Part shown: positions 1 through 64,000 of the stretch, in pieces
Numbering within the stretch: the first letter of the stretch is position 1
Layout of the letters: every line of letters begins with the position of its first letter
DNA from: Lacrimispora celerecrescens
GTDB taxonomy: Bacteria > Bacillota > Clostridia > Lachnospirales > Lachnospiraceae
Direction: 5' to 3'
Length of the DNA: 64,000 nt
Assembly: GCF_000732605.1 (NCBI RefSeq)
Contig: NZ_JPME01000007.1
Location: 1-64,000 of the forward strand
Program-made: the position numbers and the translations under genes
The notes under the pieces: generated by a model
Database searches by the model: none
Told to the model about the DNA's origin: nothing
Seen by the model: only the letters and a program-made list of their open reading frames with translations

Positions 1-328
1 ATTCACTCTTCTCACCCTGGCTTTCGATATACTGCTTAAGGACAGTTAAGGGAGCTCCACCAGCGGTTATCAGACAAAAGCTTTGACTCCAGAAATATTC
101 GTTCCACAGTTTCTGACGAACTTCCGGAAACTCTTTCTTAATCAGTCGGCTGCTGGCACTTTTATAAGCATTGATAAACTTACTGATTTCGGTTTTGGGA
201 TGGGCACGAAATAAAATATGGATATGGTCTGTATCATGATTCCATTCCATAAGTGTTATATGTTAGTTCGGTGCGATGTACTCAAAAATCTCCTTCGCAC
301 GAGACGATATAAGGTTATCTAAAACCAT
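1..328 (-). pseudogene. tnpA: IS200/IS605-family transposase TnpA, degraded and cut by the window edge
   Basis: Read on the minus strand from the ATG at 328, the translation matches the small HUH (Y1) transposase of IS200/IS605. It keeps the H-I-H metal-binding motif (DHIHIL), the SASSRLIKKEFP region, the LWNEYFWSQSFCL block and the catalytic-tyrosine segment (QYIESQG). Two lesions are visible. A TAA stop interrupts the frame just before HITLMEWNHD. The N-terminus runs from MVLDN straight to the RAKEIFEYIAPN segment, so the usual LYYHLV..KYRR block is missing. The 3' end lies outside the window. The copy should be inactive on its own. Confidence 0.85.
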
Positions 329-411
329 AGTATCACCAGCCTTTCATTCTATTCGACTGAATATATTATATCGCAAAAATTGATTTGTATTAAGAGATTA
401 TAGCGATTCAT

Positions 412-433
412 CCCACCACCTTAGAGGTGGGGG
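412..433 (-). repeat. IS200/IS605 subterminal hairpin
   Basis: CCACC (416-420), loop TTAGA, GGTGG (426-430) form a short imperfect palindrome upstream of the broken tnpA. Hairpins of this kind are the end-recognition elements of IS200/IS605 transposons, so this probably marks the left end of the element. The exact cleavage site cannot be set from this copy alone. Confidence 0.6.
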
Positions 434-483
434 AATTCTAGCTAATATATGTTAAATTGGAATTAAGGATTTTTTTCTATTGT

Positions 484-1179
484 TTATTTGGTGCAAGTGA
501 GAAAATATTGAATCATCGGCCCCATCTTCTCTTTCTTTACTACTTTAAAATATGGCATCAATATTGTCTCAAATTCATTATTCGATATATTATATCGATC
601 AGTTCGGCCCAGATAATCTTCAATAAGTGCTGTAATTTGAAATTCAGGACTTCCTATATCTGGGATATCAAGTATATATTTACCTTCCGGTTTCATTATC
701 CTATGAGCTTCTGCAATTGCCTGCTTTACAAAGTCCTTTTCAAAATATTCCAACGAACCAATACAAGCACCAATATCAAAAAAGCTTTCAGCATATGGTG
801 TTACATGCATACTGCCGCAATATAAAGAGCCAATCGTAACGTGATTCTTGTGAACAAATTCTTGCAGCAGCTCTATGGTCTTTTCACTTATATCAACTCC
901 ATAATATGTTGATGGCCATTCATTATATCCTCGAAACATTAAGTTCAAACAACACCCAAGGTCAATAAAGTTCATGCCTTTTTTGGGGGATAGATATTCC
1001 ACTATTTCTTTTTGACCGCTGTCTGAGAGTGTTTCATTCATCCGCATTTTCAGATACAAAGTATAATTAGGATTATTTGTAATATGTGGTGGAAGGCTCT
1101 GATAAGAATCAATCCCTTTTCGTCCTAAATCAATTCCTTTATCATACGATTTGGCAACTAACTCCAAATGCTCTTTCAT
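484..1179 (-). CDS. class I SAM-dependent methyltransferase, substrate unknown
   Basis: This 231-aa protein has a Rossmann methyltransferase core. Motif I is around residues 71-80 (FIDLGCCLNL), an acidic motif II follows at residues 93-97 (YGVDI), and a motif-IV-like segment (DIGACIGSLEYF) comes later. Motif I is unusual because the second glycine of the common D-x-G-x-G pattern is replaced (DLGCCLN). The ATG at 1179 is preferred over upstream codons because GGAGGG lies about 9 bases upstream. It resembles the small-molecule methyltransferases found as single genes in clostridia. Nothing nearby indicates its substrate. Confidence 0.75.
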   Translation of the reverse strand: MKEHLELVAKSYDKGIDLGRKGIDSYQSLPPHITNNPNYTLYLKMRMNETLSDSGQKEIVEYLSPKKGMNFIDLGCCLNLMFRGYNEWPSTYYGVDISEKTIELLQEFVHKNHVTIGSLYCGSMHVTPYAESFFDIGACIGSLEYFEKDFVKQAIAEAHRIMKPEGKYILDIPDIGSPEFQITALIEDYLGRTDRYNISNNEFETILMPYFKVVKKEKMGPMIQYFLTCTK

Positions 1180-1320
1180 TGTGTTAACCCTCCGACTAAA
1201 TTCCAATATACTTTGTTTAATAATACAACAACCCCTTCTAACTATCAATAATGAACTTCCAATGTACATAGCTAATATTTACCATTGGCTTTCTTCACCA
1301 CAAAATATCTCTTTCGACTA

Positions 1321-1355
1321 TAATAAAAAAGCAACTACCAATTTAGATAGTTGCT
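1321..1355 (-). terminator. rho-independent terminator of the 1394-1720 gene
   Basis: AGCAACTA (1330-1337) pairs with TAGTTGCT (1348-1355). On the minus strand the stem is followed by TTTTTTATTA. It lies just downstream of the small membrane-protein gene and upstream of the methyltransferase, so the two are probably separate transcripts. Confidence 0.8.
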
Positions 1356-1393
1356 TCAATAAATTCACCTTATTACTCTTCGCTTCAATCAAC

Positions 1394-1720
1394 CTATTTC
1401 ATCTGTTTCCAGTATTTTGATAGAAAAGCAAAAGTAATAATAGGATTTATCAATCCGGATAATGAGGTTATAAAACCTATATCATGTATTGCCACATTTA
1501 GTACCATTGTAATTACTGTAAGAACTATAATGGCATAAAAAGCAATCTTTCTTTTCTTAATTAATAACAGTATATAAGCTACGCAGCCAGCGACACCTAT
1601 AACAGCCAAATCAAAAGATCCTATTGTACAATTGGCAATTATAGCAAGAGCGCTAAAAACGATGCAAATGATACTCCAGATTTTAATACCTTTACCAAAT
1701 ACTATTGCTTCTTCATTCAT
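1394..1720 (-). CDS. small four-helix membrane protein of unknown function
   Basis: This 108-aa protein has about four hydrophobic segments, roughly residues 13-30, 36-53, 58-75 and 82-100. KKRK sits between the second and third and a charged KYWKQMK tail follows. The start at 1720 is preceded by a GAGG ribosome binding site. I do not recognise a family-defining motif. It stands alone with its own terminator, and no function can be assigned. Confidence 0.6.
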   Translation of the reverse strand: MNEEAIVFGKGIKIWSIICIVFSALAIIANCTIGSFDLAVIGVAGCVAYILLLIKKRKIAFYAIIVLTVITMVLNVAIHDIGFITSLSGLINPIITFAFLSKYWKQMK

Positions 1721-1740
1721 TTTATTACCTCTTTCTTTTT

Positions 1741-2181
1741 TATAAACTACATATTTATAATCGACCTTACCGATAAATTCTTAAGGTTTTAAAAAAAGAA
1801 AAGTATTTTGTACCGTTGTTGAATGGGATGAGTATGGTGCAACTGAATATATTGATTTGCGGAATTAGTCTCAATGAGAAATACAGACCAGCGCTTCTTT
1901 GAGGATAATTGGGTCATTTGCGAAGATACCGAAGATTATAAAGCTATGTTGGTTTATGACTTTTAAAGGTTGCAAAATAAGCCCTCCATCAATTGTGCTA
2001 TTACAATTAATAAAGAGCTTATTTATATGATAAAAACATTACTGATTGGTCTTGAAAATCTACCCCTATTTCTACTTCCATTTCCATGATAGATCCTGTT
2101 ATAATACGATAGTTTACGATACTATATAAATTACATTTAAATTAATTTAAAATGCGGAAAACCTTGTAAAATAAAGGATTT
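1741..2181. other. gene-poor stretch with a possible decayed ORF and one hairpin
   Basis: No intact gene is visible. Plus-strand frames around 1810-1870 (VVEWDEYGATEYIDLRN) and a 30-codon ATG frame at 1874-1966 (ending AMLVYDF) read like pieces of one acidic cytosolic protein separated by a frameshift, so this may be a gene remnant. AAATAAGC (1975-1982) pairs with GCTTATTT (2017-2024) around an inner ATTGT/ACAAT stem, giving a hairpin of unknown role. Confidence 0.35.
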
Positions 2182-3099
2182 TTATTCCTCCGCCTCCAGT
2201 AAATAAGGAGTGATCTGATATACATAAAAGTTGAGCCAATTCCCATACAGGGTATTTGCCCCATTCCTCCAATTAAGTACCGGCACCGTATCCGGGTCAT
2301 CATTTTCATAATAATTACAAGGTATTTCAGGCTCCAATCCCTTCCCCAAGTCCCTATGATATTCCCCGTCTAAAGTCATACGGTCGTATTCCGGATGGCC
2401 CTGGACAAATACCTGCTTCCCATCCCGGCTCATCACCAGAAAAATCCCGGCCTCTTTTGATTCCGCAAGAATCACAAGTTCCGGCTGCTTTTCTATATCC
2501 TCTCTCCTTACCTCCGTATAACGGGAATGAGGAGCCATCACATAATCGTCCAGACTGCGGACAAGGGGGACCTTCCGGTCCAAAACCTTGTGCCGATAGA
2601 TGCCTGACAGCTTACTCTCTCTTTTATATTTCTGTATGCCATAATGGTAATAAAGACCTGCCTGGGCCCCCCAGCAAATGTGGAGAGAACTGGTCACATG
2701 GGTTTTGCTCCATTCCATGATCTTTTTTAACTCTTCCCAGTAGTTAACCTCTTCGAATTCCATGTTTTCCACCGGTGCTCCGGTGATGATCATTCCATCG
2801 AATTTCTTTTTCTTTACCTCATCAAAATAAACATAAAATTTATTTAAATGGCTGGCTGACGTATTCTTGGAGGTATGGCTCTCCAGCATCAAAAAGGTAC
2901 AGTCCACCTGCAGCGGAGTGTTGGATAGGGCCCGGAGAAGCTGAGTCTCTGTCTCTTCCTTAACAGGCATGAGATTAATGATCAAGATCTGAAGAGGACG
3001 GATATCCTGGCTTAAAGCACGGTCCTCATCCATCATGAAAATGTTCTCTTTTTCCAGTATGACTTTTGCAGGTAAATCCTTTTGTACTTTAATTGGCAT
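2182..3099 (-). CDS. metA: homoserine O-acetyltransferase (MetA/HTS family)
   Basis: This enzyme acylates the hydroxyl of L-homoserine, the first committed step of methionine synthesis. The 305 aa are the usual family length. The nucleophile is Cys142 in HICWGAQAGL, and His235 and Glu237 lie in the GHPEYD motif. Residue 111 is Glu (GAPVENMEF). Family knowledge links Glu at this position to acetyl-CoA and Gly to succinyl-CoA, so acetyltransferase is the better name. GGAGG lies 8 bases upstream of the ATG and overlaps the end of the ligA frame, which indicates cotranscription with ligA and the rluF-like gene. Confidence 0.93.
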   Translation of the reverse strand: MPIKVQKDLPAKVILEKENIFMMDEDRALSQDIRPLQILIINLMPVKEETETQLLRALSNTPLQVDCTFLMLESHTSKNTSASHLNKFYVYFDEVKKKKFDGMIITGAPVENMEFEEVNYWEELKKIMEWSKTHVTSSLHICWGAQAGLYYHYGIQKYKRESKLSGIYRHKVLDRKVPLVRSLDDYVMAPHSRYTEVRREDIEKQPELVILAESKEAGIFLVMSRDGKQVFVQGHPEYDRMTLDGEYHRDLGKGLEPEIPCNYYENDDPDTVPVLNWRNGANTLYGNWLNFYVYQITPYLLEAEE

Positions 3100-3102
3100 A
3101 AT

Positions 3103-5058
3103 TTATTCCTCCAACATTTTTATGAAATCCTCTTCTGAAATAATGGGCACCCCAAGTTCCTTTGCCTTTTTATTTTTGGAAGAATTGGACGTAGTATCAT
3201 TGTTGATCAAATAGGTTGTCTTGGAGGTTACCGAACCGGTAGCCTTGCCTCCATGAGCTTCTATGGCCTCCTGAAGGGCTTTCCGGTTCTCATAGTGGTT
3301 CACGGAACCGGTTATGACAAATACCATACCATCAAAGATTCCGTCCCCACTGGACTCCGTATCGCCCTCGATGCTTACTTCAGACATCAGGCGGTCCACC
3401 ATTTCGTTATTCTTCTCTTCCTTAAAATAAGTGATCCAGGCATCTGCTAACACCTTTCCGATTCCCGGGACTGCAGTCAGTTCCTCTTCTCCTGCGGTGC
3501 GCATCTTCTCGAAATCAAACTTAAATTCCTGGCACAGCATCTTGCATTTGCCAATCCGATTCCCGCGATCCCCAGGCCATAGATCAGCCTTGGTAGGGTG
3601 GTGTGGGAAGCCTTTTTCACCGCTTTTATCAGGTTGTCGTAGGATTTTTTCCCAAAGCCTTCCATCTGGGTAATGACTTCCTCATGCTGCTCCAAATGGA
3701 AAATATCTGCAAACTCCCGGATGAACCCAGCTCCGATGAATTTTTCTAAGGTCGCCTCTGATAGACCGTCAATGTTTAATGCATCCCTGCTCGTAAAAAG
3801 GGTAAAGCCTTTCAGCCGTTTGGCCTGGCAGTCCGGTTGGTGCAATATAAGCTCTTGACATCATTCATCCTGCGGATCTCCGTCTTTCCGCCGCAGACAG
3901 GACATTGCTCTGGAATCTGTATCTTTTTACTTCTTGTCAGGTTATCGGCAATCTGAGGAATGATCATGTTAGCTTTATAAACCGTAATTTCATCTCCCTC
4001 TCCCAGTTCCAATGCCTCCATAATACTTAGATTATGGACGCTGGCCCGGCTAACCGTGGTTCCTTCTAACTCCACCGGGTCAAAGATTGCTACCGGGTTG
4101 ATGAGCCCGGTTCTTGACGGGCTCCATTCGATGTGGTCAAGTTTTGTTTCTTTGATTTCATCGGCCCATTTAAATGCAATGGCATTACGGGGGAATTTAG
4201 ACGTGTGGCCAAGGGATTCACCATAAGCGATATTATCCAATAGAAGCACCAGGCCGTCTGAAGGAATATCATAGCTGGATATGGCTTTGGAAAACTCCTC
4301 TACTGCCTCAGGCAGGGAATCTCTGGTCACCATTTTATAATCCACTACATCAAAGCCCTGCCTCTTTAACCATTCAAACTGCTCTTTTCTGGAGTTTTTA
4401 AAGTCAACGCCCTCAGCCGTCACAAGGCCAAATGCTTTAAAGTTCACATTTCTCTTAGCCGTGATCTGGTTGTTTAACTGCCTTACGGATCCGCTGCATA
4501 AATTCCTTGGATTTTTGTATTTGGCAGCTACGTCTTCGATCTCCTCATTGATCCGGTTAAAATCCGAATACTTGATCACTGCCTCTCCACGTAAAACCAA
4601 CTCTCCCTGATGGGATATATTTAAAGGAATGTTAGAAAATACTCTTGCATTATTTGTGATGACCTCGCCGATCTCTCCGTTTCCCCGGGTCACGGCCTTT
4701 TGAAGGGTTCCGTGGTTATAGGAAAGAACTACGGTCAAACCGTCAAGCTTCCAGGACAGTACTCCAGTCTGGCTACCCAGCCACTCCTGCAGGCTTTCCG
4801 TGCTTTTGGTCTTATCCAGGGAAAGCATGGGGGTCTCATGGGCCTCTTTGGGAAGCTCACTTAAAGCCTGGTACCTACATACTGCGTGGGGCTTTGGGAA
4901 AGTATGATTCCAGTCTCCTCTTCCAGCTCCTTTAACTCATCATAGAGCCTGTCATATTCAAAATTGCTCATGATTTCCCGGCTTTCCTGATAATAAGCCT
5001 TTCCTGCTGCCGTTAGAACGGCAATCAATTCTTTCATTCTGCTTATTTTAACGTCCAT
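3103..5058 (-). pseudogene. ligA: NAD-dependent DNA ligase with three 1-base frameshifts
   Basis: The locus spans a full LigA of about 652 codons when three single bases are restored: near 4869 (CCAGG where CCAAGG is expected), near 3836 (AACCGG for AACCCGG) and near 3542 (GCAAGATG for GCAAAGATG). All parts are otherwise present: the N-terminal Ia region, the adenylation motif WKLDGL, NPRNLCSGSVRQLN, the OB fold with RTGLINPVAIF, the Cys4 zinc site (CPVCG and CTNPDC), the HhH region and a C-terminal BRCT domain. The sequence is divergent from housekeeping LigA (DGLVLLLDN where DGVVVK is usual) and resembles the accessory second ligase of some clostridia. It is either a recent pseudogene or three sequencing errors. 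The start overlaps the rluF-like stop by 11 bases. Confidence 0.85.
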
Positions 5059-5836
5059 CAGATATCTCCTTTTTCTGTTCTTTATAGGAATGATTCGTGG
5101 AGCCGTTTAAGGCCTCTTTCATCTGGTGGTACTCTTTTTTTGAAAGCTCCCGGTAAGCTCCGGGCTTTAACTCTCCAAGTTCAACATTCATAATTCGCAA
5201 TCGTTTTAACATCCGTACTTCAAAGCCCAGCTGTCCGCACATTCGACGGATCTGGCGGTTTAGTCCCTGGGTCAGGATGATCCGGAATGCTTTTTCACCG
5301 GCTTTCTTTACAACGCAGGGCTTGGTGGTCACATTTAACTCCGGCAGGAATACTCCCTTTTTCATCTTCCGGATAAATTCATCGGTTATCGGGCGGTTAA
5401 CCTTTACCAGATATTCTTTTTCATGAGCATTTCCGCTGCGCATCATCTTATTTACCAGAGAACCCTGATTGGTCATGAGAATCAGCCCCTCGGAATCCTT
5501 GTCCAGACGGCCGATGGGGTAAATTCTTACAGGATAATCCACCATGTCCACAATATTTGGGGCGCGGTCCTTATCCGAAGTGGTGCATACAATGCCTTTG
5601 GGTTTATGAACAGCTAAAAGAACCTGTTTATCCTTATGGCTATTATCTCCGTTTCCTGATTGAATGGTGCGTCCGTTTACTGTAACGGACTGACCTGGAA
5701 TAACTCTCTGGCCGGGCGTAGCCGCTTGTCCATTAATACAGACTTTACCAGCCTCGATGAAGCGATCCGCCTCCCTCCGGGAACATACCCCTGCTTCACT
5801 TAAAAATTTGTTCAGACGGATTCCTTCTGTTTCCAT
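5048..5836 (-). CDS. RluF/RluB/RsuA-family rRNA pseudouridine synthase
   Basis: This 262-aa enzyme converts a specific uridine in ribosomal RNA to pseudouridine. An S4 RNA-binding domain covers about residues 5-55 ([18 protein letters not shown]). The catalytic domain follows with the active-site aspartate in the [11 protein letters not shown] motif and the conserved [11 protein letters not shown] segment. The pattern fits the RluF-like 23S subgroup best, but the target base is inferred only. The start at 5836 has an AGAGGA site. Its stop overlaps the ligA start, so translation is coupled. Confidence 0.88.
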
Positions 5837-5918
5837 GTTTCCTCTTTCCTGCCTATACGTTTAGGCATAATGGTATCCCCATAGGGGTTCTTTCTACCTT
5901 ACTACATACTAAATAAAA

Positions 5919-5947
5919 ATTATAACATTACCAGGAAGGTACGTCAA
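5919..5947 (-). promoter_or_regulatory. promoter of the rluF-like/ligA/metA operon
   Basis: On the minus strand TTGACG (5942-5947) and TATAAT (5919-5924) are separated by exactly 17 bases. The leader that follows contains two small hairpins, CCCC-ATA-GGGG near 5877-5887 and GCCTA/TAGGC near 5863-5878, ahead of the ribosome binding site. Confidence 0.75.
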
Positions 5948-6006
5948 TTCATCCGGATATTTTGAACGTGGTTTTCCTGTCCTTTGAATCTAACTCATAT
6001 CAACGG

Positions 6007-6035
6007 TTGAACTTTTGAAAAATTTGTTATAAAAT
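6007..6035 (+). promoter_or_regulatory. promoter of the hemerythrin gene
   Basis: TTGAAC (6007-6012) and TAAAAT (6030-6035) are 17 bases apart. TAGGAGGA follows about 30 bases downstream, directly before the ATG at 6077. Confidence 0.6.
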
Positions 6036-6076
6036 GGAAGAAGATTATAAATTTTAAAACTTTAGGAGGAATTGCT

Positions 6077-6475
6077 ATGCCATGGACACAAAATTTATCC
6101 GTAGGGATATCAATGATTGACGATCAGCATAAAATGTGGTTTGAGAAAGCAGAAGCGCTGTTTGAAGCAGGAAAAAATAACCGCGCAAAGGAATACGTTG
6201 GAGAGCTTCTTGATTTTTTGGATGATTACACAAAAAAGCATTTTTCAGACGAAGAAAAATACATGATGAGCATCCACTATCCCGGCTATGCGGAGCAAAA
6301 GCAGGCTCATACTGCATTCATTGCACAGCTGGAAAAATTAAGGAATGATTATAAATCTTCCGGAGGCAATCTTCTGGTGATCTTAAACGCAAATCAAATG
6401 GTAGTGGATTGGCTCACAAAACATATTTCCAACATGGATAAAAAAATTGGTGATTATGCAAAGAATGCTCACTAA
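6077..6475 (+). CDS. bacteriohemerythrin
   Basis: This 132-aa single-domain protein binds O2 at a non-haem di-iron site. The ligand set is visible: His in MIDDQHKMWF, the H-x3-E pair in KKHFSDEEKYM, His in KQAHTAF, and the H-x4-D pair in WLTKHISNMDKKIG. Its length is typical of stand-alone bacteriohemerythrins. It has its own promoter and terminator, so it is monocistronic. In anaerobes such proteins are thought to handle oxygen or iron, which fits the neighbouring feo locus, but that link is inference. Confidence 0.93.
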   Translation: MPWTQNLSVGISMIDDQHKMWFEKAEALFEAGKNNRAKEYVGELLDFLDDYTKKHFSDEEKYMMSIHYPGYAEQKQAHTAFIAQLEKLRNDYKSSGGNLLVILNANQMVVDWLTKHISNMDKKIGDYAKNAH

Positions 6476-6489
6476 TTATTTCAGATGAA

Positions 6490-6517
6490 AAAGGGCGGCC
6501 CCGTTGGCCGCCTTTTT
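6490..6517. terminator. bidirectional terminator between the hemerythrin and HMA-like genes
   Basis: GGCGGCC (6494-6500) pairs with GGCCGCC (6506-6512). The stem has A residues before it and TTTTT after it, so it can end transcripts from both converging genes. Confidence 0.88.
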
Positions 6518-6528
6518 CAATGTCCGGT

Positions 6529-6756
6529 TTAAATAAACTTATATTTCACTTCACATCCGTAGGATACCCGGCTGCAGATGTTTACCACCCGCTCCATGAC
6601 AGCGGATATTTTTCCTGTGTCCATTTCAATATTCATTTCTTTTAAGTCTTCCGAGATTCTAATACCTTTCACCCCGTCAACCTTGGCAATCTCGCCCTCG
6701 ATTTTTCTGGCTTTCAACCGGTCTGACAGGGCGTAAACGTGGTAGATCCTGCTCAC
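6529..6756 (-). CDS. small HMA-like ferredoxin-fold protein lacking the CxxC metal site
   Basis: This 75-aa protein reads as a beta-alpha-beta HMA-like fold (IYHVYALSDRLKARKIEGEIAKV..., then GIRISEDLKEMNIEMD). The metal-binding CxxC of true HMA proteins is absent; only two cysteines occur, near the C-terminus (NICSRVSYGCEV). It starts with GTG at 6756 behind AAGGAGGG at 7 bases. It follows the feoB C-terminal half, so the ancestral order was feoA-feoB-this gene. A role linked to FeoB is possible but unproven. Confidence 0.6.
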   Translation of the reverse strand: MSRIYHVYALSDRLKARKIEGEIAKVDGVKGIRISEDLKEMNIEMDTGKISAVMERVVNICSRVSYGCEVKYKFI

Positions 6757-6822
6757 GCTTCACCCTCCTTTCCCATTTGGTATTCTACTCCTATTGTAGA
6801 CAATCACAGGGAAATTTAAACA

Positions 6823-7668
6823 TCAGAGGAAAACCCTTGCAATAGTTGTGAATAAAAAGCATATGACAAATCCGGTTACCGTGGGTACCAGCCAGGATAT
6901 AGCCGTCCATTTCATGCTCTGTGTCTCTTTCCGGATGGTAAGGCAGGTGGTGGAACAAGGCCAGTGCATCAGGGAGAACAGCATGGTACTGATCGCAGTA
7001 ATCCAGGTCCAGCCATTGGCTACAAGAAGCTCTTTTAAGACGGACAGATCGCTGATATCCCGAATGCTTCCCTCTGCCATATAGGACATGATAATGATGG
7101 GAACCACGATCTCATTGGCCGGAAAACCCAGGATAAAAGCCAGAAGAATAACTCCGTCTAAGCCCATGAGCCTGGCAAAAGGATCCAGAAAGCCGGAACA
7201 GTGAGCCAGCAGGGTTGCATCTCCAACCGATATATTGGCCAGAAGCCAGATGACCAGCCCGGCGGGAGCCGCTACGGAAATAGCACGGCCTAATACAAAC
7301 AGGGTACGGTCAAATATAGAACGCACGATGACTTTGCCGATCTGTGGCCTCCGGTATGGCGGCAGCTCCAAGGTAAAGGATGAGGGGACCCCCTTTAATA
7401 TGGTGGCTGATAATAGCTTCGATATGACAAGCGTCATAATAATCCCAAGGATGATCACGCCTGATAAAATGGCTGCTGACAATATGGAGGAAAAGGCGCC
7501 CGAGGCCCCTCCCACGAAGAACATGGTAATAATGGCGATCATGGTGGGAAAACGTCCGTTACATGGCACAAAATTATTGGTAATCATGGCAATCAGCCGC
7601 TCTCTTGGAGAATCGATGATTCGACAGCCGATAATACCTGCTGCATTGCATCCAAACCCCATGCACAT
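6823..7668 (-). pseudogene. feoB: C-terminal half of FeoB, severed by the integrated element
   Basis: These codons encode the membrane half of the ferrous iron transporter: CMGFGCNAAG, SPRERL, the VPCNGRFP segment, repeated Gate helices and a final LTTIARVFL-type membrane span. There is no GTPase domain and no convincing ribosome binding site before the internal ATG at 7668. The missing N-terminal half lies on the same strand at 21791-23098. Removing 14,128 bp between the CACATG repeats joins ...QALTM directly to CMGFGCN in frame, giving a FeoB of about 715 aa. As arranged, the transporter cannot be made intact. Confidence 0.93.
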
Positions 7669-7686
7669 GACAGCGGAAATTTATGC
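7664..7686. other. left attachment junction (att core plus inner arm)
   Basis: The core CACATG with central dinucleotide CA (7666-7667) is followed inside the element by ACAGC and the arm GGAAATTTATGC (7675-7686). The stop codon of the recombinase lies within this arm. To the left is feoB sequence. Confidence 0.85.
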
Positions 7687-9345
7687 AAAACCATTCCTTT
7701 CTTCTGCAGGAGGCAACACTTTGTAATAGATTCGGATCGTCTGGTATTTACAGCCTGCTCTCCCCCCTTCTCCTTCACAGCTTTGGAAAATCTCAATTCT
7801 GTCTATAAATTTTCCAAGCAAATCAGAGGAAAGCCCTTTTTCCTGGCTTATTTCTTCTAACAGGCTGGAAATTAGGCCGTTAAAAGCAGGTACTTCCTGA
7901 GCCAAAGAACAGGGTCTTTCCATTAAGGCCAGGCTTTCTGCAATCTTCTTTTCCTCATTTTCACAGGAATTAAGCATTTTATAAAACCGGTCCTCGCCAA
8001 TCCTTCCGTTTACCCGGTCTTCATAAAGCTTTTCGATTATGTGTCCAAGCTCTATTTCCCTTTTTTTGAGTGAATCAGCCAACTTTTCTTCACTATGCAT
8101 TACGCCAGGGAAAACAGGCTCCTGAAGGGCTTCTTCCATCTCTTCCTTTTCACTTTCAGGAAAAGAAAGCAGGATTCGGATTTCCTGAAGTACCACATGA
8201 TAAAGAAGCTCGTAATCCATAAAGTGATTTGTACACTCTTTCTTTCCGTATAGCTTATACCCCCCGCATACCAGTTTGCGGGATTGCGCTTTACTTCCGG
8301 TTCCTGTGGACGACATATTTCTGCCACAGTCCCCGCATATGGCAATTCCGGAAAAAATATTGGTAAAACCGGTTTTGGGCGTGTTTTTACGGGAAATGCT
8401 CCGCCTTCTTACCCGTTCAAAAATCTCCTCGGAAATAAGTGGCTCATGCATATTCTCAACGACCACCCACTCTTTCCTGGGCTTCCGGAGGGTCACGCTG
8501 CTTTTAAAAGAAACTTTTACGGTCTTTCCCTGGGCGATATGACCTAAATAAACGGGATTGCTTAACAGCTTACAGACCGTACCTGATGTCCATTCCTTTC
8601 TATTAGAATAATCATCCGGATTCAAATAAGGCCGCCCGGCGCAGCGGTACATGGCTGGTGTCAGCACCTTTCTCTTATTTAACATATCAGCGATCCGGGA
8701 TGGAGCCGCTCCCTGCTCCGCCCATTCAAATATCTCCCGGACAATGGAAGCTGCTACAGGATCAACGAGAAGGTGGTTTTTATTTTGTGGGTCCTTTTGG
8801 TAGCCGTAGGGAGCAAAATTCCCGATAAATGCCCCCTCTTTTATTTTGGTCTGAAATGCACTGCGGATCTTTTTAGAAGTATCCCTGGCATACATCTCAT
8901 TTACAATGTTCTTAAACGGTGCAATATCACTCCACGGACTATCAGAATCATATCCGTCATTGACCGCTATGTATCGGATTCCTTTGGAGGGGAAATAAAT
9001 TTCGGTAAGCTGTCCTGTCATGATATAATCCCTTCCAAGACGGGACAGATCCTTGGTGATCACCAGGTTTACCTTCCTTGCATCGATATCTTCCAGCAGC
9101 CGTTTCCAGGCCGGGCGGTCAAAATTGGTTCCGCTGTAGCCGTCATCCACGTACTCCTCGTATATTTCAAAGTCATTTTCTATCGCGTAGGAACGAAGCA
9201 TTTTCCGCTGAGTACCAATGCTGGAGCTTTCCCCTGTACCATCGTCGTCTTTTGACAGGCGCATATAAAGCGCCGCCTTGTAGCAGACTGGTGCCCTTGC
9301 AAAGACGTTCTTTTTCTCATAGGATGACTGAGTTAATCGATCCAT
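7681..9345 (-). CDS. large serine recombinase (integrase/excisionase of the element)
   Basis: This 554-aa protein has an N-terminal resolvase domain with the nucleophile Ser31 (ALYMRLSKDDDG) and downstream catalytic arginines (SRLGRDY). The recombinase domain follows at about residues 180-300 (FAPYGYQKDP), then a zinc ribbon (CGDCGRNM...CGGY...KKEC) and a coiled-coil-rich C-terminal region. It resembles the TnpX/TndX group of clostridial large serine recombinases. It should catalyse integration at, and excision from, the CACATG core in feoB. The start at 9345 has AGGAGG upstream, partly buried in a hairpin shared with the 11278-11421 gene. Confidence 0.93.
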   Translation of the reverse strand: MDRLTQSSYEKKNVFARAPVCYKAALYMRLSKDDDGTGESSSIGTQRKMLRSYAIENDFEIYEEYVDDGYSGTNFDRPAWKRLLEDIDARKVNLVITKDLSRLGRDYIMTGQLTEIYFPSKGIRYIAVNDGYDSDSPWSDIAPFKNIVNEMYARDTSKKIRSAFQTKIKEGAFIGNFAPYGYQKDPQNKNHLLVDPVAASIVREIFEWAEQGAAPSRIADMLNKRKVLTPAMYRCAGRPYLNPDDYSNRKEWTSGTVCKLLSNPVYLGHIAQGKTVKVSFKSSVTLRKPRKEWVVVENMHEPLISEEIFERVRRRSISRKNTPKTGFTNIFSGIAICGDCGRNMSSTGTGSKAQSRKLVCGGYKLYGKKECTNHFMDYELLYHVVLQEIRILLSFPESEKEEMEEALQEPVFPGVMHSEEKLADSLKKREIELGHIIEKLYEDRVNGRIGEDRFYKMLNSCENEEKKIAESLALMERPCSLAQEVPAFNGLISSLLEEISQEKGLSSDLLGKFIDRIEIFQSCEGEGGRAGCKYQTIRIYYKVLPPAEERNGFA

Positions 9346-9352
9346 CTCTTAC

Positions 9353-9396
9353 ACCTCCTGGAAAATCTTATTCCAGCAGGTTTGTACCATATACTT
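9353..9396 (-). promoter_or_regulatory. recombinase leader hairpin overlapping the ribosome binding site
   Basis: CTGGAA (9358-9363) pairs with TTCCAG (9371-9376) around a 7-base loop. On the minus strand the 3' arm runs into the AGGAGG that serves the recombinase start. A homologous leader precedes the 47-aa ORF at 11429-11470, and its stem is kept by compensating changes. Confidence 0.6.
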
Positions 9397-9409
9397 TAGA
9401 GGCTGCTTC

Positions 9410-9973
9410 CTAATCAGTCTTCTTTCCTGTAAGGCTCTCCCGGTATTCATTGGGAGAAAGACCTGTTACACGCCGAAACTGTGTGTAAAAAGCTGAAAGG
9501 CTCTCAAAACCGCTTTGTAAAGCAATCGGCAAAATATTATCTGAGGTATCAGCCAGAAGCTTTTTTGCACTGGCTACCCGTAAGGCATTTAAATACTCCG
9601 CCGGAGTCTTTTCATATTGGTTCTGAAACAATTGGAGGATTCTGTTTCTGCTGAGTCCAAGCTTACTTAATTCTTCCCTTAAGCGATCATGGTCTGAAAA
9701 ATAAAGGTCATAGACATCTTTAATTTTTTCCGCGTTCTCTCTCTGGGGGTAAAATTCCAGCAAATCAGGGCGGCAGCGCTTACAGGGGCGAAGCCCGCTT
9801 TCACATGCCTGTTCAGCCGTATCAAAGAATTCAACATTTTCTCGTTTGGGACTTTTGGATTTACAGGAAGGACGGCAGAAAATACCTGTTGTTTTTACTC
9901 CGTAATAAAATCTGCCGTCATAAGACGCATCACATTCCAGCGCTGCCTTCCATTTTTCCTCCTCTGTCAGCAT
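9410..9973 (-). CDS. adaA: AdaA-like methylphosphotriester-DNA methyltransferase / AraC-type activator
   Basis: This 187-aa protein takes methyl groups from DNA phosphotriesters onto a cysteine and then activates alkylation-response genes. The N-terminal Ada domain carries the four zinc cysteines 33, 37, 64 and 67 (FCRPSC and RPCKRC); Cys33 is the expected methyl acceptor. An AraC-type HTH region covers about residues 85-180. The start at 9973 is chosen because AAAGGAGGTG lies 7 bases before it; an upstream ATG at 9997 overlaps the alkA end and has no such site. It is the third gene of ogt-alkA-adaA and probably controls its own operon. Confidence 0.9.
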   Translation of the reverse strand: MLTEEEKWKAALECDASYDGRFYYGVKTTGIFCRPSCKSKSPKRENVEFFDTAEQACESGLRPCKRCRPDLLEFYPQRENAEKIKDVYDLYFSDHDRLREELSKLGLSRNRILQLFQNQYEKTPAEYLNALRVASAKKLLADTSDNILPIALQSGFESLSAFYTQFRRVTGLSPNEYRESLTGKKTD

Positions 9974-9989
9974 GGTAATACACCTCCTT

Positions 9990-10613
9990 TCATTCATTTA
10001 ACGTACTAATCTTCCATAAATAAATGGAAGCTACCGAGCCATAGGGCGAATACCGGCTCTTGCATACTTCGAATTGGTCCTTTGTCAGCTTAGGAAATCC
10101 ATATAGCTTTTCCATTCCCCGGCGAATGGCGATGTCACCCCAGCTAACCACGTCAGGACGCTCCATACAATTAATGAGAAGCATTTCAGCCGTCCAAAGT
10201 CCAACCCCTTTTATCGTTGTTAAGTACCGGATAACCTCCTGGTCCGGCAGTACCCGCAAATCACCCAGACGGATCTTGCCCTGTAAAATGTCCTTTGACA
10301 GCTCAGAGATGGTAACAGCCTTTTTCATGATCATGCCGCAGCGCTGAATATCATCCGCTGAAACGGCTGATAAATTTTCCGGGGTAATATCTCCCAGGCT
10401 TTCCTGCATTCGGTTCCATACGGTTTTGGCAGAACCTACAGATACCAGCTGGCCTATAATTGCATTGACCAGAGCAGCAAAGAGATCAGGAATTATCTCC
10501 CTCTCCACCCGTCCGAACCGTGCCATCGCAGCACCTAGCACCGGGTCAGACTGGGAGAGGTATTCTACTTCCTTCCTATCGTAATCAAAAAACTTTGTCT
10601 CAACGGCTGCCAT
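9990..10613 (-). CDS. alkA: DNA-3-methyladenine glycosylase II (AlkA-like)
   Basis: This 207-aa glycosylase removes alkylated bases such as 3-methyladenine to start base excision repair. The helix-hairpin-helix is at residues 131-142 (LTTIKGVGLWTA), and the catalytic aspartate of the HhH-GPD fold is Asp160 (SWGDIAIRRG). It lacks the extra N-terminal domain of E. coli AlkA, as is common in Firmicutes. The start overlaps the ogt stop by 14 bases, and its own end overlaps the region before adaA, so the three genes are translationally coupled. Confidence 0.9.
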   Translation of the reverse strand: MAAVETKFFDYDRKEVEYLSQSDPVLGAAMARFGRVEREIIPDLFAALVNAIIGQLVSVGSAKTVWNRMQESLGDITPENLSAVSADDIQRCGMIMKKAVTISELSKDILQGKIRLGDLRVLPDQEVIRYLTTIKGVGLWTAEMLLINCMERPDVVSWGDIAIRRGMEKLYGFPKLTKDQFEVCKSRYSPYGSVASIYLWKISTLNE

Positions 10614-11070
10614 ATGTCACTTCCAATTCCAGTAGCTTCTCCTTGATTTCCAGGCCTGCCGCATAGCCTGTCAATTTGCCATCTGAACCCACTACCCTGT
10701 GACACGGTGTCAGAAGCAATATGGGATTTTTACCATTTGCCATACCAACCGCCCGGGCTGCGTCCGGTCTCCCGATCATTGCAGCAATCTGTTTATAGCT
10801 TCGCGTCTCTCCGTACGGAATTCTGTGCAGGGCTTCCCATACGGTCTTTTGAAACTCCGTTCCTTTTGCAGCAAGCGGCAAATCGAATCCCTTGCTTGTC
10901 CCGTCTAAATATTCCTTAATCTGCTTTTCTGCTTCTTCCAACAAGGGGGTCTTTTGTTTATCGGAGATTTCATTGGTATCTTTTACAAAAAGCAGCTCCG
11001 TTATAAAACCATCCACTTCGGATATTTTAATCGGTCCTAGGACGGTTTTAATATATGCTGTATGTTTCAT
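10600..11070 (-). CDS. ogt: methylated-DNA--protein-cysteine methyltransferase
   Basis: This 156-aa suicide repair enzyme takes alkyl groups from O6-alkylguanine onto Cys123 in the TPCHRVVG motif. The helix-turn-helix segment with the arginine finger is at about residues 89-114 (RSYKQIAAMIG...RAVGMANGKNP). The ATG at 11070 follows AAAAGGAGG at 8 bases; in-frame upstream sequence is noncoding leader. It leads the ogt-alkA-adaA operon inside the feoB element, which gives the element a self-contained adaptive response to alkylation. Confidence 0.93.
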   Translation of the reverse strand: MKHTAYIKTVLGPIKISEVDGFITELLFVKDTNEISDKQKTPLLEEAEKQIKEYLDGTSKGFDLPLAAKGTEFQKTVWEALHRIPYGETRSYKQIAAMIGRPDAARAVGMANGKNPILLLTPCHRVVGSDGKLTGYAAGLEIKEKLLELEVTYGSR

Positions 11071-11087
11071 AAGATTTGCCTCCTTTT

Positions 11088-11116
11088 CTATTATTAATAT
11101 ATCCGAAATCTGTCGA
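11088..11116 (-). promoter_or_regulatory. candidate promoter of ogt-alkA-adaA
   Basis: On the minus strand TCGACA (11111-11116) and TAATAG (11088-11093) are 17 bases apart, with the ogt ribosome binding site just downstream. The weak boxes suit an activator-dependent promoter such as one driven by methylated AdaA, but no Ada box could be confirmed. Confidence 0.45.
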
Positions 11117-11277
11117 CGTGTCCTCCTATTTTGCACCATTAAATTTTTATATTTAAAAATAAGGACCATCATCGCTATGGATTCCGGTCCTTTTGCATTA
11201 TTGATAAAGAATTGGTATGAAATCAATTTACAGCCTTTCCGTAAGCTCTGTTTCCTATCCGATATAGCTGACACTGG

Positions 11278-11421
11278 TTATGACCGAAATTCCCCGGCAT
11301 CCCGACGTTTTTTCAATAATTCCATTACCAGCTCCTTTACTGTCTTTTCACCAATAAAAACTCGTTCCACATTTATGGACATGTTTTTTTCCTCATAAGT
11401 CACCTGATCTGATGAATCCAT
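11278..11421 (-). CDS. 47-aa protein with a recombinase-like N-terminus and leader
   Basis: The ORF starts at the ATG at 11421 behind CAGGAGGTG. Its first 14 residues (MDSSDQVTYEEKNM) align with the recombinase start (MDRLTQSSYEKKNV), and the 40 bases upstream are also shared. The rest (INVERVFIGEKTVKELVMEL) is a short charged helix ending in KKRRDAGEFRS. Small ORFs of this kind often accompany large serine recombinases. It could be an accessory or directionality factor, but nothing in the sequence proves that. Confidence 0.6.
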   Translation of the reverse strand: MDSSDQVTYEEKNMSINVERVFIGEKTVKELVMELLKKRRDAGEFRS

Positions 11422-11428
11422 TCCAGCC

Positions 11429-11470
11429 ACCTCCTGAAAAATCCTATTCAGGCAGGTTTGTACCATATGC
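11429..11470 (-). promoter_or_regulatory. duplicated leader hairpin overlapping the ribosome binding site
   Basis: CCTGAA (11433-11438) pairs with TTCAGG (11447-11452). Flanking bases (ATATGGTACAAACCTGC on the minus strand) match the recombinase leader at 9353-9396. The stem positions differ between the two copies but pairing is kept, which points to selection on the RNA structure. Confidence 0.55.
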
Positions 11471-11642
11471 GCTATAAACATATATTATTCGTCCCTCATC
11501 TCATGATACCTTTTCTATCATAATGATACATCCGCTCAAAATATCCGATATAATGAAACCTTTTATGAGATATCCAATCTGTTTCCAGGACAGCCCATCC
11601 CTTATAATAAATCTATCAAAAATAATCAACAGGAGGTAATTT

Positions 11643-13022
11643 ATGAAAAAGCTACTTACAGCAGCAATCGCAGCGTCATTGACCAGCCTGTTTTTAGCTG
11701 GCTGCGGAGGAGGCAGCAAGACCGGTTCCGCCAATTTGGCCACGGAAAATGACAGTTCTCAGACGGAGGTAGCCAAGCAGGCGGATGGGAAACAGGATAC
11801 TGCTATGGGCGACTTAGTCACCCTGCGTTTTTCCTGGTGGGGAGGTGACAGCAGGCATAAGGCGACGCTGGCCTGCATCGATGCCTATATGAAAGAAAAT
11901 CCCAATATAAAAATCGAGGCGGAGTACGGCGGCTTCGACGGATACCAAGATAAAATTTCCGCAGCGCTGGCCGGTGGTACGGAAGCCGATATCATGCAAC
12001 TGGATCAGCCGTGGATGTCAACCTTTACCTCCCAGAATCCCGACTTTTTCGCTGACTTAACCCAGTTTGGCGATCAACTGTCTCTGGAGGGTTTCAGTAA
12101 AGATTTTCTCAACGATTTCTGCGTTTATAATGGGAAAACGGTATGCCTGCCTACAGGAACCAATGCCCTGGATTTTCTGGTCAACAAAAAGGTGCTTGAA
12201 GAGGCCGGTGTAGAATTCGGCAATGTGATTACCTGGGAAGATTTGGTGGAGCAGGGTAAAAAGGTGAATCAAGCAAATCCTGACAACTACATGATCAATA
12301 TGGATAACGGTATCACATTTTATGTAACAAGAATCTATTTGTACCAGATGACAGGCAAACAGGTTATCAATGAGGACTACACACTGGGAATTACGGCGGA
12401 AGACTTAGAAAAAGCTATGACATACACGAAAAGGCTTTTTGATGAGAAGGTGATTGTTCCCTATGAGGAATCCATGATCTTCAAGGGTGCGCCCCAGGAC
12501 AATCCAAAATGGAATAACGATCAGTTCGGTTCCTGGCTCAACTGGTCCTCAACGGCTGATCAGCAAAGTTGGGGAGCGAATGCGGAAACCCTTCGCTATC
12601 CTACCCTGGAAGGATGTGTGAATTCCGGCGTTCTCGTAAGACCGTCTCAATTGTTTGCCATTTCCAATAACAGCAAGCATAAAGAAGAAGCAGCAAAATT
12701 CCTCGATTATATGCTAAATCAGGATGCAGGAATTTTAACTCTTAAGGACTGCCGCTCCATTCCGGCATGTGATTATGCCAGAAGCCTTCTCGAAGAAAAA
12801 GGTCTGATCTATGAACCTGCCAGCAAGGCCATCGCTTTCGCAATGGAAAATCCGGGAACACCGGAATCTAATGTTACGAATAGTGACGAGGTTTACGACG
12901 CTCTGGCTTCCATCATCGAAAAGCTTGTATATGGACAGTATCCCGATGCAAAAGCCGCCGCGGACGACGCATATCAGACCATGTCAAATATGCTTGAGAC
13001 GATTAAAGCGGATGCACAATAA
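11643..13022 (+). CDS. sugar ABC transporter substrate-binding lipoprotein (UgpB/MalE type)
   Basis: This 459-aa extracellular binding protein delivers a sugar or oligosaccharide to the permeases encoded next. A lipoprotein signal peptide ends in the lipobox LAGC (about residues 18-21), followed by a Gly/Ser-rich linker. The mature part is a family-1 binding fold (LRFSWWGGDSRHKATL, ADIMQLDQPWM). GGAGGTAATTT precedes the ATG. A terminator hairpin separates it from the permeases, probably giving the binding protein excess over the membrane parts. No ATPase gene is present, so a shared MsmK-type ATPase is expected elsewhere. The substrate is unknown. Confidence 0.9.
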   Translation: MKKLLTAAIAASLTSLFLAGCGGGSKTGSANLATENDSSQTEVAKQADGKQDTAMGDLVTLRFSWWGGDSRHKATLACIDAYMKENPNIKIEAEYGGFDGYQDKISAALAGGTEADIMQLDQPWMSTFTSQNPDFFADLTQFGDQLSLEGFSKDFLNDFCVYNGKTVCLPTGTNALDFLVNKKVLEEAGVEFGNVITWEDLVEQGKKVNQANPDNYMINMDNGITFYVTRIYLYQMTGKQVINEDYTLGITAEDLEKAMTYTKRLFDEKVIVPYEESMIFKGAPQDNPKWNNDQFGSWLNWSSTADQQSWGANAETLRYPTLEGCVNSGVLVRPSQLFAISNNSKHKEEAAKFLDYMLNQDAGILTLKDCRSIPACDYARSLLEEKGLIYEPASKAIAFAMENPGTPESNVTNSDEVYDALASIIEKLVYGQYPDAKAAADDAYQTMSNMLETIKADAQ

Positions 13023-13047
13023 TTAAGCAGACGCTCATGAATGAGAA

Positions 13048-13084
13048 AAAGGCTGCTGCATACGCAATAATGCAGCGGCCTTTT
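13048..13084 (+). terminator. intra-operon terminator/attenuator after the binding-protein gene
   Basis: GGCTGCTGCAT (13051-13061) pairs with ATGCAGCGGCC (13070-13080) with one G-U pair, followed by TTTT. It lies between the binding protein and the first permease, so it probably lowers permease expression by partial termination. Confidence 0.75.
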
Positions 13085-13102
13085 GACAGATTGGAGGTCT
13101 TT

Positions 13103-14020
13103 ATGGAAACAAATATAAAACGTAGGAAGGCCATTATCAACTGGATCAATAAGAATAAGGGATTGTTTTTTATTCTTCCATGGATCATTGGGGTTGCCTG
13201 GTTTCAATTCTATCCCTTCGCAAAATCATTTATCTATTCTTTTACCAACTATACCCTGCTCAACCAGCCTAAATTTGTGGGGCTAACCAATTATATCCGT
13301 CTTTTCACTCAGGATATGGAGTTCTGGCCTTCATTACGTGTCACTGGAATCTATGCGCTGGTGGTCGTTCCGTTCAAGCTGGCTTTTGCCTTGCTTATTG
13401 CATTAATACTGAATATGAAAATTAAAGGGATTGGCCTCTTCCGTACGCTGTACTATCTTCCTTCTATTCTAGGTGGAAGCGTGGCCATCGCGGTCGTATG
13501 GAAAATCCTATTCATGAGAGACGGCGCTATCAACGGACTTTTAGCATATGTAGGAATAGGACCGATAGATTGGATCGGAGACCCGAAGACGGCACTGCTT
13601 ACCATCTGCATACTTTCCATCTGGCAGTTTGGTTCTTCTATGGTACTGTTTCTGGCGGCTTTAAAACAGGTTCCTCAATCACTCTATGAGGCCGCCATTA
13701 TCGACGGTGCGGGAAAGCTTCAGTGTTTCTTCAAGATCACGCTTCCCATGATCACCTCAATCCTGTTCTTCAATCTGATTATGCAGATGATCAATGCACT
13801 TCAGGAATTTACGTCTGCATTCATCATCACCGGCGGAGGCCCTATGAAATCTACGTATGTTCTTGGCATGAAGCTCTATACCGATGCCTTTAAATACTAC
13901 AAAATGGGTTACGCCAGCGCATTGTCCTGGATTATGTTTTTTATCATTATCTGCATGACCTTGCTGGTATTCCGATCTTCATCTGCATGGGTTTATTACG
14001 AAGACGGAGGTGACTTTTAA
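13103..14020 (+). CDS. sugar ABC transporter permease (CUT1, MalF/UgpA type)
   Basis: This 305-aa inner-membrane permease has about six helices and the EAA loop (LYEAAIIDGAGKLQCFFKITLP) that contacts the ATPase. The ATG at 13103 follows GGAGG at 5 bases; the longer frame from 13037 would include the terminator hairpin and is rejected. Its stop overlaps the next start by one base (TAATG), so the two permeases are coupled. Confidence 0.9.
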   Translation: METNIKRRKAIINWINKNKGLFFILPWIIGVAWFQFYPFAKSFIYSFTNYTLLNQPKFVGLTNYIRLFTQDMEFWPSLRVTGIYALVVVPFKLAFALLIALILNMKIKGIGLFRTLYYLPSILGGSVAIAVVWKILFMRDGAINGLLAYVGIGPIDWIGDPKTALLTICILSIWQFGSSMVLFLAALKQVPQSLYEAAIIDGAGKLQCFFKITLPMITSILFFNLIMQMINALQEFTSAFIITGGGPMKSTYVLGMKLYTDAFKYYKMGYASALSWIMFFIIICMTLLVFRSSSAWVYYEDGGDF

Positions 14021-14865
14021 TGACAATACAACGACGAAAGTTGAAAAATAAAGCTATTAATTATATTATTTTAATGGCGGTGGCAGTTATCATGCTTTAT
14101 CCGCTGATCTGGATGGTGTTCGCTTCCTTTAAAAATAACCAGGAAATCTTTCAGGCAGCGCTTATTCCCTCCAAATGGACGCTTTCCGGCTACATTAACG
14201 GCTGGAAAGGCTCCGGGCAGTATACATACGCCACATTTTTCAAGAACACGTTTCTGATGGTGCTCCCCATGGTACTTTTTACCGTTATATCAGCCTCATT
14301 TGTGGCTTTTGGATTCGCGCGGTTTCAGTTCTGGGGAAAAAAGGTGTTTTTTGCTATTATGATGGCCTGTATGATGCTTCCCAATGCCGTCATGATCATT
14401 CCACGCTACATTATGTTCAAGGATATGGGTTGGCTGAATTCTTATCTACCGTTTATCATCCCCTGCATCTTTGGCGGCGGCTCCTTCTTTATCTTCATGT
14501 TCATGCAGTTCTTCCGGGGGATTCCCAGAGAATTAGATGAATCGGCGTATGTAGACGGCTGCAGTGCATTTATGGTTTATCTGCGAATAGTCATGCCGCT
14601 GGCAAAACCGGCCGTATTCTCAGCCATGATCTTTCAGTTTATGTGGAGCTGGAACGATTTTTTTGGACCTCTGCTCTATATCAACAGCGTAGGAAAATAC
14701 CCTCTGGCTCTGGGTCTTCGAATGTCAATGGATGTGAATATGTCGGTCAGCTGGAACAATATCCTTGCTATGGCCATCGTTAGCGTACTGCCGTTGATCG
14801 TGCTGTTTTTTACCGCCCAGAAATATTTTGTGGAAGGTGTTGCGGCCACTGGAATAAAAGGATAG
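14020..14865 (+). CDS. sugar ABC transporter permease (CUT1, MalG/UgpE type)
   Basis: This 281-aa permease has six predicted helices and the EAA loop ELDESAYVDGCSAFMVYLRIVMP. It pairs with the preceding permease to form the channel. The C-terminus (KYFVEGVAATGIKG) is the typical end of this subfamily. It is followed 28 bases later by the response-regulator gene. Confidence 0.9.
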   Translation: MTIQRRKLKNKAINYIILMAVAVIMLYPLIWMVFASFKNNQEIFQAALIPSKWTLSGYINGWKGSGQYTYATFFKNTFLMVLPMVLFTVISASFVAFGFARFQFWGKKVFFAIMMACMMLPNAVMIIPRYIMFKDMGWLNSYLPFIIPCIFGGGSFFIFMFMQFFRGIPRELDESAYVDGCSAFMVYLRIVMPLAKPAVFSAMIFQFMWSWNDFFGPLLYINSVGKYPLALGLRMSMDVNMSVSWNNILAMAIVSVLPLIVLFFTAQKYFVEGVAATGIKG

Positions 14866-14893
14866 AATATGTTTTAGAAAGAAGGTGATGCTT

Positions 14894-15700
14894 ATGTATC
14901 GGCTGTTGGTTGCAGACGATGAAAAAAGGCTGTTGTCAGGCCTGTGTGAATTTTACCCCTGGAATGAACTGGGATTTTCCATTGTTGCTCGCGCGGAAAA
15001 TGGCCAAAAGGCGCTGGACTATATCCATTCCCAGCCGGTTGACGCCGTTCTGACCGATATCGAGATGCCGGTCATGAGCGGAACCCGGCTTGCAGAGATC
15101 CTTCATGAGGAGTATCCTCACATCAAGGTGGTCTTTTTAAGTGGCTATGCGGATTTCAAATATGCCCAGCAGGCACTCCGCGTCGGTGTAAAAGATTATA
15201 TCTTAAAGCCAGTAAAGACAGATGAATTGAAACGGGTAGTTTTAAAGCTTCACAAGGAACTGGAAGCCGCCAGACTAGAAGCGGACCAGTTAGAAAACTC
15301 CAAGTCAAACGCCGTGCCTGACTCCTTCGCTCCCAATCAGAAGCAGAGCTATTACGCCGGAATTATCAAATGTGTGACGCACTATATCGAGACAAATTTA
15401 GCCTCTGCCAGCTTAGAAGAGGCCGCACAGCGCGTCAGCTTAAGCTCCGGTTATCTGTCCGGCCTCTACAGGCAGGAGACGGGCATAACCTTTACCGAAT
15501 ACTTATTGAAGGCCCGGATGGAAAAGGCCAGAGAGCTTCTGGCTGTTCCTGGCTCTTACATGTATGAAATCGCAGAAACACTCGGCTATGGCAATCCTAA
15601 GAATTTAAGCCGTGCCTTTAAATCGTATTTTGGATATTCGCCTAGAAATTACAGAAGATGGGAAGATCAGGATGAGAAAAAGGACCGGGGTGCGCTATAA
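14894..15700 (+). CDS. YesN-type response regulator with AraC DNA-binding domain
   Basis: This 268-aa cytosolic regulator has a receiver domain at residues 1-120 with phospho-acceptor Asp55 (VLTDIEMP), acidic pair Asp8/Asp9 and the LKPVK lysine. A C-terminal AraC HTH region covers about residues 165-262 (SLEEAAQRVSLSSGYLSGLY...GYSPRNYRRW). The ATG at 14894 lies 7 bases from GAAGGTG; GTG and ATG codons just upstream are less well placed. It probably controls the adjacent sugar transporter in response to the sensor kinase that overlaps its end by 29 bases. Confidence 0.9.
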   Translation: MYRLLVADDEKRLLSGLCEFYPWNELGFSIVARAENGQKALDYIHSQPVDAVLTDIEMPVMSGTRLAEILHEEYPHIKVVFLSGYADFKYAQQALRVGVKDYILKPVKTDELKRVVLKLHKELEAARLEADQLENSKSNAVPDSFAPNQKQSYYAGIIKCVTHYIETNLASASLEEAAQRVSLSSGYLSGLYRQETGITFTEYLLKARMEKARELLAVPGSYMYEIAETLGYGNPKNLSRAFKSYFGYSPRNYRRWEDQDEKKDRGAL

Positions 15701-17450
15701 ATTCATAAAACGCAAGTTTATTACATATCTGCTTTCATTTACGCTCCCTGTCCTCATCATGGGAGTGCTGATTTTGACAAATCTCTACCGCATGGAATCG
15801 AAGCAGGTGGAAAAACGGATGGAAAATTCCATCCACCTGGCAGAAGGAATACTGGATGGGTTTGCATCGGATGTGCTAGCGCTCAACCGCTATTTAATTA
15901 ATGGCCGGCAGCTGTCGTCATTTTATCAGACCTTTACAAAGGAGCAGGTGGATTATGCCTCATCCCTGACGCTTGGCCAACTCTCAGCTTATTTAAACTC
16001 TATGGGTACCTCAAGGCTTTACATTGATTCCGTCTACTTTTATATAGAAAATAACTTAAAACGTGTTCTAACCTCCGATAAGACGATTACCAATATTGAT
16101 TCTATGGTTGATTCCGGCTGGGTCAATCTATTACAGACTGTCCAATCAGGCTGTCCTGAAATAATCGGAAGGACCGTGCAGAGAAACGCCTTTTCAGGGG
16201 AGTCCGCGCTATGCAGTGTATTTTTTCATTTCACCGCATGGAAGGGCGGGGTTGTGGTAAACTACCGCAGAAACGCAATCGAGGAAGGGCTTAAGAATTC
16301 GGTGTTTTACGGAGGAGAACAACTCATTGTATTCGGCAGCGATACACTTCCTCTCTTCTCAAGAGAGCCAATAGATCCGAAACTGCTTTCCTGTCTTGAG
16401 GAACTGCTGGAACAACCCGAGGAATATCCGGAGGTAGGAAGCTTTCGTTTTAGAAATAAAAAATATCGTTTAAAATGGAGCAGTTACGCTCCTTTCGAAG
16501 CAACGATTGTGACGCTGGTGCCAGAGTGGGAAATCTATGCCACAATGTTTGACAATATTCAGATTATCATTCTCATGGTACTGGTCACTGCGGTAAGCTC
16601 CGCAATCCTATCATATTACCGGACGATTCATAACTACAACCAACTTTCCCAGATCATGGATATCTTTGAGAAAGCGGAGCGGAACGAGGAGCTGCCTAGC
16701 TTTGTCGACAACGACTGGGATCTCTACTCCAAAATCCTCAACAACCTGGTTCACACCTTTGTCCAGAACAGTTATTTGAAAATGCAGCTGTCCGAACGGA
16801 AATATCGGCAGATGGCGGCGGAGTTGATCGCTCTCCAGTATCAGATCAACCCGCACTTTCTGTTTAACACGCTCCAAACCATCAACTACGAGATTCTTCA
16901 TACCACCCACGGCACCTTCACTACGGTCAATCAGATGGTAGAATATTTATCCGACATACTCCGCTATTCTCTGGGAAGCCCAGAGGAAAAGGTACCGATC
17001 CGTAAGGAAGCCGAAATCTGTATGAAGTATATCGAGATCCAGAAGCTGCGGTATAATAAGGAGATTGAAACCAGCTGGAAACTGGATCCGAGTGCTGCGG
17101 ACCTTCCGGTCCAGCGCATGCTTCTCCAACCACTTTTAGAAAATGCAATTTCCCACGGTCTGCGCTTCAAGGAAAATCAGTGCCGTATCACAGTTAAGGT
17201 CTCTTCCGTACATGGAAAAACTCGGGTCGTCGTTGGGGATAATGGGTGCGGGATGAGCCGGAAGCGTTTAAAAGAAGTCCGGGAATCCTTAAAGCAGACG
17301 AATGGGGAATTCCCGGCCGAGCATATCGGGCTTGTAAACATCAATCAACGCCTAGCACTCTCCTATTCCGGGGAAAGTGTTCTTCATCTCTATAGTAAAG
17401 AAGGAGTTGGAACAATCCTGTACTTTGATGTTCCAGCCAATAGCAAATAG
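15672..17450 (+). CDS. YesM-type sensor histidine kinase
   Basis: This 592-aa membrane kinase partners the response regulator. Transmembrane helices lie at about 18-36 and 296-314 and enclose an extracellular sensor domain of about 260 residues. A HAMP-like linker follows, then the His_kinase segment with phospho-acceptor His395 (QINPHFLFNTL), an N box (LLQPLLENAISHG) and a G box (GDNGCGMS). The start at 15672 lies within the end of the regulator gene, giving translational coupling. The ligand is probably the transported sugar or a product of it. Confidence 0.9.
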   Translation: MRKRTGVRYKFIKRKFITYLLSFTLPVLIMGVLILTNLYRMESKQVEKRMENSIHLAEGILDGFASDVLALNRYLINGRQLSSFYQTFTKEQVDYASSLTLGQLSAYLNSMGTSRLYIDSVYFYIENNLKRVLTSDKTITNIDSMVDSGWVNLLQTVQSGCPEIIGRTVQRNAFSGESALCSVFFHFTAWKGGVVVNYRRNAIEEGLKNSVFYGGEQLIVFGSDTLPLFSREPIDPKLLSCLEELLEQPEEYPEVGSFRFRNKKYRLKWSSYAPFEATIVTLVPEWEIYATMFDNIQIIILMVLVTAVSSAILSYYRTIHNYNQLSQIMDIFEKAERNEELPSFVDNDWDLYSKILNNLVHTFVQNSYLKMQLSERKYRQMAAELIALQYQINPHFLFNTLQTINYEILHTTHGTFTTVNQMVEYLSDILRYSLGSPEEKVPIRKEAEICMKYIEIQKLRYNKEIETSWKLDPSAADLPVQRMLLQPLLENAISHGLRFKENQCRITVKVSSVHGKTRVVVGDNGCGMSRKRLKEVRESLKQTNGEFPAEHIGLVNINQRLALSYSGESVLHLYSKEGVGTILYFDVPANSK

Positions 17451-17460
17451 CTTAGTTTAA

Positions 17461-17495
17461 AAAGGGTATGGCAGCTCCCCTGCCATACCCTTTTC
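17461..17495. terminator. strong bidirectional terminator
   Basis: GGGTATGGCAG (17464-17474) and CTGCCATACCC (17480-17490) form a perfect 11-bp stem with T residues on the plus side and a T-run on the minus side. It separates the converging kinase and dehydratase genes. Confidence 0.93.
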
Positions 17496-17507
17496 CTTAT
17501 CCTTTCA

Positions 17508-19223
17508 TTACTCCATATATCCGCCCTTCATTGGCGATACTGCACGTTCACTGAATATTTTCAATACTCCCGACTGGTATTTTGAAGGTCTTGGCTGCCA
17601 CTTCTCCCGCCGTTCCTTAAGAATCTTTTCCATCTCATCTTCTGTCCTTCGCTGGCCCTTTACGCCTACAATTGCAAGGATCCGGTTAGGAATATCAATT
17701 TGGATCATATCCCCTTCCTCCACCAGCGCAATCGGTCCGCCTTCTGCCGCTTCCGGTGAAACATGCCCGATGGAGGGACCGGTGGATGCTCCTGAGAAAC
17801 GTCCGTCTGTGATCAGGGCGATGGTGCTTCCAAGCTCTTTATCTGATGAGATCGCCTCAGAGGTGTAGAACATTTCCGGCATTCCGCTTCCCTTAGGACC
17901 TTCATACCGGATAAATACAGCATCGCCAGGTTTTACACGGTGTTTTAAGACTGCATTAATCGCTTCTTCCTCGCTGTCAAAGGGGCGTGCATTTAACACC
18001 GCGTGAAACATCTCCTTTGGACATGCGGTATGCTTAATGACCGCACCCTCCGGTGCCAGATTTCCTTTTAAAATAGCAATAGCCCCATCTGTACCGATGG
18101 CATCATGAAACGGCCGGATTATTTCTTCTTTTTTCACCCCTACCCTGGCACAATATTCATCGCATTTGTCATAAAAACCACTTTGCTTCAGCATATCAAG
18201 ATTTTCACCCAGAGTCTTTCCTGTCACTGTCATTGCATCTAAGTGAAGTACAGATTTAATCTCTTCCATAATTCTGGGCACACCACCTGCATAGTAGAAG
18301 TACTGGGCCGGCCATTTTCCTGCAGGCCGGATATCAAGCAGATAATGGGCGCCTCTGTGCAGCCGGTCAAACATCTCAGAATCTATTTCCAGTCCGAATT
18401 CATGGGCAATAGCCGGCATATGAATCAAGGAATTGGTAGAGCCGGATATGGCGGCATGCACCATGATCGCATTTTCAAAGGATTTCATTGTGACAATATC
18501 TCTTGGTCTTATTCCACTTTTCGCAAGTTCTATAATCTGGTGTCCGGCTCTTTCAGCCACATCCTTTAAATCCGGGCAGGTTGCGGGCATAAGCGCGGAA
18601 CCTGGAAGCATAAGGCCAAGGGCCTCTCCCATGACCTGCATGGTTGATGCCGTTCCCATAAAGGAACAGGCTCCACAGGAAGGGCAGGCGTGCTGCTTAT
18701 AATATTCCAGTTTTTCCGGTTCCAGTTCCCCTCTCTGGCACATCGCACTATACTTACCAATCTGTTCCAAGGTAAGAAGATCCGGACCGGCATCCATAAC
18801 ACCACCAGTTACCAGAATGGAGGGCATATTCACCCGGCCGATTGCCATAAGATGAGCAGGCACCGCCTTATCGCAGCTTGAAATATATACTCCGCCGTCA
18901 AAGGGAGTTGCGCCCGCATGAATTTCAATCATATTGCAGATCGTATCACGGGAGACCAGAGAATAATTAATGCCGTCATGGCCCTGTGCCATTCCATCGC
19001 AGATATCCGTTGTAAAATATCTGGCTGCTTTTCCTCCCTTATCTCTTACCCCATCCACGGTCTTATTCACCAGCTCCAGCAGATGAGCGCTTCCCGGATG
19101 GCTGTCCCCAAAGGTACTCTCTACCATGATCTGCATTTTAGAAAGGTCCTCTACCTTCCAGCCCATACCCATCCGAAGCGGGTCCATTTCCGGAGCCAGT
19201 TTCCGAATATCCTGACTAACCAT
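17508..19223 (-). CDS. IlvD/Edd-family dehydratase, possibly for a sugar acid
   Basis: This 571-aa iron-sulfur dehydratase has the family cysteines in ICDGMAQGHDG, ISSCDKAVPAHL and CPSCGACSFMGTAS. The C-terminal SGASTGPSIGHVSPEAAEGG block forms the substrate pocket. The family includes dihydroxy-acid dehydratase for branched-chain amino acids and dehydratases for xylonate, arabinonate and similar acids. It stands alone beside a divergent FadR-type GntR regulator and a sugar transporter, not with other ilv genes, so a sugar-acid substrate is favoured. The start follows GGAAAGGGG. The promoter is consensus and carries a candidate operator. Confidence 0.85.
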   Translation of the reverse strand: MVSQDIRKLAPEMDPLRMGMGWKVEDLSKMQIMVESTFGDSHPGSAHLLELVNKTVDGVRDKGGKAARYFTTDICDGMAQGHDGINYSLVSRDTICNMIEIHAGATPFDGGVYISSCDKAVPAHLMAIGRVNMPSILVTGGVMDAGPDLLTLEQIGKYSAMCQRGELEPEKLEYYKQHACPSCGACSFMGTASTMQVMGEALGLMLPGSALMPATCPDLKDVAERAGHQIIELAKSGIRPRDIVTMKSFENAIMVHAAISGSTNSLIHMPAIAHEFGLEIDSEMFDRLHRGAHYLLDIRPAGKWPAQYFYYAGGVPRIMEEIKSVLHLDAMTVTGKTLGENLDMLKQSGFYDKCDEYCARVGVKKEEIIRPFHDAIGTDGAIAILKGNLAPEGAVIKHTACPKEMFHAVLNARPFDSEEEAINAVLKHRVKPGDAVFIRYEGPKGSGMPEMFYTSEAISSDKELGSTIALITDGRFSGASTGPSIGHVSPEAAEGGPIALVEEGDMIQIDIPNRILAIVGVKGQRRTEDEMEKILKERREKWQPRPSKYQSGVLKIFSERAVSPMKGGYME

Positions 19224-19276
19224 AATAATGCCCCTTTCCTATTTATCTTGTATTTTTAATTTTGTATTTATATCTA

Positions 19277-19305
19277 ATTATAATAATTCATCATATGATT
19301 GTCAA
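19277..19305 (-). promoter_or_regulatory. dehydratase promoter with palindromic operator in the spacer
   Basis: On the minus strand TTGACA (19300-19305) and TATAAT (19277-19282) match consensus with a 17-base spacer. The perfect palindrome ATCATATGAT (19290-19299) sits inside the spacer. The divergent GntR regulator is the likely repressor. Confidence 0.85.
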
Positions 19306-19507
19306 CTATCCTGTTTGATTAACTTCATTATTTCATGTATTTTCCTAAAATTATCATGTATACTACTATATGACACGTGTTCTCTACAATAATTCATCAG
19401 ACCAATATTTAAATACTTCTTACTCATCTGATCCATTTACACTTGAAGGAATCAGAAATTGCCTTTATAATCATATAAGACGATTAACCAGCGGAAAGGA
19501 CTTTGCC

Positions 19508-20215
19508 ATGACTCCATCACATAAATCGCTTGCCGATACAACAGCAGAAGGAATCATTAAATATATCATTGATAATAAATTAAAAGAAGGAGCACAGCTT
19601 CCCAATGAAACTACGCTTTCCTCTCTTATGGGAGTCGGGCGGAGCACTCTGCGGGAAGCCATACGGGCTCTTGTTTCACGTAATATTCTTACGGTTCAGC
19701 AGGGATCCGGAATCTACGTCTGTCACAATACCGGTGTGGCTGATGATCCCCTTGGTTTCATATTTATAGAGAATAAGGAAAAACTGGTGGCTGATCTTTT
19801 AGAATTCCGTATGATGATCGAGCCAAGGGTAGCTGCTTTGGCTGCTTCAAAGGCCACTCCAGATCAGGCCGAGGAGCTTCTCCACCTGGCGGAACGGGTA
19901 GCCGAATGCTACGACTTAGGAAAATCCCACTCAGAAGCCGATGCCATTTTCCACGCTAAGATTGCAGAAATCAGCGGGAATGTCATAGTACCTCAGCTTG
20001 AGCCTCTTATTATGCATGCCATTGATATGCTGATTGACATTACCCATTCCGAATTAAAAGAAGAAACCATAAAAACACATATGGCGATTGTAAATGCCAT
20101 ACAAAAAAACGATCCCATTGCCGCACAGGATGCCATGACTCTTCATCTCATTTATAACCGGGATCGTTTGCGCAAGGCCAATGAAAAAAGTTCTCTTAAT
20201 AATTCCCATCAATAA
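19508..20215 (+). CDS. FadR-subfamily GntR transcriptional regulator
   Basis: This 235-aa regulator has a winged HTH at about residues 5-75 (GAQLPNETTLSSLMGVGRSTLREAIRAL) and an all-helical FCD effector domain (LLEFRMMIEPRVAALAA...ADAIFHAKIAEISGN) that usually binds a carboxylate through a metal site. The ATG at 19508 follows GGAAAGGA at 7 bases; a longer frame to 19370 runs through promoter sequence and is rejected. It is divergent from the dehydratase and probably represses it until the sugar acid appears. Confidence 0.88.
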   Translation: MTPSHKSLADTTAEGIIKYIIDNKLKEGAQLPNETTLSSLMGVGRSTLREAIRALVSRNILTVQQGSGIYVCHNTGVADDPLGFIFIENKEKLVADLLEFRMMIEPRVAALAASKATPDQAEELLHLAERVAECYDLGKSHSEADAIFHAKIAEISGNVIVPQLEPLIMHAIDMLIDITHSELKEETIKTHMAIVNAIQKNDPIAAQDAMTLHLIYNRDRLRKANEKSSLNNSHQ

Positions 20216-20258
20216 AAGGGGCATTCCAAAGATTCTTTTACCTTTGGAATGCCCTAAA
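20214..20258. terminator. strong terminator between gntR and ccdA-tlpA
   Basis: GGGCATTCCAAAG (20219-20231) pairs with CTTTGGAATGCCC (20242-20254) in a perfect 13-bp stem. The minus side is followed by CTTTTATT, so it mainly ends the ccdA-tlpA transcript and may also end gntR. Confidence 0.9.
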
Positions 20259-20288
20259 TTACTCTTTATTATTAATAAAATCGGCGGA

Positions 20289-21620
20289 TTATTTCCGCTG
20301 CCCCTTCATGGTTTGCTCTATAATACTGCGCATTGTATCTTCAGAAAGCTGACCGCTTGCATAACCAAATACATTGCCATCCTTATCAATCATAAACGTG
20401 GTCGGATAAGAGAATACTCCGTAAGATTCAAATAAATCCGCATTCGTGTCCATCAGAACCGGATACGTGTATCCATTATCTTTCAGGAATTGTTTAATTC
20501 CCTCTTCGTCTTTTTCATTCCCATAATTAGGAGCTGCCACACCCAGAACGACTAGTGCATTATCTCCCTCTGTGTCGGCGGTTTCATATATTTTCTGGAT
20601 GTCCGGCATCTCTGCCCTGCATGGAGGGCACCAGGTCGCCCAGAAGTTTAAAAAGATCGTCTTTCCTTTATAATCAGAGAGAGAATGGGTATTGCCGTAC
20701 TGATCGGTTAAAGTAAAATCAACTGCCGGAAGAGGCTGATTTGCTTCATCTGACTCATCAGTATTTCCCGGTTCCGATGCAGATTCTTCTTCCAATGCAG
20801 ACTCTTCTTCCGATATGGGTTCTTCTTCCGATGCTTCTGTAGCTGTTTCCGGCTGCGGTGTCTCCCTTGATTCTGTTACCGTAGGAGATGGAATAGTTGA
20901 AAGGTATCCGGTCACTGCATTCATCTTTCCGGTGAACATTAAAATTCCCATAAATACCATGAGAACTCCTCCGACTTTTACCCCATTCTTTGCAATATTG
21001 CCGTGAGCCTTAAAGAATTCAAGCACTGTGGTGGTAAAGAATCCTACTGCCAGAAACGGCAGAACAAACCCCAGTGTGTATACTCCGATCAGGACAAAGC
21101 CCATTGCCTTTGTGGAGGCTGAGGCTGCCATAAGCAGGACGCTGGCTAGGGCCGGTCCCACACAGGGCGTCCAGGCAAAGCTGAATGTAAAGCCCATGAT
21201 TAACGCGGTTAAGGGAGACATGGCCAGGGTATTAAGGGAAAATGGCAGTCTGCGTTCTCTTCCTAATACAGAAGAAGTCCCAAATACTCCTAATTGGTAT
21301 AAACCGAATAAAACTACCAGGATACCTCCCACTCTTGCAAAAATAAGCTGGTTTGATTTAAAAAAGCTTCCAAGAGCTGAGAATCCCAGCCCCAGCAGGA
21401 AGAATGCGAAGCTGACCCCGATAACAAAGCAGACAGTGTGAATCATAACCTTGCTGCGTTTATAATAAATCCGCCCGTCTTCCCCCCGGACTCCCGTCCC
21501 TCCCGACAGATACCCTATGTAAAGCGGAATGAGTGGCAGCACACAGGGAGAAAAGAAGCTGATAATCCCCTGAAGAAACACGGTCATAACTGGAATACTT
21601 ACGTCGATAGAAAAGCCCAA
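20289..21620 (-). CDS. CcdA/DsbD transmembrane domain fused to a TlpA-like thioredoxin
   Basis: This 443-aa protein moves reducing equivalents across the membrane to an outward-facing thioredoxin. The CcdA part has six helices within about residues 10-240 and membrane cysteines in FSPCVLPL and WTPCVGPA. A long Glu/Ser-rich linker (about 245-300) leads to a TlpA/ResA-type thioredoxin with WCPPC near residues 329-333. The start is TTG at 21620, set by AAAGGAGGT about 7 bases upstream. It is the rightmost gene in the feoB element. Confidence 0.9.
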   Translation of the reverse strand: MGFSIDVSIPVMTVFLQGIISFFSPCVLPLIPLYIGYLSGGTGVRGEDGRIYYKRSKVMIHTVCFVIGVSFAFFLLGLGFSALGSFFKSNQLIFARVGGILVVLFGLYQLGVFGTSSVLGRERRLPFSLNTLAMSPLTALIMGFTFSFAWTPCVGPALASVLLMAASASTKAMGFVLIGVYTLGFVLPFLAVGFFTTTVLEFFKAHGNIAKNGVKVGGVLMVFMGILMFTGKMNAVTGYLSTIPSPTVTESRETPQPETATEASEEEPISEEESALEEESASEPGNTDESDEANQPLPAVDFTLTDQYGNTHSLSDYKGKTIFLNFWATWCPPCRAEMPDIQKIYETADTEGDNALVVLGVAAPNYGNEKDEEGIKQFLKDNGYTYPVLMDTNADLFESYGVFSYPTTFMIDKDGNVFGYASGQLSEDTMRSIIEQTMKGQRK

Positions 21621-21774
21621 ATACTGTACCTCCTTTTAAGGTTGTGCCATATGTTACTGATTTCCGGCGTTTTTAGTTGTGATTCTGTATTATTTTCAGT
21701 TACAGTTTTGCGTGTAAATAAATATACCATCTCAAAGAAAAAGTGTCAAGTCAAACATGGAAGAATCAAAAAAA

Positions 21775-21797
21775 GCATAGATTTCCTTTGTCACATG
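21775..21797. other. right attachment junction (inner arm plus att core)
   Basis: The inner arm GCATAGATTTCC (21775-21786) is the near-perfect inverted partner of the left arm. It is followed by TTTGT and the core CACATG (21792-21797). feoB sequence begins to the right. The first in-frame stop of the truncated FeoB is created exactly here. Confidence 0.85.
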
Positions 21798-23098
21798 GTA
21801 AGCGCCTGCTTTCCGCAAGCGGAACACTTTTTAAAGCATCGGTCTAAATTAAATGCCACTCTGGGAAGGTATCCAAAATCCTCCAAAAGAGTAAACAACG
21901 GGAAAAAGATTGCCATAGGAGGAAGCATTACCGATACGACCCAGGCAAGAACCCGGTAAACGCCATGGATCAGCAGTTCAGTGATAATCACCGGCACACC
22001 GGAGGCGTCAGCCAGCCCGACTAGCCACGCTTCTAACTTAAACAACACGTTGCTGATTAATTCTGACGGATAATTGGCTCCTGTTATGGTAATCCAGAAG
22101 ATTCCAAGTAAAACCAGGAACATAATGGGAAAGCCCGTAGCCTTACTGGTAAAAATCCAATCCAGCTTCCGGTCTTTCCGGTTATAGGTCTGGTTTTCGT
22201 ATTCCACGATACCCTTACATAAATCTTCCGCCTTATTTATGAAAACAGCTGCCATATCGTCGCTTACCTGTTCCTGGGTGATCCCGGCAGCCTTCCATTC
22301 TTCCCATATTTCAGCTAGGCAGGAAGTCACTTCTTCTGTCTCAGCCACCGGCTTTCGATATTTTCTTACAGCTTCCATCAAGTTATCATTGGCATCGAGC
22401 AGTCTGGCACACAGCCAGCGGGCCTCTTCCTTTCCTTTGGCCACTTGTTCTATTGCAGGCAGGAGTCTGGCAATGGCATCTTCAATGTATTGGGGATATT
22501 GGATGAGAGCAGGTTTTTCCCCTTCCTCCTCTGTTTGTTCCAGGCAGCGTTTTAAGCCGGTATAGATCTGATCCAGTCCCTGATTGCTCCTGGCTGCAGT
22601 CCCTGCAACCGGGACCCCCAGGCGCTGTTCCAGCATATCAAGGTGCAGGGAAATTTTCTTCTTTTTCGCCTCATCCATAAGGTTTACACACACCACCACT
22701 TTAGTCGTGGCCTCCATGATCTGCAGCACCAGGTTTAGGTTCCTCTCCAGGCATGTGGCATCACAGACTACGACTACTGCATCCGGGTTTTCAAAGCAAA
22801 TAAAATCTCTGGCTACCTCTTCTTCCGTGGAATGTGCCATCAGGGAATAGCATCCCGGAATATCCACCATCACGTATCCCTGCTGTCCATCCGAACACCA
22901 GCCCTGGGCGTTGGCAACGGTTTTTCCCGGCCAATTTCCTGTATGCTGGTTCATCCCAGTAAGCTGGTTAAATACCGTGCTTTTACCCACATTGGGATTT
23001 CCGGCCAGCGCAATGACCTTATCGTCTTCCTTGCGTTTCTTAATTTCCAGACCACAGTCCACAGACTTTATTCCCATTGATTCCCTGCTTAATCCCAT
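21791..23098 (-). pseudogene. feoB: N-terminal half of FeoB, severed by the integrated element
   Basis: This half keeps the whole cytosolic GTPase domain: G1 at residues 33-40 (GNPNVGKS), switch threonine 60, G3 DIPG (79-82) and G4 NLMDEA (139-144). It also keeps the helical GDI-like domain and the first membrane helices. Translation ends in ...CGKQALTM then TGA, where the TGA is formed by element sequence. The rest of the protein is at 6823-7668. A truncated product may still be made because feoA and the start region are intact, but it lacks most of the pore. Confidence 0.93.
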
Positions 23099-23100
23099 AC

Positions 23101-23403
23101 CTATTCCTCCAGCGAAACGGCGGCAGCCACCATTTCTTTTCCAAAATGACGATTCGCTTTTTCCTCTCCATTTGACTGCACCAGGACACGGCCGGAATCC
23201 TCACTTCTGAGAGCGATCACCGCACCCCGTATTAAAAATGCCGTAGGATCTCCTAAAGGGCTTTTTCCAAGACACTCCACAGTAGTACCCTCTATAATTC
23301 CAATATCCTGTAAACGCCTTCTCATATCATCATAGGCGGCCAGCTTTGCGATCACTGCTTTCTGACCCCTTTTTAAATCTGCTAAACAAATATTTTCTGA
23401 CAT
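23101..23403 (-). CDS. feoA: ferrous iron transport protein A
   Basis: This 100-aa SH3-like cytosolic protein supports FeoB-mediated Fe(II) uptake. The family pattern is clear: LADLKRGQKAVIAKL, RRRLQDIGIIEGTTVE, then SPLGDPTAFLIRG and the strand VIALRSEDSGRVLV. The ATG at 23403 follows GGAGG at 7 bases. feoB starts two bases after its stop, so the pair was one operon before the insertion split feoB. Confidence 0.9.
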   Translation of the reverse strand: MSENICLADLKRGQKAVIAKLAAYDDMRRRLQDIGIIEGTTVECLGKSPLGDPTAFLIRGAVIALRSEDSGRVLVQSNGEEKANRHFGKEMVAAAVSLEE

Positions 23404-23501
23404 TCTTCTGCCTCCATTCATCTAAAAAAGTTTCCATATCCTAACATATGCAGGAAATAAAAATCAGGTTCCAATTTATTTACACTGCTTTTTTCTATGT
23501 G

Positions 23502-23553
23502 AATAGGGCAGCCAAAAAGTCGATTACCAACTTTTTAGCCGCCCTATTTTTAT
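23502..23553 (+). terminator. strong hairpin with a T-tract on the plus side
   Basis: AATAGGGC (23502-23509) pairs with GCCCTATT (23541-23548), and AAAAAGT with ACTTTTT inside it. The T-rich tail is on the plus strand although both neighbouring genes are minus. It may end antisense transcription or act as a 3' processing structure for the lyase transcript. Confidence 0.6.
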
Positions 23554-23556
23554 TCG

Positions 23557-25554
23557 TTACATCTTATGGGTCTTACTCCATTTCCTTCCGTCCTTTTCCC
23601 CTTCCACTTCAATCACAATGCAGTCCCCATCTTCAGAAAAGTTTACATTCTTAATCAGACAAGGCCCATTGCTGCTGGTAATCACATGGGCAAATACAAG
23701 ATCCGGTCCATACCCGCGTTCGATCTGATAATTGATATCAGATATAGAGGGGTTATCCGGCCCAATTCCTTCAAACAATTCCTTCCCATTGTTCCAGGTA
23801 AATACCCGAGTATGTATATCTCCATCCTCATAATCATGAATCATATTGGTTTGATCTTCTGACAGTACGGCCTTTTTCATATGATGAAGATAGCTATATG
23901 GTTTCTTGTCAGAAAACATTTCTATTTCCATACCCTCAGGCTGTTTTATCCGATTTCCGGAAAAATGCATGACCCAGTCAACAGGCAGTTCATTCCCTGC
24001 CCCCTTTACCTGGAATACTTCCGCAAAATAATCTTCCTCCCAAGCAATCTTTCTCACCATTTTTACAGGTCGGTAAGTTTCTTCCTTCCACTGAACGATG
24101 GTAAAACTGTCCGGCATTTCATAAGGTATGGTCCAATCCGCTTCCGCTTCCACATATACGCCCCCATCCCGTTCTTCATAACGGGTAAGCCTTGCATTAA
24201 CCGGGGACTGATTTTCTCCGCCGATGTTTACTGTATTGTGGGAACCTGTATTCTTATAAAAATCATAGTGCATAACCGCACCATATCCGGTAGTTCCAAG
24301 ATCAGGAGATATCCTCTTTCCATGAGCCAAATAACTGATGCCCAGGCGATCATAATGATCATGCTCCCCACCATAGCGGTCATGCTTTATAAGCAGATAT
24401 CTTTCATCCTTCCCTCTTAAAATCGTGCTCCCTGACTGCCCTGCGTCCACATGGTAATTTCCAAGCTCCATGCTGCACTTTTGCAGCACATCAACCCCAT
24501 AAATAAAGGCTTCCAGATTGTCTCTCTTTTCTTCTTCATACAGCCGGTTTAGTATATAAAGAAGCTTTTCTCCTCCCAGTTCCCGGTATGCAAATTCATA
24601 TAAATACAGGCTCGAGGATGTATGTCCGTAATTGGTATCATTCAGCATGGGAATACGGAATCCCGGCTCCAGATAGGATGCCAGCAGCTCCATCATGGCT
24701 TTATAATTTGGATGGCTGATATGGCTGTGTGGGGTATGAAGTGCAAATTTTTCATAAGCAAAGAAACTGGTCAGGGCATAAAAATGATAGCCGAGTGCCC
24801 CTTCAAACCACATGTGATCCGAAAGTACCCCGTTCTCCAGCTGATATAGGATCCCGTAAGGCTCATAAACGGCAAACTGGACATACCGGTCAATTCCGAA
24901 GATCAGTCCAATGATTGCAATGGCTGAGTTGATGATCACTTCATGATTGTGCAATTGGTTATGGCGGTGTTCCATCAAAAATTCAGCTCCAGGTATGAGC
25001 ATTTCCTTTCCAATGAACTCTTTTTCCTCTTCCGTCATAAAATCAGACAGCAGATCATAGCTCATTGCAAAGTTTCTAAGAAAATTAGCCTCATCAAGTG
25101 TCTGAGCGCCGGACTTACCGGGACCGTTATAAGGAATATTGCCGTGGACCTCATATTCCTTATAGTATCTGGAATATTCCATCATAATATCTATGGCCTT
25201 TCTAGCATAGTCACTTTCCCCTGTGATCAGATGGATCAGTCCCATCTGGAATGCCGCCGTGTAATTTCTGCTGTTAATGAATCCCCACCAGGTACTGTCA
25301 TAGGGCTCACCGGAATACACCCGTCCACAGGAGGGGCAGCTGTGATGATACTTATCGTTCCTGTCAAAAGTCAGCTGCACAGAACAATCCGGGCAGTAAT
25401 AAAAAAGAGTCCAGTTGGCGATTCCTGTTTTGGGAACCAAAACAGGAATCGCCATGATTTCTTTCACATCTTCCATGATACGATTAACGGCTGACTGCTG
25501 CCTTTGGAATTTTTCTTTCAAGTGCCGGATTTCCTGTTCTGTAAATTGAATCAT
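23557..25554 (-). CDS. heparinase II/III-family polysaccharide lyase-like protein
   Basis: This 665-aa protein has an N-terminal helical alginate-lyase/heparinase toroid domain (about 90-390, with the HNHEVIINSA and MWFEGALGYHFYA motifs). A heparinase II/III beta-sandwich follows (about 395-640: YLLIKHDRYGGEHDHYDRLG, GSHNTVNIGGENQS). Near residues 54-80 is a zinc-ribbon-like segment (YYCPDCSVQL...HHSCPSCGRVY). There is no signal peptide, so it should act in the cytosol on imported uronate oligosaccharides. It is the last gene of a six-gene transporter operon, which fits that role. The exact substrate cannot be told. Confidence 0.85.
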   Translation of the reverse strand: MIQFTEQEIRHLKEKFQRQQSAVNRIMEDVKEIMAIPVLVPKTGIANWTLFYYCPDCSVQLTFDRNDKYHHSCPSCGRVYSGEPYDSTWWGFINSRNYTAAFQMGLIHLITGESDYARKAIDIMMEYSRYYKEYEVHGNIPYNGPGKSGAQTLDEANFLRNFAMSYDLLSDFMTEEEKEFIGKEMLIPGAEFLMEHRHNQLHNHEVIINSAIAIIGLIFGIDRYVQFAVYEPYGILYQLENGVLSDHMWFEGALGYHFYALTSFFAYEKFALHTPHSHISHPNYKAMMELLASYLEPGFRIPMLNDTNYGHTSSSLYLYEFAYRELGGEKLLYILNRLYEEEKRDNLEAFIYGVDVLQKCSMELGNYHVDAGQSGSTILRGKDERYLLIKHDRYGGEHDHYDRLGISYLAHGKRISPDLGTTGYGAVMHYDFYKNTGSHNTVNIGGENQSPVNARLTRYEERDGGVYVEAEADWTIPYEMPDSFTIVQWKEETYRPVKMVRKIAWEEDYFAEVFQVKGAGNELPVDWVMHFSGNRIKQPEGMEIEMFSDKKPYSYLHHMKKAVLSEDQTNMIHDYEDGDIHTRVFTWNNGKELFEGIGPDNPSISDINYQIERGYGPDLVFAHVITSSNGPCLIKNVNFSEDGDCIVIEVEGEKDGRKWSKTHKM

Positions 25555-25568
25555 TTCTCCTAACCCTC

Positions 25569-27164
25569 CTAATATAAATTCTCTTCATCTACCAGTTTTT
25601 TAAATTCCGTAGGAGTGCAGCCATAAAATTTCTTAAAGCTGCTGGCAAAGTACCGCTGGTTTTCATACCCGCATTGGTCTGCCACCTCCTGGATTTTCAT
25701 GCTTGTTTTCTGGAGCAGCCTGCCGGCTCGTTCCATGCGCTTTCGGATTAAGTATTCTCCAAAACACTCTCCTGTGTACTGTTTGAAAATCTGTCTGACA
25801 TAACTGGAGCTGAAATGTACCTTGAAAGCCACTCCCTCCAGATCCAGATCCGTCTTATGCAGATCATTATCAACGATCTGCTTCATTTGCTTCACCACTG
25901 CATCCGCCCTGGTTTCCTCAGAGTTTTCCCGTACCACCCGGCAGCATTTTTCAATATAGGTGGCCAGCATATGATTCATATCCATCAGGCTTCCGTAATT
26001 GATCCTGTCCTGCATGAAGGATAGAGGCTCGGAGTCCGCCCGGTCATATCCCTCCTGCTCCATATCATTCTGAATTGCATAAATTAGCTCTCCCACAGAG
26101 ACACCTACATAATCGTTCTTTCTGTTAGACATGGAAGCATAACATTTCATAAGGCCGGATAGTCCAATAAGAGCCTCGGTCTCTTGTCCTGCACGCACAG
26201 AAAGCCGGATCTGGTTTTTCCATTCCCGGATCTGGCTGCTGCTGGTTTCCTCCTTTCGGATGCCTTCCTCACCATAAAACAGGAATTTCTTATCTGCGTC
26301 TAAGTTTCCCCGCCACACAGCCATGGCCTCGCGGTAAGAATGTGCCAGCTCTGTCTGACTCCTATAAGGGCGACCAAGGGCACCATTCATCTGTATATGG
26401 TAATATTTTTCCAGGCTCAGCCGTATCTTTTCAAGGCTTTCCCGGATCTTTTTAAGGAAATGTTCTTCACCTTCCCCATCGCCGCACCAGATAGCCGCCA
26501 GCTGGATCCCGTCAAAGCTGACCGCATATAGGCTGATCCCGGCTGGAAGATAACCGTTACGTATCAGCATCAGAAATTCCTCCACATGCTCCTGCTTGCC
26601 AAATTCCCATGCTCCGCCTTCCATGCGAATCACTCCTGCCGCGTAAAACCTGCCTTCCAGTATGAAATCGGGTTCTTCGCCGCACTCCTTCCCCCTTAAG
26701 AGAGCCTTCAGCGCCTTTTCTCTGGCAAGTCCGGCCCGGCTCACGGCCTGTTCCTTTAACAGACTCATATTTTGCAAAAGTACCTTCTGGCTGTCCAGTT
26801 CCTGTATCACCTTTGTTAAAACATCAATCATTTCCCTGGGCAGAAAGGGCTTTAACAGATAATCCTTAACCCCAAGTGATATGGCTTGTTTTGCATAATC
26901 AAATTCATCGTATCCACTTATGACCACATTTTTACTGTAAAGTCCTGCGTCCTGAAGCCTGCGGATCAATTCCAGGCCATTCATGAAAGGCATGGCAATG
27001 TCCGTAATAACAATATCCGGCTTGTATTGCAAAGCTTCTCTAAGCCCTTCTTCTCCGTCTCCTGCCACCGCAACCACATCCACTTCCAGGCCGGAATTTT
27101 GAATATTTCTGACCAGTAAGTCTCTTACATAGTCTTCATCATCTACGATTAATATGCGGTACAT
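25569..27164 (-). CDS. YesN-type response regulator with AraC domain
   Basis: This 531-aa regulator has a receiver domain (Asp55 in VITDIAMP, LKPFLP lysine motif), a long middle region of about 280 residues, and a C-terminal AraC HTH pair (LDLEGVAFKVHFSSSYVRQIF...GCTPTEFKKL). The ATG at 27164 is preferred over the adjacent GTG because GGAGG sits 7 bases upstream. Its A is the last base of the kinase stop (TGATG), giving tight coupling. It probably activates the transporter-lyase operon. Confidence 0.9.
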   Translation of the reverse strand: MYRILIVDDEDYVRDLLVRNIQNSGLEVDVVAVAGDGEEGLREALQYKPDIVITDIAMPFMNGLELIRRLQDAGLYSKNVVISGYDEFDYAKQAISLGVKDYLLKPFLPREMIDVLTKVIQELDSQKVLLQNMSLLKEQAVSRAGLAREKALKALLRGKECGEEPDFILEGRFYAAGVIRMEGGAWEFGKQEHVEEFLMLIRNGYLPAGISLYAVSFDGIQLAAIWCGDGEGEEHFLKKIRESLEKIRLSLEKYYHIQMNGALGRPYRSQTELAHSYREAMAVWRGNLDADKKFLFYGEEGIRKEETSSSQIREWKNQIRLSVRAGQETEALIGLSGLMKCYASMSNRKNDYVGVSVGELIYAIQNDMEQEGYDRADSEPLSFMQDRINYGSLMDMNHMLATYIEKCCRVVRENSEETRADAVVKQMKQIVDNDLHKTDLDLEGVAFKVHFSSSYVRQIFKQYTGECFGEYLIRKRMERAGRLLQKTSMKIQEVADQCGYENQRYFASSFKKFYGCTPTEFKKLVDEENLY

Positions 27165-28987
27165 CACTCCACCTCCTCTGACATTGCCGGAATCCTAAGA
27201 ACCGCTTTAGTCCAATGGCCGAAGCTGCTTTCATAATACAGTCCATAATCATTTCCGTAAAAGAGCCGGATCCTTTCATTGACATTATAAATGCCATAGC
27301 CAGCTTCACAGTCCGTTCCGCCCCTTTTTAAGGTCTCATTAATAAAAGCAAGCTTTTCTTCCGGAATCCCTGCCCCGTTGTCCCACACGGTAAGCTCTGT
27401 GATCCTTCCTTTTCCTGATTCTTCTTCACTAACTGAGATTTTTATGATACCGGCCCCCTGTTTCTCTTTGATTCCATGATAAATGGAATTTTCAGCCAGG
27501 GGCTGCAGAATCAGTTTGATCATCCGAAAATCCAGGCATCTGTCATCCACATGGATTTCATAGCTTAAACGGGAATGATAGCGGATGCTTTGTATGTCCA
27601 GATAACTCGACACATGTTCCAGTTCTTCCCGGAGGGTGATCACCTCTGCTCCCTTGCTTAGACCGATCCTAAAAAACTTTCCCAGAGAATTCGATAGGAT
27701 GCTGATTTCTTCCGCTCCCTGATCGGCGGCCTGCCAGGTGATGGCATTTAAGGTATTGTAGAGGAAATGAGGATTAATCTGAGCCTGAAGGGCCTTCAAT
27801 TCCGCTTTCCGCTTCTGCTTTTGAACTTCGGCTACATAATCCCGCTCCCGTTTCAGTTCCTCAATGGTCTCCTCCTGTTTCCGGACCAGGCTCTGGATCT
27901 CTCCGATCATATAGTTAAATGACTTTGCAAGGCTGCCTACTTCATCCTTATAGGGGTAGAAAAAGCGAACTCCCAAGTCTCCTTTTTCCACGCAGCTCAT
28001 GCGCTTTTCCAACCGTCTTAAGGAATTTGTCAACTGGTGGGATAACAACAAGATGACCGCTACTCCGATTAAGAAAACAACTCCCATGATTTCAAAAATT
28101 ATATTTCTAAGAATTTTCAGACTTCCCAATAAGCTCTGCCTTGATTTCAGCCCATAGATCTGCCAGCCGTTTTCCTTAAGCCGTTCAAAGGTGACCAGAT
28201 AGGAATCTCCTTCGTACTGAAAGTCGCTGGTAATGACATTGCTCCCACCTTCCCTTGCCTCTGAAAGCTTTCTCAGTTCAGCCGGATCCATATCCGGGGA
28301 ACCTACCATTACATTTCCCGCCTCATCGAGAATAAGTATTTTGTCAAAAAATTCATATTTTCCTTCTAAAAGACGTTCCAGCTCTGTTTTCTTTAACTGG
28401 ATTACCAGGTATTCATTTCCCACATAGCCCTGAACACTGAACTGCCATACGCAGGGGATAACCTGGTCATTATCCTGAAATATCTCATCTTTCCATACCG
28501 GGAACCAGCGGATGGCACCGCCTGCTTGTGTCTGATAGCTTTTGTAGAAAATAGAATCTTTAAAATCAAACTTCCAATTTCTCATGCGGACAAAATTATC
28601 AAAGCTCCCTTTATCCGTATAAATATAGGTGGAGTGGATCAGCCCCTCCCCTGTCTCAAAGTCTCTCATGAAATCCGGAATAGTCCCCAGGGCTTTTACC
28701 AGGTTGATGTCATTGGGATTATTCAGATAATCGGAAAGAGTCACCATAAAGGTATAATTAGCAAGCATTCCCTTTGCCCTCTGATTAATGATACCCAGGC
28801 GCAGTCCTAGAGTGTCCACAATCTGAGCCAGAACGTCCTCCGCCCCTACTTTGAAGTTCTCTTCAATATCATTGGATGCATACTGGTAATAGGACAATCC
28901 ACTGATGGTGGTAGTAAAGAAAAACATGACTCCGAACAGCCAGATGATTTTACTGCGGAATCTTAAATTGTTTAAAAATTTCTTCAT
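27164..28987 (-). CDS. YesM-type sensor histidine kinase
   Basis: This 607-aa membrane kinase has an N-terminal helix at about residues 11-31, an extracellular sensor of roughly 250 residues, a second helix near 290-315 and a HAMP domain. The His_kinase motif QINPHFLYNTLNAI, an N box (LILQPLAENSIYHG) and a G box (WDNGAGIPEEK) follow. It is the sensor for the overlapping response regulator, probably detecting the oligosaccharide handled by this operon. Confidence 0.9.
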   Translation of the reverse strand: MKKFLNNLRFRSKIIWLFGVMFFFTTTISGLSYYQYASNDIEENFKVGAEDVLAQIVDTLGLRLGIINQRAKGMLANYTFMVTLSDYLNNPNDINLVKALGTIPDFMRDFETGEGLIHSTYIYTDKGSFDNFVRMRNWKFDFKDSIFYKSYQTQAGGAIRWFPVWKDEIFQDNDQVIPCVWQFSVQGYVGNEYLVIQLKKTELERLLEGKYEFFDKILILDEAGNVMVGSPDMDPAELRKLSEAREGGSNVITSDFQYEGDSYLVTFERLKENGWQIYGLKSRQSLLGSLKILRNIIFEIMGVVFLIGVAVILLLSHQLTNSLRRLEKRMSCVEKGDLGVRFFYPYKDEVGSLAKSFNYMIGEIQSLVRKQEETIEELKRERDYVAEVQKQKRKAELKALQAQINPHFLYNTLNAITWQAADQGAEEISILSNSLGKFFRIGLSKGAEVITLREELEHVSSYLDIQSIRYHSRLSYEIHVDDRCLDFRMIKLILQPLAENSIYHGIKEKQGAGIIKISVSEEESGKGRITELTVWDNGAGIPEEKLAFINETLKRGGTDCEAGYGIYNVNERIRLFYGNDYGLYYESSFGHWTKAVLRIPAMSEEVE

Positions 28988-29050
28988 GCTTTCCCTCGTT
29001 TTCCTGCTCTTCTGTTTTTTTACAGTATATCACAGGCCCTACCCTTTTTC

Positions 29051-29914
29051 CTATCCTTTTACTGCCCCTGCCGTAAGGCCTGCAATGAACTGCTTGTTGG
29101 CAAACAAATAGACAATCAGGATCGGGATGATGGCGATGGAAGCTCCCGCCAGCATGATGTGCCACTCGGCTGCAGCATTAACGGAATATTTTAGCTGGAC
29201 AACCGCCACAGTAAGAGTCTGAAGCTTTGGCATGGAAATTGTCATGATCATGCTGGTGATATAATCATTCCATGCATTCCGGAAAGAAAAAAGAGCTACT
29301 ACCGCCAAAATCGGCTTACTTAGGGGCAGAACGACCCGGGAATAAACCCCATACAGGCTGCAGCCGTCAATGATGGCTGCTTCATCAAGCTCTTTGGGAA
29401 TTCCCTTTGTAAAACCCATGACCAGAAAAACATTAGTTGCCTGCCCTCCCGTAAGAGCCACAATAAGGGCAAATATAGACTTATTTAACTTTAATGCCCT
29501 CAGCAATTCGTAGATCGGATAGAGGGTAACCGAACCTAAGGATACGAACATCATGGATAAGTAAAGGGCAAGGAGCACCTTTTTCCCGGCAAACTCTCTT
29601 CTGGCCAGAATAAAACCGGAGAGCGAGCAGGTAACCACAGCCAGAAGTGTGACGGAAACACTGACCACAATGCTGTTGAGCGTATATCTTGTAAAGTCTG
29701 CCTGAACAAAAGCCCGGTAGTAATTTTCAAAATGCCATGTCTCCGGAAAGAATCCGCCACCCTGGGTAAGTTCTGCATTGGTTTTCAAAGACCCTAGAAC
29801 TGTATAAATGACCGGATATAGCGTAAATATAATCATAATGCCCAGAAATACCCATTTTCCAACCAAAGGAAGCCAGGCGGCTTTTGATATGTGTTTCTTA
29901 TTCCCGTTTTTCAT
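29051..29914 (-). CDS. sugar ABC transporter permease (CUT1, LplC/MalG type)
   Basis: This 287-aa permease has six helices and the EAA loop KELDEAAIIDGCSLYGVYSRVVLP. It starts with ATG behind GGAGG at 7 bases and ends ...IAGLTAGAVKG, typical of the family. It is the third gene of the binding-protein/permease/permease/kinase/regulator/lyase operon. Confidence 0.9.
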   Translation of the reverse strand: MKNGNKKHISKAAWLPLVGKWVFLGIMIIFTLYPVIYTVLGSLKTNAELTQGGGFFPETWHFENYYRAFVQADFTRYTLNSIVVSVSVTLLAVVTCSLSGFILARREFAGKKVLLALYLSMMFVSLGSVTLYPIYELLRALKLNKSIFALIVALTGGQATNVFLVMGFTKGIPKELDEAAIIDGCSLYGVYSRVVLPLSKPILAVVALFSFRNAWNDYITSMIMTISMPKLQTLTVAVVQLKYSVNAAAEWHIMLAGASIAIIPILIVYLFANKQFIAGLTAGAVKG

Positions 29915-29926
29915 GCTGCCGCCTCC

Positions 29927-30865
29927 TTAATAAATTTCATCCAGTTTTTTAGATATCCGCAAATAACCTACGGTTACCAGACCAGCAATCGCTGCTGATA
30001 TGACGCTGACCGCAGCACCGTAGCCATATTGGGGAACCGTTGCCTCAGCCGCTGATATGGGGAAGAAATAGCGGTACCCGTATAAGGACATGACCATGGT
30101 AGCATTGGTGGGGCCGCCCTCAGTCAATACCATCACGTTGGTGATGTCGTGAAAAGCTGAGGTGATAGCTAACATAAGTATAATTTTTAATATGGGTCCC
30201 AGCATTGGAATGATGATGTACCAGATGGTCTGGAGCCTGCCTGCTCCGTCGATCCTGGCACTTTCTATGGCCTCCCCGGATACCTGTTGGATTCCAGCTA
30301 TAAAATACACCATGTAATTTCCCACACCGCCCCAGACCGCTGTTAAGATCAGGGTTTTCATGGCATGTTCTTTCCCAAGCCAGTTTATGGGCCTTTGTAT
30401 CAAGCCTGCTGCCATCAAATACTGGTTAACCTCTCCATTGTAAGCGTTGAATAACAGATAAAACACCAGACCCATGACCGCAGAGCTCATAATGGTAGGC
30501 AAGAATACAATGCTCTGGGCTGCTCCATTCCCTCGCTTTTGCTGATTTAAAAGAAATGCCAGAAAAAAGGCCAGAGGAATGATAAAAATCACCTTCCCGA
30601 AACCGTATGTAAAAGTATGGATCACACTTTCCCAATAAACTTTATCCCGGAACACCCTGGCAAAATTAGCAAGGCCGACAAATCTCGGCGTTCCTGTCCC
30701 ATATCCCCCATACTGGAAAAACACATATTTCAAAGTCCACATCACCGGATATAAGGAACAGACGGTGAACAAAATCAAGTTAGGCAGCATAAATGAATAG
30801 GCCTGCAGGTTTTTTTTCATAGTCTTACTCCTTGGCAAGGCACTTTTGCTATTCCAGTCTTTCAT
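29927..30865 (-). CDS. sugar ABC transporter permease (CUT1, LplB/MalF type)
   Basis: This 312-aa permease has six helices and the EAA loop SGEAIESARIDGAGRLQTIW. The ATG at 30865 is chosen over the one at 30871 because AAAGGAG lies 7 bases before it and only 1 base before the other. It pairs with the 29051-29914 permease; the ATPase is not encoded here. Confidence 0.88.
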   Translation of the reverse strand: MKDWNSKSALPRSKTMKKNLQAYSFMLPNLILFTVCSLYPVMWTLKYVFFQYGGYGTGTPRFVGLANFARVFRDKVYWESVIHTFTYGFGKVIFIIPLAFFLAFLLNQQKRGNGAAQSIVFLPTIMSSAVMGLVFYLLFNAYNGEVNQYLMAAGLIQRPINWLGKEHAMKTLILTAVWGGVGNYMVYFIAGIQQVSGEAIESARIDGAGRLQTIWYIIIPMLGPILKIILMLAITSAFHDITNVMVLTEGGPTNATMVMSLYGYRYFFPISAAEATVPQYGYGAAVSVISAAIAGLVTVGYLRISKKLDEIY

Positions 30866-30884
30866 CTGCATACTCCTTTCTTTT

Positions 30885-30924
30885 AAAAGAAAGAGGGGCC
30901 TCGCTGATTTTGCGCCCCTCTTTC
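30885..30924 (-). terminator. intra-operon terminator/attenuator after the binding-protein gene
   Basis: GAAAGAGGGGC (30889-30899) pairs with GCCCCTCTTTC (30914-30924); on the minus strand TTTTAAAAG follows. As in the 13-kb operon, it lies between binding protein and permeases. Confidence 0.85.
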
Positions 30925-30929
30925 AGATA

Positions 30930-32372
30930 TTACTGTAAAGTTGGATTCATCGGGTCATAGTTTGCTATCTTTACTTCATGACCGCTTCCGTTTTTCACTG
31001 CTTCCTGATACGCTTTATTGTAACGGTCTGTCAGATCCTTTAAGGTAGAATCTATATCCGCATTTCCATAATAAATAGATTCGCAGGTCTTGTACATATC
31101 CTCACCTTCCACCACCATACCAGATGCGAAGGCTGTGTGAGGAGGCTTTGGAAGGAGGGCGTCTATATCATTGATGAGCAGCCATTTCTTATCCTGGAAA
31201 TCCTGAGCTGGCTTTGCCTTTGCAATAACGCTTGGAAGAATGCTCACTCCAAATCCGCCTTCGTAATATCCGATTAAATAATCCTCGTTTGCAAAGATAT
31301 CCTTATATACTTTGAATGCCTTTTCCACGTTAGGGCTTTTCGCATTTATAACATAACCACCTGTACCGGTAAAATACTGCTTTCCTGTGGTCTTTCCACC
31401 CACCGTTGGAATGGGAACGCAGTCCCATTTGGAGGAATCCATGGGAAACTGATTCTGGTATACCCCTGGCTCTGCATGGCTGTAAGACATGTACATACCA
31501 ATCTTTCCGGCTGCAAACTGGGTTCTTAATGGATCGATATCCAGAGATTCACAGCCAGGAAAAGCACATTCGTCAGACAGTAGTTCCTTCCAAAGCTTTA
31601 AAGTATCTCCCCACTGTGTAAAGTCATACTCTCCCTTTACGAAGTCGTATCCACGTACCAGTCCGGTCTCTCTCTCCAGTCCTATGCACATGGAACGCTG
31701 CAAGCCGGAGCTGGCACTTTTCATATTCTCTGCAAATCCATAAATTCCTTCTTTGGACAATTCCGTATTGATTTTTTTAGCATACTCTACTACCTCTTCC
31801 AGTGTTTTTGGTGGCTCTGTGATCCCTACACGGTCAAAGATTTCTTTGTTATAGAAAAGACGGCAGGTAGTTCCGGTGGTTGGTATGAAATACAGCTTTC
31901 CATCCAGTTCATTATAGCCGGGATAAATCACGGATTTGAAATATTCTTTCATGTCAGAATCCATGTAATCATAAAAGTCTGCCCATTGCCCCTCGTTTAC
32001 ATATTTATCAAACATCTGTTCCTGCTGTACCAAAATATCAGGAAGCTCTCCGCTTTGTAACGCCATATCAATGGCCTGAGCATAATTATCCGTATAAAGC
32101 TGATAATCGACCTGGATGTTATCCGTGTTACTTGCATTGTATTCGTCAACCTTATTCTGAACATAAGTGGCGTCGTGCCGGTCTTTGGACCAGACTTTAA
32201 TGACGGTTTTTTCCCCACCTGTTGACTGAGCCTTTTCCGCTTCTGTCTGAGCAGCCGTCTGCCCGCCTGCTGCCGCTGTTGTGGCATCTGTTTTAGCCCC
32301 TGAACATCCGGCCAACGTTCCTACCGCCATTATTCCTGCCATCAGAATGCCGCTTAATCTCCTTAATTTCAT
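30930..32372 (-). CDS. sugar ABC transporter substrate-binding lipoprotein
   Basis: This 480-aa lipoprotein has a lipobox (TLAGC, Cys near residue 23), an Ala/Thr/Gln-rich linker and a family-1 binding fold (TVIKVWSKDRHDATYV, GELPDILVQQEQMFDKYV). It should bind the uronate-containing oligosaccharide used by the downstream lyase. GGGAGGTTAAAGGG precedes the ATG. It is the first gene of the operon; a -10-like TAAAAT lies near 32410, but no good -35 box was found. Confidence 0.9.
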   Translation of the reverse strand: MKLRRLSGILMAGIMAVGTLAGCSGAKTDATTAAAGGQTAAQTEAEKAQSTGGEKTVIKVWSKDRHDATYVQNKVDEYNASNTDNIQVDYQLYTDNYAQAIDMALQSGELPDILVQQEQMFDKYVNEGQWADFYDYMDSDMKEYFKSVIYPGYNELDGKLYFIPTTGTTCRLFYNKEIFDRVGITEPPKTLEEVVEYAKKINTELSKEGIYGFAENMKSASSGLQRSMCIGLERETGLVRGYDFVKGEYDFTQWGDTLKLWKELLSDECAFPGCESLDIDPLRTQFAAGKIGMYMSYSHAEPGVYQNQFPMDSSKWDCVPIPTVGGKTTGKQYFTGTGGYVINAKSPNVEKAFKVYKDIFANEDYLIGYYEGGFGVSILPSVIAKAKPAQDFQDKKWLLINDIDALLPKPPHTAFASGMVVEGEDMYKTCESIYYGNADIDSTLKDLTDRYNKAYQEAVKNGSGHEVKIANYDPMNPTLQ

Positions 32373-32518
32373 CCCTTTAACCTCCCGTGTTTGTTTATGG
32401 ACTCATTTTACGAAAAAATGGCAGTTAAGTAAATGCAATATCTGACGGTCCCATGTTTAAAATCTGTTTATGTTCTTCATGTTATGCTGATCGCAAACTG
32501 ACAGAGTCATAGAACTCA

Positions 32519-32566
32519 TTGACATACCGGCATCGTGCTCTTATAATATTATTATTACAATTGTAA
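32519..32566 (+). promoter_or_regulatory. blaI promoter and BlaI/MecI operator
   Basis: TTGACA (32519-32524) and TATAAT (32542-32547) have a 17-base spacer. Just downstream, TTACAATTGTAA (32555-32566) is a perfect palindrome containing the TACA-nn-TGTA core of BlaI/MecI operators. The placement over the start site implies autorepression. Confidence 0.88.
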
Positions 32567-32582
32567 GAACAGGAGACCGCAT

Positions 32583-32966
32583 ATGAATCAACTGCCGCAA
32601 ATATCCGAAGCAGAATATGAGGTAATGAAGGTGCTATGGAATGATGCCCCCATCAGTACCAACGAAGTGACGGACAAACTGGTGAAGACCACCAACTGGA
32701 ACCCAAAAACCATTCACACACTCTTAAAAAGACTGGTCCAAAAGGGGGCTGCCACCTACCGGAAGGAAGGCCGTGTTTTCGTCTATACCCCGCTCGTGGA
32801 AAAAAAGGAATATTTAACAAAGGAAAATGATCATTTTTTAAACCGCTTCTACAACGGAAAGATATCAAGCATGGTGACCAACTATTTAAACAGTGATTAT
32901 GTATCAAGCGAAGACCTGGCAGAGCTGAGAAAGCTACTTCTGGGCGGACAGGAGGAGGAACGCTGA
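32583..32966 (+). CDS. blaI: BlaI/MecI-family repressor
   Basis: This 127-aa repressor has an N-terminal winged helix (ISEAEYEVMKVLWNDAPISTNEV...KTIHTLLKRLVQKG, residues 7-52) and a C-terminal dimerisation region (FYNGKISSMVTNYLNSD). It starts after GGAG at 7 bases. It probably represses its own operon and the two-PBP operon at 49.3-54.3 kb, whose promoter carries a matching operator. BlaR1 signalling should lead to its inactivation. Confidence 0.92.
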   Translation: MNQLPQISEAEYEVMKVLWNDAPISTNEVTDKLVKTTNWNPKTIHTLLKRLVQKGAATYRKEGRVFVYTPLVEKKEYLTKENDHFLNRFYNGKISSMVTNYLNSDYVSSEDLAELRKLLLGGQEEER

Positions 32967-32968
32967 TT

Positions 32969-34765
32969 ATGCCCGATTCTTTTATGACACGCCTTTGTCT
33001 TAACAGCGTGGTCCTGATCATTTTGCTTGCCGCAATCCTGCTGGCCAGGAAATTATTAAACCGTCAGCTGACTGCAAGAATCCGGTACAATCTGTGGTTC
33101 CTGTTTCTGTTTGTGCTGGCTGCCCCATTTCTGCCCTGCTCTTTTCTTTTTCCGGGATATGCTTTTAAGTTGATGCGGTTTTTGGGCGGCTCCTTTTCGC
33201 CTGAGCATGTAGGTGCCTTAGGGGCTGCCTATAAGACCGCGGCTGCCACTGAATATTTTCTCCAGGATTTTTCTGTTTCCGTAACCCGTGCAGCACATAC
33301 GGGTCTTCCCACTGCTTTAACTGGAATCTGGATTGCCGGCATGGTACTTATGACCGGCTTTTATATCCATTCCAGCAGGAAAATCAGGCAGCTGAAAAAA
33401 TCCTCTCTTCCCCTTCAGAATAAGGAGATACGGGAATTATATACATTATGCATGGAGGAATCGGGTATAAAAAAAGAAATACCGATTTATAGCAGCGCTT
33501 ACATTTCCTCTCCCATTGCGGCCGGATTATGGAACCCATGCATTATTGTTCCTATTAATATGCTTTCGGAGCTTTCCAAAAAGGAAATCCGGTATATCCT
33601 TCTCCATGAGCTTATACACTGCAAGCACAAGGACCTTGTGGTAAACAGGCTTATGGCTTTGGCACAAATCATTTACTGGTTCCATCCATTTGTCTGGTTT
33701 GCGTTTAAGGAAATGAGAAGCGACCGGGAGATTGCCTGCGATTCATCAGTCCTGTCCCTCCTGGATTCGGACAGCTATCTGGATTATGGAAGCACTCTCA
33801 TAAATTTTGCGGAGAAGATATCCCTATTTTCTTATTCCGCCGCCAGTATCAGCGGCTCAAAGAAAGAGATAAAAAAACGCATTCTGAACATTGCCGGTTA
33901 CCGCAAAGAATCCAGGTGGCGTGAGGTGAAAAGTAGAATCCTCTTTACTGTGATTGCAGTACTGGTGCTGGGCTGTATTCCGGTATTGTCTGCAGATGCA
34001 TACACCGGGACAGAATACGACTTTACGGCTGAAAATGTAACCTCGCTGGATTTATCCTCTTATTTTAAAGGATACAATGGATGCTTTGTTCTGTATTGCT
34101 TAGATTCGGGACAGTACTGCATCTATAACCGGGAAGCTGGAACAAAAAGGGTTTCCCCGGATTCCACTTATAAGATTTACAGTGCCTTAGCAGCCCTGGA
34201 AATTGGAACCATAACGCCGGAAGCTTCCCTGCTTTCTTGGGATGGGACCAGTTACCCTTTTGAAGCCTGGAACCAGGACCAGACTCTTGATACTGCCATG
34301 AAGCGTTCGGTTAACTGGTATTTCACTTCACTAGATGAAAAGACCGGGCTGCCAAGGTTAAAGCAATATTTAGATACTATCGGTTATGGCAACAGGGACT
34401 TATCCGGCGGAATGGGGCGTTATTGGATTCAATCTTCGTTAAAGATTTCACCGGTTGAGCAGGTGAAGCTTTTGACCCGTTTTTGCCAGGATGAGCTTCC
34501 TTTCAGGCAGGAAAATATAAAGGCGGTAAAAGAATCCTTACTCCTGTCTTCTTCTAATGGAGCTTCCCTGTACGGGAAAACCGGGACCGGGAACGTGGAA
34601 GGGGAAAATGTGAACGGCTGGTTCATTGGCTTTGTGGAGACAGGAGATGAAACCTATGTGTTTGCAACCAATATTCAGGGTGGGGCTCAGGCGAACGGAA
34701 GTACGGCAGGAAGAATTACAATGGATATTTTAAATGATGAAGAAATTTATAATCAATTACCATAA
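32969..34765 (+). CDS. blaR1: BlaR1/MecR1-type beta-lactam sensor-protease
   Basis: This 598-aa membrane sensor starts two bases after blaI. It has four helices, a gluzincin zinc-protease domain with LLHELIHCKHKD (His near residue 213), and a C-terminal extracellular penicillin-binding sensor. The sensor has the class-D-like motifs S-T-Y-K (about 397), S-V-N and K-T-G-T-G (about 536). Acylation of the sensor serine by a beta-lactam should activate the protease and relieve BlaI repression. No beta-lactamase gene lies nearby. Confidence 0.92.
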   Translation: MPDSFMTRLCLNSVVLIILLAAILLARKLLNRQLTARIRYNLWFLFLFVLAAPFLPCSFLFPGYAFKLMRFLGGSFSPEHVGALGAAYKTAAATEYFLQDFSVSVTRAAHTGLPTALTGIWIAGMVLMTGFYIHSSRKIRQLKKSSLPLQNKEIRELYTLCMEESGIKKEIPIYSSAYISSPIAAGLWNPCIIVPINMLSELSKKEIRYILLHELIHCKHKDLVVNRLMALAQIIYWFHPFVWFAFKEMRSDREIACDSSVLSLLDSDSYLDYGSTLINFAEKISLFSYSAASISGSKKEIKKRILNIAGYRKESRWREVKSRILFTVIAVLVLGCIPVLSADAYTGTEYDFTAENVTSLDLSSYFKGYNGCFVLYCLDSGQYCIYNREAGTKRVSPDSTYKIYSALAALEIGTITPEASLLSWDGTSYPFEAWNQDQTLDTAMKRSVNWYFTSLDEKTGLPRLKQYLDTIGYGNRDLSGGMGRYWIQSSLKISPVEQVKLLTRFCQDELPFRQENIKAVKESLLLSSSNGASLYGKTGTGNVEGENVNGWFIGFVETGDETYVFATNIQGGAQANGSTAGRITMDILNDEEIYNQLP

Positions 34766-34802
34766 AAGGGCGGGCATACCGTGGATTGGTATACTCCCTT
34801 CT
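34764..34802 (+). terminator. imperfect hairpin after blaR1
   Basis: AAGGGCGGGCATACC and GGTATACTCCCTT flank a GTGGATT loop with G-U pairs and bulges. The T-tract is poor, so the call is tentative. Confidence 0.4.
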
Positions 34803-34821
34803 AGGTAGACAAGTTCAAGGC

Positions 34822-34859
34822 AAAAAACAGCCACCTTAGGAGTGATCTAAGATGGCTGT
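34822..34859 (-). terminator. terminator-like hairpin oriented to the minus strand
   Basis: ACAGCCACCTTAG (34827-34839) pairs with CTAAGATGGCTGT (34847-34859) with one mismatch. On the minus strand TTTTTTG follows. Between here and 35065 no gene is visible. Confidence 0.5.
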
Positions 34860-35069
34860 TGTGAATTTATTACTATACTACAGGAGAAAGTATTTTTTTC
34901 AACTATTTCTTGATCCTCTGGTAGCGCATGAGTAATAAGCAATTCAAGATCCGTAAAATAAATATAGTAAGCTTCTGGCTATTGTGGCAAGTCCACTGAT
35001 CATCTCTGTATTTGCGTAAGATGGATCATTTTACTGAGATGATTATTTATTGCATTAATATTTTATTGG

Positions 35070-35192
35070 GTCACCTCCACCTTCCTTCAGATTCGTTCTC
35101 ATGGACGACACCCTTGGTCTTGGCTATATCCTTCCCACTACCGGACGGATTCGAGATCTGCACTCGTTAGAACGTGCGCCCGCCGGGCGCAC
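35070..35192 (-). ncRNA. 5' fragment of a group II intron
   Basis: On the minus strand the sequence opens with GTGCGCCCGGCGGGCGCAC (35192-35174), which fits the GTGYG start of group II introns. It continues through CAAGGGTGTC and GAATCTGAAGGAAG, segments I recall from domain I of bacterial group II introns. It breaks off after about 120 bases, and no maturase gene or domains V-VI follow. It is a dead remnant between the blaR1 and toxin regions. The call rests on remembered consensus. Confidence 0.6.
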
Positions 35193-35194
35193 CA

Positions 35195-35230
35195 TAAAAG
35201 TTCCGTCAGCCAATTCATTGACTGACGGAA
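35195..35230 (-). terminator. terminator of the Rhs immunity-gene transcript
   Basis: TTCCGTCAG (35201-35209) pairs with CTGACGGAA (35222-35230), with an inner CAAT/ATTG pairing. On the minus strand CTTTTAT follows. It lies about 95 bases after the 35324-35752 gene. Confidence 0.85.
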
Positions 35231-35323
35231 GAAAACTTATTATTTTTCATTGTCCTATTGACGAGTAGCACATCAGTTTTTTTATTTTTACATTAAAACT
35301 GGTGATGAATACAGTTTTGCAAT

Positions 35324-35752
35324 TCACATTAAATTGCGGCTTTTTTCTTTTAGCAAAGATTTGATCAGTTTTTCTTTTTCCTTGTCTTCTGTAATGCCCT
35401 CTAATATTCCCACTACTAATACATTCTGAACATCCATATTTTCAGACATTGCCATTCTCTCAAAAAAGTCGGTCATTTTACTAATTTTTTTTAAAATATC
35501 ATCATTTCTGTCAAGGTAGTACTCATCAATCAACTTAATAAACTGTTGACGAACGATATCTTCATAAAATTGATATACCGGTAAAACAGTTTTATTGTGA
35601 TTAATTTGTTCTTGAATTTTTTTCTGAAACTCATTCATATAAAACGTTAATATAGACAAATCAGGCTCTGAGTTGTTAATAAAACTGTTATATTCCTCTA
35701 AAAATTCCGGAAATACGCTAATAGCCTCTTTTATTAAGTCATTATAATTCAT
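35324..35752 (-). CDS. DUF7674-like putative immunity protein
   Basis: This 142-aa acidic all-helical protein has FPEFLEEYNSF near the start and a C-terminal stretch FFERMAMSENMDVQNVLVVGILEGI, which resembles the DUF7674 pattern often found beside polymorphic toxins. The ATG follows AAAGGACGG. It lies at the 3' end of the orphan Rhs toxin module, which supports an immunity role. Which toxin it would neutralise is not visible. Confidence 0.6.
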   Translation of the reverse strand: MNYNDLIKEAISVFPEFLEEYNSFINNSEPDLSILTFYMNEFQKKIQEQINHNKTVLPVYQFYEDIVRQQFIKLIDEYYLDRNDDILKKISKMTDFFERMAMSENMDVQNVLVVGILEGITEDKEKEKLIKSLLKEKSRNLM

Positions 35753-35940
35753 AACAACACCGTCCTTTTATAACAAGCTCATGGCATTTTGATTTATGCG
35801 AAGGTTTACAATATGGAAGCTCAAAGTCAATTTCATTATCCATAGTTTTTTACATGAGCACTTCTATTTAAATAAATTAATAGCTGACTGTAAATCACCT
35901 TTAGGCCACCCTACTATACGAGCATTGGCTTGCTTAATGA

Positions 35941-36195
35941 TTAATTGTTTTCGGGCAATTCATCTTCGAGAGGCTTTCTAACCATATTCTTGAACTCTTC
36001 TTTACAAACACCATATTTTTTGTAGTTATCTCTCGCATCGTTCAATGAAATATGATTAGCACCAATATTTTGGTCTGCTTTATCATGTGCTACAGCATCA
36101 TATTGCCAAAAACACACTTCACAAATATCAACGATAGTCTCGTCCTCACTAACAATCGTGAAATATCCACAGCAAGGACATATTTTTCTTTTCAT
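35941..36195 (-). CDS. CPCC-family cysteine-rich protein, putative immunity
   Basis: This 84-aa protein begins KICPCCGYFTI and has a second Cys pair, ICEVCFWQYD, with the downstream NHISLNDARDNYKKYG motif of the CPCC family. It is a small zinc-binding fold. It follows the orphan Rhs toxin tip by 16 bases behind a GGAGG site, so it is the best candidate for the immunity protein of that tip. The biochemical function is not established from sequence. Confidence 0.7.
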   Translation of the reverse strand: MKRKICPCCGYFTIVSEDETIVDICEVCFWQYDAVAHDKADQNIGANHISLNDARDNYKKYGVCKEEFKNMVRKPLEDELPENN

Positions 36196-36211
36196 CGCTT
36201 AAACCTCCATT

Positions 36212-36925
36212 CTATTTAGGAGCATACAATTTTATCTGCTCTAACCAATAATTAAGCCCCTCAGTCGGCCTAAAGTAAGTAGAGATGCCACCATACTGAT
36301 TTATTATGCCAAACTCATTTGTAACCGTATCATATCTAAAATATGTGCCTCCACTTGATGTAAATGATTGTATTGTTGAAGTCAGTGGCTTTTCAAGAAA
36401 ATTTCTAGCTCCGTTTAGATATTGAGTTTCAGTAGTATACCCAAAGTCCCCTGCGTGGTTAGTAAAATGATTTGTAAGTGTACTGTTGCCTTTTGCATTT
36501 ATAAAATCAGAAACAGCATTTCTTACACCACTATACTCCGCGCCCTCAATAGCTCTCATTTGTTGTGACTGCAGTAACTGCCGAGCCTGCTCAAAACCAG
36601 TTGCTCCAGCAGGCCCCACGGTTGATCCAAGACCTGACGCAACTGCACCAGTTGATGCAAGAGCACTGCCGGTAACACCATATGCAAGGCCCGCTCCTCC
36701 AGTTAGACCGACCGTACTTCCGATTGCAGCACCTTGGACTATTGCTTCCCAGGAAAATTTACCCTGAATGGCCGATGATATTCCGCCTGCAATCGCTCCA
36801 GCCACGAAACCAACTAGCCCTGCAACAACCAAAAAAGGATGTGCAATATGCCCGGTTGGATCAGAGTAAAATACTGGATTGTTGTGACAATAAGTATACA
36901 GGTTAAGTGATAATGGGTCAAACAC
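36212..36925 (-). CDS. orphan Rhs C-terminal toxin tip
   Basis: This open frame of 237 codons begins inside the end of an Rhs core (DPLSLNLYTYCHNNPVFYSDPTGH). A glycine/alanine-rich hydrophobic segment (about 27-95) leads into a toxin domain (about 110-237) with HFTNHAGDFGY, YLNGARNFLEKP, RYDTVTNEFG and TYFRPTEGLNYW. That motif order resembles BECR-fold RNase toxins of phage and polymorphic systems, a tentative match. No start codon or ribosome site of its own is evident, because the upstream core is frameshifted; it is probably silent until recombined onto an intact Rhs. Confidence 0.65.
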   Translation of the reverse strand: MFDPLSLNLYTYCHNNPVFYSDPTGHIAHPFLVVAGLVGFVAGAIAGGISSAIQGKFSWEAIVQGAAIGSTVGLTGGAGLAYGVTGSALASTGAVASGLGSTVGPAGATGFEQARQLLQSQQMRAIEGAEYSGVRNAVSDFINAKGNSTLTNHFTNHAGDFGYTTETQYLNGARNFLEKPLTSTIQSFTSSGGTYFRYDTVTNEFGIINQYGGISTYFRPTEGLNYWLEQIKLYAPK

Positions 36926-38727
36926 TTCTTGCTTATTTGGTAATTGATTTTTAACACATCGGAGCGTATCCTGGCTTGTAAAACGCCCAGTTACAGTTCT
37001 ATAATACCTTGCTCTTAAGTAATAGGTATTCGTCTCTAAGTCCAGATACTCCCCACAATACCGGAATGAATTCTCATCCTCCTTATCTGGATTTCTCTCA
37101 ATTCCAAAAGCATCGTACTCATACGAGGCTTTACAAGCTCCGTTTTGACTCCATAGCTGAGTTACATCACATGTTCATTCAATATATATAGTAGTATACC
37201 ACACGATCGAATTCTCCGGCAATCAAATTGATTCCTCTTATATAGGTTTTAATCTGTTCACCGTCAGTCTGTTCCGCTACGATATCGCTTCCATCCCAGC
37301 AATGCAATTTCGTTTTCCCCTGGCTTTCGGTCAGCTTCCTCACCTGGGTACTATGGCGCAGGCCATCTCCACGATACTGATATAGAATCTCTTTGTCATC
37401 CTGGTTGATCCGGCTCAGTTGGTTGAACCCATCATAATGTCTCCACTCATAAACGGTCGGAGTTTCCTTTTGATAATGCCCCGATAACTTGACATTTCCC
37501 GGATAGTCTGGTGTTGGCGATGTTTTCTCCCAAATCCGGAAGGTTTCATTTCCATGATCGTCATAACGGTATCGATACGTTTCCGTTGTTTTCCCTTGCT
37601 TTTTTGTCTCCTTTTCCAGCCGGTTGTTCAAACCATAATCATAATTGGTAACACTGACCAATTCATCCTTTGTTCTTCCTTCCACCATCATTTTCACACG
37701 GTTGGAATAGGCATCATAGGAATAAAGTGTCCGCTTCCAGCCGGAATAATCTTCTTCAGTCAGACGACCCAGTCGGTCATATTGATAGGATATGGTAACT
37801 GGGGAAGAATTGTTTTTGTTGATCTTACTTAGAATGTTCCCATCTAGATCATAGCCGTATTCCCATGCGGAAATCATGGATCCCTGCCGTCTATTCTCCA
37901 AAGATATTACTCGGTTGCCATCATTATACTGATAGCTGGTTTCCATACCGGACTGTGGATAGCGGAGGGTTTTACGGTTGCCCTTTTCATCGTATTCGTA
38001 CTCGGCCAGTACCACCCCGACAGCATTGTTTTTTCTTACCTGCTTTAAACGGTATAAATCATCATACGTATAATACAGACTGACAACCGGGCTTGTGGTT
38101 CCTTCCCGGGTCAGTTGAAAGGACTGACAGTTTCCATATTTATCATACGTATAATCCTTCCCTGCATTTCCCGGATCTTCCTGGCGGGACAGCTGGCCTT
38201 TAGGATTGTAGCGGTATTTCGTCTCCAATAAGGCCGTTTGTTTTCCTCCCACGAATTCCCGGCTGACTTCCCGAATCCGCTTGCCATTCTTGCTATAGGC
38301 GTACTCCCGCTCACTGACTGCCATTCCATCATGAGTTCTCTTTTGCACGGTTTCCTTTATCCGGCGTTCCAGGGCATCATGCTGATAAACGGTCTGGTCT
38401 TTGTTTCGGTCCGTTTCTTTCTGCAGTCTTCCGGCTTTGTCGTTCATCCGTCATTGCTGTGACATTTCCAAAGCGGTCATAGGCGTAGTTTGTTACCTCC
38501 CGTCCTTCGCCGGATGGGGTATCCCCGGTTCTCCTTAGAATGACTTGATTCATCCCATCATACCGGCAGATGATCCAGTTGCCCGGGCTTAGGTACTGGT
38601 AGGTATCAGTCAAACGGTTCCTGGCATCATAAACGTACTGATTTTCATGCCAGCCATCTGTTTGTTCCTTCTTTTCCCATATGGTATTACCGGCTCCATC
38701 ATAGTAATAGTTTACTTTCTGGCTGGG
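36926..38727 (-). pseudogene. second Rhs core, truncated and frameshifted
   Basis: This stretch is a diverged copy of the YD-repeat core and Rhs-associated core of the intact gene at 39802-45222, matching its 40.6-42.4 kb part nearly codon for codon. Visible lesions are a net loss of 26 bases near 38440, an extra TA in a TATATATA run near 37185, and a missing G near 37167. A 6-base in-frame loss lies near 38570. The 5' part of the gene is absent and is replaced by IS66 debris. It leads into the orphan tip at 36212-36925. Confidence 0.85.
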
Positions 38728-38796
38728 GAGGCTCTCAGGGCATTGTATTTACAGCCTTGCTCAATGGAATGTTGGTCACTGCTTTGAAGGTTCCTT

Positions 38797-39010
38797 CTAT
38801 GTGTTAGAGAAGCTATCACTATCTATTGTAAGTTCGGCCATCAGCCATTTGAACTGCTGCTGTGTAAGCAGCTTTACATCCTCTTCACTTCGCGGCCAGA
38901 CAAACTGACTTTGAGAAAGTCGTTTACTCAGAAACAGAAAGCCGTCTTTCTCCCAGCCGAAACCTTTGATGCGGTCCGATCTTCTTCCTCAGAATAAGTA
39001 GATAACATCG
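38797..39010 (-). pseudogene. IS66-family TnpB (Orf2) remnant
   Basis: On the minus strand one frame reads DVIYLF-stop-GRRSDRIKGFGWEKDGFLFL, followed by KRLSQSQFVWPR and LLTQQQFKWLMAEL, ending at TAG 38797-38799. This matches the C-terminal half of the small IS66 accessory protein TnpB (FCGRR..DRIKGLLWE). The cysteine codon of the FCGRR motif is a stop (TGA). The N-terminal half and the IS66 transposase are missing. The rest of 38728-39295 holds no gene that I can support. Confidence 0.75.
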
Positions 39011-39094
39011 GGCTTTAAGGCTTCGCTTTAACGATAGCAGTACTGCGTAGCAACCATAGTTGCTGAGTTCATAGACCTTACCTCCGTTTAGTGG

Positions 39095-39126
39095 GTCAAA
39101 AAAGTGGAGTACTTAACTTTTTTGAC
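39095..39126. repeat. perfect 11-bp inverted repeat
   Basis: GTCAAAAAAGT (39095-39105) and ACTTTTTTGAC (39116-39126) are exact inverted copies around a 10-base loop. It could be an old insertion-sequence end or a terminator. It lies just upstream of the IS66 remnant. Confidence 0.55.
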
Positions 39127-39295
39127 AGAGTAATAAAAGTTAAGTCTATTTTCTCAAATTCAGACTGTGATGCCTAGATGACTCACTATGGAGCATTTAC
39201 TATCGTTATTCGAGAATTGCATAAATATTTGCAGAATAAGTAGAAAAAACCGCCTATCTGCTTAAAAGCTGATAAGCGGGAAAAGATTTTAAAAA

Positions 39296-39805
39296 TTATG
39301 GACCATAGTATATTTGTATTTGAGCAACAGTATCGTCAGGCGCTAGGCTGAACACTACCCAAATGCCATTGTCAATAAAACCAATATCATTTTCATTTGC
39401 TAAATCTGAAATACGCCTACATGTTTTATAGGCCTTTTTTATTTCTTTTCTTGTTGAACCAATTCCCAATTTCTGGGTTCCGATCCTATATGATTGATCT
39501 GTAATCTTTACAATATCTATGGTATAGTCGCGACTATAATCTGGTTCCTTAATAAGAACTGTCAAATACTCGTAGCCATCATAGATGAGACTCTTATAGT
39601 ACAGACCACCAGATTCAATCCACGATTCTTCTTTTGGTTGTCCTTTAGTTTCTTTCACTTTGCTAAAATAATAGCCGAAGGTGAGAGACGCCTTTTCAAA
39701 ATAGTTTTTTTCGACTACTTGTTCACTGGAAATCAGTTTAATTATTATTATCACCACCAATAGTGTTATTGCACCGAATATTATAGTATACTTCGCCTTT
39801 ATCAT
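39296..39805 (-). CDS. membrane-anchored putative Rhs immunity protein
   Basis: This 169-aa protein has one N-terminal helix at about residues 6-25 (IIFGAITLLVVIIIIKLI), and the rest is expected outside the membrane. The ATG at 39805 overlaps the rhs stop by four bases (ATGA) and follows GGAGG at 8 bases, so it is translated with the toxin. That position is the classic place for a cognate immunity gene. An extracytoplasmic location would suit protection against a toxin acting at the envelope. I recognise no family. Confidence 0.6.
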   Translation of the reverse strand: MIKAKYTIIFGAITLLVVIIIIKLISSEQVVEKNYFEKASLTFGYYFSKVKETKGQPKEESWIESGGLYYKSLIYDGYEYLTVLIKEPDYSRDYTIDIVKITDQSYRIGTQKLGIGSTRKEIKKAYKTCRRISDLANENDIGFIDNGIWVVFSLAPDDTVAQIQIYYGP

Positions 39806-42800
39806 CCCTGATACCTCCATATGTCATATAAATCTAAAAACCCGGGCATAGATGGCGTACCTACAGGAGTCCAGAGTATTTGACCTTGAGGTGTGCTTGA
39901 TGTTCCAAACTGGTTAACATAGCTGTTAAATGACGATTGGTCATTGGACAAACGTGATGAATAGTTGCCCAGTATTGCTGCGTCAAACCAATTTTTTCCG
40001 AATGCTGTATTACCATCAAATGCATAGGTAGAACCGCTAATATTTTTCCCAGCCATGATGGAAGCAACATTAGTCCCCTCTGGCCCATGAAGGAAATAAT
40101 CAATATTGCCAGCATTGCAAGACATTAAGTTAAGTTGGTTCATTGTTTTTTGATCCAACTTGGAAAGATCACCAATAGTGTTGCCTGCTGAGTTTTTGCC
40201 ATTAATACTGAGAGCATTTGTACTTGAACCATCCTCTAAAATTAGCGCTCTGGCATTTCCGTGTGAATAGATGAATACTTGGTCAATACCGTCACTGTCA
40301 CCTTTCATTCCATTCCAGGCGTCAGCAAAGCTCTTGACATTATTTATTTTCATTATTATAACAGTGTCGCCATTATTCTCAAGCTGTGATTTTTGCCATT
40401 CGGCTTGCTTTGTAAAATTGGACTCTTTTCCAGTCGTATATAAAACATAGCTGACCCAAAGGCCAAGCGGATCAATAAAGCTGACTGGATTATTCATGCA
40501 ATAAGCATAGAGGTTAGAACTTTGTCTTATTGCATGAATATTAGGCATGCGTTTGTTTCCGGGATAATCCCCGTAAATCATATTGTGGGTATTCCAATAG
40601 GTATCCTCTGTAAGGAACCGCCCGCTGTTCGGATTATAGTAACGATTCCGCAAATAATACATCCCACTGCTCAAATCGAAGTACTCCCCACAATACCGGA
40701 ATGGATTCTCATCCTCTTTATCTGGCTTTCTCTCAATTCCAAAAGCGTCATACTCATACGAGGCTTTACATACTCCGTTTTGGCTCCACAGGTAGGTTAC
40801 ATCCCCATGCTCGTTAAATATATAGTAGTATACCACATGATCTATTTCACTGGCAATCAAATTGATTCCTCTTATATGGGTTGTAATCTGTTCACCGTCA
40901 GTCTGTTCTGCTACGATATCGCTTCCATCCCAGCAATACAGATTCGTTTTACCCTGGCTTTGGGTCAGCTTCCTCACATGGATGCTGTGACGCAGGCCAT
41001 CTCCCCGGTACTGGTATATAATCTCGCTGTCATCCTGGTTTATCTGGCTCAATTGGTTAAAGCCATCATAATGTCTCCACTCATAAACCGTCGGATCCTC
41101 CCTTTGATAGGTTCCAGATAGCCGGACGGTTCCCGGATAGTCCGGTGTTGGTGCTGTCTTCTCCAAAATCCGGAAGGTTTCATTCCCATTATCGTCATAG
41201 CGGTACCGGAAGGTTTCGGTCACTTTTCCCTGCTTTTTTGTCTCCTTTTCCAATCGGTTGTTTAAACCGTATTCATAGCTGGTGACACTGACCAGTTCAT
41301 CCTTGGTTCTTCCTTCTACCATCATTTTTATGCGGTTGGAATAGATATCATAGGTATAAAGCGTTCGCTTCCGGCCGAAATAATCTTCTTCAGTCAGACG
41401 GCTCAGCCGGTCATATTGATATGTTATGGTGGCTGGGGCGGAACTGGCTTTGTTGGTCTTGCTTAGGATGTTCCCGTCCACATCATAGCCGTATTCCCAT
41501 GCGGAAATCACGGTTCCCTGCCGTCTGTTCTCCAATGAGATTACCCGGTTGCCATCATTGTATTTGTAGCTGGTTTCCATACCGGACTGGGGATAGCGGA
41601 GGGTTTTGCGGTTGCCTTTTTCATCATATTCGTACTCGGCCAGTATCGCTCCGGCAGCGCTGTTTTTTCTGACCTGCTTTAAACGGTATAGGTCATCATA
41701 GGTATAATACAGACGGATATCCGGATCTGCGGTTCCTTGCCGGGTTAGTTGAAAGGACTGGCGGTTTCCATATCTATCATAAGTATATTCTTTTCTTACA
41801 TTTCCCGGATCTTCCTGGCGGGTCAGATGGCCGTTCGGATCGTAGTGGTACTTCGTCTCCAATAAGACCGTTTGTTTTCCTCCCACGAATTCCCGGCTGA
41901 CTTCCTGGATTCGCTTTCCGTTCTTGCTATAGGCGTACTCCCGCTCGCTGATTACCATTCCATCAGGAGTTCTCTTTTGCACGGTCTCTTTTATCATGCG
42001 TTCCAAGGCATCATGCTGATAAACGGTCTGGTTTTTGTTCCTGTCCGTTTTTTTCTGCAGCCTTCCGGCTTTGTCATACTCATAGTATTCTGTATTGCCG
42101 CGGGCATCCGTCATTGCTGTGACGTTTCCAAAGCGGTCATAGGTGTATTTTGTCACCTCCCGCCCTTGGCCAGATGGGGTATCCCCGGTTCTCCTTAGAA
42201 TAACCTGATTGACTCCATCATACTGACAGGTAGTCTTAATCCAATTGCCAGGGCTTAAGTACTGATAGGTATCAGTCAAACGGTTCCTGGCATCATACAC
42301 ATACTGAGTCTCCTGCCAGCCTTCCTTTTGAGCTTTCTTTTCCCATATGATATTACCGGCTCCATCATAGTAATATTTTACAGTCTGACTGCGGTGATCA
42401 AACGGTGCTATGGTTTTAACCAGACGTCCTGCTTTATCGTATTGAAATTCGGTTTTCTTTCCAGCTTCATCCCATTGGAACCGTTTATTGCCTAACGCAT
42501 CGTATTGAATGCTGGTAATTCTCTCCTGACCGGAGTCTGTCCGTATGGATTTTACTACACGTCCTGCATAATCGTACTCAAATCGTTCTGTTTTTCTATC
42601 ATCAATTTTACTGATATTGTTTCCTACATTGTCATACTCGTAGGTGTAAACCGTTTCTCCGGCTAAAAATTCCTTCCGGACCTGATCTTTCTGGTCTTTA
42701 TAACATTCTGTCACGATATCCGGAGCGGAAGCGTCTCCTATGACTTTTTTTACCTCGCGGTGGTACTTCATCTTACTGCTATCCCACGGATCGGTAAATA

Positions 42801-45222
42801 CCTCATTGTATTCATACGTTTCTTCATAGCCCACCTGGGGAATCCTGCGGGACAGTACCCGACCAAAAGAATCATAAGTATAACGTTCAGTTTTTCTTAT
42901 ATTATCCGGTGCTGTGCCGTTCCCATCATATGTGACTGCTTCTGTAAGCTCTCCCCATGAATTATACTGGAAATCCTGGAGCACCACATCTCCAGTGGCC
43001 GGTTCCTTGGATTCGGCCAGGCATACCTGCTGAATCTGTCCAAAGGGTGTGTATTGAATTCGCTTTTTCTGGTGGTTTCCATCTATTGTCGTGATATAGT
43101 TTAAGCTGTCATTATAATTGGTTTCATTTACCGTCTGCGAGCCGTCTACCGGAGGAAGCGTCTCTTTTGCAATCCGTCCCAGCTGATCATAGAGATAGAT
43201 AGTTACCTGATTCCTGGAATCTTTTTTGTAAATGAGCCGTCCCCAATTGTCATATTGGAACTCTTCCTTGATTTGATCGCAGAGCTTGCCGTCTGCATCT
43301 CGAATGTCGGTCTGTTCTTTTGATATAGCGTTATGTGTATATCTGCTGGAAGTACTGGATGGAGAGCTGTATTTATAAATGGTTTCCGCATATACACCTG
43401 ACTGTTCCAGGTTCCCGCTATCTGTCAGGAAATATCTTTTTTCGTTGGTCACGCAATAGGGATTGGCATTATCCCCATAATCATATTCCGTCTTTTCTTT
43501 TAAGACTCCATTTTCAAATACTCGATGATATTTTATGACCCTATTTCCCAATTTTGTATGGAGTTCATTGGTCTCCTTAATCTTGTCAGGGCCTTTTTCT
43601 CTTACTGTTTCAAGAATGATGCTGTAGTCTCCATAGATTGTATTAATTTCCTGATTACTGGAAGGGTCATCCGTATAGGTTTCCTTAAACTTAATGACAT
43701 TTGCTTTTTGATCGGAGGAATAGGTCCAATTGGTTTCCTTTTTCAGAAATTTTGATTGATCGTTTCTGTCAAATACCTGGTCAATGGCTCTTATCATTAG
43801 TTTATTGCTATATGTATAATCGCTCTTTGAAATAAGGTTATCATGATCCTTAACCTCTTTTATATCTAGCAGCCCATCACTATAGAACTTATGGGTTTCG
43901 TGAATGTTCTGGTGATTTGTTACTTTTGCATATTCGATATACTTGCCATTGCTGGCGGATCCAGAATCAAGCGTATAGTCATATACTCCCTGGTTGTATT
44001 CGGCTCCGTCAACAATATCTTTTTTCATTGTCAATGCAAAATGGTCAATATATCCACCAGTACTATTATTAATGCTAATTTTCCTGTCATAGGTAAACTG
44101 TGTGGATGCATGATTGGGGTATGTGACGCTCTTTAGCAGCAGATACTCGCGTTTTTGCGTTTCGGGGTTGTTTCCTACTACTCCAGAGGAGGCACATTTC
44201 ATATAACCCGGGGAAGTTTCGTAGTTATACTCGGTCAAGCTGCCTACAGGGTCTATTACTTCGGTGAGTGTTTGAGTACCTTGCCTTTTTATATGGTAGG
44301 CAATTTCGCATGCCTCTCCTTTCGGACTTTTCGGTAAATCCCAGACAAATCCGTCATTGGTTCTATTCAGTGTGATTGTACGCCCCCAGGTGTCCACAAT
44401 CTCCATACCTTGGGAGCCCCTAAGATTATAAAGAATGGTATTTCCAAACCTATCCTGGCGGGCGACCAGCTTAAAATCTACTGGGCCCATATTCCGGTCA
44501 CCATCACCTGTATTAGAATTAAAATAATCCCTGTTTCCATTCTTGTATTTAATTATGAGATGATAAGGTTTTGGAGGATCAGCCTTATAAGGGTGCCGAA
44601 TCTCACCTGACTTGGTATCAATTTCCACATCTTTTAAATTATAATTTTCAAATACGTCGAAATCCCGGTTCATTCTTAAACTTTTTCCATCTTCAAGATG
44701 TAGAATATAATCATAACTGCGAGTTGTTGTTAATTGGGGCCACCAAGTCCAACCAAAATTCTGCACAGTCTCAATGGACGGCAGAACAAAGGACCATCCG
44801 TGTCCCAATCCATAGGTTGAGGTATAAAATGTGTTATCTATAGAACCTGTTCTTACACCTGAACTGAGGACATGTGGAGCCATATCCACTAAATTTGCAC
44901 AGCCGGAATCATAGCGTCTGGCTATTGATACATCAAAGCCATCCCTGCCGGGCAGTACAAAATCGGTTGTATCATATTGGACATTGCCGGTGTTTAACTG
45001 GACATCAATATGATTTGTTTCAAAGTAGTTAAATGGGGATTCCGGATACTGTTTTGTTTCGATAAATTCATACTCCGAAGATAGTGCCGCTCGGCTCAAC
45101 TGTATTTTCGGGCTTTGTTCTTCCCTTTCTTCTACGTCTGATAGGTCCTCAACCGTATTTGTATCAGGCGCATCCCATTCATTTTTATTCATATTATCCT
45201 CTATAATTTTTTTATCGTCCAT
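39802..45222 (-). CDS. Rhs/YD-repeat polymorphic toxin with caspase-like C-terminal tip
   Basis: This 1806-aa protein has no signal peptide. An N-terminal region (about 60-330: NHIDVQLNTGNVQYDTTDFVLPG, GHGWSF) resembles the Rhs/DUF6531 entry domain. Dozens of YD repeats follow (about 430-1480, YDxxGRL.. units), then the Rhs-associated core (EYDAFGIERKPDKEDENPFRYCGEYFD...YYLRNRYYNPNSGRFLTEDTY) and the NPVSFIDPLGLW boundary near residue 1589. The 218-residue tip carries FIYSHGNA (His near 1653) and NLMSCNAG (Cys near 1700), the His-Cys dyad pattern of clan CD/caspase-like peptidases. A contact-dependent protease toxin is the best inference. The immunity gene overlaps its stop. Confidence 0.88.
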   Translation of the reverse strand: MDDKKIIEDNMNKNEWDAPDTNTVEDLSDVEEREEQSPKIQLSRAALSSEYEFIETKQYPESPFNYFETNHIDVQLNTGNVQYDTTDFVLPGRDGFDVSIARRYDSGCANLVDMAPHVLSSGVRTGSIDNTFYTSTYGLGHGWSFVLPSIETVQNFGWTWWPQLTTTRSYDYILHLEDGKSLRMNRDFDVFENYNLKDVEIDTKSGEIRHPYKADPPKPYHLIIKYKNGNRDYFNSNTGDGDRNMGPVDFKLVARQDRFGNTILYNLRGSQGMEIVDTWGRTITLNRTNDGFVWDLPKSPKGEACEIAYHIKRQGTQTLTEVIDPVGSLTEYNYETSPGYMKCASSGVVGNNPETQKREYLLLKSVTYPNHASTQFTYDRKISINNSTGGYIDHFALTMKKDIVDGAEYNQGVYDYTLDSGSASNGKYIEYAKVTNHQNIHETHKFYSDGLLDIKEVKDHDNLISKSDYTYSNKLMIRAIDQVFDRNDQSKFLKKETNWTYSSDQKANVIKFKETYTDDPSSNQEINTIYGDYSIILETVREKGPDKIKETNELHTKLGNRVIKYHRVFENGVLKEKTEYDYGDNANPYCVTNEKRYFLTDSGNLEQSGVYAETIYKYSSPSSTSSRYTHNAISKEQTDIRDADGKLCDQIKEEFQYDNWGRLIYKKDSRNQVTIYLYDQLGRIAKETLPPVDGSQTVNETNYNDSLNYITTIDGNHQKKRIQYTPFGQIQQVCLAESKEPATGDVVLQDFQYNSWGELTEAVTYDGNGTAPDNIRKTERYTYDSFGRVLSRRIPQVGYEETYEYNEVFTDPWDSSKMKYHREVKKVIGDASAPDIVTECYKDQKDQVRKEFLAGETVYTYEYDNVGNNISKIDDRKTERFEYDYAGRVVKSIRTDSGQERITSIQYDALGNKRFQWDEAGKKTEFQYDKAGRLVKTIAPFDHRSQTVKYYYDGAGNIIWEKKAQKEGWQETQYVYDARNRLTDTYQYLSPGNWIKTTCQYDGVNQVILRRTGDTPSGQGREVTKYTYDRFGNVTAMTDARGNTEYYEYDKAGRLQKKTDRNKNQTVYQHDALERMIKETVQKRTPDGMVISEREYAYSKNGKRIQEVSREFVGGKQTVLLETKYHYDPNGHLTRQEDPGNVRKEYTYDRYGNRQSFQLTRQGTADPDIRLYYTYDDLYRLKQVRKNSAAGAILAEYEYDEKGNRKTLRYPQSGMETSYKYNDGNRVISLENRRQGTVISAWEYGYDVDGNILSKTNKASSAPATITYQYDRLSRLTEEDYFGRKRTLYTYDIYSNRIKMMVEGRTKDELVSVTSYEYGLNNRLEKETKKQGKVTETFRYRYDDNGNETFRILEKTAPTPDYPGTVRLSGTYQREDPTVYEWRHYDGFNQLSQINQDDSEIIYQYRGDGLRHSIHVRKLTQSQGKTNLYCWDGSDIVAEQTDGEQITTHIRGINLIASEIDHVVYYYIFNEHGDVTYLWSQNGVCKASYEYDAFGIERKPDKEDENPFRYCGEYFDLSSGMYYLRNRYYNPNSGRFLTEDTYWNTHNMIYGDYPGNKRMPNIHAIRQSSNLYAYCMNNPVSFIDPLGLWVSYVLYTTGKESNFTKQAEWQKSQLENNGDTVIIMKINNVKSFADAWNGMKGDSDGIDQVFIYSHGNARALILEDGSSTNALSINGKNSAGNTIGDLSKLDQKTMNQLNLMSCNAGNIDYFLHGPEGTNVASIMAGKNISGSTYAFDGNTAFGKNWFDAAILGNYSSRLSNDQSSFNSYVNQFGTSSTPQGQILWTPVGTPSMPGFLDLYDIWRYQG

Positions 45223-45238
45223 CTATTCCCTTCTTATC

Positions 45239-46294
45239 TTAAAATAATGATACTGCTGCGCTTCCGGTTCCCTTGGCGATAAATTCTACCAATGCAATGG
45301 AACCGCTAAAGCATTCATTCTGACTTAACTGTCTGGTTGATTGAAACCACAGCTTTCCCGGAATACTGGAATATATTCTTAAATTTTCTTCCGGATAATT
45401 TCCTGGTACTGTTATGCTTTTTAGGCTGCCAGCTGTGAGGTTTGTTAATTCTAATAAGTACGGATTATATCGAAGGTTCATGCGGATCTTATCCAGACCG
45501 CTGACCTCATGGGCTTTTAGCAGTACTACGTAACGATTGCCCGTCTTTACCGGGTATTCCATGGTGCTGTTGCGATAAAATATAGGTATAATCGGCAATT
45601 GTGCTGTTGTCAAATAATCAGATTCATCACTTTTAGAATCATATGCTTTGATTCGGTACATAGCGTTGGACGCCCCAATTGGGATGGAATCTGTCATTCC
45701 CCGGTGTTCCTCTATATGTTTCTGTGTATCCAATTCATGGAAGGTCAATCCTTTGCCTTCCCATTCGTTAAATGTCAGCCATCTGGAGTCAATACTCTCC
45801 CACGAGATGCCAGGAAGCGTCACCTTTTCCCCTTCATCCCATGAATGTCCGTAATTTTCCAGGCTGCTCCAGGTTTTATTAAGTTCGTCCAGTTCCAGCC
45901 AGGTACACCCCCGCTCAATGCCAGGACGTTCATCGCCGGAGCCTTTAAATATTTCAAAGCTTATTTCCCGGCTTTCTAACTGCTGCCAGGTATGCGAATG
46001 ATTCTCAAACTGTGACCAGCTTAACTGCTCATAATCCAGGCGTTCCCAGTACTGTCCTTTGCCAGTTCTGGTTTCGATTTGATGCCAGTTAAGGGCTTCC
46101 TGATCATACCTGCTCCATGGTTCATTGGTACTGCCGAAGTTGTCCCAGGTGTATCCAGACAGAGCCTGTAAAAAAGATTCATTAAATACCCGTTCTACAA
46201 TATAATTTTTATCCGCTTCCACCGCTCCCCAGCTGATTTTTGCGTGTTCTCCCTCGTAGAGGGTAGGGATATGTAAACATTCTGGTCGGTTCAT
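45239..46294 (-). CDS. tryptophan-rich repeat protein with cohesin-like C-terminal domain
   Basis: This 351-aa protein precedes rhs by 16 bases. Residues about 45-195 contain at least ten short units with a tryptophan and a following hydrophobic-acidic pair (WDNFG, WHQIE, WERLD, WSQFE, WQQLE, WLELD, WSSLE, WESID, FHELD). A fibronectin-like segment (ASNAMYRIKAYDSKSDES) follows, and the C-terminus (VSGLDKIRMNLRYNPYLLELTNL...ALVEFIAKGTGSAAVSL) matches the cohesin/dockerin-binding fold. The start follows GGAGGAACC, somewhat distant. It may help display or deliver the Rhs protein; no function is proven. Confidence 0.65.
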   Translation of the reverse strand: MNRPECLHIPTLYEGEHAKISWGAVEADKNYIVERVFNESFLQALSGYTWDNFGSTNEPWSRYDQEALNWHQIETRTGKGQYWERLDYEQLSWSQFENHSHTWQQLESREISFEIFKGSGDERPGIERGCTWLELDELNKTWSSLENYGHSWDEGEKVTLPGISWESIDSRWLTFNEWEGKGLTFHELDTQKHIEEHRGMTDSIPIGASNAMYRIKAYDSKSDESDYLTTAQLPIIPIFYRNSTMEYPVKTGNRYVVLLKAHEVSGLDKIRMNLRYNPYLLELTNLTAGSLKSITVPGNYPEENLRIYSSIPGKLWFQSTRQLSQNECFSGSIALVEFIAKGTGSAAVSLF

Positions 46295-46343
46295 AAATAA
46301 TAGGTTCCTCCTTTCATTTTCTATTGGTAATTTTAGTTTTTAT

Positions 46344-46372
46344 TTCATAATATATTTGGAGTTTTCTGTCAG
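46344..46372 (-). promoter_or_regulatory. possible promoter of the Rhs operon
   Basis: On the minus strand CTGACA (46367-46372) and TATGAA (46344-46349) are 17 bases apart, upstream of the 46294 start. The -10 box is weak. Confidence 0.4.
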
Positions 46373-46543
46373 GTACTCCTCAACTGCATCCCGTCGTGAT
46401 TATGAGCTTTCCCGTATCAGTATCATGAGGTTTTTTGCTATATTTCTTTTTTTGCCAATGGTCAACTTTATGATAGAAAAAATCATTTATTATTCTGATA
46501 CTCATCCTTACATATTGTAGGGAAGAAGGAGTATCTGTTCTAT

Positions 46544-46804
46544 TTGACTCAAGTAAATAGTGATTTGAGTAACACTCTGATGCTTAGAGGCTATGCGTCA
46601 GGAGACGCTAATAATTATACGCAAACAGGTATTTATCAGATCATATCATCGGAAGGGGCGACTATGCTGAATATTGGCTTCAAAGGTCCCTGTGTTTTTT
46701 TGGTATATGCAACATCTAACTATGTAGCCCAGGAGCAGATTTATTTTGAAGGATCGCTTAAAAGGTTCAGGAACAACGCTGGAGAATGGTCGGCATGGAA
46801 ATGA
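46544..46804 (+). CDS. silent tail-fibre C-terminal cassette A (pyocin-knob-like)
   Basis: The frame is 86 codons from a TTG at 46544, but no ribosome binding site suits it, so it reads as a headless cassette. It begins TQVNSDLSNTLMLRGYA and ends FRNNAGEWSAWK, which matches the pyocin-knob domain at the tip of phage tail fibres. Its last base abuts the last base of cassette B on the other strand. The AAATAGTGAT motif near its start (46555) matches the junction in the expressed fibre gene. Confidence 0.7.
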   Translation: MTQVNSDLSNTLMLRGYASGDANNYTQTGIYQIISSEGATMLNIGFKGPCVFLVYATSNYVAQEQIYFEGSLKRFRNNAGEWSAWK

Positions 46805-47029
46805 TCATTTCGTCCACATAGTGGCCCAGGCACCATTAATACTCCTTCCAAACACCAGAGGGCCATCATCGTATAGTTCGATCTGATAAAACGATGTCTC
46901 CGATAGAGTGAACCTTATATAAATCCTATTGCTTGTGCGGCCAATTGTTACATCGGTTATTTGAACTAAGCTACCAGTAACCTTTTTGTTTAATTCGCTT
47001 TTTTCGGCTTTCAATGTTAAATCACTATA
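46805..47029 (-). CDS. silent tail-fibre C-terminal cassette B
   Basis: Open from TAT at 47029 (YSDLTLKAEKSELNKK) to the stop at 46805, this 74-codon frame has two stops directly before it and no start site. The body (VQITDVTIGRTSNRIYIRF...FGRSINGAWATMWTK) looks like a fibre-tip beta domain. It lies tail-to-tail with cassette A. Its 5' edge, 47015-47034, is a 20-bp exact inverted copy of the edge of cassette C. A short open frame just upstream (KAGNGAIWKYERWLNN) may be the end of a lost cassette. Confidence 0.65.
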   Translation of the reverse strand, partial: YSDLTLKAEKSELNKKVTGSLVQITDVTIGRTSNRIYIRFTLSETSFYQIELYDDGPLVFGRSINGAWATMWTK

Positions 47030-47034
47030 TTATT
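47015..47034 (-). repeat. recombination-site-like repeat at cassette B
   Basis: On the minus strand AATAATATAGTGATTTAACA is identical to the plus-strand sequence at 48226-48245. The two inverted copies flank the recombinase gene. Confidence 0.7.
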
Positions 47035-47146
47035 AAGCCATCTCTCATATTTCCATATTGCTCCATTCCCAGCTTTTGTTTAGTAAAAGGGTAAACTTAA
47101 TAAAGCACCCGTTTCCAGCTACTTAAAATCAATCCATTTCAGCTAT

Positions 47147-48166
47147 TTATGCAAACTTCCGGTGAGACTCTTTCACATTTTCCTCCTGGACCGTGCAGTA
47201 GATCATTGTCGTATCCAGTTTTTCATGTCCCAAAAGTTTCGACACCTGCTCCACCGGCATTCCTCTATTCAGCAGATCAGTAGCTATGGTCCTCCGGAAA
47301 CGATGCGGATGGACCTTCTTCACACCTGCACGCCGCCCAAGTTGCCTAAACATGTATTGGATTCCGGCAACAGTTAGGCGAGCATGAGGCTGATCTAGTG
47401 TTGCAAATAAAGGCTTATTTACCAATTCTTCCTCGGTTATTCCCTCCTCCTTCATGCGCTCTTTAAGGTATCTCTTTAAGTAAAACCTAGCATTATCCGT
47501 CAAATACACCTTTCTTTCCTTACTTCCCTTACCAAATACAATCAACTCCTGCCGACCCATTTCTATATCACAAACATTCAGTAACGCCAACTCTGACACC
47601 CTGACACCTGTACTGTACAAAAACTCCATTAAGGCTCGGTCCCTCAGTACCGTACAATTAACCCTAAGTGCTTCCATTTCTTCCTGGGAAAACGGCTTTT
47701 TGATGGTCTTGGCCAGCTTCAGGATCCCTACCCGTTTAACCGGGTTACTGGTCACAAGCTCCTCTGTAGTGAGGAAATCCCAGAAGCTAGATAAATAATG
47801 CAGCCTTGTCTGCATGGTGGTCATTTTGATGCCGTGCTGCTCCCTCATGACTCCATAATAATATCTGAGATCCATGGCGGTAATGTCCTCAATCCGTTTC
47901 CCCAGGAAATCCAGCATCTTGCAGATCTCCGTTGTATATTGCTTTAAGGTATTTTCCTGACGGTTAACTGCCTTTTTGCTTGCTACGAACATCTTGACCT
48001 TTAAGACGTCGCCGTCAATGCCCGTTTCTGCTACCTCGTAACATTCTTCCCTTACTTCCACGCCGTGAAAATTAATATACAGTGCATTATGCAACTGCTC
48101 CAGCTGTCCACTATCCAGGTATGGTTGCATAGTATTGATCACTTTTTCCAAAATCTGCTCTATCAT
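47147..48166 (-). CDS. tyrosine recombinase, probable shufflon invertase
   Basis: This 339-aa phage-integrase-family protein has a SAM-like core-binding domain (about 75-165) and a catalytic domain with Arg in STGVRVSELALL, the H-x-x-R pair in HPHRFRR, His in LLGHEKLDTTMIY and the nucleophile Tyr in that last motif. It starts at 48166 behind GGAGGG at 9 bases. It lies between two pairs of oppositely oriented fibre cassettes that share short repeats at their edges, so site-specific inversion of those cassettes is its likely job, as for Rci in plasmid shufflons. Confidence 0.88.
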   Translation of the reverse strand: MIEQILEKVINTMQPYLDSGQLEQLHNALYINFHGVEVREECYEVAETGIDGDVLKVKMFVASKKAVNRQENTLKQYTTEICKMLDFLGKRIEDITAMDLRYYYGVMREQHGIKMTTMQTRLHYLSSFWDFLTTEELVTSNPVKRVGILKLAKTIKKPFSQEEMEALRVNCTVLRDRALMEFLYSTGVRVSELALLNVCDIEMGRQELIVFGKGSKERKVYLTDNARFYLKRYLKERMKEEGITEEELVNKPLFATLDQPHARLTVAGIQYMFRQLGRRAGVKKVHPHRFRRTIATDLLNRGMPVEQVSKLLGHEKLDTTMIYCTVQEENVKESHRKFA

Positions 48167-48225
48167 TTGTTAAAGCCCTCCTTCCACATTATTGTAAAAT
48201 ATAGAGCCATTTTGGTCCACTACTC

Positions 48226-48245
48226 AATAATATAGTGATTTAACA
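48226..48245 (+). repeat. recombination-site-like repeat at cassette C
   Basis: AATAATATAGTGATTTAACA is the inverted partner of 47015-47034. The inner ATAGTGAT is also found at cassettes A (46555-46566) and D (48825-48836, minus strand). Confidence 0.7.
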
Positions 48246-48563
48246 AAGAATAAATTAGCATTTACCCCCGGCAGTGATACAACTTTGGTTTTTAATAATA
48301 CATCCGAAGAGGACGGTAGGCTGTACATTGATTTAAGCTTAAAAACACTTACCGCTCATGTTCCCAATACTGCATACTATTTTGGAAAATTGGCACGGGG
48401 TCCAGAAAGGGTTAAAACAGTATTTGCACGAACATACGGCAATTACCTAATGAGTGGCTGGATTGATGGTAGCGGTTACATTTATTTGCATAACCGAACA
48501 AATGAGACTATCCCCACGGGGGAAGTTTTTGAATTAATGTGCGTAGTGCCTCTTTCACGATAA
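48231..48563 (+). CDS. silent tail-fibre C-terminal cassette C
   Basis: Open from TAT at 48231 (YSDLTKNKLAFTPGSD) to the stop at 48563, 110 codons with no start site at the 5' edge. The body (RLYIDLSLKTLTAHVPNTAYYFGKLARG...TGEVFELMCVVPLSR) is a beta-rich domain with no family that I recognise. It is tail-to-tail with the expressed fibre gene, 8 bases apart. Inversion between its edge and the site in the fibre gene would attach it to the fixed N-terminus. Confidence 0.68.
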   Translation, partial: YSDLTKNKLAFTPGSDTTLVFNNTSEEDGRLYIDLSLKTLTAHVPNTAYYFGKLARGPERVKTVFARTYGNYLMSGWIDGSGYIYLHNRTNETIPTGEVFELMCVVPLSR

Positions 48564-48571
48564 AGCGATCT

Positions 48572-48952
48572 TTAGTTTAATTGGACGGATTTCCAGCCAG
48601 TCGGTATACCTGCGTTTGTCGAATGAAGAAAAATTCTTGTGTCACCTCTTGGAACAGCAAGAACTACTTGCCAGAAGCTATAGTCGCCGGTCACCAAAGC
48701 TATACCTTCAGATGAAAGGGTAAGACCAGCTTTATAAGGAGTGTTATAAGTGTTGCCATTCCAAGCCAAAACTGCCCCAAATGGTTGAGGTACCATTAAA
48801 TCACTGGTATAACGTCCATTACCAATATCACTATTTAATTTAGTTATCTTCTCATTAATGATAACATTATCATTGATAAAATCTTGTCTCACCGGCTTAT
48901 CCGATGCTTCCCACATATTTAATCCTAATGATGTTTTATTTGTACTTGACAT
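48572..48952 (-). CDS. tail-fibre-like protein, currently expressed arrangement (cassette D)
   Basis: This 126-aa protein starts at ATG 48952 behind GGAGAAATAAT. The first 38 residues (TSLGLNMWEASDKPVRQDF, then NDNVIINEKITK) match the conserved N-terminus of small clostridial phage tail-fibre proteins. The remaining part, from LNSDIGNGRYTSD on, is the variable tip ending GIPTGWKSVQLN. The AAATAGTGAT junction lies at 48836-48827. It is driven by a consensus promoter flanked by two SOS boxes. No other tail, capsid or lysis gene is present, so what particle it serves is unknown. Confidence 0.72.
   Translation of the reverse strand: MSSTNKTSLGLNMWEASDKPVRQDFINDNVIINEKITKLNSDIGNGRYTSDLMVPQPFGAVLAWNGNTYNTPYKAGLTLSSEGIALVTGDYSFWQVVLAVPRGDTRIFLHSTNAGIPTGWKSVQLN
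48825..48836 (-). repeat. recombination-site-like repeat inside the fibre gene
   Basis: On the minus strand AAATAGTGATAT encodes the LNSD boundary between fixed and variable parts. It aligns with AAATAGTGATTT at cassette A in inverted orientation. Confidence 0.6.
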
Positions 48953-49057
48953 ATTATTTCTCCTCTTTTAATTTGAATTTTGCTTGAAATTTCTTCTGAT
49001 CATTTAACTGTTACATACATATTGCCAAGAAATAATCTCTGTTTCATATTATTTTTT

Positions 49058-49137
49058 CGAACATATGTTCTATTGTCGACAACTAGATTATAATACTCTA
49101 AAATCCTGTTGTCAATACTCATTCGAACATATGTTCT
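49058..49137 (-). promoter_or_regulatory. SOS-controlled promoter of the tail-fibre gene (two LexA boxes)
   Basis: CGAACATATGTTCT occurs at 49058-49071 and again at 49124-49137, both fitting the Gram-positive LexA box CGAAC-n4-GTTCG with one terminal change. Between them on the minus strand are TTGACA (49110-49115) and TATAAT (49087-49092) with a 17-base spacer. LexA on either or both sites would block this promoter. The rest of 48953-49346 shows no gene; the 67-codon frame here only overlaps these sites. Confidence 0.85.
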
Positions 49138-49346
49138 CTTTTTTATAGAACAAAAGTTAATCTTCCCACTCATCCAGACAAAATAAAATGCATAAACATA
49201 CACTAAAAGCCCCAGTTTTTATACTCTCAGGGACCTTTTGTGTATGCCTATGCATAGTTTTTAATAACAAATCAATAATAAAAACGAATCCTAACTAAAG
49301 AAAGAAAAGAACATCCCAAATTCAAACCATTACACCAACCCTCTTT

Positions 49347-51464
49347 TCACCGCCCTCCTGAAATATAAGAATTCAATATAGCTTTGTCCTTTCTCACCAC
49401 ATATCCACTCCCTCCCCGATCCTTCACATCCTCTGTCATACTAACAAGAAGAATAGGAGTCTCCAAATTTGGATCCGTTGTAAAGACAGCAAACCAGCCG
49501 AGCTCCGTACCGGTTCTGTCGTCTTTTGATGCTTTAATTTCAGCCGTTCCCGTCTTTCCCGCAAACTCTATATCATTCCGGTAAGCCGCGTGCCCGGTCC
49601 CGTGTTCGGAACTGATCACTTTGCCGAGAGCAGTCTGTATCCTATCTGCAATCTCCGAGGAACATGCCCCTGGCAGCCAGACTTCCGACTTTGGCTCCTC
49701 TTTATACTGCAGATACGGTTTCATGACGTTTCCCTGATTGGCAAACATGGTATAAAGCGAGGCTAAGTGTATGGGATTAACTAACATCTGACCCTGCCCG
49801 TAACCACTGTCCGCCAGCTGAACCTCAGTTTCGATCCGTTCTGTATTGGAGTATTGAGACTTTGTTACAGATATATCAAAAGGAATCTCCTGATTAAATC
49901 CCAATTTATCCAGGCCAGACATGAAATCATCATAGCCGATTTTTAAGGCAGCCTTTGCAAAATAAATGTTATCCGAATAAATAAATGCGTTTTCCAATAT
50001 AACAGGGCTGTAATCATGAAGGGTAGTGACATAGTAATTCCCCCAGCTTTCATCCTTTCTCCAGCTTAACCCTTCCCCTCCAAAATCCTCGTTAGGGTCA
50101 ATCGCTCCGGTAGAAAGTCCGATGGCACCAGTTATTGGCTTAAAAGAAGATCCCGGGGCAAACCTCTGGCGGAACCGGTTGAACATGGGTTTTCTCTCAT
50201 CATCATTTAAAGAAGCCCATTTCTCCTCAGACATTCCAAGGATAAAATCATTGTCATCGTAGGATGGCGTACTGACAAGAGCCAGTACTTCTCCGGTATA
50301 AGGATTCATGGCGACCGTACAGCTCTTATCCTCTTTGAAGGTTTGATAAATCTCATCCTGAAGGGTGCTGTCAATGGTAAGGGTTATATCCTTTCCATCT
50401 ACCCTCGGCTTTGCAGCCAGGGTTTTCTTAACGGTTCCGTAGGAGTCAGTAATGGTAATGGTCCGTCCATTGGTTCCTTTCAGTTCCTTCTCAAATAAGG
50501 CCTCCATCCCACTCCTTCCAATCACACTGTCCGAAAGATAATCCTCACCCGAATGCTTTTCAAGATCCTCTGCCGTCACATTCTGGACATATCCCACCAG
50601 ATGGGCTCCACTCTCTCCCAACGGGTAATAGCGTACTTCCGTGTCTGTGATCAGGACTCCCGGAACCGCCAGTAGTTCATCCTGGAATTCTTTATTTTTA
50701 ACATTATCCTCCCGGGGCTCCATGGAATTCAAATTAAGCTCATCTACTTTCTTAATGGTTTTTAGAGGTACAAAAGAATCTTCTTTCACCCACTTGGCTG
50801 ACAGTTTCTTCCCGATTGCATCCGCAGATATTCCAAGAAGGTTCCCAAGAGTCTCCAGATCTCCGGCAGAATCCTCACTCATTTTTCCGGGAACCAGTCC
50901 TACGGAGGAAGCAGTGCCTTTTCCAGCAAGAAGCAGCCCATTCCTGTCAAAAACACTTCCTCTTTTTGCCTTGTCCGTTGATACTCTCACCTTATCGGAA
51001 CGGCCAAGCTCCGGAAAGATCACACTGTCGTCCCACACCATCTGATAGCCTTTTTTCTTTTCCTTTCGGAACTTTACCTGATTGCTGAAGTTTATTTCTC
51101 CGGCAATACTGCCAAGGCTCATATTGTAGCTGACTACTGCTTCCCCGTCTTTTTCTGCTACCTGCCCGATCTGGGCGGTTATTCCGGAAGCCTCAATTCC
51201 CTCGTAGATATTTTTATGCCTGGTGATAAAATCCTCTTCACTGATATTTAGATGGCTCTGCTCATCTAACATCCTATACATATCCGTATAGTCTGCCTTA
51301 GAAAGGCATTCCACGTATTCCAGGAACAACGCATCCGGCGTTTTCCTTGATGCTCCGATTTTCCCCTGAATTCGAAAGAACAGAGCCGCCCCTGCTAAAC
51401 CAGCCAGTAATATAAAAAGCGTACAAACAGTACTGAATAAAAATCTCCTTTTTCTACGTCTCAT
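49347..51464 (-). CDS. class B penicillin-binding protein, MecA/PBP3-like
   Basis: This 705-aa peptidoglycan transpeptidase has an N-terminal membrane anchor (about 8-30) and an NTF2-like MecA_N domain (about 40-150). A dimerisation domain (RGSVFDRNGLLLAGKG) and a transpeptidase domain follow, with S-S-F-K near 438, S-D-N near 494 and K-T-G near 636. The MecA_N plus PBP layout is that of PBP2a-type, often low-affinity enzymes. It lies 13 bases after the preceding PBP gene with AGGAGG before the ATG. A BlaI-type operator at the operon promoter suggests induction by beta-lactams. Confidence 0.9.
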   Translation of the reverse strand: MRRRKRRFLFSTVCTLFILLAGLAGAALFFRIQGKIGASRKTPDALFLEYVECLSKADYTDMYRMLDEQSHLNISEEDFITRHKNIYEGIEASGITAQIGQVAEKDGEAVVSYNMSLGSIAGEINFSNQVKFRKEKKKGYQMVWDDSVIFPELGRSDKVRVSTDKAKRGSVFDRNGLLLAGKGTASSVGLVPGKMSEDSAGDLETLGNLLGISADAIGKKLSAKWVKEDSFVPLKTIKKVDELNLNSMEPREDNVKNKEFQDELLAVPGVLITDTEVRYYPLGESGAHLVGYVQNVTAEDLEKHSGEDYLSDSVIGRSGMEALFEKELKGTNGRTITITDSYGTVKKTLAAKPRVDGKDITLTIDSTLQDEIYQTFKEDKSCTVAMNPYTGEVLALVSTPSYDDNDFILGMSEEKWASLNDDERKPMFNRFRQRFAPGSSFKPITGAIGLSTGAIDPNEDFGGEGLSWRKDESWGNYYVTTLHDYSPVILENAFIYSDNIYFAKAALKIGYDDFMSGLDKLGFNQEIPFDISVTKSQYSNTERIETEVQLADSGYGQGQMLVNPIHLASLYTMFANQGNVMKPYLQYKEEPKSEVWLPGACSSEIADRIQTALGKVISSEHGTGHAAYRNDIEFAGKTGTAEIKASKDDRTGTELGWFAVFTTDPNLETPILLVSMTEDVKDRGGSGYVVRKDKAILNSYISGGR

Positions 51465-51477
51465 AGCTTACCTCCTG

Positions 51478-54318
51478 TTAATCTGTTCGCAGATTATTGG
51501 AAACGCCGGAAGCGGTCCCGGTAAGAATATTAGCAGGATCTTCCAGATGAAAGTAATAATTGAATATCTCTTTTCCTACCCCGACCACATTGCCGGAACT
51601 GTAGCCATTGGCGACCCTCACAGTTACGGCTATCTGTGGGTCTTCAAATGGGGCATATCCTATGAAAAGTCCGTGGTTTGGCCGGGTCTTGGATTCCTCT
51701 GCTGTTCCGGTCTTTCCGGCAGCATTCACTTTCAAGTCTTTTAAGGTTGCATTGGTTTTTACCAGCTCATTCATACCCTTAGCCACATCATTCCATATAT
51801 AGTCCGGAATTGAAACATTGGACTGAAGCACAGGCTTAAAAGACTGAATCATATTGCCATCTGAATCTGTCACTTTATCAATCATGGAAAGATCATAGCT
51901 ATTCCCATGGTTGGCCAGTGTCGAAGTATACCGTGCAATCTGTGTCGTCGTATAGTTATGGGTTCCCTGTCCGATGGAAGAAGGTATGGCAAACCGGTCC
52001 GTAACATGTGGTTCCGCTTCTCCGATTTCAATGCCTGTCTTTTTATCCAGGTCCATCAAACCTGCATATTCTCTAAGCTTATCTAATCCCTTTTCTTCCG
52101 AAAACACCCCATCCTCTCCCGTTCCCAGCCGGTATGTAATTTCGGACAGATAGACATTGCAGGAATTTTTCAAGGCATCGGCACTGGAGAGAATCGGACC
52201 GTGTCCTGACCGTTTCCAACAGCGCAGAGGAGGCTGTACCTTATCAAATACGCCGGTGCATACGATACTGGTATCTGTACTGATAGCTCCTTCATTTAGT
52301 CCTGCAATTACCGTTATCGGTTTAAAGGTGGATCCTGGAGCCGTCAGCTGGCTGGTGGCCCGGTTAAACAGGGGAAGGGATAAATCTGCTGCAAGCTTCT
52401 GATAGTAATCCGTATCCATCTGATTTGCCAGCCGGTTGTTATCATAGCCCGGGTAGCTTACACAGGCCAGCACCTGTCCGTCCTTGGGGCTAACCACTAC
52501 AGCCGATCCGGAACAGGGGTTTAATGCAAGCTGGGCCGGGGTGATCTCCAGATTTTTTATTTTCTTACGGATAAACTGCCAGGCATTCAGCTGCCCATTG
52601 GAAAGAAGGGCATAATCCGGATCCTCTTTTGATAGGATTCCCTGCTCATAAAGGAGTTTTTCCACATCCTCCCCAGATAACGTACCTTCTGTTAACATTG
52701 TCTGAAATATCAGTAAATCAAAACCGGAATCTTTCTTTAAACTGTTGAGGATCATTTCTTCCGTCAGGCGTCTGCTGTTTTCAAGCGTCATATATTTTTC
52801 AGTGGAATCCACCTGGTTTAAATCAATCCAGCCATTTGCAATGCATTCGGAAAGATACTGGCGGAAGCTTTTTTCCTCCCGGTCCCAGTCTCCGCTTTTA
52901 TCGGAAAGAATCTTCTTCTTTCTTACCGTATCCAGAAGATAATCATAATAGCCTTTCACTTCACTGCTTAAGGAGTCATACCCGGAGCCAGAAACATCAA
53001 AGGAATCAGAAAACTCCCTAAAGACCTGCTCTTTCTTATTCATAAACCTTTCATAGACAGCTTTCTCCAGATCCGTTGCATCCGCTTCCTGTAACCGTCC
53101 GGTATCAATGACATGATTCTTTATTAATGCAAAATACACTTCATCCGATGAAATCCGGATCTGGGAGGCATCGGATGCTTTTGGCATATCCGCCCTTTTG
53201 CTCTCTGACATATTGGCAAGGAGAATACCGGCAATTTGCTGTTCCAGCATCTGATAAACTGCATTCTGCAAATCCATGTCAATGGTTAAGTAAATATCGT
53301 TTCCACTTTTGGGCTCACTGGTAATTTCCGGGTCCGATTTCCGGTTTCCAACGACATCCGTATAAAACTGTTCCATACCATCCTGGCCCCGAAGCCGGTC
53401 TTCCATGGACTTCTCAATTCCGCCTTTTCCTAAGGTGGACTGGTTCGTGTAGACGGTACCTTCCCGATTCCCTGCTTCCAGTTCATCGGCAGAAATTGGT
53501 CCGGTATACCCTAATATGGAAGAAAGGCTATCTCCTCCATAGTAAACGCGGATGCTGCCCTCCTGGATATCCGCCCCCGGCAGACTGCGTTTCTTTTCCA
53601 ACACCGCCACCATCGTTTCCTCAGACACATCCGAGGCGACCAGATATGGAAGATATTTGCGGTATGAATTTAAGGAAAGGCCGTAACGAATGTTTGCTAT
53701 CTGCAAAATCTCCTTAGGGGTAAGGGTATGAGGCAGTCCGTATTGATCCTGTTCCTCTTCAGTATAAGTATTCTCAATCAGGTACTTTTCCCTGCTGCAA
53801 ATTTTTTTCATGAGTTCTTCGGCTGTTCCGGCTTTTTGTTCTTCCGTTAATTCATCTACCGTACTCTTCCCATAAAAATCAGCTTTGAAACGGCTAAGCT
53901 TCCACCCATCTTCTGTAAACTCATAGTTTCCCTGTTCGTCCACAGATATCGGCAAAATGGTATTCAGTTTGTTTTCGTCCTGAACCAGGCGGATTAACTG
54001 ATAGGCAATCCCATTCAAGGACCGCTGACGTTCTTTGTTGGACCTGTAATTCTGAGAATCTTCCAAGGTAATATCATAGGAAAGCCGGTTAGAAGCCAGT
54101 AAGTTTCCATTCCTGTCATAGATATTTCCGCGGCTTCCGGCAAGTCTCTGGGTCTTCATAATGGAACTCATAAACTCTTCCTGATTTGCAGCCCCCTCCA
54201 GGATCTGAAGACGGTACAACCGTGTAATAAGCACCAGAAACAGAAATCCGAAAAAAACACCCAGGATCGCCAGTCTTGGAATCCGGTCCTCCTTTTTCCA
54301 TAATTTATGATTAAGCAA
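51478..54318 (-). CDS. class B penicillin-binding protein 2 (MrdA-like) with large insertion
   Basis: This 946-aa transpeptidase has a membrane anchor at about 15-36 and a dimerisation domain (GSRGNIYDRNGNLLASNRLS). The catalytic domain has S-T-F-K near 661, S-C-N near 719 and K-T-G near 868. Between the two lies an extra region of about 240 residues (about 365-600), so it is longer than the usual 600-700 aa; related clostridial PBP2 proteins also carry insertions here. The start is TTG at 54318 with AAAGGAG 7 bases upstream. It is the first gene of the two-PBP operon. Confidence 0.88.
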   Translation of the reverse strand: MLNHKLWKKEDRIPRLAILGVFFGFLFLVLITRLYRLQILEGAANQEEFMSSIMKTQRLAGSRGNIYDRNGNLLASNRLSYDITLEDSQNYRSNKERQRSLNGIAYQLIRLVQDENKLNTILPISVDEQGNYEFTEDGWKLSRFKADFYGKSTVDELTEEQKAGTAEELMKKICSREKYLIENTYTEEEQDQYGLPHTLTPKEILQIANIRYGLSLNSYRKYLPYLVASDVSEETMVAVLEKKRSLPGADIQEGSIRVYYGGDSLSSILGYTGPISADELEAGNREGTVYTNQSTLGKGGIEKSMEDRLRGQDGMEQFYTDVVGNRKSDPEITSEPKSGNDIYLTIDMDLQNAVYQMLEQQIAGILLANMSESKRADMPKASDASQIRISSDEVYFALIKNHVIDTGRLQEADATDLEKAVYERFMNKKEQVFREFSDSFDVSGSGYDSLSSEVKGYYDYLLDTVRKKKILSDKSGDWDREEKSFRQYLSECIANGWIDLNQVDSTEKYMTLENSRRLTEEMILNSLKKDSGFDLLIFQTMLTEGTLSGEDVEKLLYEQGILSKEDPDYALLSNGQLNAWQFIRKKIKNLEITPAQLALNPCSGSAVVVSPKDGQVLACVSYPGYDNNRLANQMDTDYYQKLAADLSLPLFNRATSQLTAPGSTFKPITVIAGLNEGAISTDTSIVCTGVFDKVQPPLRCWKRSGHGPILSSADALKNSCNVYLSEITYRLGTGEDGVFSEEKGLDKLREYAGLMDLDKKTGIEIGEAEPHVTDRFAIPSSIGQGTHNYTTTQIARYTSTLANHGNSYDLSMIDKVTDSDGNMIQSFKPVLQSNVSIPDYIWNDVAKGMNELVKTNATLKDLKVNAAGKTGTAEESKTRPNHGLFIGYAPFEDPQIAVTVRVANGYSSGNVVGVGKEIFNYYFHLEDPANILTGTASGVSNNLRTD

Positions 54319-54332
54319 AATGGTTCTCCTTT

Positions 54333-54383
54333 AATCTTACATTTGTAAGATTTCATTATACACGGATTTGGTTCTGATGTAAA
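54333..54383 (-). promoter_or_regulatory. PBP operon promoter with BlaI-type operator
   Basis: On the minus strand TTTACA (54378-54383) and TATAAT (54355-54360) are 17 bases apart. AATCTTACA-TT-TGTAAGATT (54333-54352) is a perfect inverted repeat with the TACA-nn-TGTA core, placed at the start site exactly as in the blaI promoter. Confidence 0.82.
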
Positions 54384-54505
54384 CTTTTTTTTTATAAAAT
54401 CACATCTGATCAGTTTCATCCCTCCTTTTACCCTCCCCACTCATAGATCCTTGCATATGAGAATAAATATAAGTAATATTGTAGGTTAAAAGAAAGGATC
54501 GAACC

Positions 54506-54925
54506 ATGGCCCAAACCGATAATTTCTATACCCTGAAGGGTTACTCCCTTTTGGAGCATACGCAAATCACCTCTTCCATGGAAGATTATCTGGAAATGAT
54601 ATGCAGGATCCATCGTGACGGCCAGCCTGTCCGCATCAAGGAGCTGGCCGAATGCCTGCATGTAAAGCCATCCTCCGCATCAAAAATGGTCGGAAACTTA
54701 AGGAAGCAGGGACTGGTGTGCTTTGAGAAATACGGCACCGTTTCTCTGACGGAGGAGGGCCTGGAGCTGGGAGAATATTTATTATTTCGTCACGAAGTCC
54801 TCCGCCGTTTTTTCTGCTACATCAACCAAAATTCCAATGAGCTGGAGCAGGTGGAAAAGGTGGAACATTTCATTGAGCCGAAAACTGTGTATAATATTGA
54901 AAAATGGCTGGATAAGTTTACATAG
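54506..54925 (+). CDS. DtxR/MntR-family metal-dependent regulator
   Basis: This 139-aa regulator has a winged helix at about residues 20-80 (SSMEDYLEMICRIHRDGQPVRIKELAECLHVKPSSASKMV) and a helical dimerisation and metal domain (YLLFRHEVLRRFFCYIN...EQVEKVEHFIEPKTVYNIEKWL). Its length fits MntR-type proteins without an SH3 domain. It starts after AAAGGA at 7 bases. It may sense Fe(II) or Mn(II); a link with the feo locus in this window is speculation. Confidence 0.85.
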   Translation: MAQTDNFYTLKGYSLLEHTQITSSMEDYLEMICRIHRDGQPVRIKELAECLHVKPSSASKMVGNLRKQGLVCFEKYGTVSLTEEGLELGEYLLFRHEVLRRFFCYINQNSNELEQVEKVEHFIEPKTVYNIEKWLDKFT

Positions 54926-54997
54926 AAACGCTTGTGTGATTTTATAATTCATCGTATACTATAGCATAACACGAACATTTCTAAGGAGGACAAACAC

Positions 54998-56194
54998 ATG
55001 GATAAGATTAAGATGACAACCCCCATCGTCGAAATGGATGGCGATGAGATGACCAGGATTCTCTGGCAGATGATCAAAGACCACCTTCTGCTGCCATTTA
55101 TTGATTTAAATACAGAATACTACGACCTGGGCCTGGAATACCGTGACAAGACAAACGACCAGGTGACCGTTGACTCCGCCAATGCCACCAAAAAATATAA
55201 GGTCGCCGTCAAGTGTGCCACCATCACTCCCAACGCAGACCGTGTAAAGGAATACAGCTTAAAAGAGATGTGGAAAAGTCCCAACGGCACCATCCGGGCA
55301 ATCTTAGACGGAACCGTGTTCCGCGCTCCCATTGTTGTCAAGGGAATCGAACCATGTGTGATGAACTGGAAAAAACCTATTACCATAGCAAGGCATGCTT
55401 ACGGTGATGTATATAAAGGATCAGAAATGAAGATCCCCGGAACCGGTAAAGTAGAACTTGTCTATACCGCAGAGGATGGAAGCGAAACACGGGAGCTGGT
55501 CCATTCCTTTAACGGTCCAGGAATCGTACAGGGAATGCACAACTTAAATGATTCCATTGAAAGCTTTGCCAGAAGCTGTTTCAATTACGCGCTTGACACC
55601 CGTCAGGATGTTTGGTTTGCCACTAAGGATACCATTTCAAAGAAATACGACCATACCTTTAAGGATATTTTCCAGGAAATCTTTGAAGCTGACTATGCGG
55701 ACAAATTTAAAGAGGCCGGTATCACCTATTTCTATACCTTGATCGATGACGCAGTAGCCCGTGTCATGAAATCAGAAGGCGGCTATATCTGGGCATGCAA
55801 AAACTATGACGGTGATGTAATGAGCGATATGATATCATCTGCATTCGGATCTCTGGCCATGATGACCTCTGTCCTGGTATCTCCGGATGGGGACTATGAA
55901 TACGAGGCCGCTCACGGAACCGTACAGCGCCATTACTACAAGCACTTAAAGGGAGAAGAAACCTCCACAAACTCCGTTGCCACCATCTTTGCATGGACCG
56001 GAGCACTAAGAAAGCGGGGAGAACTGGATGGAAACGCAGAACTGGCCGCTTTTGCAGATAAACTGGAGAAGGCGACCATTGATACCATCGAAGCCGGTGA
56101 AATGACAAAAGATCTGGCACTCATTACTACCATTCCTAATCCAACGGCATTAAACAGTGAGGAATTTATAAAGGCCATTGCAAAACGGCTGTAA
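54998..56194 (+). CDS. icd: NADP-dependent isocitrate dehydrogenase
   Basis: This 398-aa enzyme oxidises isocitrate to 2-oxoglutarate and supplies glutamate carbon. The sequence is of the eukaryote-like type II group: [17 protein letters not shown] at the start, [20 protein letters not shown] for substrate binding, [21 protein letters not shown] for the metal aspartates, and [14 protein letters not shown] with the NADP-contacting His/Arg. AAGGAGGACAAACAC precedes the ATG. It is a single gene with its own terminator. Confidence 0.95.
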
Positions 56195-56221
56195 AAATAC
56201 CTGGTTTCAAATAAACTAAGA

Positions 56222-56251
56222 CAGAAAAAGAAAGCCGCATAATCAGCTGCT
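56222..56251 (+). terminator. terminator of icd
   Basis: AAAAAGAAAGC (56225-56235) pairs with GCTTTCTTTTT (56239-56249 region), T-rich at the 3' side. Confidence 0.7.
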
Positions 56252-56280
56252 TTCTTTTTCCTTTCAGGAGGTATATAATT

Positions 56281-56829
56281 ATGGAATATAAACCAAAAGA
56301 AGTCCTGTTAAAAAACGGGACCCCCTGCCTCTTAAAAAGTCCCGGTCCGGGCGACGCATCCGCTATCTTAAGACTCATGAGCCAGACCTCAGAGGAAACC
56401 AGTTATATGTCCAGGTACGCAGATGAGATTAAAATCTCCATCCACCATGAACAGGATTTTCTCTCCTCCCTCCTTAGAAGCCAAAAAGATTTGATGATCT
56501 GCGCCGTGGTAGACGGGAAGATCATTGCAAATGCCGGAATCAACCCCATTGCATTATATGAACGTTACGCCCACCGGGCCACCTTTGGCATCTCCATATG
56601 CAAGGCATACTGGGGGCTTGGGATCGGTTCCCAACTCCTTTCAGCCATCATAAGGGGTGCCCGGGAAATGGGCTATGAGCAGCTGGAACTGGAAGTTGTA
56701 AGTGAAAACGAACGAGGTCTGGCTCTTTATAAAAAGTTCGGTTTTGAAATTTACGGTACCAGGGAGTACTGTTTTAAATACCGGGATGGAAGTTATGCAT
56801 CTGCCCATCTGATGATGGTAAGGCTTTAA
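56281..56829 (+). CDS. GNAT-family N-acetyltransferase
   Basis: This 182-aa protein has the GNAT acetyl-CoA motif (ISICKAYWGLGIGSQLLSAII, about 102-122) and the late motif ELEVVSENERGLALYKKFGFEIYGTREYCFK. It resembles RimJ/RimL or spermidine-type acetyltransferases that act on amines or protein N-termini. The ATG follows CAGGAGG. The substrate is unknown. Confidence 0.88.
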   Translation: MEYKPKEVLLKNGTPCLLKSPGPGDASAILRLMSQTSEETSYMSRYADEIKISIHHEQDFLSSLLRSQKDLMICAVVDGKIIANAGINPIALYERYAHRATFGISICKAYWGLGIGSQLLSAIIRGAREMGYEQLELEVVSENERGLALYKKFGFEIYGTREYCFKYRDGSYASAHLMMVRL

Positions 56830-56928
56830 AAAATTTACATATTTTTCCTAAATCTCTGTTCATATCATTATCAAAATGATATAATGAAGATTATTATATA
56901 ACATCTTGGTAATGGAAGGATCCCTGAT

Positions 56929-57807
56929 ATGAACTTAAGACATCTTACTATCTTTAAAACGGTGTGTGAAGAAGGCAGCATCACCGGAGCAGCCAAAGCG
57001 CTGTCCATGACCCAGCCAGCCATCTCCCACGCCATCAACGAACTGGAAGAATCCGTTGGTTCTCCTCTGTTTAACCGTGTATCCAGAAGAGTGGTCATCA
57101 ATGAAAACGGTAAATTTTATTTGTCTAAGGTCATTCCTCTCCTGGAATTGTATCAGGATCTGGAAAACTACTCCGGCACCCTGCATCTGCAGGCCCCCTT
57201 ACGGATCGGCTCCTGTGTAACCCTTGCCAGCTACTTACTTCCCAAAGTGGTGTCCCGCTTTACCCTGACAAACCCTGATACCCAGCTAAAGGTCACTGTT
57301 AATAATTCCCTTGAAATCACAAGTAAGCTATTAAAAAATGAACTGGATATCGGTCTGATCGAAGGTGTCATAGGTGATGAACAGTTGGAGAAAATACCTT
57401 TTTCTTCCTATCCTATCGCAGTGATCTGCGCCCCCGGCCATCCTTTTGCAGATCGCCTTGCACAGCCGGTGGCATTGGACCGGCTGATTGAGGAGCCGCT
57501 GCTTTTGAGAGAACAGGGCTGTACCATCCGGGATACTTTTGACTGTGCCCTGGCATTAAACAATTTATCGGCCGAACCACTCTGGTCCAGCACCAATTCG
57601 GATGTAATCCTGCAGGCAGTAAAGGAAAATATCGGAATCGGCATTGTTCCCAGGATTTTTGCCGATGAATCTATAAAAAGAGGGGAAATTACTGAAATAG
57701 AAGTGAAAAACTTAGACATCAGCTGTATGAATCATGTGGTGTTTCATAAGGATAAATTTCAGACAGAAGCATTCCAGGCATTTATTAACCTGGTGCTGTT
57801 CGAATAA
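56929..57807 (+). CDS. LysR-family transcriptional regulator
   Basis: This 292-aa regulator has an N-terminal winged HTH (MNLRHLTIFKTVCEEGSITGAAKALSMTQPAISHAINELE, written from the start) and a periplasmic-binding-like effector domain from about residue 88 (PLRIGSCVTLASYLLP). It starts after GGAAGGA. Its regulated gene and ligand are not evident; the divergent neighbour is the GNAT side only in tandem, so no operator could be proposed. Confidence 0.9.
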   Translation: MNLRHLTIFKTVCEEGSITGAAKALSMTQPAISHAINELEESVGSPLFNRVSRRVVINENGKFYLSKVIPLLELYQDLENYSGTLHLQAPLRIGSCVTLASYLLPKVVSRFTLTNPDTQLKVTVNNSLEITSKLLKNELDIGLIEGVIGDEQLEKIPFSSYPIAVICAPGHPFADRLAQPVALDRLIEEPLLLREQGCTIRDTFDCALALNNLSAEPLWSSTNSDVILQAVKENIGIGIVPRIFADESIKRGEITEIEVKNLDISCMNHVVFHKDKFQTEAFQAFINLVLFE

Positions 57808-57810
57808 AAG

Positions 57811-57845
57811 GCGCTCCATGGGGGATTTTATCCCTCTATGGAGCG
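57811..57845 (-). terminator. hairpin between converging LysR genes
   Basis: CGCTCCAT (57812-57819) pairs with ATGGAGCG (57838-57845). On the minus strand the stem is followed by CCTTTTATT, so it ends the minus LysR transcript and may serve both. Confidence 0.7.
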
Positions 57846-58733
57846 TCATATATATTTCTTAACAAAATCAAGAAACACTTCATCAGGAAGAGATAAAGGC
57901 TGATCCTTATGATACAGCGCGTATATCTTTCTGGTGAGATTTATGGGATCCTTAAGCTTTAACTCTTTTATTACTCCGTATTTACGTTCTGTCTCAATAG
58001 CAAGGACCGATAATATTCCGATTCCCTGATTATCCACCACACATTTTTTTACCGCTTCGATGTTGCCGATGGCCTGGATGTTCCTCTTCGGGAAGTTCAG
58101 GCTTCCAGCTGACTCTAAATATTTCACAATGGATGAGCGGTGATTGGTGGTCATGAGGGTTTCTCCTACCAGATCTTCCAGCGTAACCTCATCTTTCCTG
58201 CTTAATGGGTTTTCTACGGATGCAAAAAAGACCAGCGGATCGTCCATCAGCTCCTCATACATCAGTGACTCCCTTTGCGGTGGGAAAGGCTGGCTTACAA
58301 AACCCAGAGGAAAAACCTTAGCTTCAATATCCTCAAAAACATTCTGAGTGTACTCTACGTGATTAACCACGGTCACAGACGGATATTTGGCGGAGAAAGC
58401 ATGAATGATCGGCGGAAAGATATAAGTTCCGGGCGTACCGGAGCATGCTAAGCGTATTTCCTTGTTTTTCAGATTCTGGGAGGCGTATATCTCCTTTTCC
58501 GCTCCTCTCATGGTTTCTAAGACCGTCTCCACATAAGGCAGAAGCAGCTTCCCTTCCTTTGTCAAACCTATCCTGTTATTATCCCGTTCAAATAATATAG
58601 TCTCAAAATGTTTTTCCAAGCTTTTCATGCGTATGGAAACAGCCGCCTGAGAGCAGAACATCTCTGAAGCAGTCTGGGTAAAACTATGGTTTCCTGCGAC
58701 TTTTAAAAAGGTTTCCAAGGTTTCCAGATTCAT
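57846..58733 (-). CDS. LysR-family transcriptional regulator of the DASS transporter operon
   Basis: This 295-aa LysR protein begins MNLETLETFLKVAGNHSFTQ with the usual HTH (FCSQAAVSIRMKSLE) and an effector domain (EIRLACSGTPGTYIFPPII). The ATG at 58733 follows AAGGAGAATGATT and is preferred over the 58760 codon. It is divergent from the DASS anion transporter gene at 58976, so it probably activates that operon in response to a carboxylate. Confidence 0.88.
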   Translation of the reverse strand: MNLETLETFLKVAGNHSFTQTASEMFCSQAAVSIRMKSLEKHFETILFERDNNRIGLTKEGKLLLPYVETVLETMRGAEKEIYASQNLKNKEIRLACSGTPGTYIFPPIIHAFSAKYPSVTVVNHVEYTQNVFEDIEAKVFPLGFVSQPFPPQRESLMYEELMDDPLVFFASVENPLSRKDEVTLEDLVGETLMTTNHRSSIVKYLESAGSLNFPKRNIQAIGNIEAVKKCVVDNQGIGILSVLAIETERKYGVIKELKLKDPINLTRKIYALYHKDQPLSLPDEVFLDFVKKYI

Positions 58734-58928
58734 AATCATTCTCCTTAAAGTCTTTTGCATAAAATATATTTATGGAGATTATAGCAAATTCACAAAATTA
58801 TGTCAAATATTCTATTCTTAATAAACATTTCTTCCAACCCTATAAGATTATTTTATAAATTCAAGGATTCCTCCCCTAAGAATGAAATAAATATAAAAAT
58901 CTATCGTTGTACTTTTCTCTACAGAAAT

Positions 58929-58957
58929 TTTACACTTAGGCTACAATAAGATATTGT
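58929..58957 (+). promoter_or_regulatory. promoter of the DASS transporter operon
   Basis: TTTACA (58929-58934) and TATTGT (58952-58957) have a 17-base spacer. AAGGAGA follows before the ATG at 58976. The weak -10 would suit a LysR-activated promoter. Confidence 0.5.
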
Positions 58958-58975
58958 AAGAAAGGAGATGCTGCC

Positions 58976-60463
58976 ATGAATGAAGCAAAAGCAACATTGT
59001 CAGCACCAGAAATCAAAGTAAAAAAAGTCAAAAGCCCTTTTGAACTGAAAATGCAATTTTTCGGGCTTCCGGCCGCACTGATCGTATTCGGCCTATTCTA
59101 TTCCACCCCGGTCCCTGTAGGACTTTCTTATGCAGGAAAGATGGCTTTGGGGGTATTCTTAACTGCCCTTATTTTATGGGTCACGGAAAGCATTCCGAAT
59201 TATACGGTCTCCCTTCTTGTCATTGTGGCCCTTCCCCTACTTGGCGTCTGGGAAGAAGAAAAAGCCATGGGCGTGTTGGGCTATGAGGTTATCTGGCTGA
59301 CCTTTGCAGCCTTTATCATTGCCTCAGGCATGGAAAAAAGCGGTCTTGCAAAACGGCTTGCCCTAAATCTCATAACCAGGTTTGGAAAAAGCGCGAACAG
59401 CATTCTGCTTCTCCTGATGGCTACCAACTTCCTGATTGCTTTTGTCGTTCCCTCCACCACGGCCCGGGCGGCAATGATGTTTCCCATTGTCCTGCTGGTA
59501 ATCGAAGCATTCGGAACTACATTGAACGACCCGAAGAATAATCTGGGAAAACTTCTGGCCTTACAGGGAATTCAGTCCAATAACTTATCCACAGGGGCCA
59601 TCGTAACCGCAACCAGTGCCCAGATCATGGCCATCGGCTTTATTAAGGATTTAACCGGACAGAACATTTCATGGACCTACTGGTTTATTGCATCCGCCCC
59701 GGTCACCATACTCACATTGCTGGCATCATTTTTCATTGGAAAATTATTATTTAAAATACCTGCTTCCAATGCAAAAATAAACTTAAGCCTTCTGGAAGAG
59801 GAACGTAAAAATCTTGGTAAAATGAGTCTGGTAGAAAAGAAAGCATTGGTCATCTTTGGTATCACCATTGCCTTATGGGCCATTGATACCAGGCAGATTC
59901 ATTTATTCGGATTCCAGCTCAGCCTTGTAATGGTAGCTATTTTATCAGCAGCATTATTCTTCATGCCCTATCTCGGCATACTGAAATGGAAAGAGGCCAA
60001 AATTTCCTGGAATCTTCTGATTTTCGCCTGCGGGGCTTATGCCGCAGGAGTGGCTTTGGATGAAACCGGAGTAGCCGCATGGGGGCTTAACGCTCTGTTC
60101 GCCCACTTAGGCATTGAGAATATGAGCTTTACTGTAATATTTGCTGTCATCATGCTGATTGCCAGCTTCAGCCACTTTATCTTCACCTCCAAGACGGTGC
60201 GGACCATTATTCTTATTCCCACAATCATCGGCATCGCCAATGCAACCGGGATCAATCCTGTTGCCCTGGCCCTTCCGGCTGCATTTTGCATTTCCGATAC
60301 CATAACTTTGCCGCCTCATAGCAAAGTCAACTTAATCTATTACAATACCGGTTTTTTCAATGTCCTTGAACAAATGCTTTACGGCACACTGGTTCTGCTT
60401 GCCAAATGGGGCTTAATGATCATCGCCTCCCTGACCTGGTTCCGATTCATCGGACTGGTATAA
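58976..60463 (+). CDS. DASS-family dicarboxylate/anion symporter
   Basis: This 495-aa membrane protein of the SLC13/CitT family has about 12 helices, the SNT-like motifs (PSTTARAAMMFPI near 165 and FTSKTVRTIILIPTI near 405) and the final gating helices. It imports di- or tricarboxylates with Na+ or by exchange. It leads a three-gene set with a secreted protein and an ApgM-type mutase. The divergent LysR gene is the likely regulator. The exact substrate is not visible. Confidence 0.88.
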   Translation: MNEAKATLSAPEIKVKKVKSPFELKMQFFGLPAALIVFGLFYSTPVPVGLSYAGKMALGVFLTALILWVTESIPNYTVSLLVIVALPLLGVWEEEKAMGVLGYEVIWLTFAAFIIASGMEKSGLAKRLALNLITRFGKSANSILLLLMATNFLIAFVVPSTTARAAMMFPIVLLVIEAFGTTLNDPKNNLGKLLALQGIQSNNLSTGAIVTATSAQIMAIGFIKDLTGQNISWTYWFIASAPVTILTLLASFFIGKLLFKIPASNAKINLSLLEEERKNLGKMSLVEKKALVIFGITIALWAIDTRQIHLFGFQLSLVMVAILSAALFFMPYLGILKWKEAKISWNLLIFACGAYAAGVALDETGVAAWGLNALFAHLGIENMSFTVIFAVIMLIASFSHFIFTSKTVRTIILIPTIIGIANATGINPVALALPAAFCISDTITLPPHSKVNLIYYNTGFFNVLEQMLYGTLVLLAKWGLMIIASLTWFRFIGLV

Positions 60464-60482
60464 GAGAAAGGAAATATATCAT

Positions 60483-61220
60483 ATGAACAAAATAAAAAAA
60501 TTATCATATATCTCATGCCTCTGCCTGTTTGTCTCATTGGCGGCGGTACAGACCTCTTACGCAGGCGATGCCGGTAAAGTGGTATCCATGGAAGACCGGA
60601 TAACGCCTGATGGGCAAGATGCTATCATTACCCAGACCATAAATGCCAAAACCAATGAATCCGGGGAAGTCATCTTTCCCATTTGGAAAGATGCCGCCAT
60701 CGAATCCATAAAAACCATCTCCGGTACTCTGACAGCAGAAGAAGTAACTGAAAAAACAGATGGCGATCAGTCCTATTATCTGGCGGTGTTTGCTGAAAAA
60801 GAAAAGGAGGTTTCTTTTCAGGTGATTTTACGGGGGGAAGGATTTTACGCAGGAGAAACTGCGGATTTAGGCGATACCTATCCCGGCAATGCAAAAGAAC
60901 TCTCATTTAAGGCCAAAAACACCACCCCAATTTCCATCGGTTCTTATCAGATGAAAATTGCCGTTCCAAAGGGAAAAGAGCTTCTTAATATCGTGGATTA
61001 TTCCGACAAAAAGCCTTTCACCATCACCAGCGAGGGCGAATATACGTTCGGAGGATTTGATTTCGGAAAGGTTTCCCCGGGAAAAGAATCAAAGCTTGCC
61101 ATTAACGTGTTTGACAAGAAAAGCGGTTCCTCTGTTTTCCTATGGATCATCATTATTCTGCTGTCAGCCGGATTCATGTACCGCAATTTAGACCTGCTAA
61201 AAAAGCCGGTCAATGAATAA
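60483..61220 (+). CDS. secreted, C-terminally membrane-anchored protein of unknown function
   Basis: This 245-aa protein has a signal peptide (LSYISCLCLFVSLAAVQTSYA, cleavage near residue 27), an extracellular beta-rich body of about 185 residues (VVSMEDRITPDGQDAIITQTI..., GSYQMKIAVPKGKELLN) and a C-terminal helix (SVFLWIIIILLSAGFMY). It lies 19 bases after the transporter gene and just before the mutase gene, so it is in that operon. No known domain is recognised. Confidence 0.7.
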   Translation: MNKIKKLSYISCLCLFVSLAAVQTSYAGDAGKVVSMEDRITPDGQDAIITQTINAKTNESGEVIFPIWKDAAIESIKTISGTLTAEEVTEKTDGDQSYYLAVFAEKEKEVSFQVILRGEGFYAGETADLGDTYPGNAKELSFKAKNTTPISIGSYQMKIAVPKGKELLNIVDYSDKKPFTITSEGEYTFGGFDFGKVSPGKESKLAINVFDKKSGSSVFLWIIIILLSAGFMYRNLDLLKKPVNE

Positions 61221-61244
61221 ATCGAAAAGAGGATGAGTGATCAT

Positions 61245-62498
61245 ATGAGGAAAAGACAGGGAATACTGATTATTTCTGATGGCCTGGGAGACCGGCCGAT
61301 AAAGGCGCTGGGCGGTTTAACCCCGTTAGAATATGCAAACACGCCAAACCTGGACCGCCTGGCAAGGGAAGGCTGCACAGGGAACGTATACCCCATCGCC
61401 CCAGGGATACCCGTTGGCACTGATGTGGGCCATATGGAGATCTTTGGCTGCGATTCCAATAAGTACTACCCCGGCAGGGGGCCTCTGGAAGCTTTAAGCG
61501 GAGGAATCGAAATCAGGGAAGGGGATGTTGCCTTTCGCGGGAATTTCGGAACCATTGACGAGGAATATACGGTGATTGACCGGAGAGCCGGACGGATTCA
61601 GGATGGGACCAGGGAACTTGCCGAAGCCTTATCCGGTATGAAGCTTAAAGACGGCACCACAGTTCTCGTAAAGGAGCTGACCCAGCACAGGGTCGCAGTG
61701 GTGCTTCGTGGGAAGGAACTGTCTGCGGCTATTGTACCCACAGATGTCGGCACTGCCAACGAAGGTGCAAAGCTGGTGATCCCCTGCCCAGAGGATCCTG
61801 CCTGTAAAGAGGCTGCAAAAACTGCTGAAAACCTGTGGGAATTTACCCTGAATGCTATGGAGATCCTAAAAAACCATCCTGTCAACCAGGAACGGGTCAG
61901 GAACGGACTGCTGCCGGCCAACGTAATCATAACCAGGGGACCGGGGCAGCTAAGCACCATACCGAGTACGGCCCGGCAGCTTGGCATCCGTGCCCTCTGC
62001 ATTGCAGGCGATATCACCGTAGGAGGGATCGCCCGGCTGGTTGGTTTCGATTATTACGTACAGGATTCCTTTACCGGTGGATTTAACACAGACATCATGG
62101 GAAAAGCCCGCAAGGCTGTGGATTCTATAAAGGAAGGCTACGACTGGGTCATCGTCCATATAAAGGGCACCGATCTGGCTGGTCATGACAACCAGCCTTT
62201 GGAAAAGGTCCGGATCATAGAAGAGATCGACGGCATGGCAGGCTATATCATGGATCACATTAGCGGAGAACAATGTTACATCGCTTTCACAGCAGACCAT
62301 TCCACCCCCTGTGAAGCAAGAGACCATACAGGAGACGGCGTCCCCACCATTATATGGGGAGGGGATGTAAGACGGGATAAGACAGAAAAGGCGGGAGAAA
62401 CCTTTTTTATGGAAGGAGCCTTACAAAACCTTAAGGCAAGGGATATATTTACCATACAAATGGACCTGATGGGCTTTACCAAAAAAAGAGGAGCCTGA
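61245..62498 (+). CDS. apgM: ApgM-type cofactor-independent phosphoglycerate mutase-like enzyme
   Basis: This 417-aa protein belongs to the alkaline-phosphatase superfamily. The metal and nucleophile motif is ISDGLGDRP with the serine near residue 10. The GTDVGHMEIFGC and GRGPLEALSGGI motifs are typical of archaeal-type ApgM, and DLAGHDNQPLEKV plus FTADHSTPC carry later metal ligands. It interconverts 2- and 3-phosphoglycerate or acts on a related compound. The ATG at 61245 is chosen over 61233, which would abut the GAGG site, but spacing is then long, so the start is uncertain. Confidence 0.8.
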   Translation: MRKRQGILIISDGLGDRPIKALGGLTPLEYANTPNLDRLAREGCTGNVYPIAPGIPVGTDVGHMEIFGCDSNKYYPGRGPLEALSGGIEIREGDVAFRGNFGTIDEEYTVIDRRAGRIQDGTRELAEALSGMKLKDGTTVLVKELTQHRVAVVLRGKELSAAIVPTDVGTANEGAKLVIPCPEDPACKEAAKTAENLWEFTLNAMEILKNHPVNQERVRNGLLPANVIITRGPGQLSTIPSTARQLGIRALCIAGDITVGGIARLVGFDYYVQDSFTGGFNTDIMGKARKAVDSIKEGYDWVIVHIKGTDLAGHDNQPLEKVRIIEEIDGMAGYIMDHISGEQCYIAFTADHSTPCEARDHTGDGVPTIIWGGDVRRDKTEKAGETFFMEGALQNLKARDIFTIQMDLMGFTKKRGA

Positions 62499-62509
62499 TC
62501 CAGAAAATA

Positions 62510-62562
62510 AAAGAAAGCGCCGGAAAATGATGAAACTGCTGTCATTTTCCGGCGCTTTTTGT
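62510..62562. terminator. strong bidirectional terminator
   Basis: AAAGCGCCGGAAAATGA (62514-62530) pairs exactly with its inverted copy at 62542-62558, flanked by A and T runs. It separates the converging apgM-like and aminotransferase genes. Confidence 0.95.
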
Positions 62563-62563
62563 T

Positions 62564-63871
62564 TTATGATTCTTTTAAAATCTTGTCAATGCTTACGATC
62601 TTCACACAAAGAGCGAATAATTCCATCGCAAGGATCAGATCAGATAAAGGAGGATAAGAAGGCGCAATGCGGATATTATTATCCCTTGGATCCTTACCAT
62701 ATGGGTAAGTGGCTCCTGCTCCGGTCATGACCAGACCGGATTTCTTACACCTTGCTACAATGGCTTTTGCACATCCGTTAAGAGAATCAAAGGAAATGAA
62801 ATAGCCTCCTTTGGGACTGGTCCATTCTCCGATTCCAAGTCCGCCAAGCTCTCTCTCTAAGATCTGGTTCACTGCTTCGAATTTCGGTCTCATGATGTCT
62901 GCATGCTTTCTCATATGCTCTACCATGCCGTGAATATCTCCAAAGAAGCGTACATGACGCAGCTGGTTCACCTTGTCATGGCCGATGGTCTGGATCTTTA
63001 ACTGCTTCATAATGTCAACCAGGTTGTTCTGGCTGGCCGCGATGGTTGCGATACCGGAGCCTGGGAAGCTGACCTTTGAGGTGGAGGCGAATTTATAAAC
63101 CATATCCGGATTTCCGGCTCTCTTACACTCAGCAAGGATTTCAATGAGATGATCCTGGTCCCTGTCATATAAATGATGAATGGTATACGCATTGTCCCAG
63201 TAGATACGGAAGTCTTTGGCAGCCGGTTTTAAACGGGCAAAACGGCGTACGGTATCATCGGAATAGGAAATTCCCTGAGGATTAGAATACTTTGGAACGC
63301 ACCAGATTCCTTTAATGGAATCATCGTTTGCCACCAGCTCTTCCACCATATCCATATCCGGACCGGTTGGGGTCATGGGGACATTCACCATCTCGATCCC
63401 AAAATATTCGGTTATGGAGAAATGCCTGTCGTATCCAGGAACAGGGCATAAGAATTTCACTTTATCCAGCTTACTCCAGGGAGTGCTTCCCATAACGCCG
63501 TGAGTCATAGAACGGGAAACCGTATCATACATGACATTTAAGCTGGAATTGCCGTAAATAATAATATGGTCAGGCGCAACTTCCATCATATCGGCAAGAA
63601 GCTCCTTTGCCTCCTTGATTCCATCAAGCACCCCATAGTTACGGCAGTCGGTACCGTCATCACAGGTTAAATCGTCGTTGCTGCTTAATACATCCATCAT
63701 TCCCATGGATATATCCAGCTGTTCTGTGCTGGGCTTTCCTCTGGACATATCAAGCCTTAAGTCCTTGCCCTGAAACTCCTTATACTGCACGTGAAGCTGT
63801 TTTCTCAGTTCCTGTAACTCTTCCTTTGTCATCTCAACATATGGCTTCATAGATTTCATTTTCCTCCTCAT
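62564..63871 (-). CDS. aspartate aminotransferase-like PLP enzyme (subgroup Ic)
   Basis: This 435-aa fold-type I aminotransferase has the subgroup Ic signature LDMSRGKPSTEQLDIS at the start, the YGNSSLNVMYD cofactor pocket, VPKYSNPQG, DNAYTIHHLY and the PLP lysine in ASTSKVSFPGSG, followed by NIRIAPSYPP with the carboxylate-binding arginine. It should transfer the amino group of aspartate or a similar acid to 2-oxoglutarate. AAAGGAG lies 5 bases before the ATG at 63871, which favours that start over inner ATGs. It follows gatB by 10 bases. Confidence 0.87.
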   Translation of the reverse strand: MRRKMKSMKPYVEMTKEELQELRKQLHVQYKEFQGKDLRLDMSRGKPSTEQLDISMGMMDVLSSNDDLTCDDGTDCRNYGVLDGIKEAKELLADMMEVAPDHIIIYGNSSLNVMYDTVSRSMTHGVMGSTPWSKLDKVKFLCPVPGYDRHFSITEYFGIEMVNVPMTPTGPDMDMVEELVANDDSIKGIWCVPKYSNPQGISYSDDTVRRFARLKPAAKDFRIYWDNAYTIHHLYDRDQDHLIEILAECKRAGNPDMVYKFASTSKVSFPGSGIATIAASQNNLVDIMKQLKIQTIGHDKVNQLRHVRFFGDIHGMVEHMRKHADIMRPKFEAVNQILERELGGLGIGEWTSPKGGYFISFDSLNGCAKAIVARCKKSGLVMTGAGATYPYGKDPRDNNIRIAPSYPPLSDLILAMELFALCVKIVSIDKILKES

Positions 63872-63881
63872 ATAGACTCCT

Positions 63882-64000
63882 TTAACCTAATAGTTCTTTA
63901 AGAATTCTGTTGACCGCTCCCGGATCGGCTTTTCCCTTCATGGACCTCATGGTCTGGCCTACCAAAAACCCAAAAGCTTTCTCTTTCCCACTATGATAAT
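63882..64000 (-). CDS. gatB: Asp-tRNA(Asn)/Glu-tRNA(Gln) amidotransferase subunit B, 3' end only
   Basis: Only the last 39 codons are in the window; they read [20 protein letters not shown] then [15 protein letters not shown]. This is the C-terminal YqeY-like tail of GatB, which helps convert mischarged Glu-tRNA(Gln) or Asp-tRNA(Asn). The gene continues beyond position 64000. The aminotransferase gene follows closely and may be cotranscribed. Confidence 0.88.

Follow-up and report, generated by a model that had tools for sequence, protein, structure and literature searches.

What purpose does a set of interchangeable fibre tips serve when it lies beside an Rhs gene rather than in a phage tail module, and where did its switch come from? 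The question is raised by a locus in a 64-kb stretch of DNA from Lacrimispora celerecrescens (contig NZ_JPME01000007.1, positions 1 to 64,000), here called the window. An earlier, sequence-only reading of it had proposed four invertible tip cassettes around a tyrosine recombinase, forming an orphan switch of a receptor-binding protein.

Anatomy of the tip shufflon

The four-cassette tip shufflon with its enclosed tyrosine recombinase is real and spans positions 46547-48844 of the window (Table 1). The core ATAGTGAT is found at 46557 (+), 47021 (-), 48232 (+) and 48827 (-). The longer site pattern ACTNAATNATATAGTGATTTA, with up to three mismatches allowed, has exactly four matches in the 64 kb, and these are the four shufflon sites; 100 shuffles gave a mean of 0.04 matches and none of them reached four. 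The sites and cassettes run in the order + - recombinase + -, with two sites on either side of the recombinase gene. Several inverted copies of one short site head alternative C-terminal segments and a site-specific recombinase is linked to them, as in known shufflons; segments in differing orientation, the further mark of such systems, are seen in relatives of the same recombinase family.

Table 1. Features of the locus in window coordinates. Tip lengths are counted from the S-D codons of the core.
Feature	Position	Strand	Basis or remark
Recombination site 1	46547..46567	+	core and pattern scan
Recombination site 2	47018..47038	-	core and pattern scan
Recombination site 3	48222..48242	+	core and pattern scan
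Recombination site 4 (expression site)	48824..48844	-	core and pattern scan
Tip cassette A, silent or poorly expressed, 81 aa	46559..46804	+	without stop before site
Tip cassette B, silent, 73 aa	46805..47026	-	TAA TAA before site
Tip cassette C, silent, 109 aa	48234..48563	+	TAA directly before site
Tip cassette D, expressed, 86 aa	48572..48832	-	fused to fixed N-terminus
Fixed fibre N-terminus, 42 aa	48827..48952	-	N-terminus conserved among fibres
Palindrome AAATGATCATTT, overlapping stop codons of A and B	46799..46810		A/B meeting point
Tyrosine recombinase, 339 aa	47147..48166	-	Pfam Phage_integrase 5e-37
p351, 351 aa, second conserved gene	45239..46294	-	adjacency conservation
Rhs protein, 1806 aa, third conserved gene	39802..45222	-	RHS_repeat 9e-41, Rhs_assc_core 9e-20
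Gene behind Rhs, 174 aa, candidate for immunity judged by position only	39296..39820	-
LexA-type box GAACATATGTTC, distal	49125..49136		12-mer match
LexA-type box GAACATATGTTC, proximal	49059..49070		12-mer match
Sigma-A type promoter TTGACA-17-TATAAT, between both boxes, 5' of fibre gene	49087..49115	-

Re-reading of the sequence bore out the earlier description of the cassettes. Tip D is the only one joined to the fixed start (MSSTNKT...KLNSD; whole fibre 126 aa), tips A, B and C are headless, and cassettes B and C have a common 20-base run, AATAATATAGTGATTTAACA, in inverted orientation (arms 28 nt, 89%). In slots 2 and 3 the site is immediately preceded by an in-frame TAA; slot 1 lacks an in-frame stop there and has a TTG start candidate at 46544. 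Such a stop is present in 19 of the 21 silent slots of seven cellular loci, the two exceptions being slot 1 of the window and slot 1 of the related genome G006. When sites are compared, the bases 5' of the core are constant for each position and the bases 3' of it move with the cassette, which places the crossover within the core and the products in frame. The invariance of the core in the 36-site table reflects the fact that the sites had been picked by it.

The first ~38 residues of the fibres (n=14) are nearly invariant and the remainder is hypervariable. None of the four tips has a phage match, and A, C and D have no match in 115 other genomes. A structure model of the fibre had a mean pLDDT of 49, which is too poor for use.

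The recombinase is expected to act on all four sites. Inversion between sites 3 and 4 would swap tips C and D at the fixed N-terminus, and inversion between sites 1 and 4, alone or after inversion between 1 and 2, would bring A or B to it, so that with the inversions 1x2, 3x4, 1x4 and 2x3 any of the four tips could be expressed. Crossover inside the 8-bp core would keep every product in frame, and stop codons or the lack of a good start would keep the remaining slots silent.

Inversion and cassette change in relatives

The four-cassette layout occurs also at six other cellular loci and on two phage contigs. In a Blast comparison of the window with the same locus in genomes G006, G011, G013 and G057, alignment resumes exactly at core 4. 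It spans site 2 to site 3 in G006, G011 and G013. At site 1 G006 alone aligns as far as the core; the alignment stops ~100 bases short of this in G011 and G013 and 190 bases short in G057. One cassette order fixed in all relatives had been named by the sequence-only reading as an observation that would speak against a switch; the cassettes were found to differ between the species compared, and the inversion which that reading proposed is seen in two relatives, at the C/D pair in G013 and at the A/B pair in G070.

G013 has a second, prophage-borne shufflon (core ATGCTGAT, recombinase 94% identical), which is present at both ends of its single contig (loci L027/L028). Over 8.9 kb these ends are 99.8% identical, as in an untrimmed circular assembly, and probably represent an overlap rather than a duplication. 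Between them the flanks and the recombinase are collinear, the C/D pair is inverted and the expressed tip is changed. The flanks have 19 gap openings in 8,870 bases and the left pair of L027 against the right pair of L028 has 23 in 697, an excess that would be explained by mixed reads. In G070, two prophage loci, which are paralogues in one genome and not members of one population, hold the same A/B pair in inverted orientation at 98.8% identity, with the position-specific arms unchanged.

Cassettes of one locus may also resemble each other. When up to 300 bases per slot were scored against simple letter shuffles, likeness was found in two of six slot pairs at the Rhs locus of G006 (z 12 and 58), two of six in G011 (z 51 and 59) and five of six in G013 (z 4.8-11); z did not exceed 2.6 in the window, in G057 or at either G070 locus. 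We read the likeness within G006, G011 and G013 as exchange between pairs or as mixed reads. In the assemblies of G006 and G013 the Rhs-locus cassettes are broken, which may be due to (long-read) error or to decay.

The recombinase gene points the same way as the fixed fibre gene at nine distinct loci and the opposite way at one, L077. Inversions 1x4 and 2x3 may therefore be rare, and the orientation in L077 indicates that inner or whole inversion occurs too. Co-direction among loci of the group with recombinases at 74% identity or more is a bias if these two inversions are free.

Thirteen loci of the genus have the fibre but no recombinase. In six of them (L050, L052, L055, L056, L058 and L062) the fibre gene is followed by a single spare tip in inverted orientation, which shares its reading frame with an inverted site at an N-S-N/D boundary. 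In L051 the inverted sites are present and the spare tip is open, though in a different frame; L053 and the twin loci L059 and L060 look degraded, and L054, L057 and L061 show no spare tip. In each of the eight loci tested, the sequence past the distal site shows homology to the site 1 flank. L050 shares the ATAGTGAT core, and in the p351 tree it clusters with the window, G006, G011 and G013 (86/85). Loss of A, B and the recombinase through a 1x3 deletion would give this grouping, which is absent from the Rhs tree. The two-tip form is thus possibly a deletion product of the four-cassette form. Of the 25 genus genomes scanned for a recombinase that could act on two-tip loci in trans, 11 gave profile matches reaching 1e-30, with close ones only in four-cassette genomes.

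The palindrome at which A and B meet, AAATGATCATTT, occurs as a 12-mer at two places in the genome (control 0). The hexamer TGATCA, mostly as AAATGATCATTT, lies near the middle of 13 of 14 pairs from seven loci, the exception being C/D of the window, and in pairs with two open tips it lies on or next to the stops. Elsewhere it is found mid-pair in three of four pairs of L027/L028 (largely one pair) and in three of seven two-tip loci; none of five IMG/VR pairs, two L040 pairs or eight hsdS-type pairs has it. The palindrome may be a joint for new pairings of cassettes, or it may serve as a binding site. L050 expresses a tip similar to tip C of G057 (58% over 90 residues), paired with a different partner.

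The fibre-p351-Rhs gene set and its promoter

The description of the switch as an orphan does not hold. The fixed fibre heads a conserved fibre-p351-Rhs set with an SOS-type promoter; the shufflon itself stands as first read, and it was this operon context that had been missed, together with the LexA-type boxes and the palindrome. The fixed 42-aa N-terminus is present in 16 of 25 genomes of the genus, L. celerecrescens included (17 copies), and also in G057. It is followed by p351 at 18 of 18 loci and then by the Rhs core at 16, the other two loci ending within p351 at contig ends. The surroundings differ, with no further gene common to all in the stretches compared (16 of the 18 loci).

p351 has a weak cohesin match in its C-terminal part (E 0.09) and no match in phages or plasmids; its structure model (mean pLDDT 38) is too poor for use. 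Six of 392 genomes of an order-wide sample match it, five of the genus, the present one included, and one weakly. Named records with p351 come from Lacrimispora amygdalina, L. algidixylanolytica, [Clostridium] aerotolerans, Clostridium sp. and MAGs.

The Rhs protein has RHS repeats and an Rhs core followed by a variable C-terminal tip, the organization of Rhs polymorphic toxins. Its tip (residues 1601-1806) has no family match, and nothing in the 31 loci fetched, including 15 with an Rhs core, matches it at 1e-6; the same is true of the 174-aa gene behind it, as would be expected of polymorphic tips. The Rhs and p351 trees are not congruent. Five proteins searched gave no defence-family match, and no secretion or release gene linked to the set was found.

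The 12-mer GAACATATGTTC of the two LexA-type boxes has only these two copies in the 5.03-Mb genome (control pattern, one). The promoter between them is the only 12/12 match among nine promoter-like ones, with 9.5 expected by chance at the loose threshold. GAACN4GTTC is found within 500 bp upstream of the fibre gene at 17 of 18 loci, L050 being the one without it, and the upstream region of lexA has one exact copy and three near-matches. The box agrees with the B. subtilis and Clostridium LexA box forms (PMC4234289). The extended box AGAACN4GTTCG has six places in the genome against five for a control pattern. Two are at the fibre promoter, one starts 28 bp before the recA start, and the others are at the 5' end of a radical-SAM DNA-repair gene, before an 84-aa ORF and inside a gene. 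Since the extended box is no commoner than the control, the case for SOS control rests on the placement of the boxes and not on their number: a LexA-type box lies at the promoter and is shared with SOS genes of the genome. From its sequence, the fibre-p351-Rhs operon looks DNA-damage-inducible. Damage would lift LexA repression and fibre, p351 and Rhs would be made together, perhaps with the recombinase, which has the same direction as the fibre gene.

Origin of the switch and competing explanations

The recombinase matches the XerA, XerC and XerD models below their cut-offs. Relatives at 1e-60 or better are present in 15 of 145 genomes, its own included, and six have a copy at 74% identity or more. 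Single-sequence queries of genome contigs and viral contigs found no relative; a profile search of the viral contigs found nine loci, five of them at 63-76% identity. Among the latter, which are all on IMG/VR contigs, L076 and L077 have four cores and the full + - recombinase + - layout, L078 has three cores, and L075 and L079 have none. Genes for baseplate J and a Gp48-like protein lie near the fibre in L076 and in L030, as does baseplate J in L077, and weaker tblastn matches support tail genes near the fibre of L027.

Rhs-locus recombinases fall in two places of the tree, among phage and prophage ones: those of the window, G006, G011 and G013 beside the G013 prophage recombinase, and that of G057 beside the G070 loci. 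A single clade for all of them is rejected (AU test, p 3.5e-6) in a test that omitted eight of 20 recombinase rows, seven distant and the partial L079, and that was made with the tree already known. The split argues for at least two captures, or for transfers back to phages. The phage kinship of the Rhs-locus recombinase is, at the level of sequence, established.

The phage and prophage shufflons L076, L077, L027/L028, L029 and L030 share with the window a recombinase at 72-94% identity, the + - recombinase + - layout, the site arms and an in-frame S-D or A-D boundary. They differ in that their fibre lies in a tail module (with baseplate J in L030, L076 and L077), whereas the window fibre heads an Rhs set; tblastn of the window with eight queries from relatives gave no baseplate, Gp48, tape-measure or holin match.

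Inversion systems of hsdS genes with tyrosine recombinases are known; their cassettes differ from those of the window in being Type I restriction specificity domains. Of ten loci with a ~40% identical recombinase, five have four sites as + - recombinase + -, four do not, and L033 has one more site copy. The cassette tested, of L034, is Methylase_S. By eye, the cassettes of L032, L033, L035 and L037 resemble the hsdS type of L034, and in L032, L034, L035 and L037 these hsdS-like cassettes come with the four-site layout. L040 has fibre-type tips.

The shufflon of plasmid R64 inverts several segments encoding C-terminal adhesin parts at the pilus tip, using the Rci recombinase. Min, Gin and Cin are serine recombinases that invert C-terminal fibre parts. 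Like the window, they and R64 vary the C-terminal end of an adhesin or fibre by inverting one or several segments. In the Rin shufflon of bifidobacterial prophages, a tyrosine recombinase, XerD-like and without an arm domain, switches a phage receptor-binding protein between alternative C-termini by inversion at short sites common to them, and a second inverted locus without an adjoining recombinase is also reported (PMC6109161). The window resembles Rin in the recombinase type, XerD-like without arm domain, and in the inversion of C-terminal tips at short sites. Rin, however, has tandem variable genes beside the recombinase, in a phage, whereas in the window two tail-to-tail pairs flank it in an Rhs set without phage genes. 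In C. difficile, RecV is needed for some but not all switches (PMC5903667).

Taken together, the locus is probably an SOS-induced Rhs weapon with a switchable targeting fibre, whose switch was captured from phages. Adjacency, the shared promoter and the hypervariable tips suggest the fibre as the targeting part of the Rhs product, its tip being the variable receptor-binding part. This explanation implies that the switch would be active in this strain, that the operon would respond to SOS induction, that fibre and Rhs would be physically linked, and that the product would be released and would kill. Tailocins and bacteriocins are under SOS-type control, and Rhs polymorphic toxins have an Rhs core with a variable tip; the window has both traits and differs in that no tail-particle genes were found in it. 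A broader proposal can be put forward only tentatively, namely that such loci form a class of tail-less bacterial weapons, in which a fibre-p351-Rhs complex is released upon SOS induction, the phage targeting switch was captured at least twice, recombinase-less two-tip derivatives arose by deletion between direct sites, and cassette pairs are re-assembled at the conserved central palindrome.

Among the other explanations, the one that survives best, unlikely as it is, would have fibre and Rhs loaded after SOS induction onto the tails of a resident prophage or tailocin, so that the shuffled tip would retarget a particle encoded elsewhere. The phage-style fibre, the SOS-type promoter and the lack of tail genes at nine Rhs-type loci, the window and relatives (baseplate queries, tblastn), agree with such loading, but 50,697 phage records contain no match to the fixed N-terminus, and in the G013 prophage the fibre begins with a different N-terminus. 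It is improbable that the switch is locked in this strain, with the recombinase silent or the sites worn and only tip D in use: no inversion was seen at the window's own locus, but the recombinase frame is open and the protein near-identical to its relatives, all four cores are intact, and slots share content in three same-locus relatives. That the fibre and shufflon are the remnant of a lost phage, with the Rhs neighbourhood a coincidence, would account for the phage-type recombinase and cassette layout and was already disfavoured; it is hardly credible given that all 18 loci keep the fibre N-terminus together with p351 while their surroundings vary, that the recombinase is 98.5-99% conserved in four species and that the boxes are conserved.

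If the locus is a weapon with a switchable fibre, a phage host-range switch would be operating in a non-phage setting, in combination with an Rhs protein under SOS control, and it would become possible to test how an Rhs system of a Gram-positive bacterium, for which no delivery route is obvious, is targeted. One recombinase family with a four-site layout serves tail fibres, restriction specificity and this Rhs operon, so site rules may carry over between them. Open-licence papers searched by title or abstract start yielded no Rhs operon coupled to a shuffled fibre, which is weak evidence that such an operon is absent from the literature.

Two further observations concern the surroundings of the set. 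A displaced Rhs fragment at 37179-38447 of the window contains RHS repeats and shows homology to the end of the Rhs core, as in orphan toxin-tip modules. Positions 44000-52000 gave no Rfam match. Between site 1 and p351, at ~46490-46540, there is a stem-loop of the type GATACTC...GAGTATC, which is present in many loci and is a possible RNA element.
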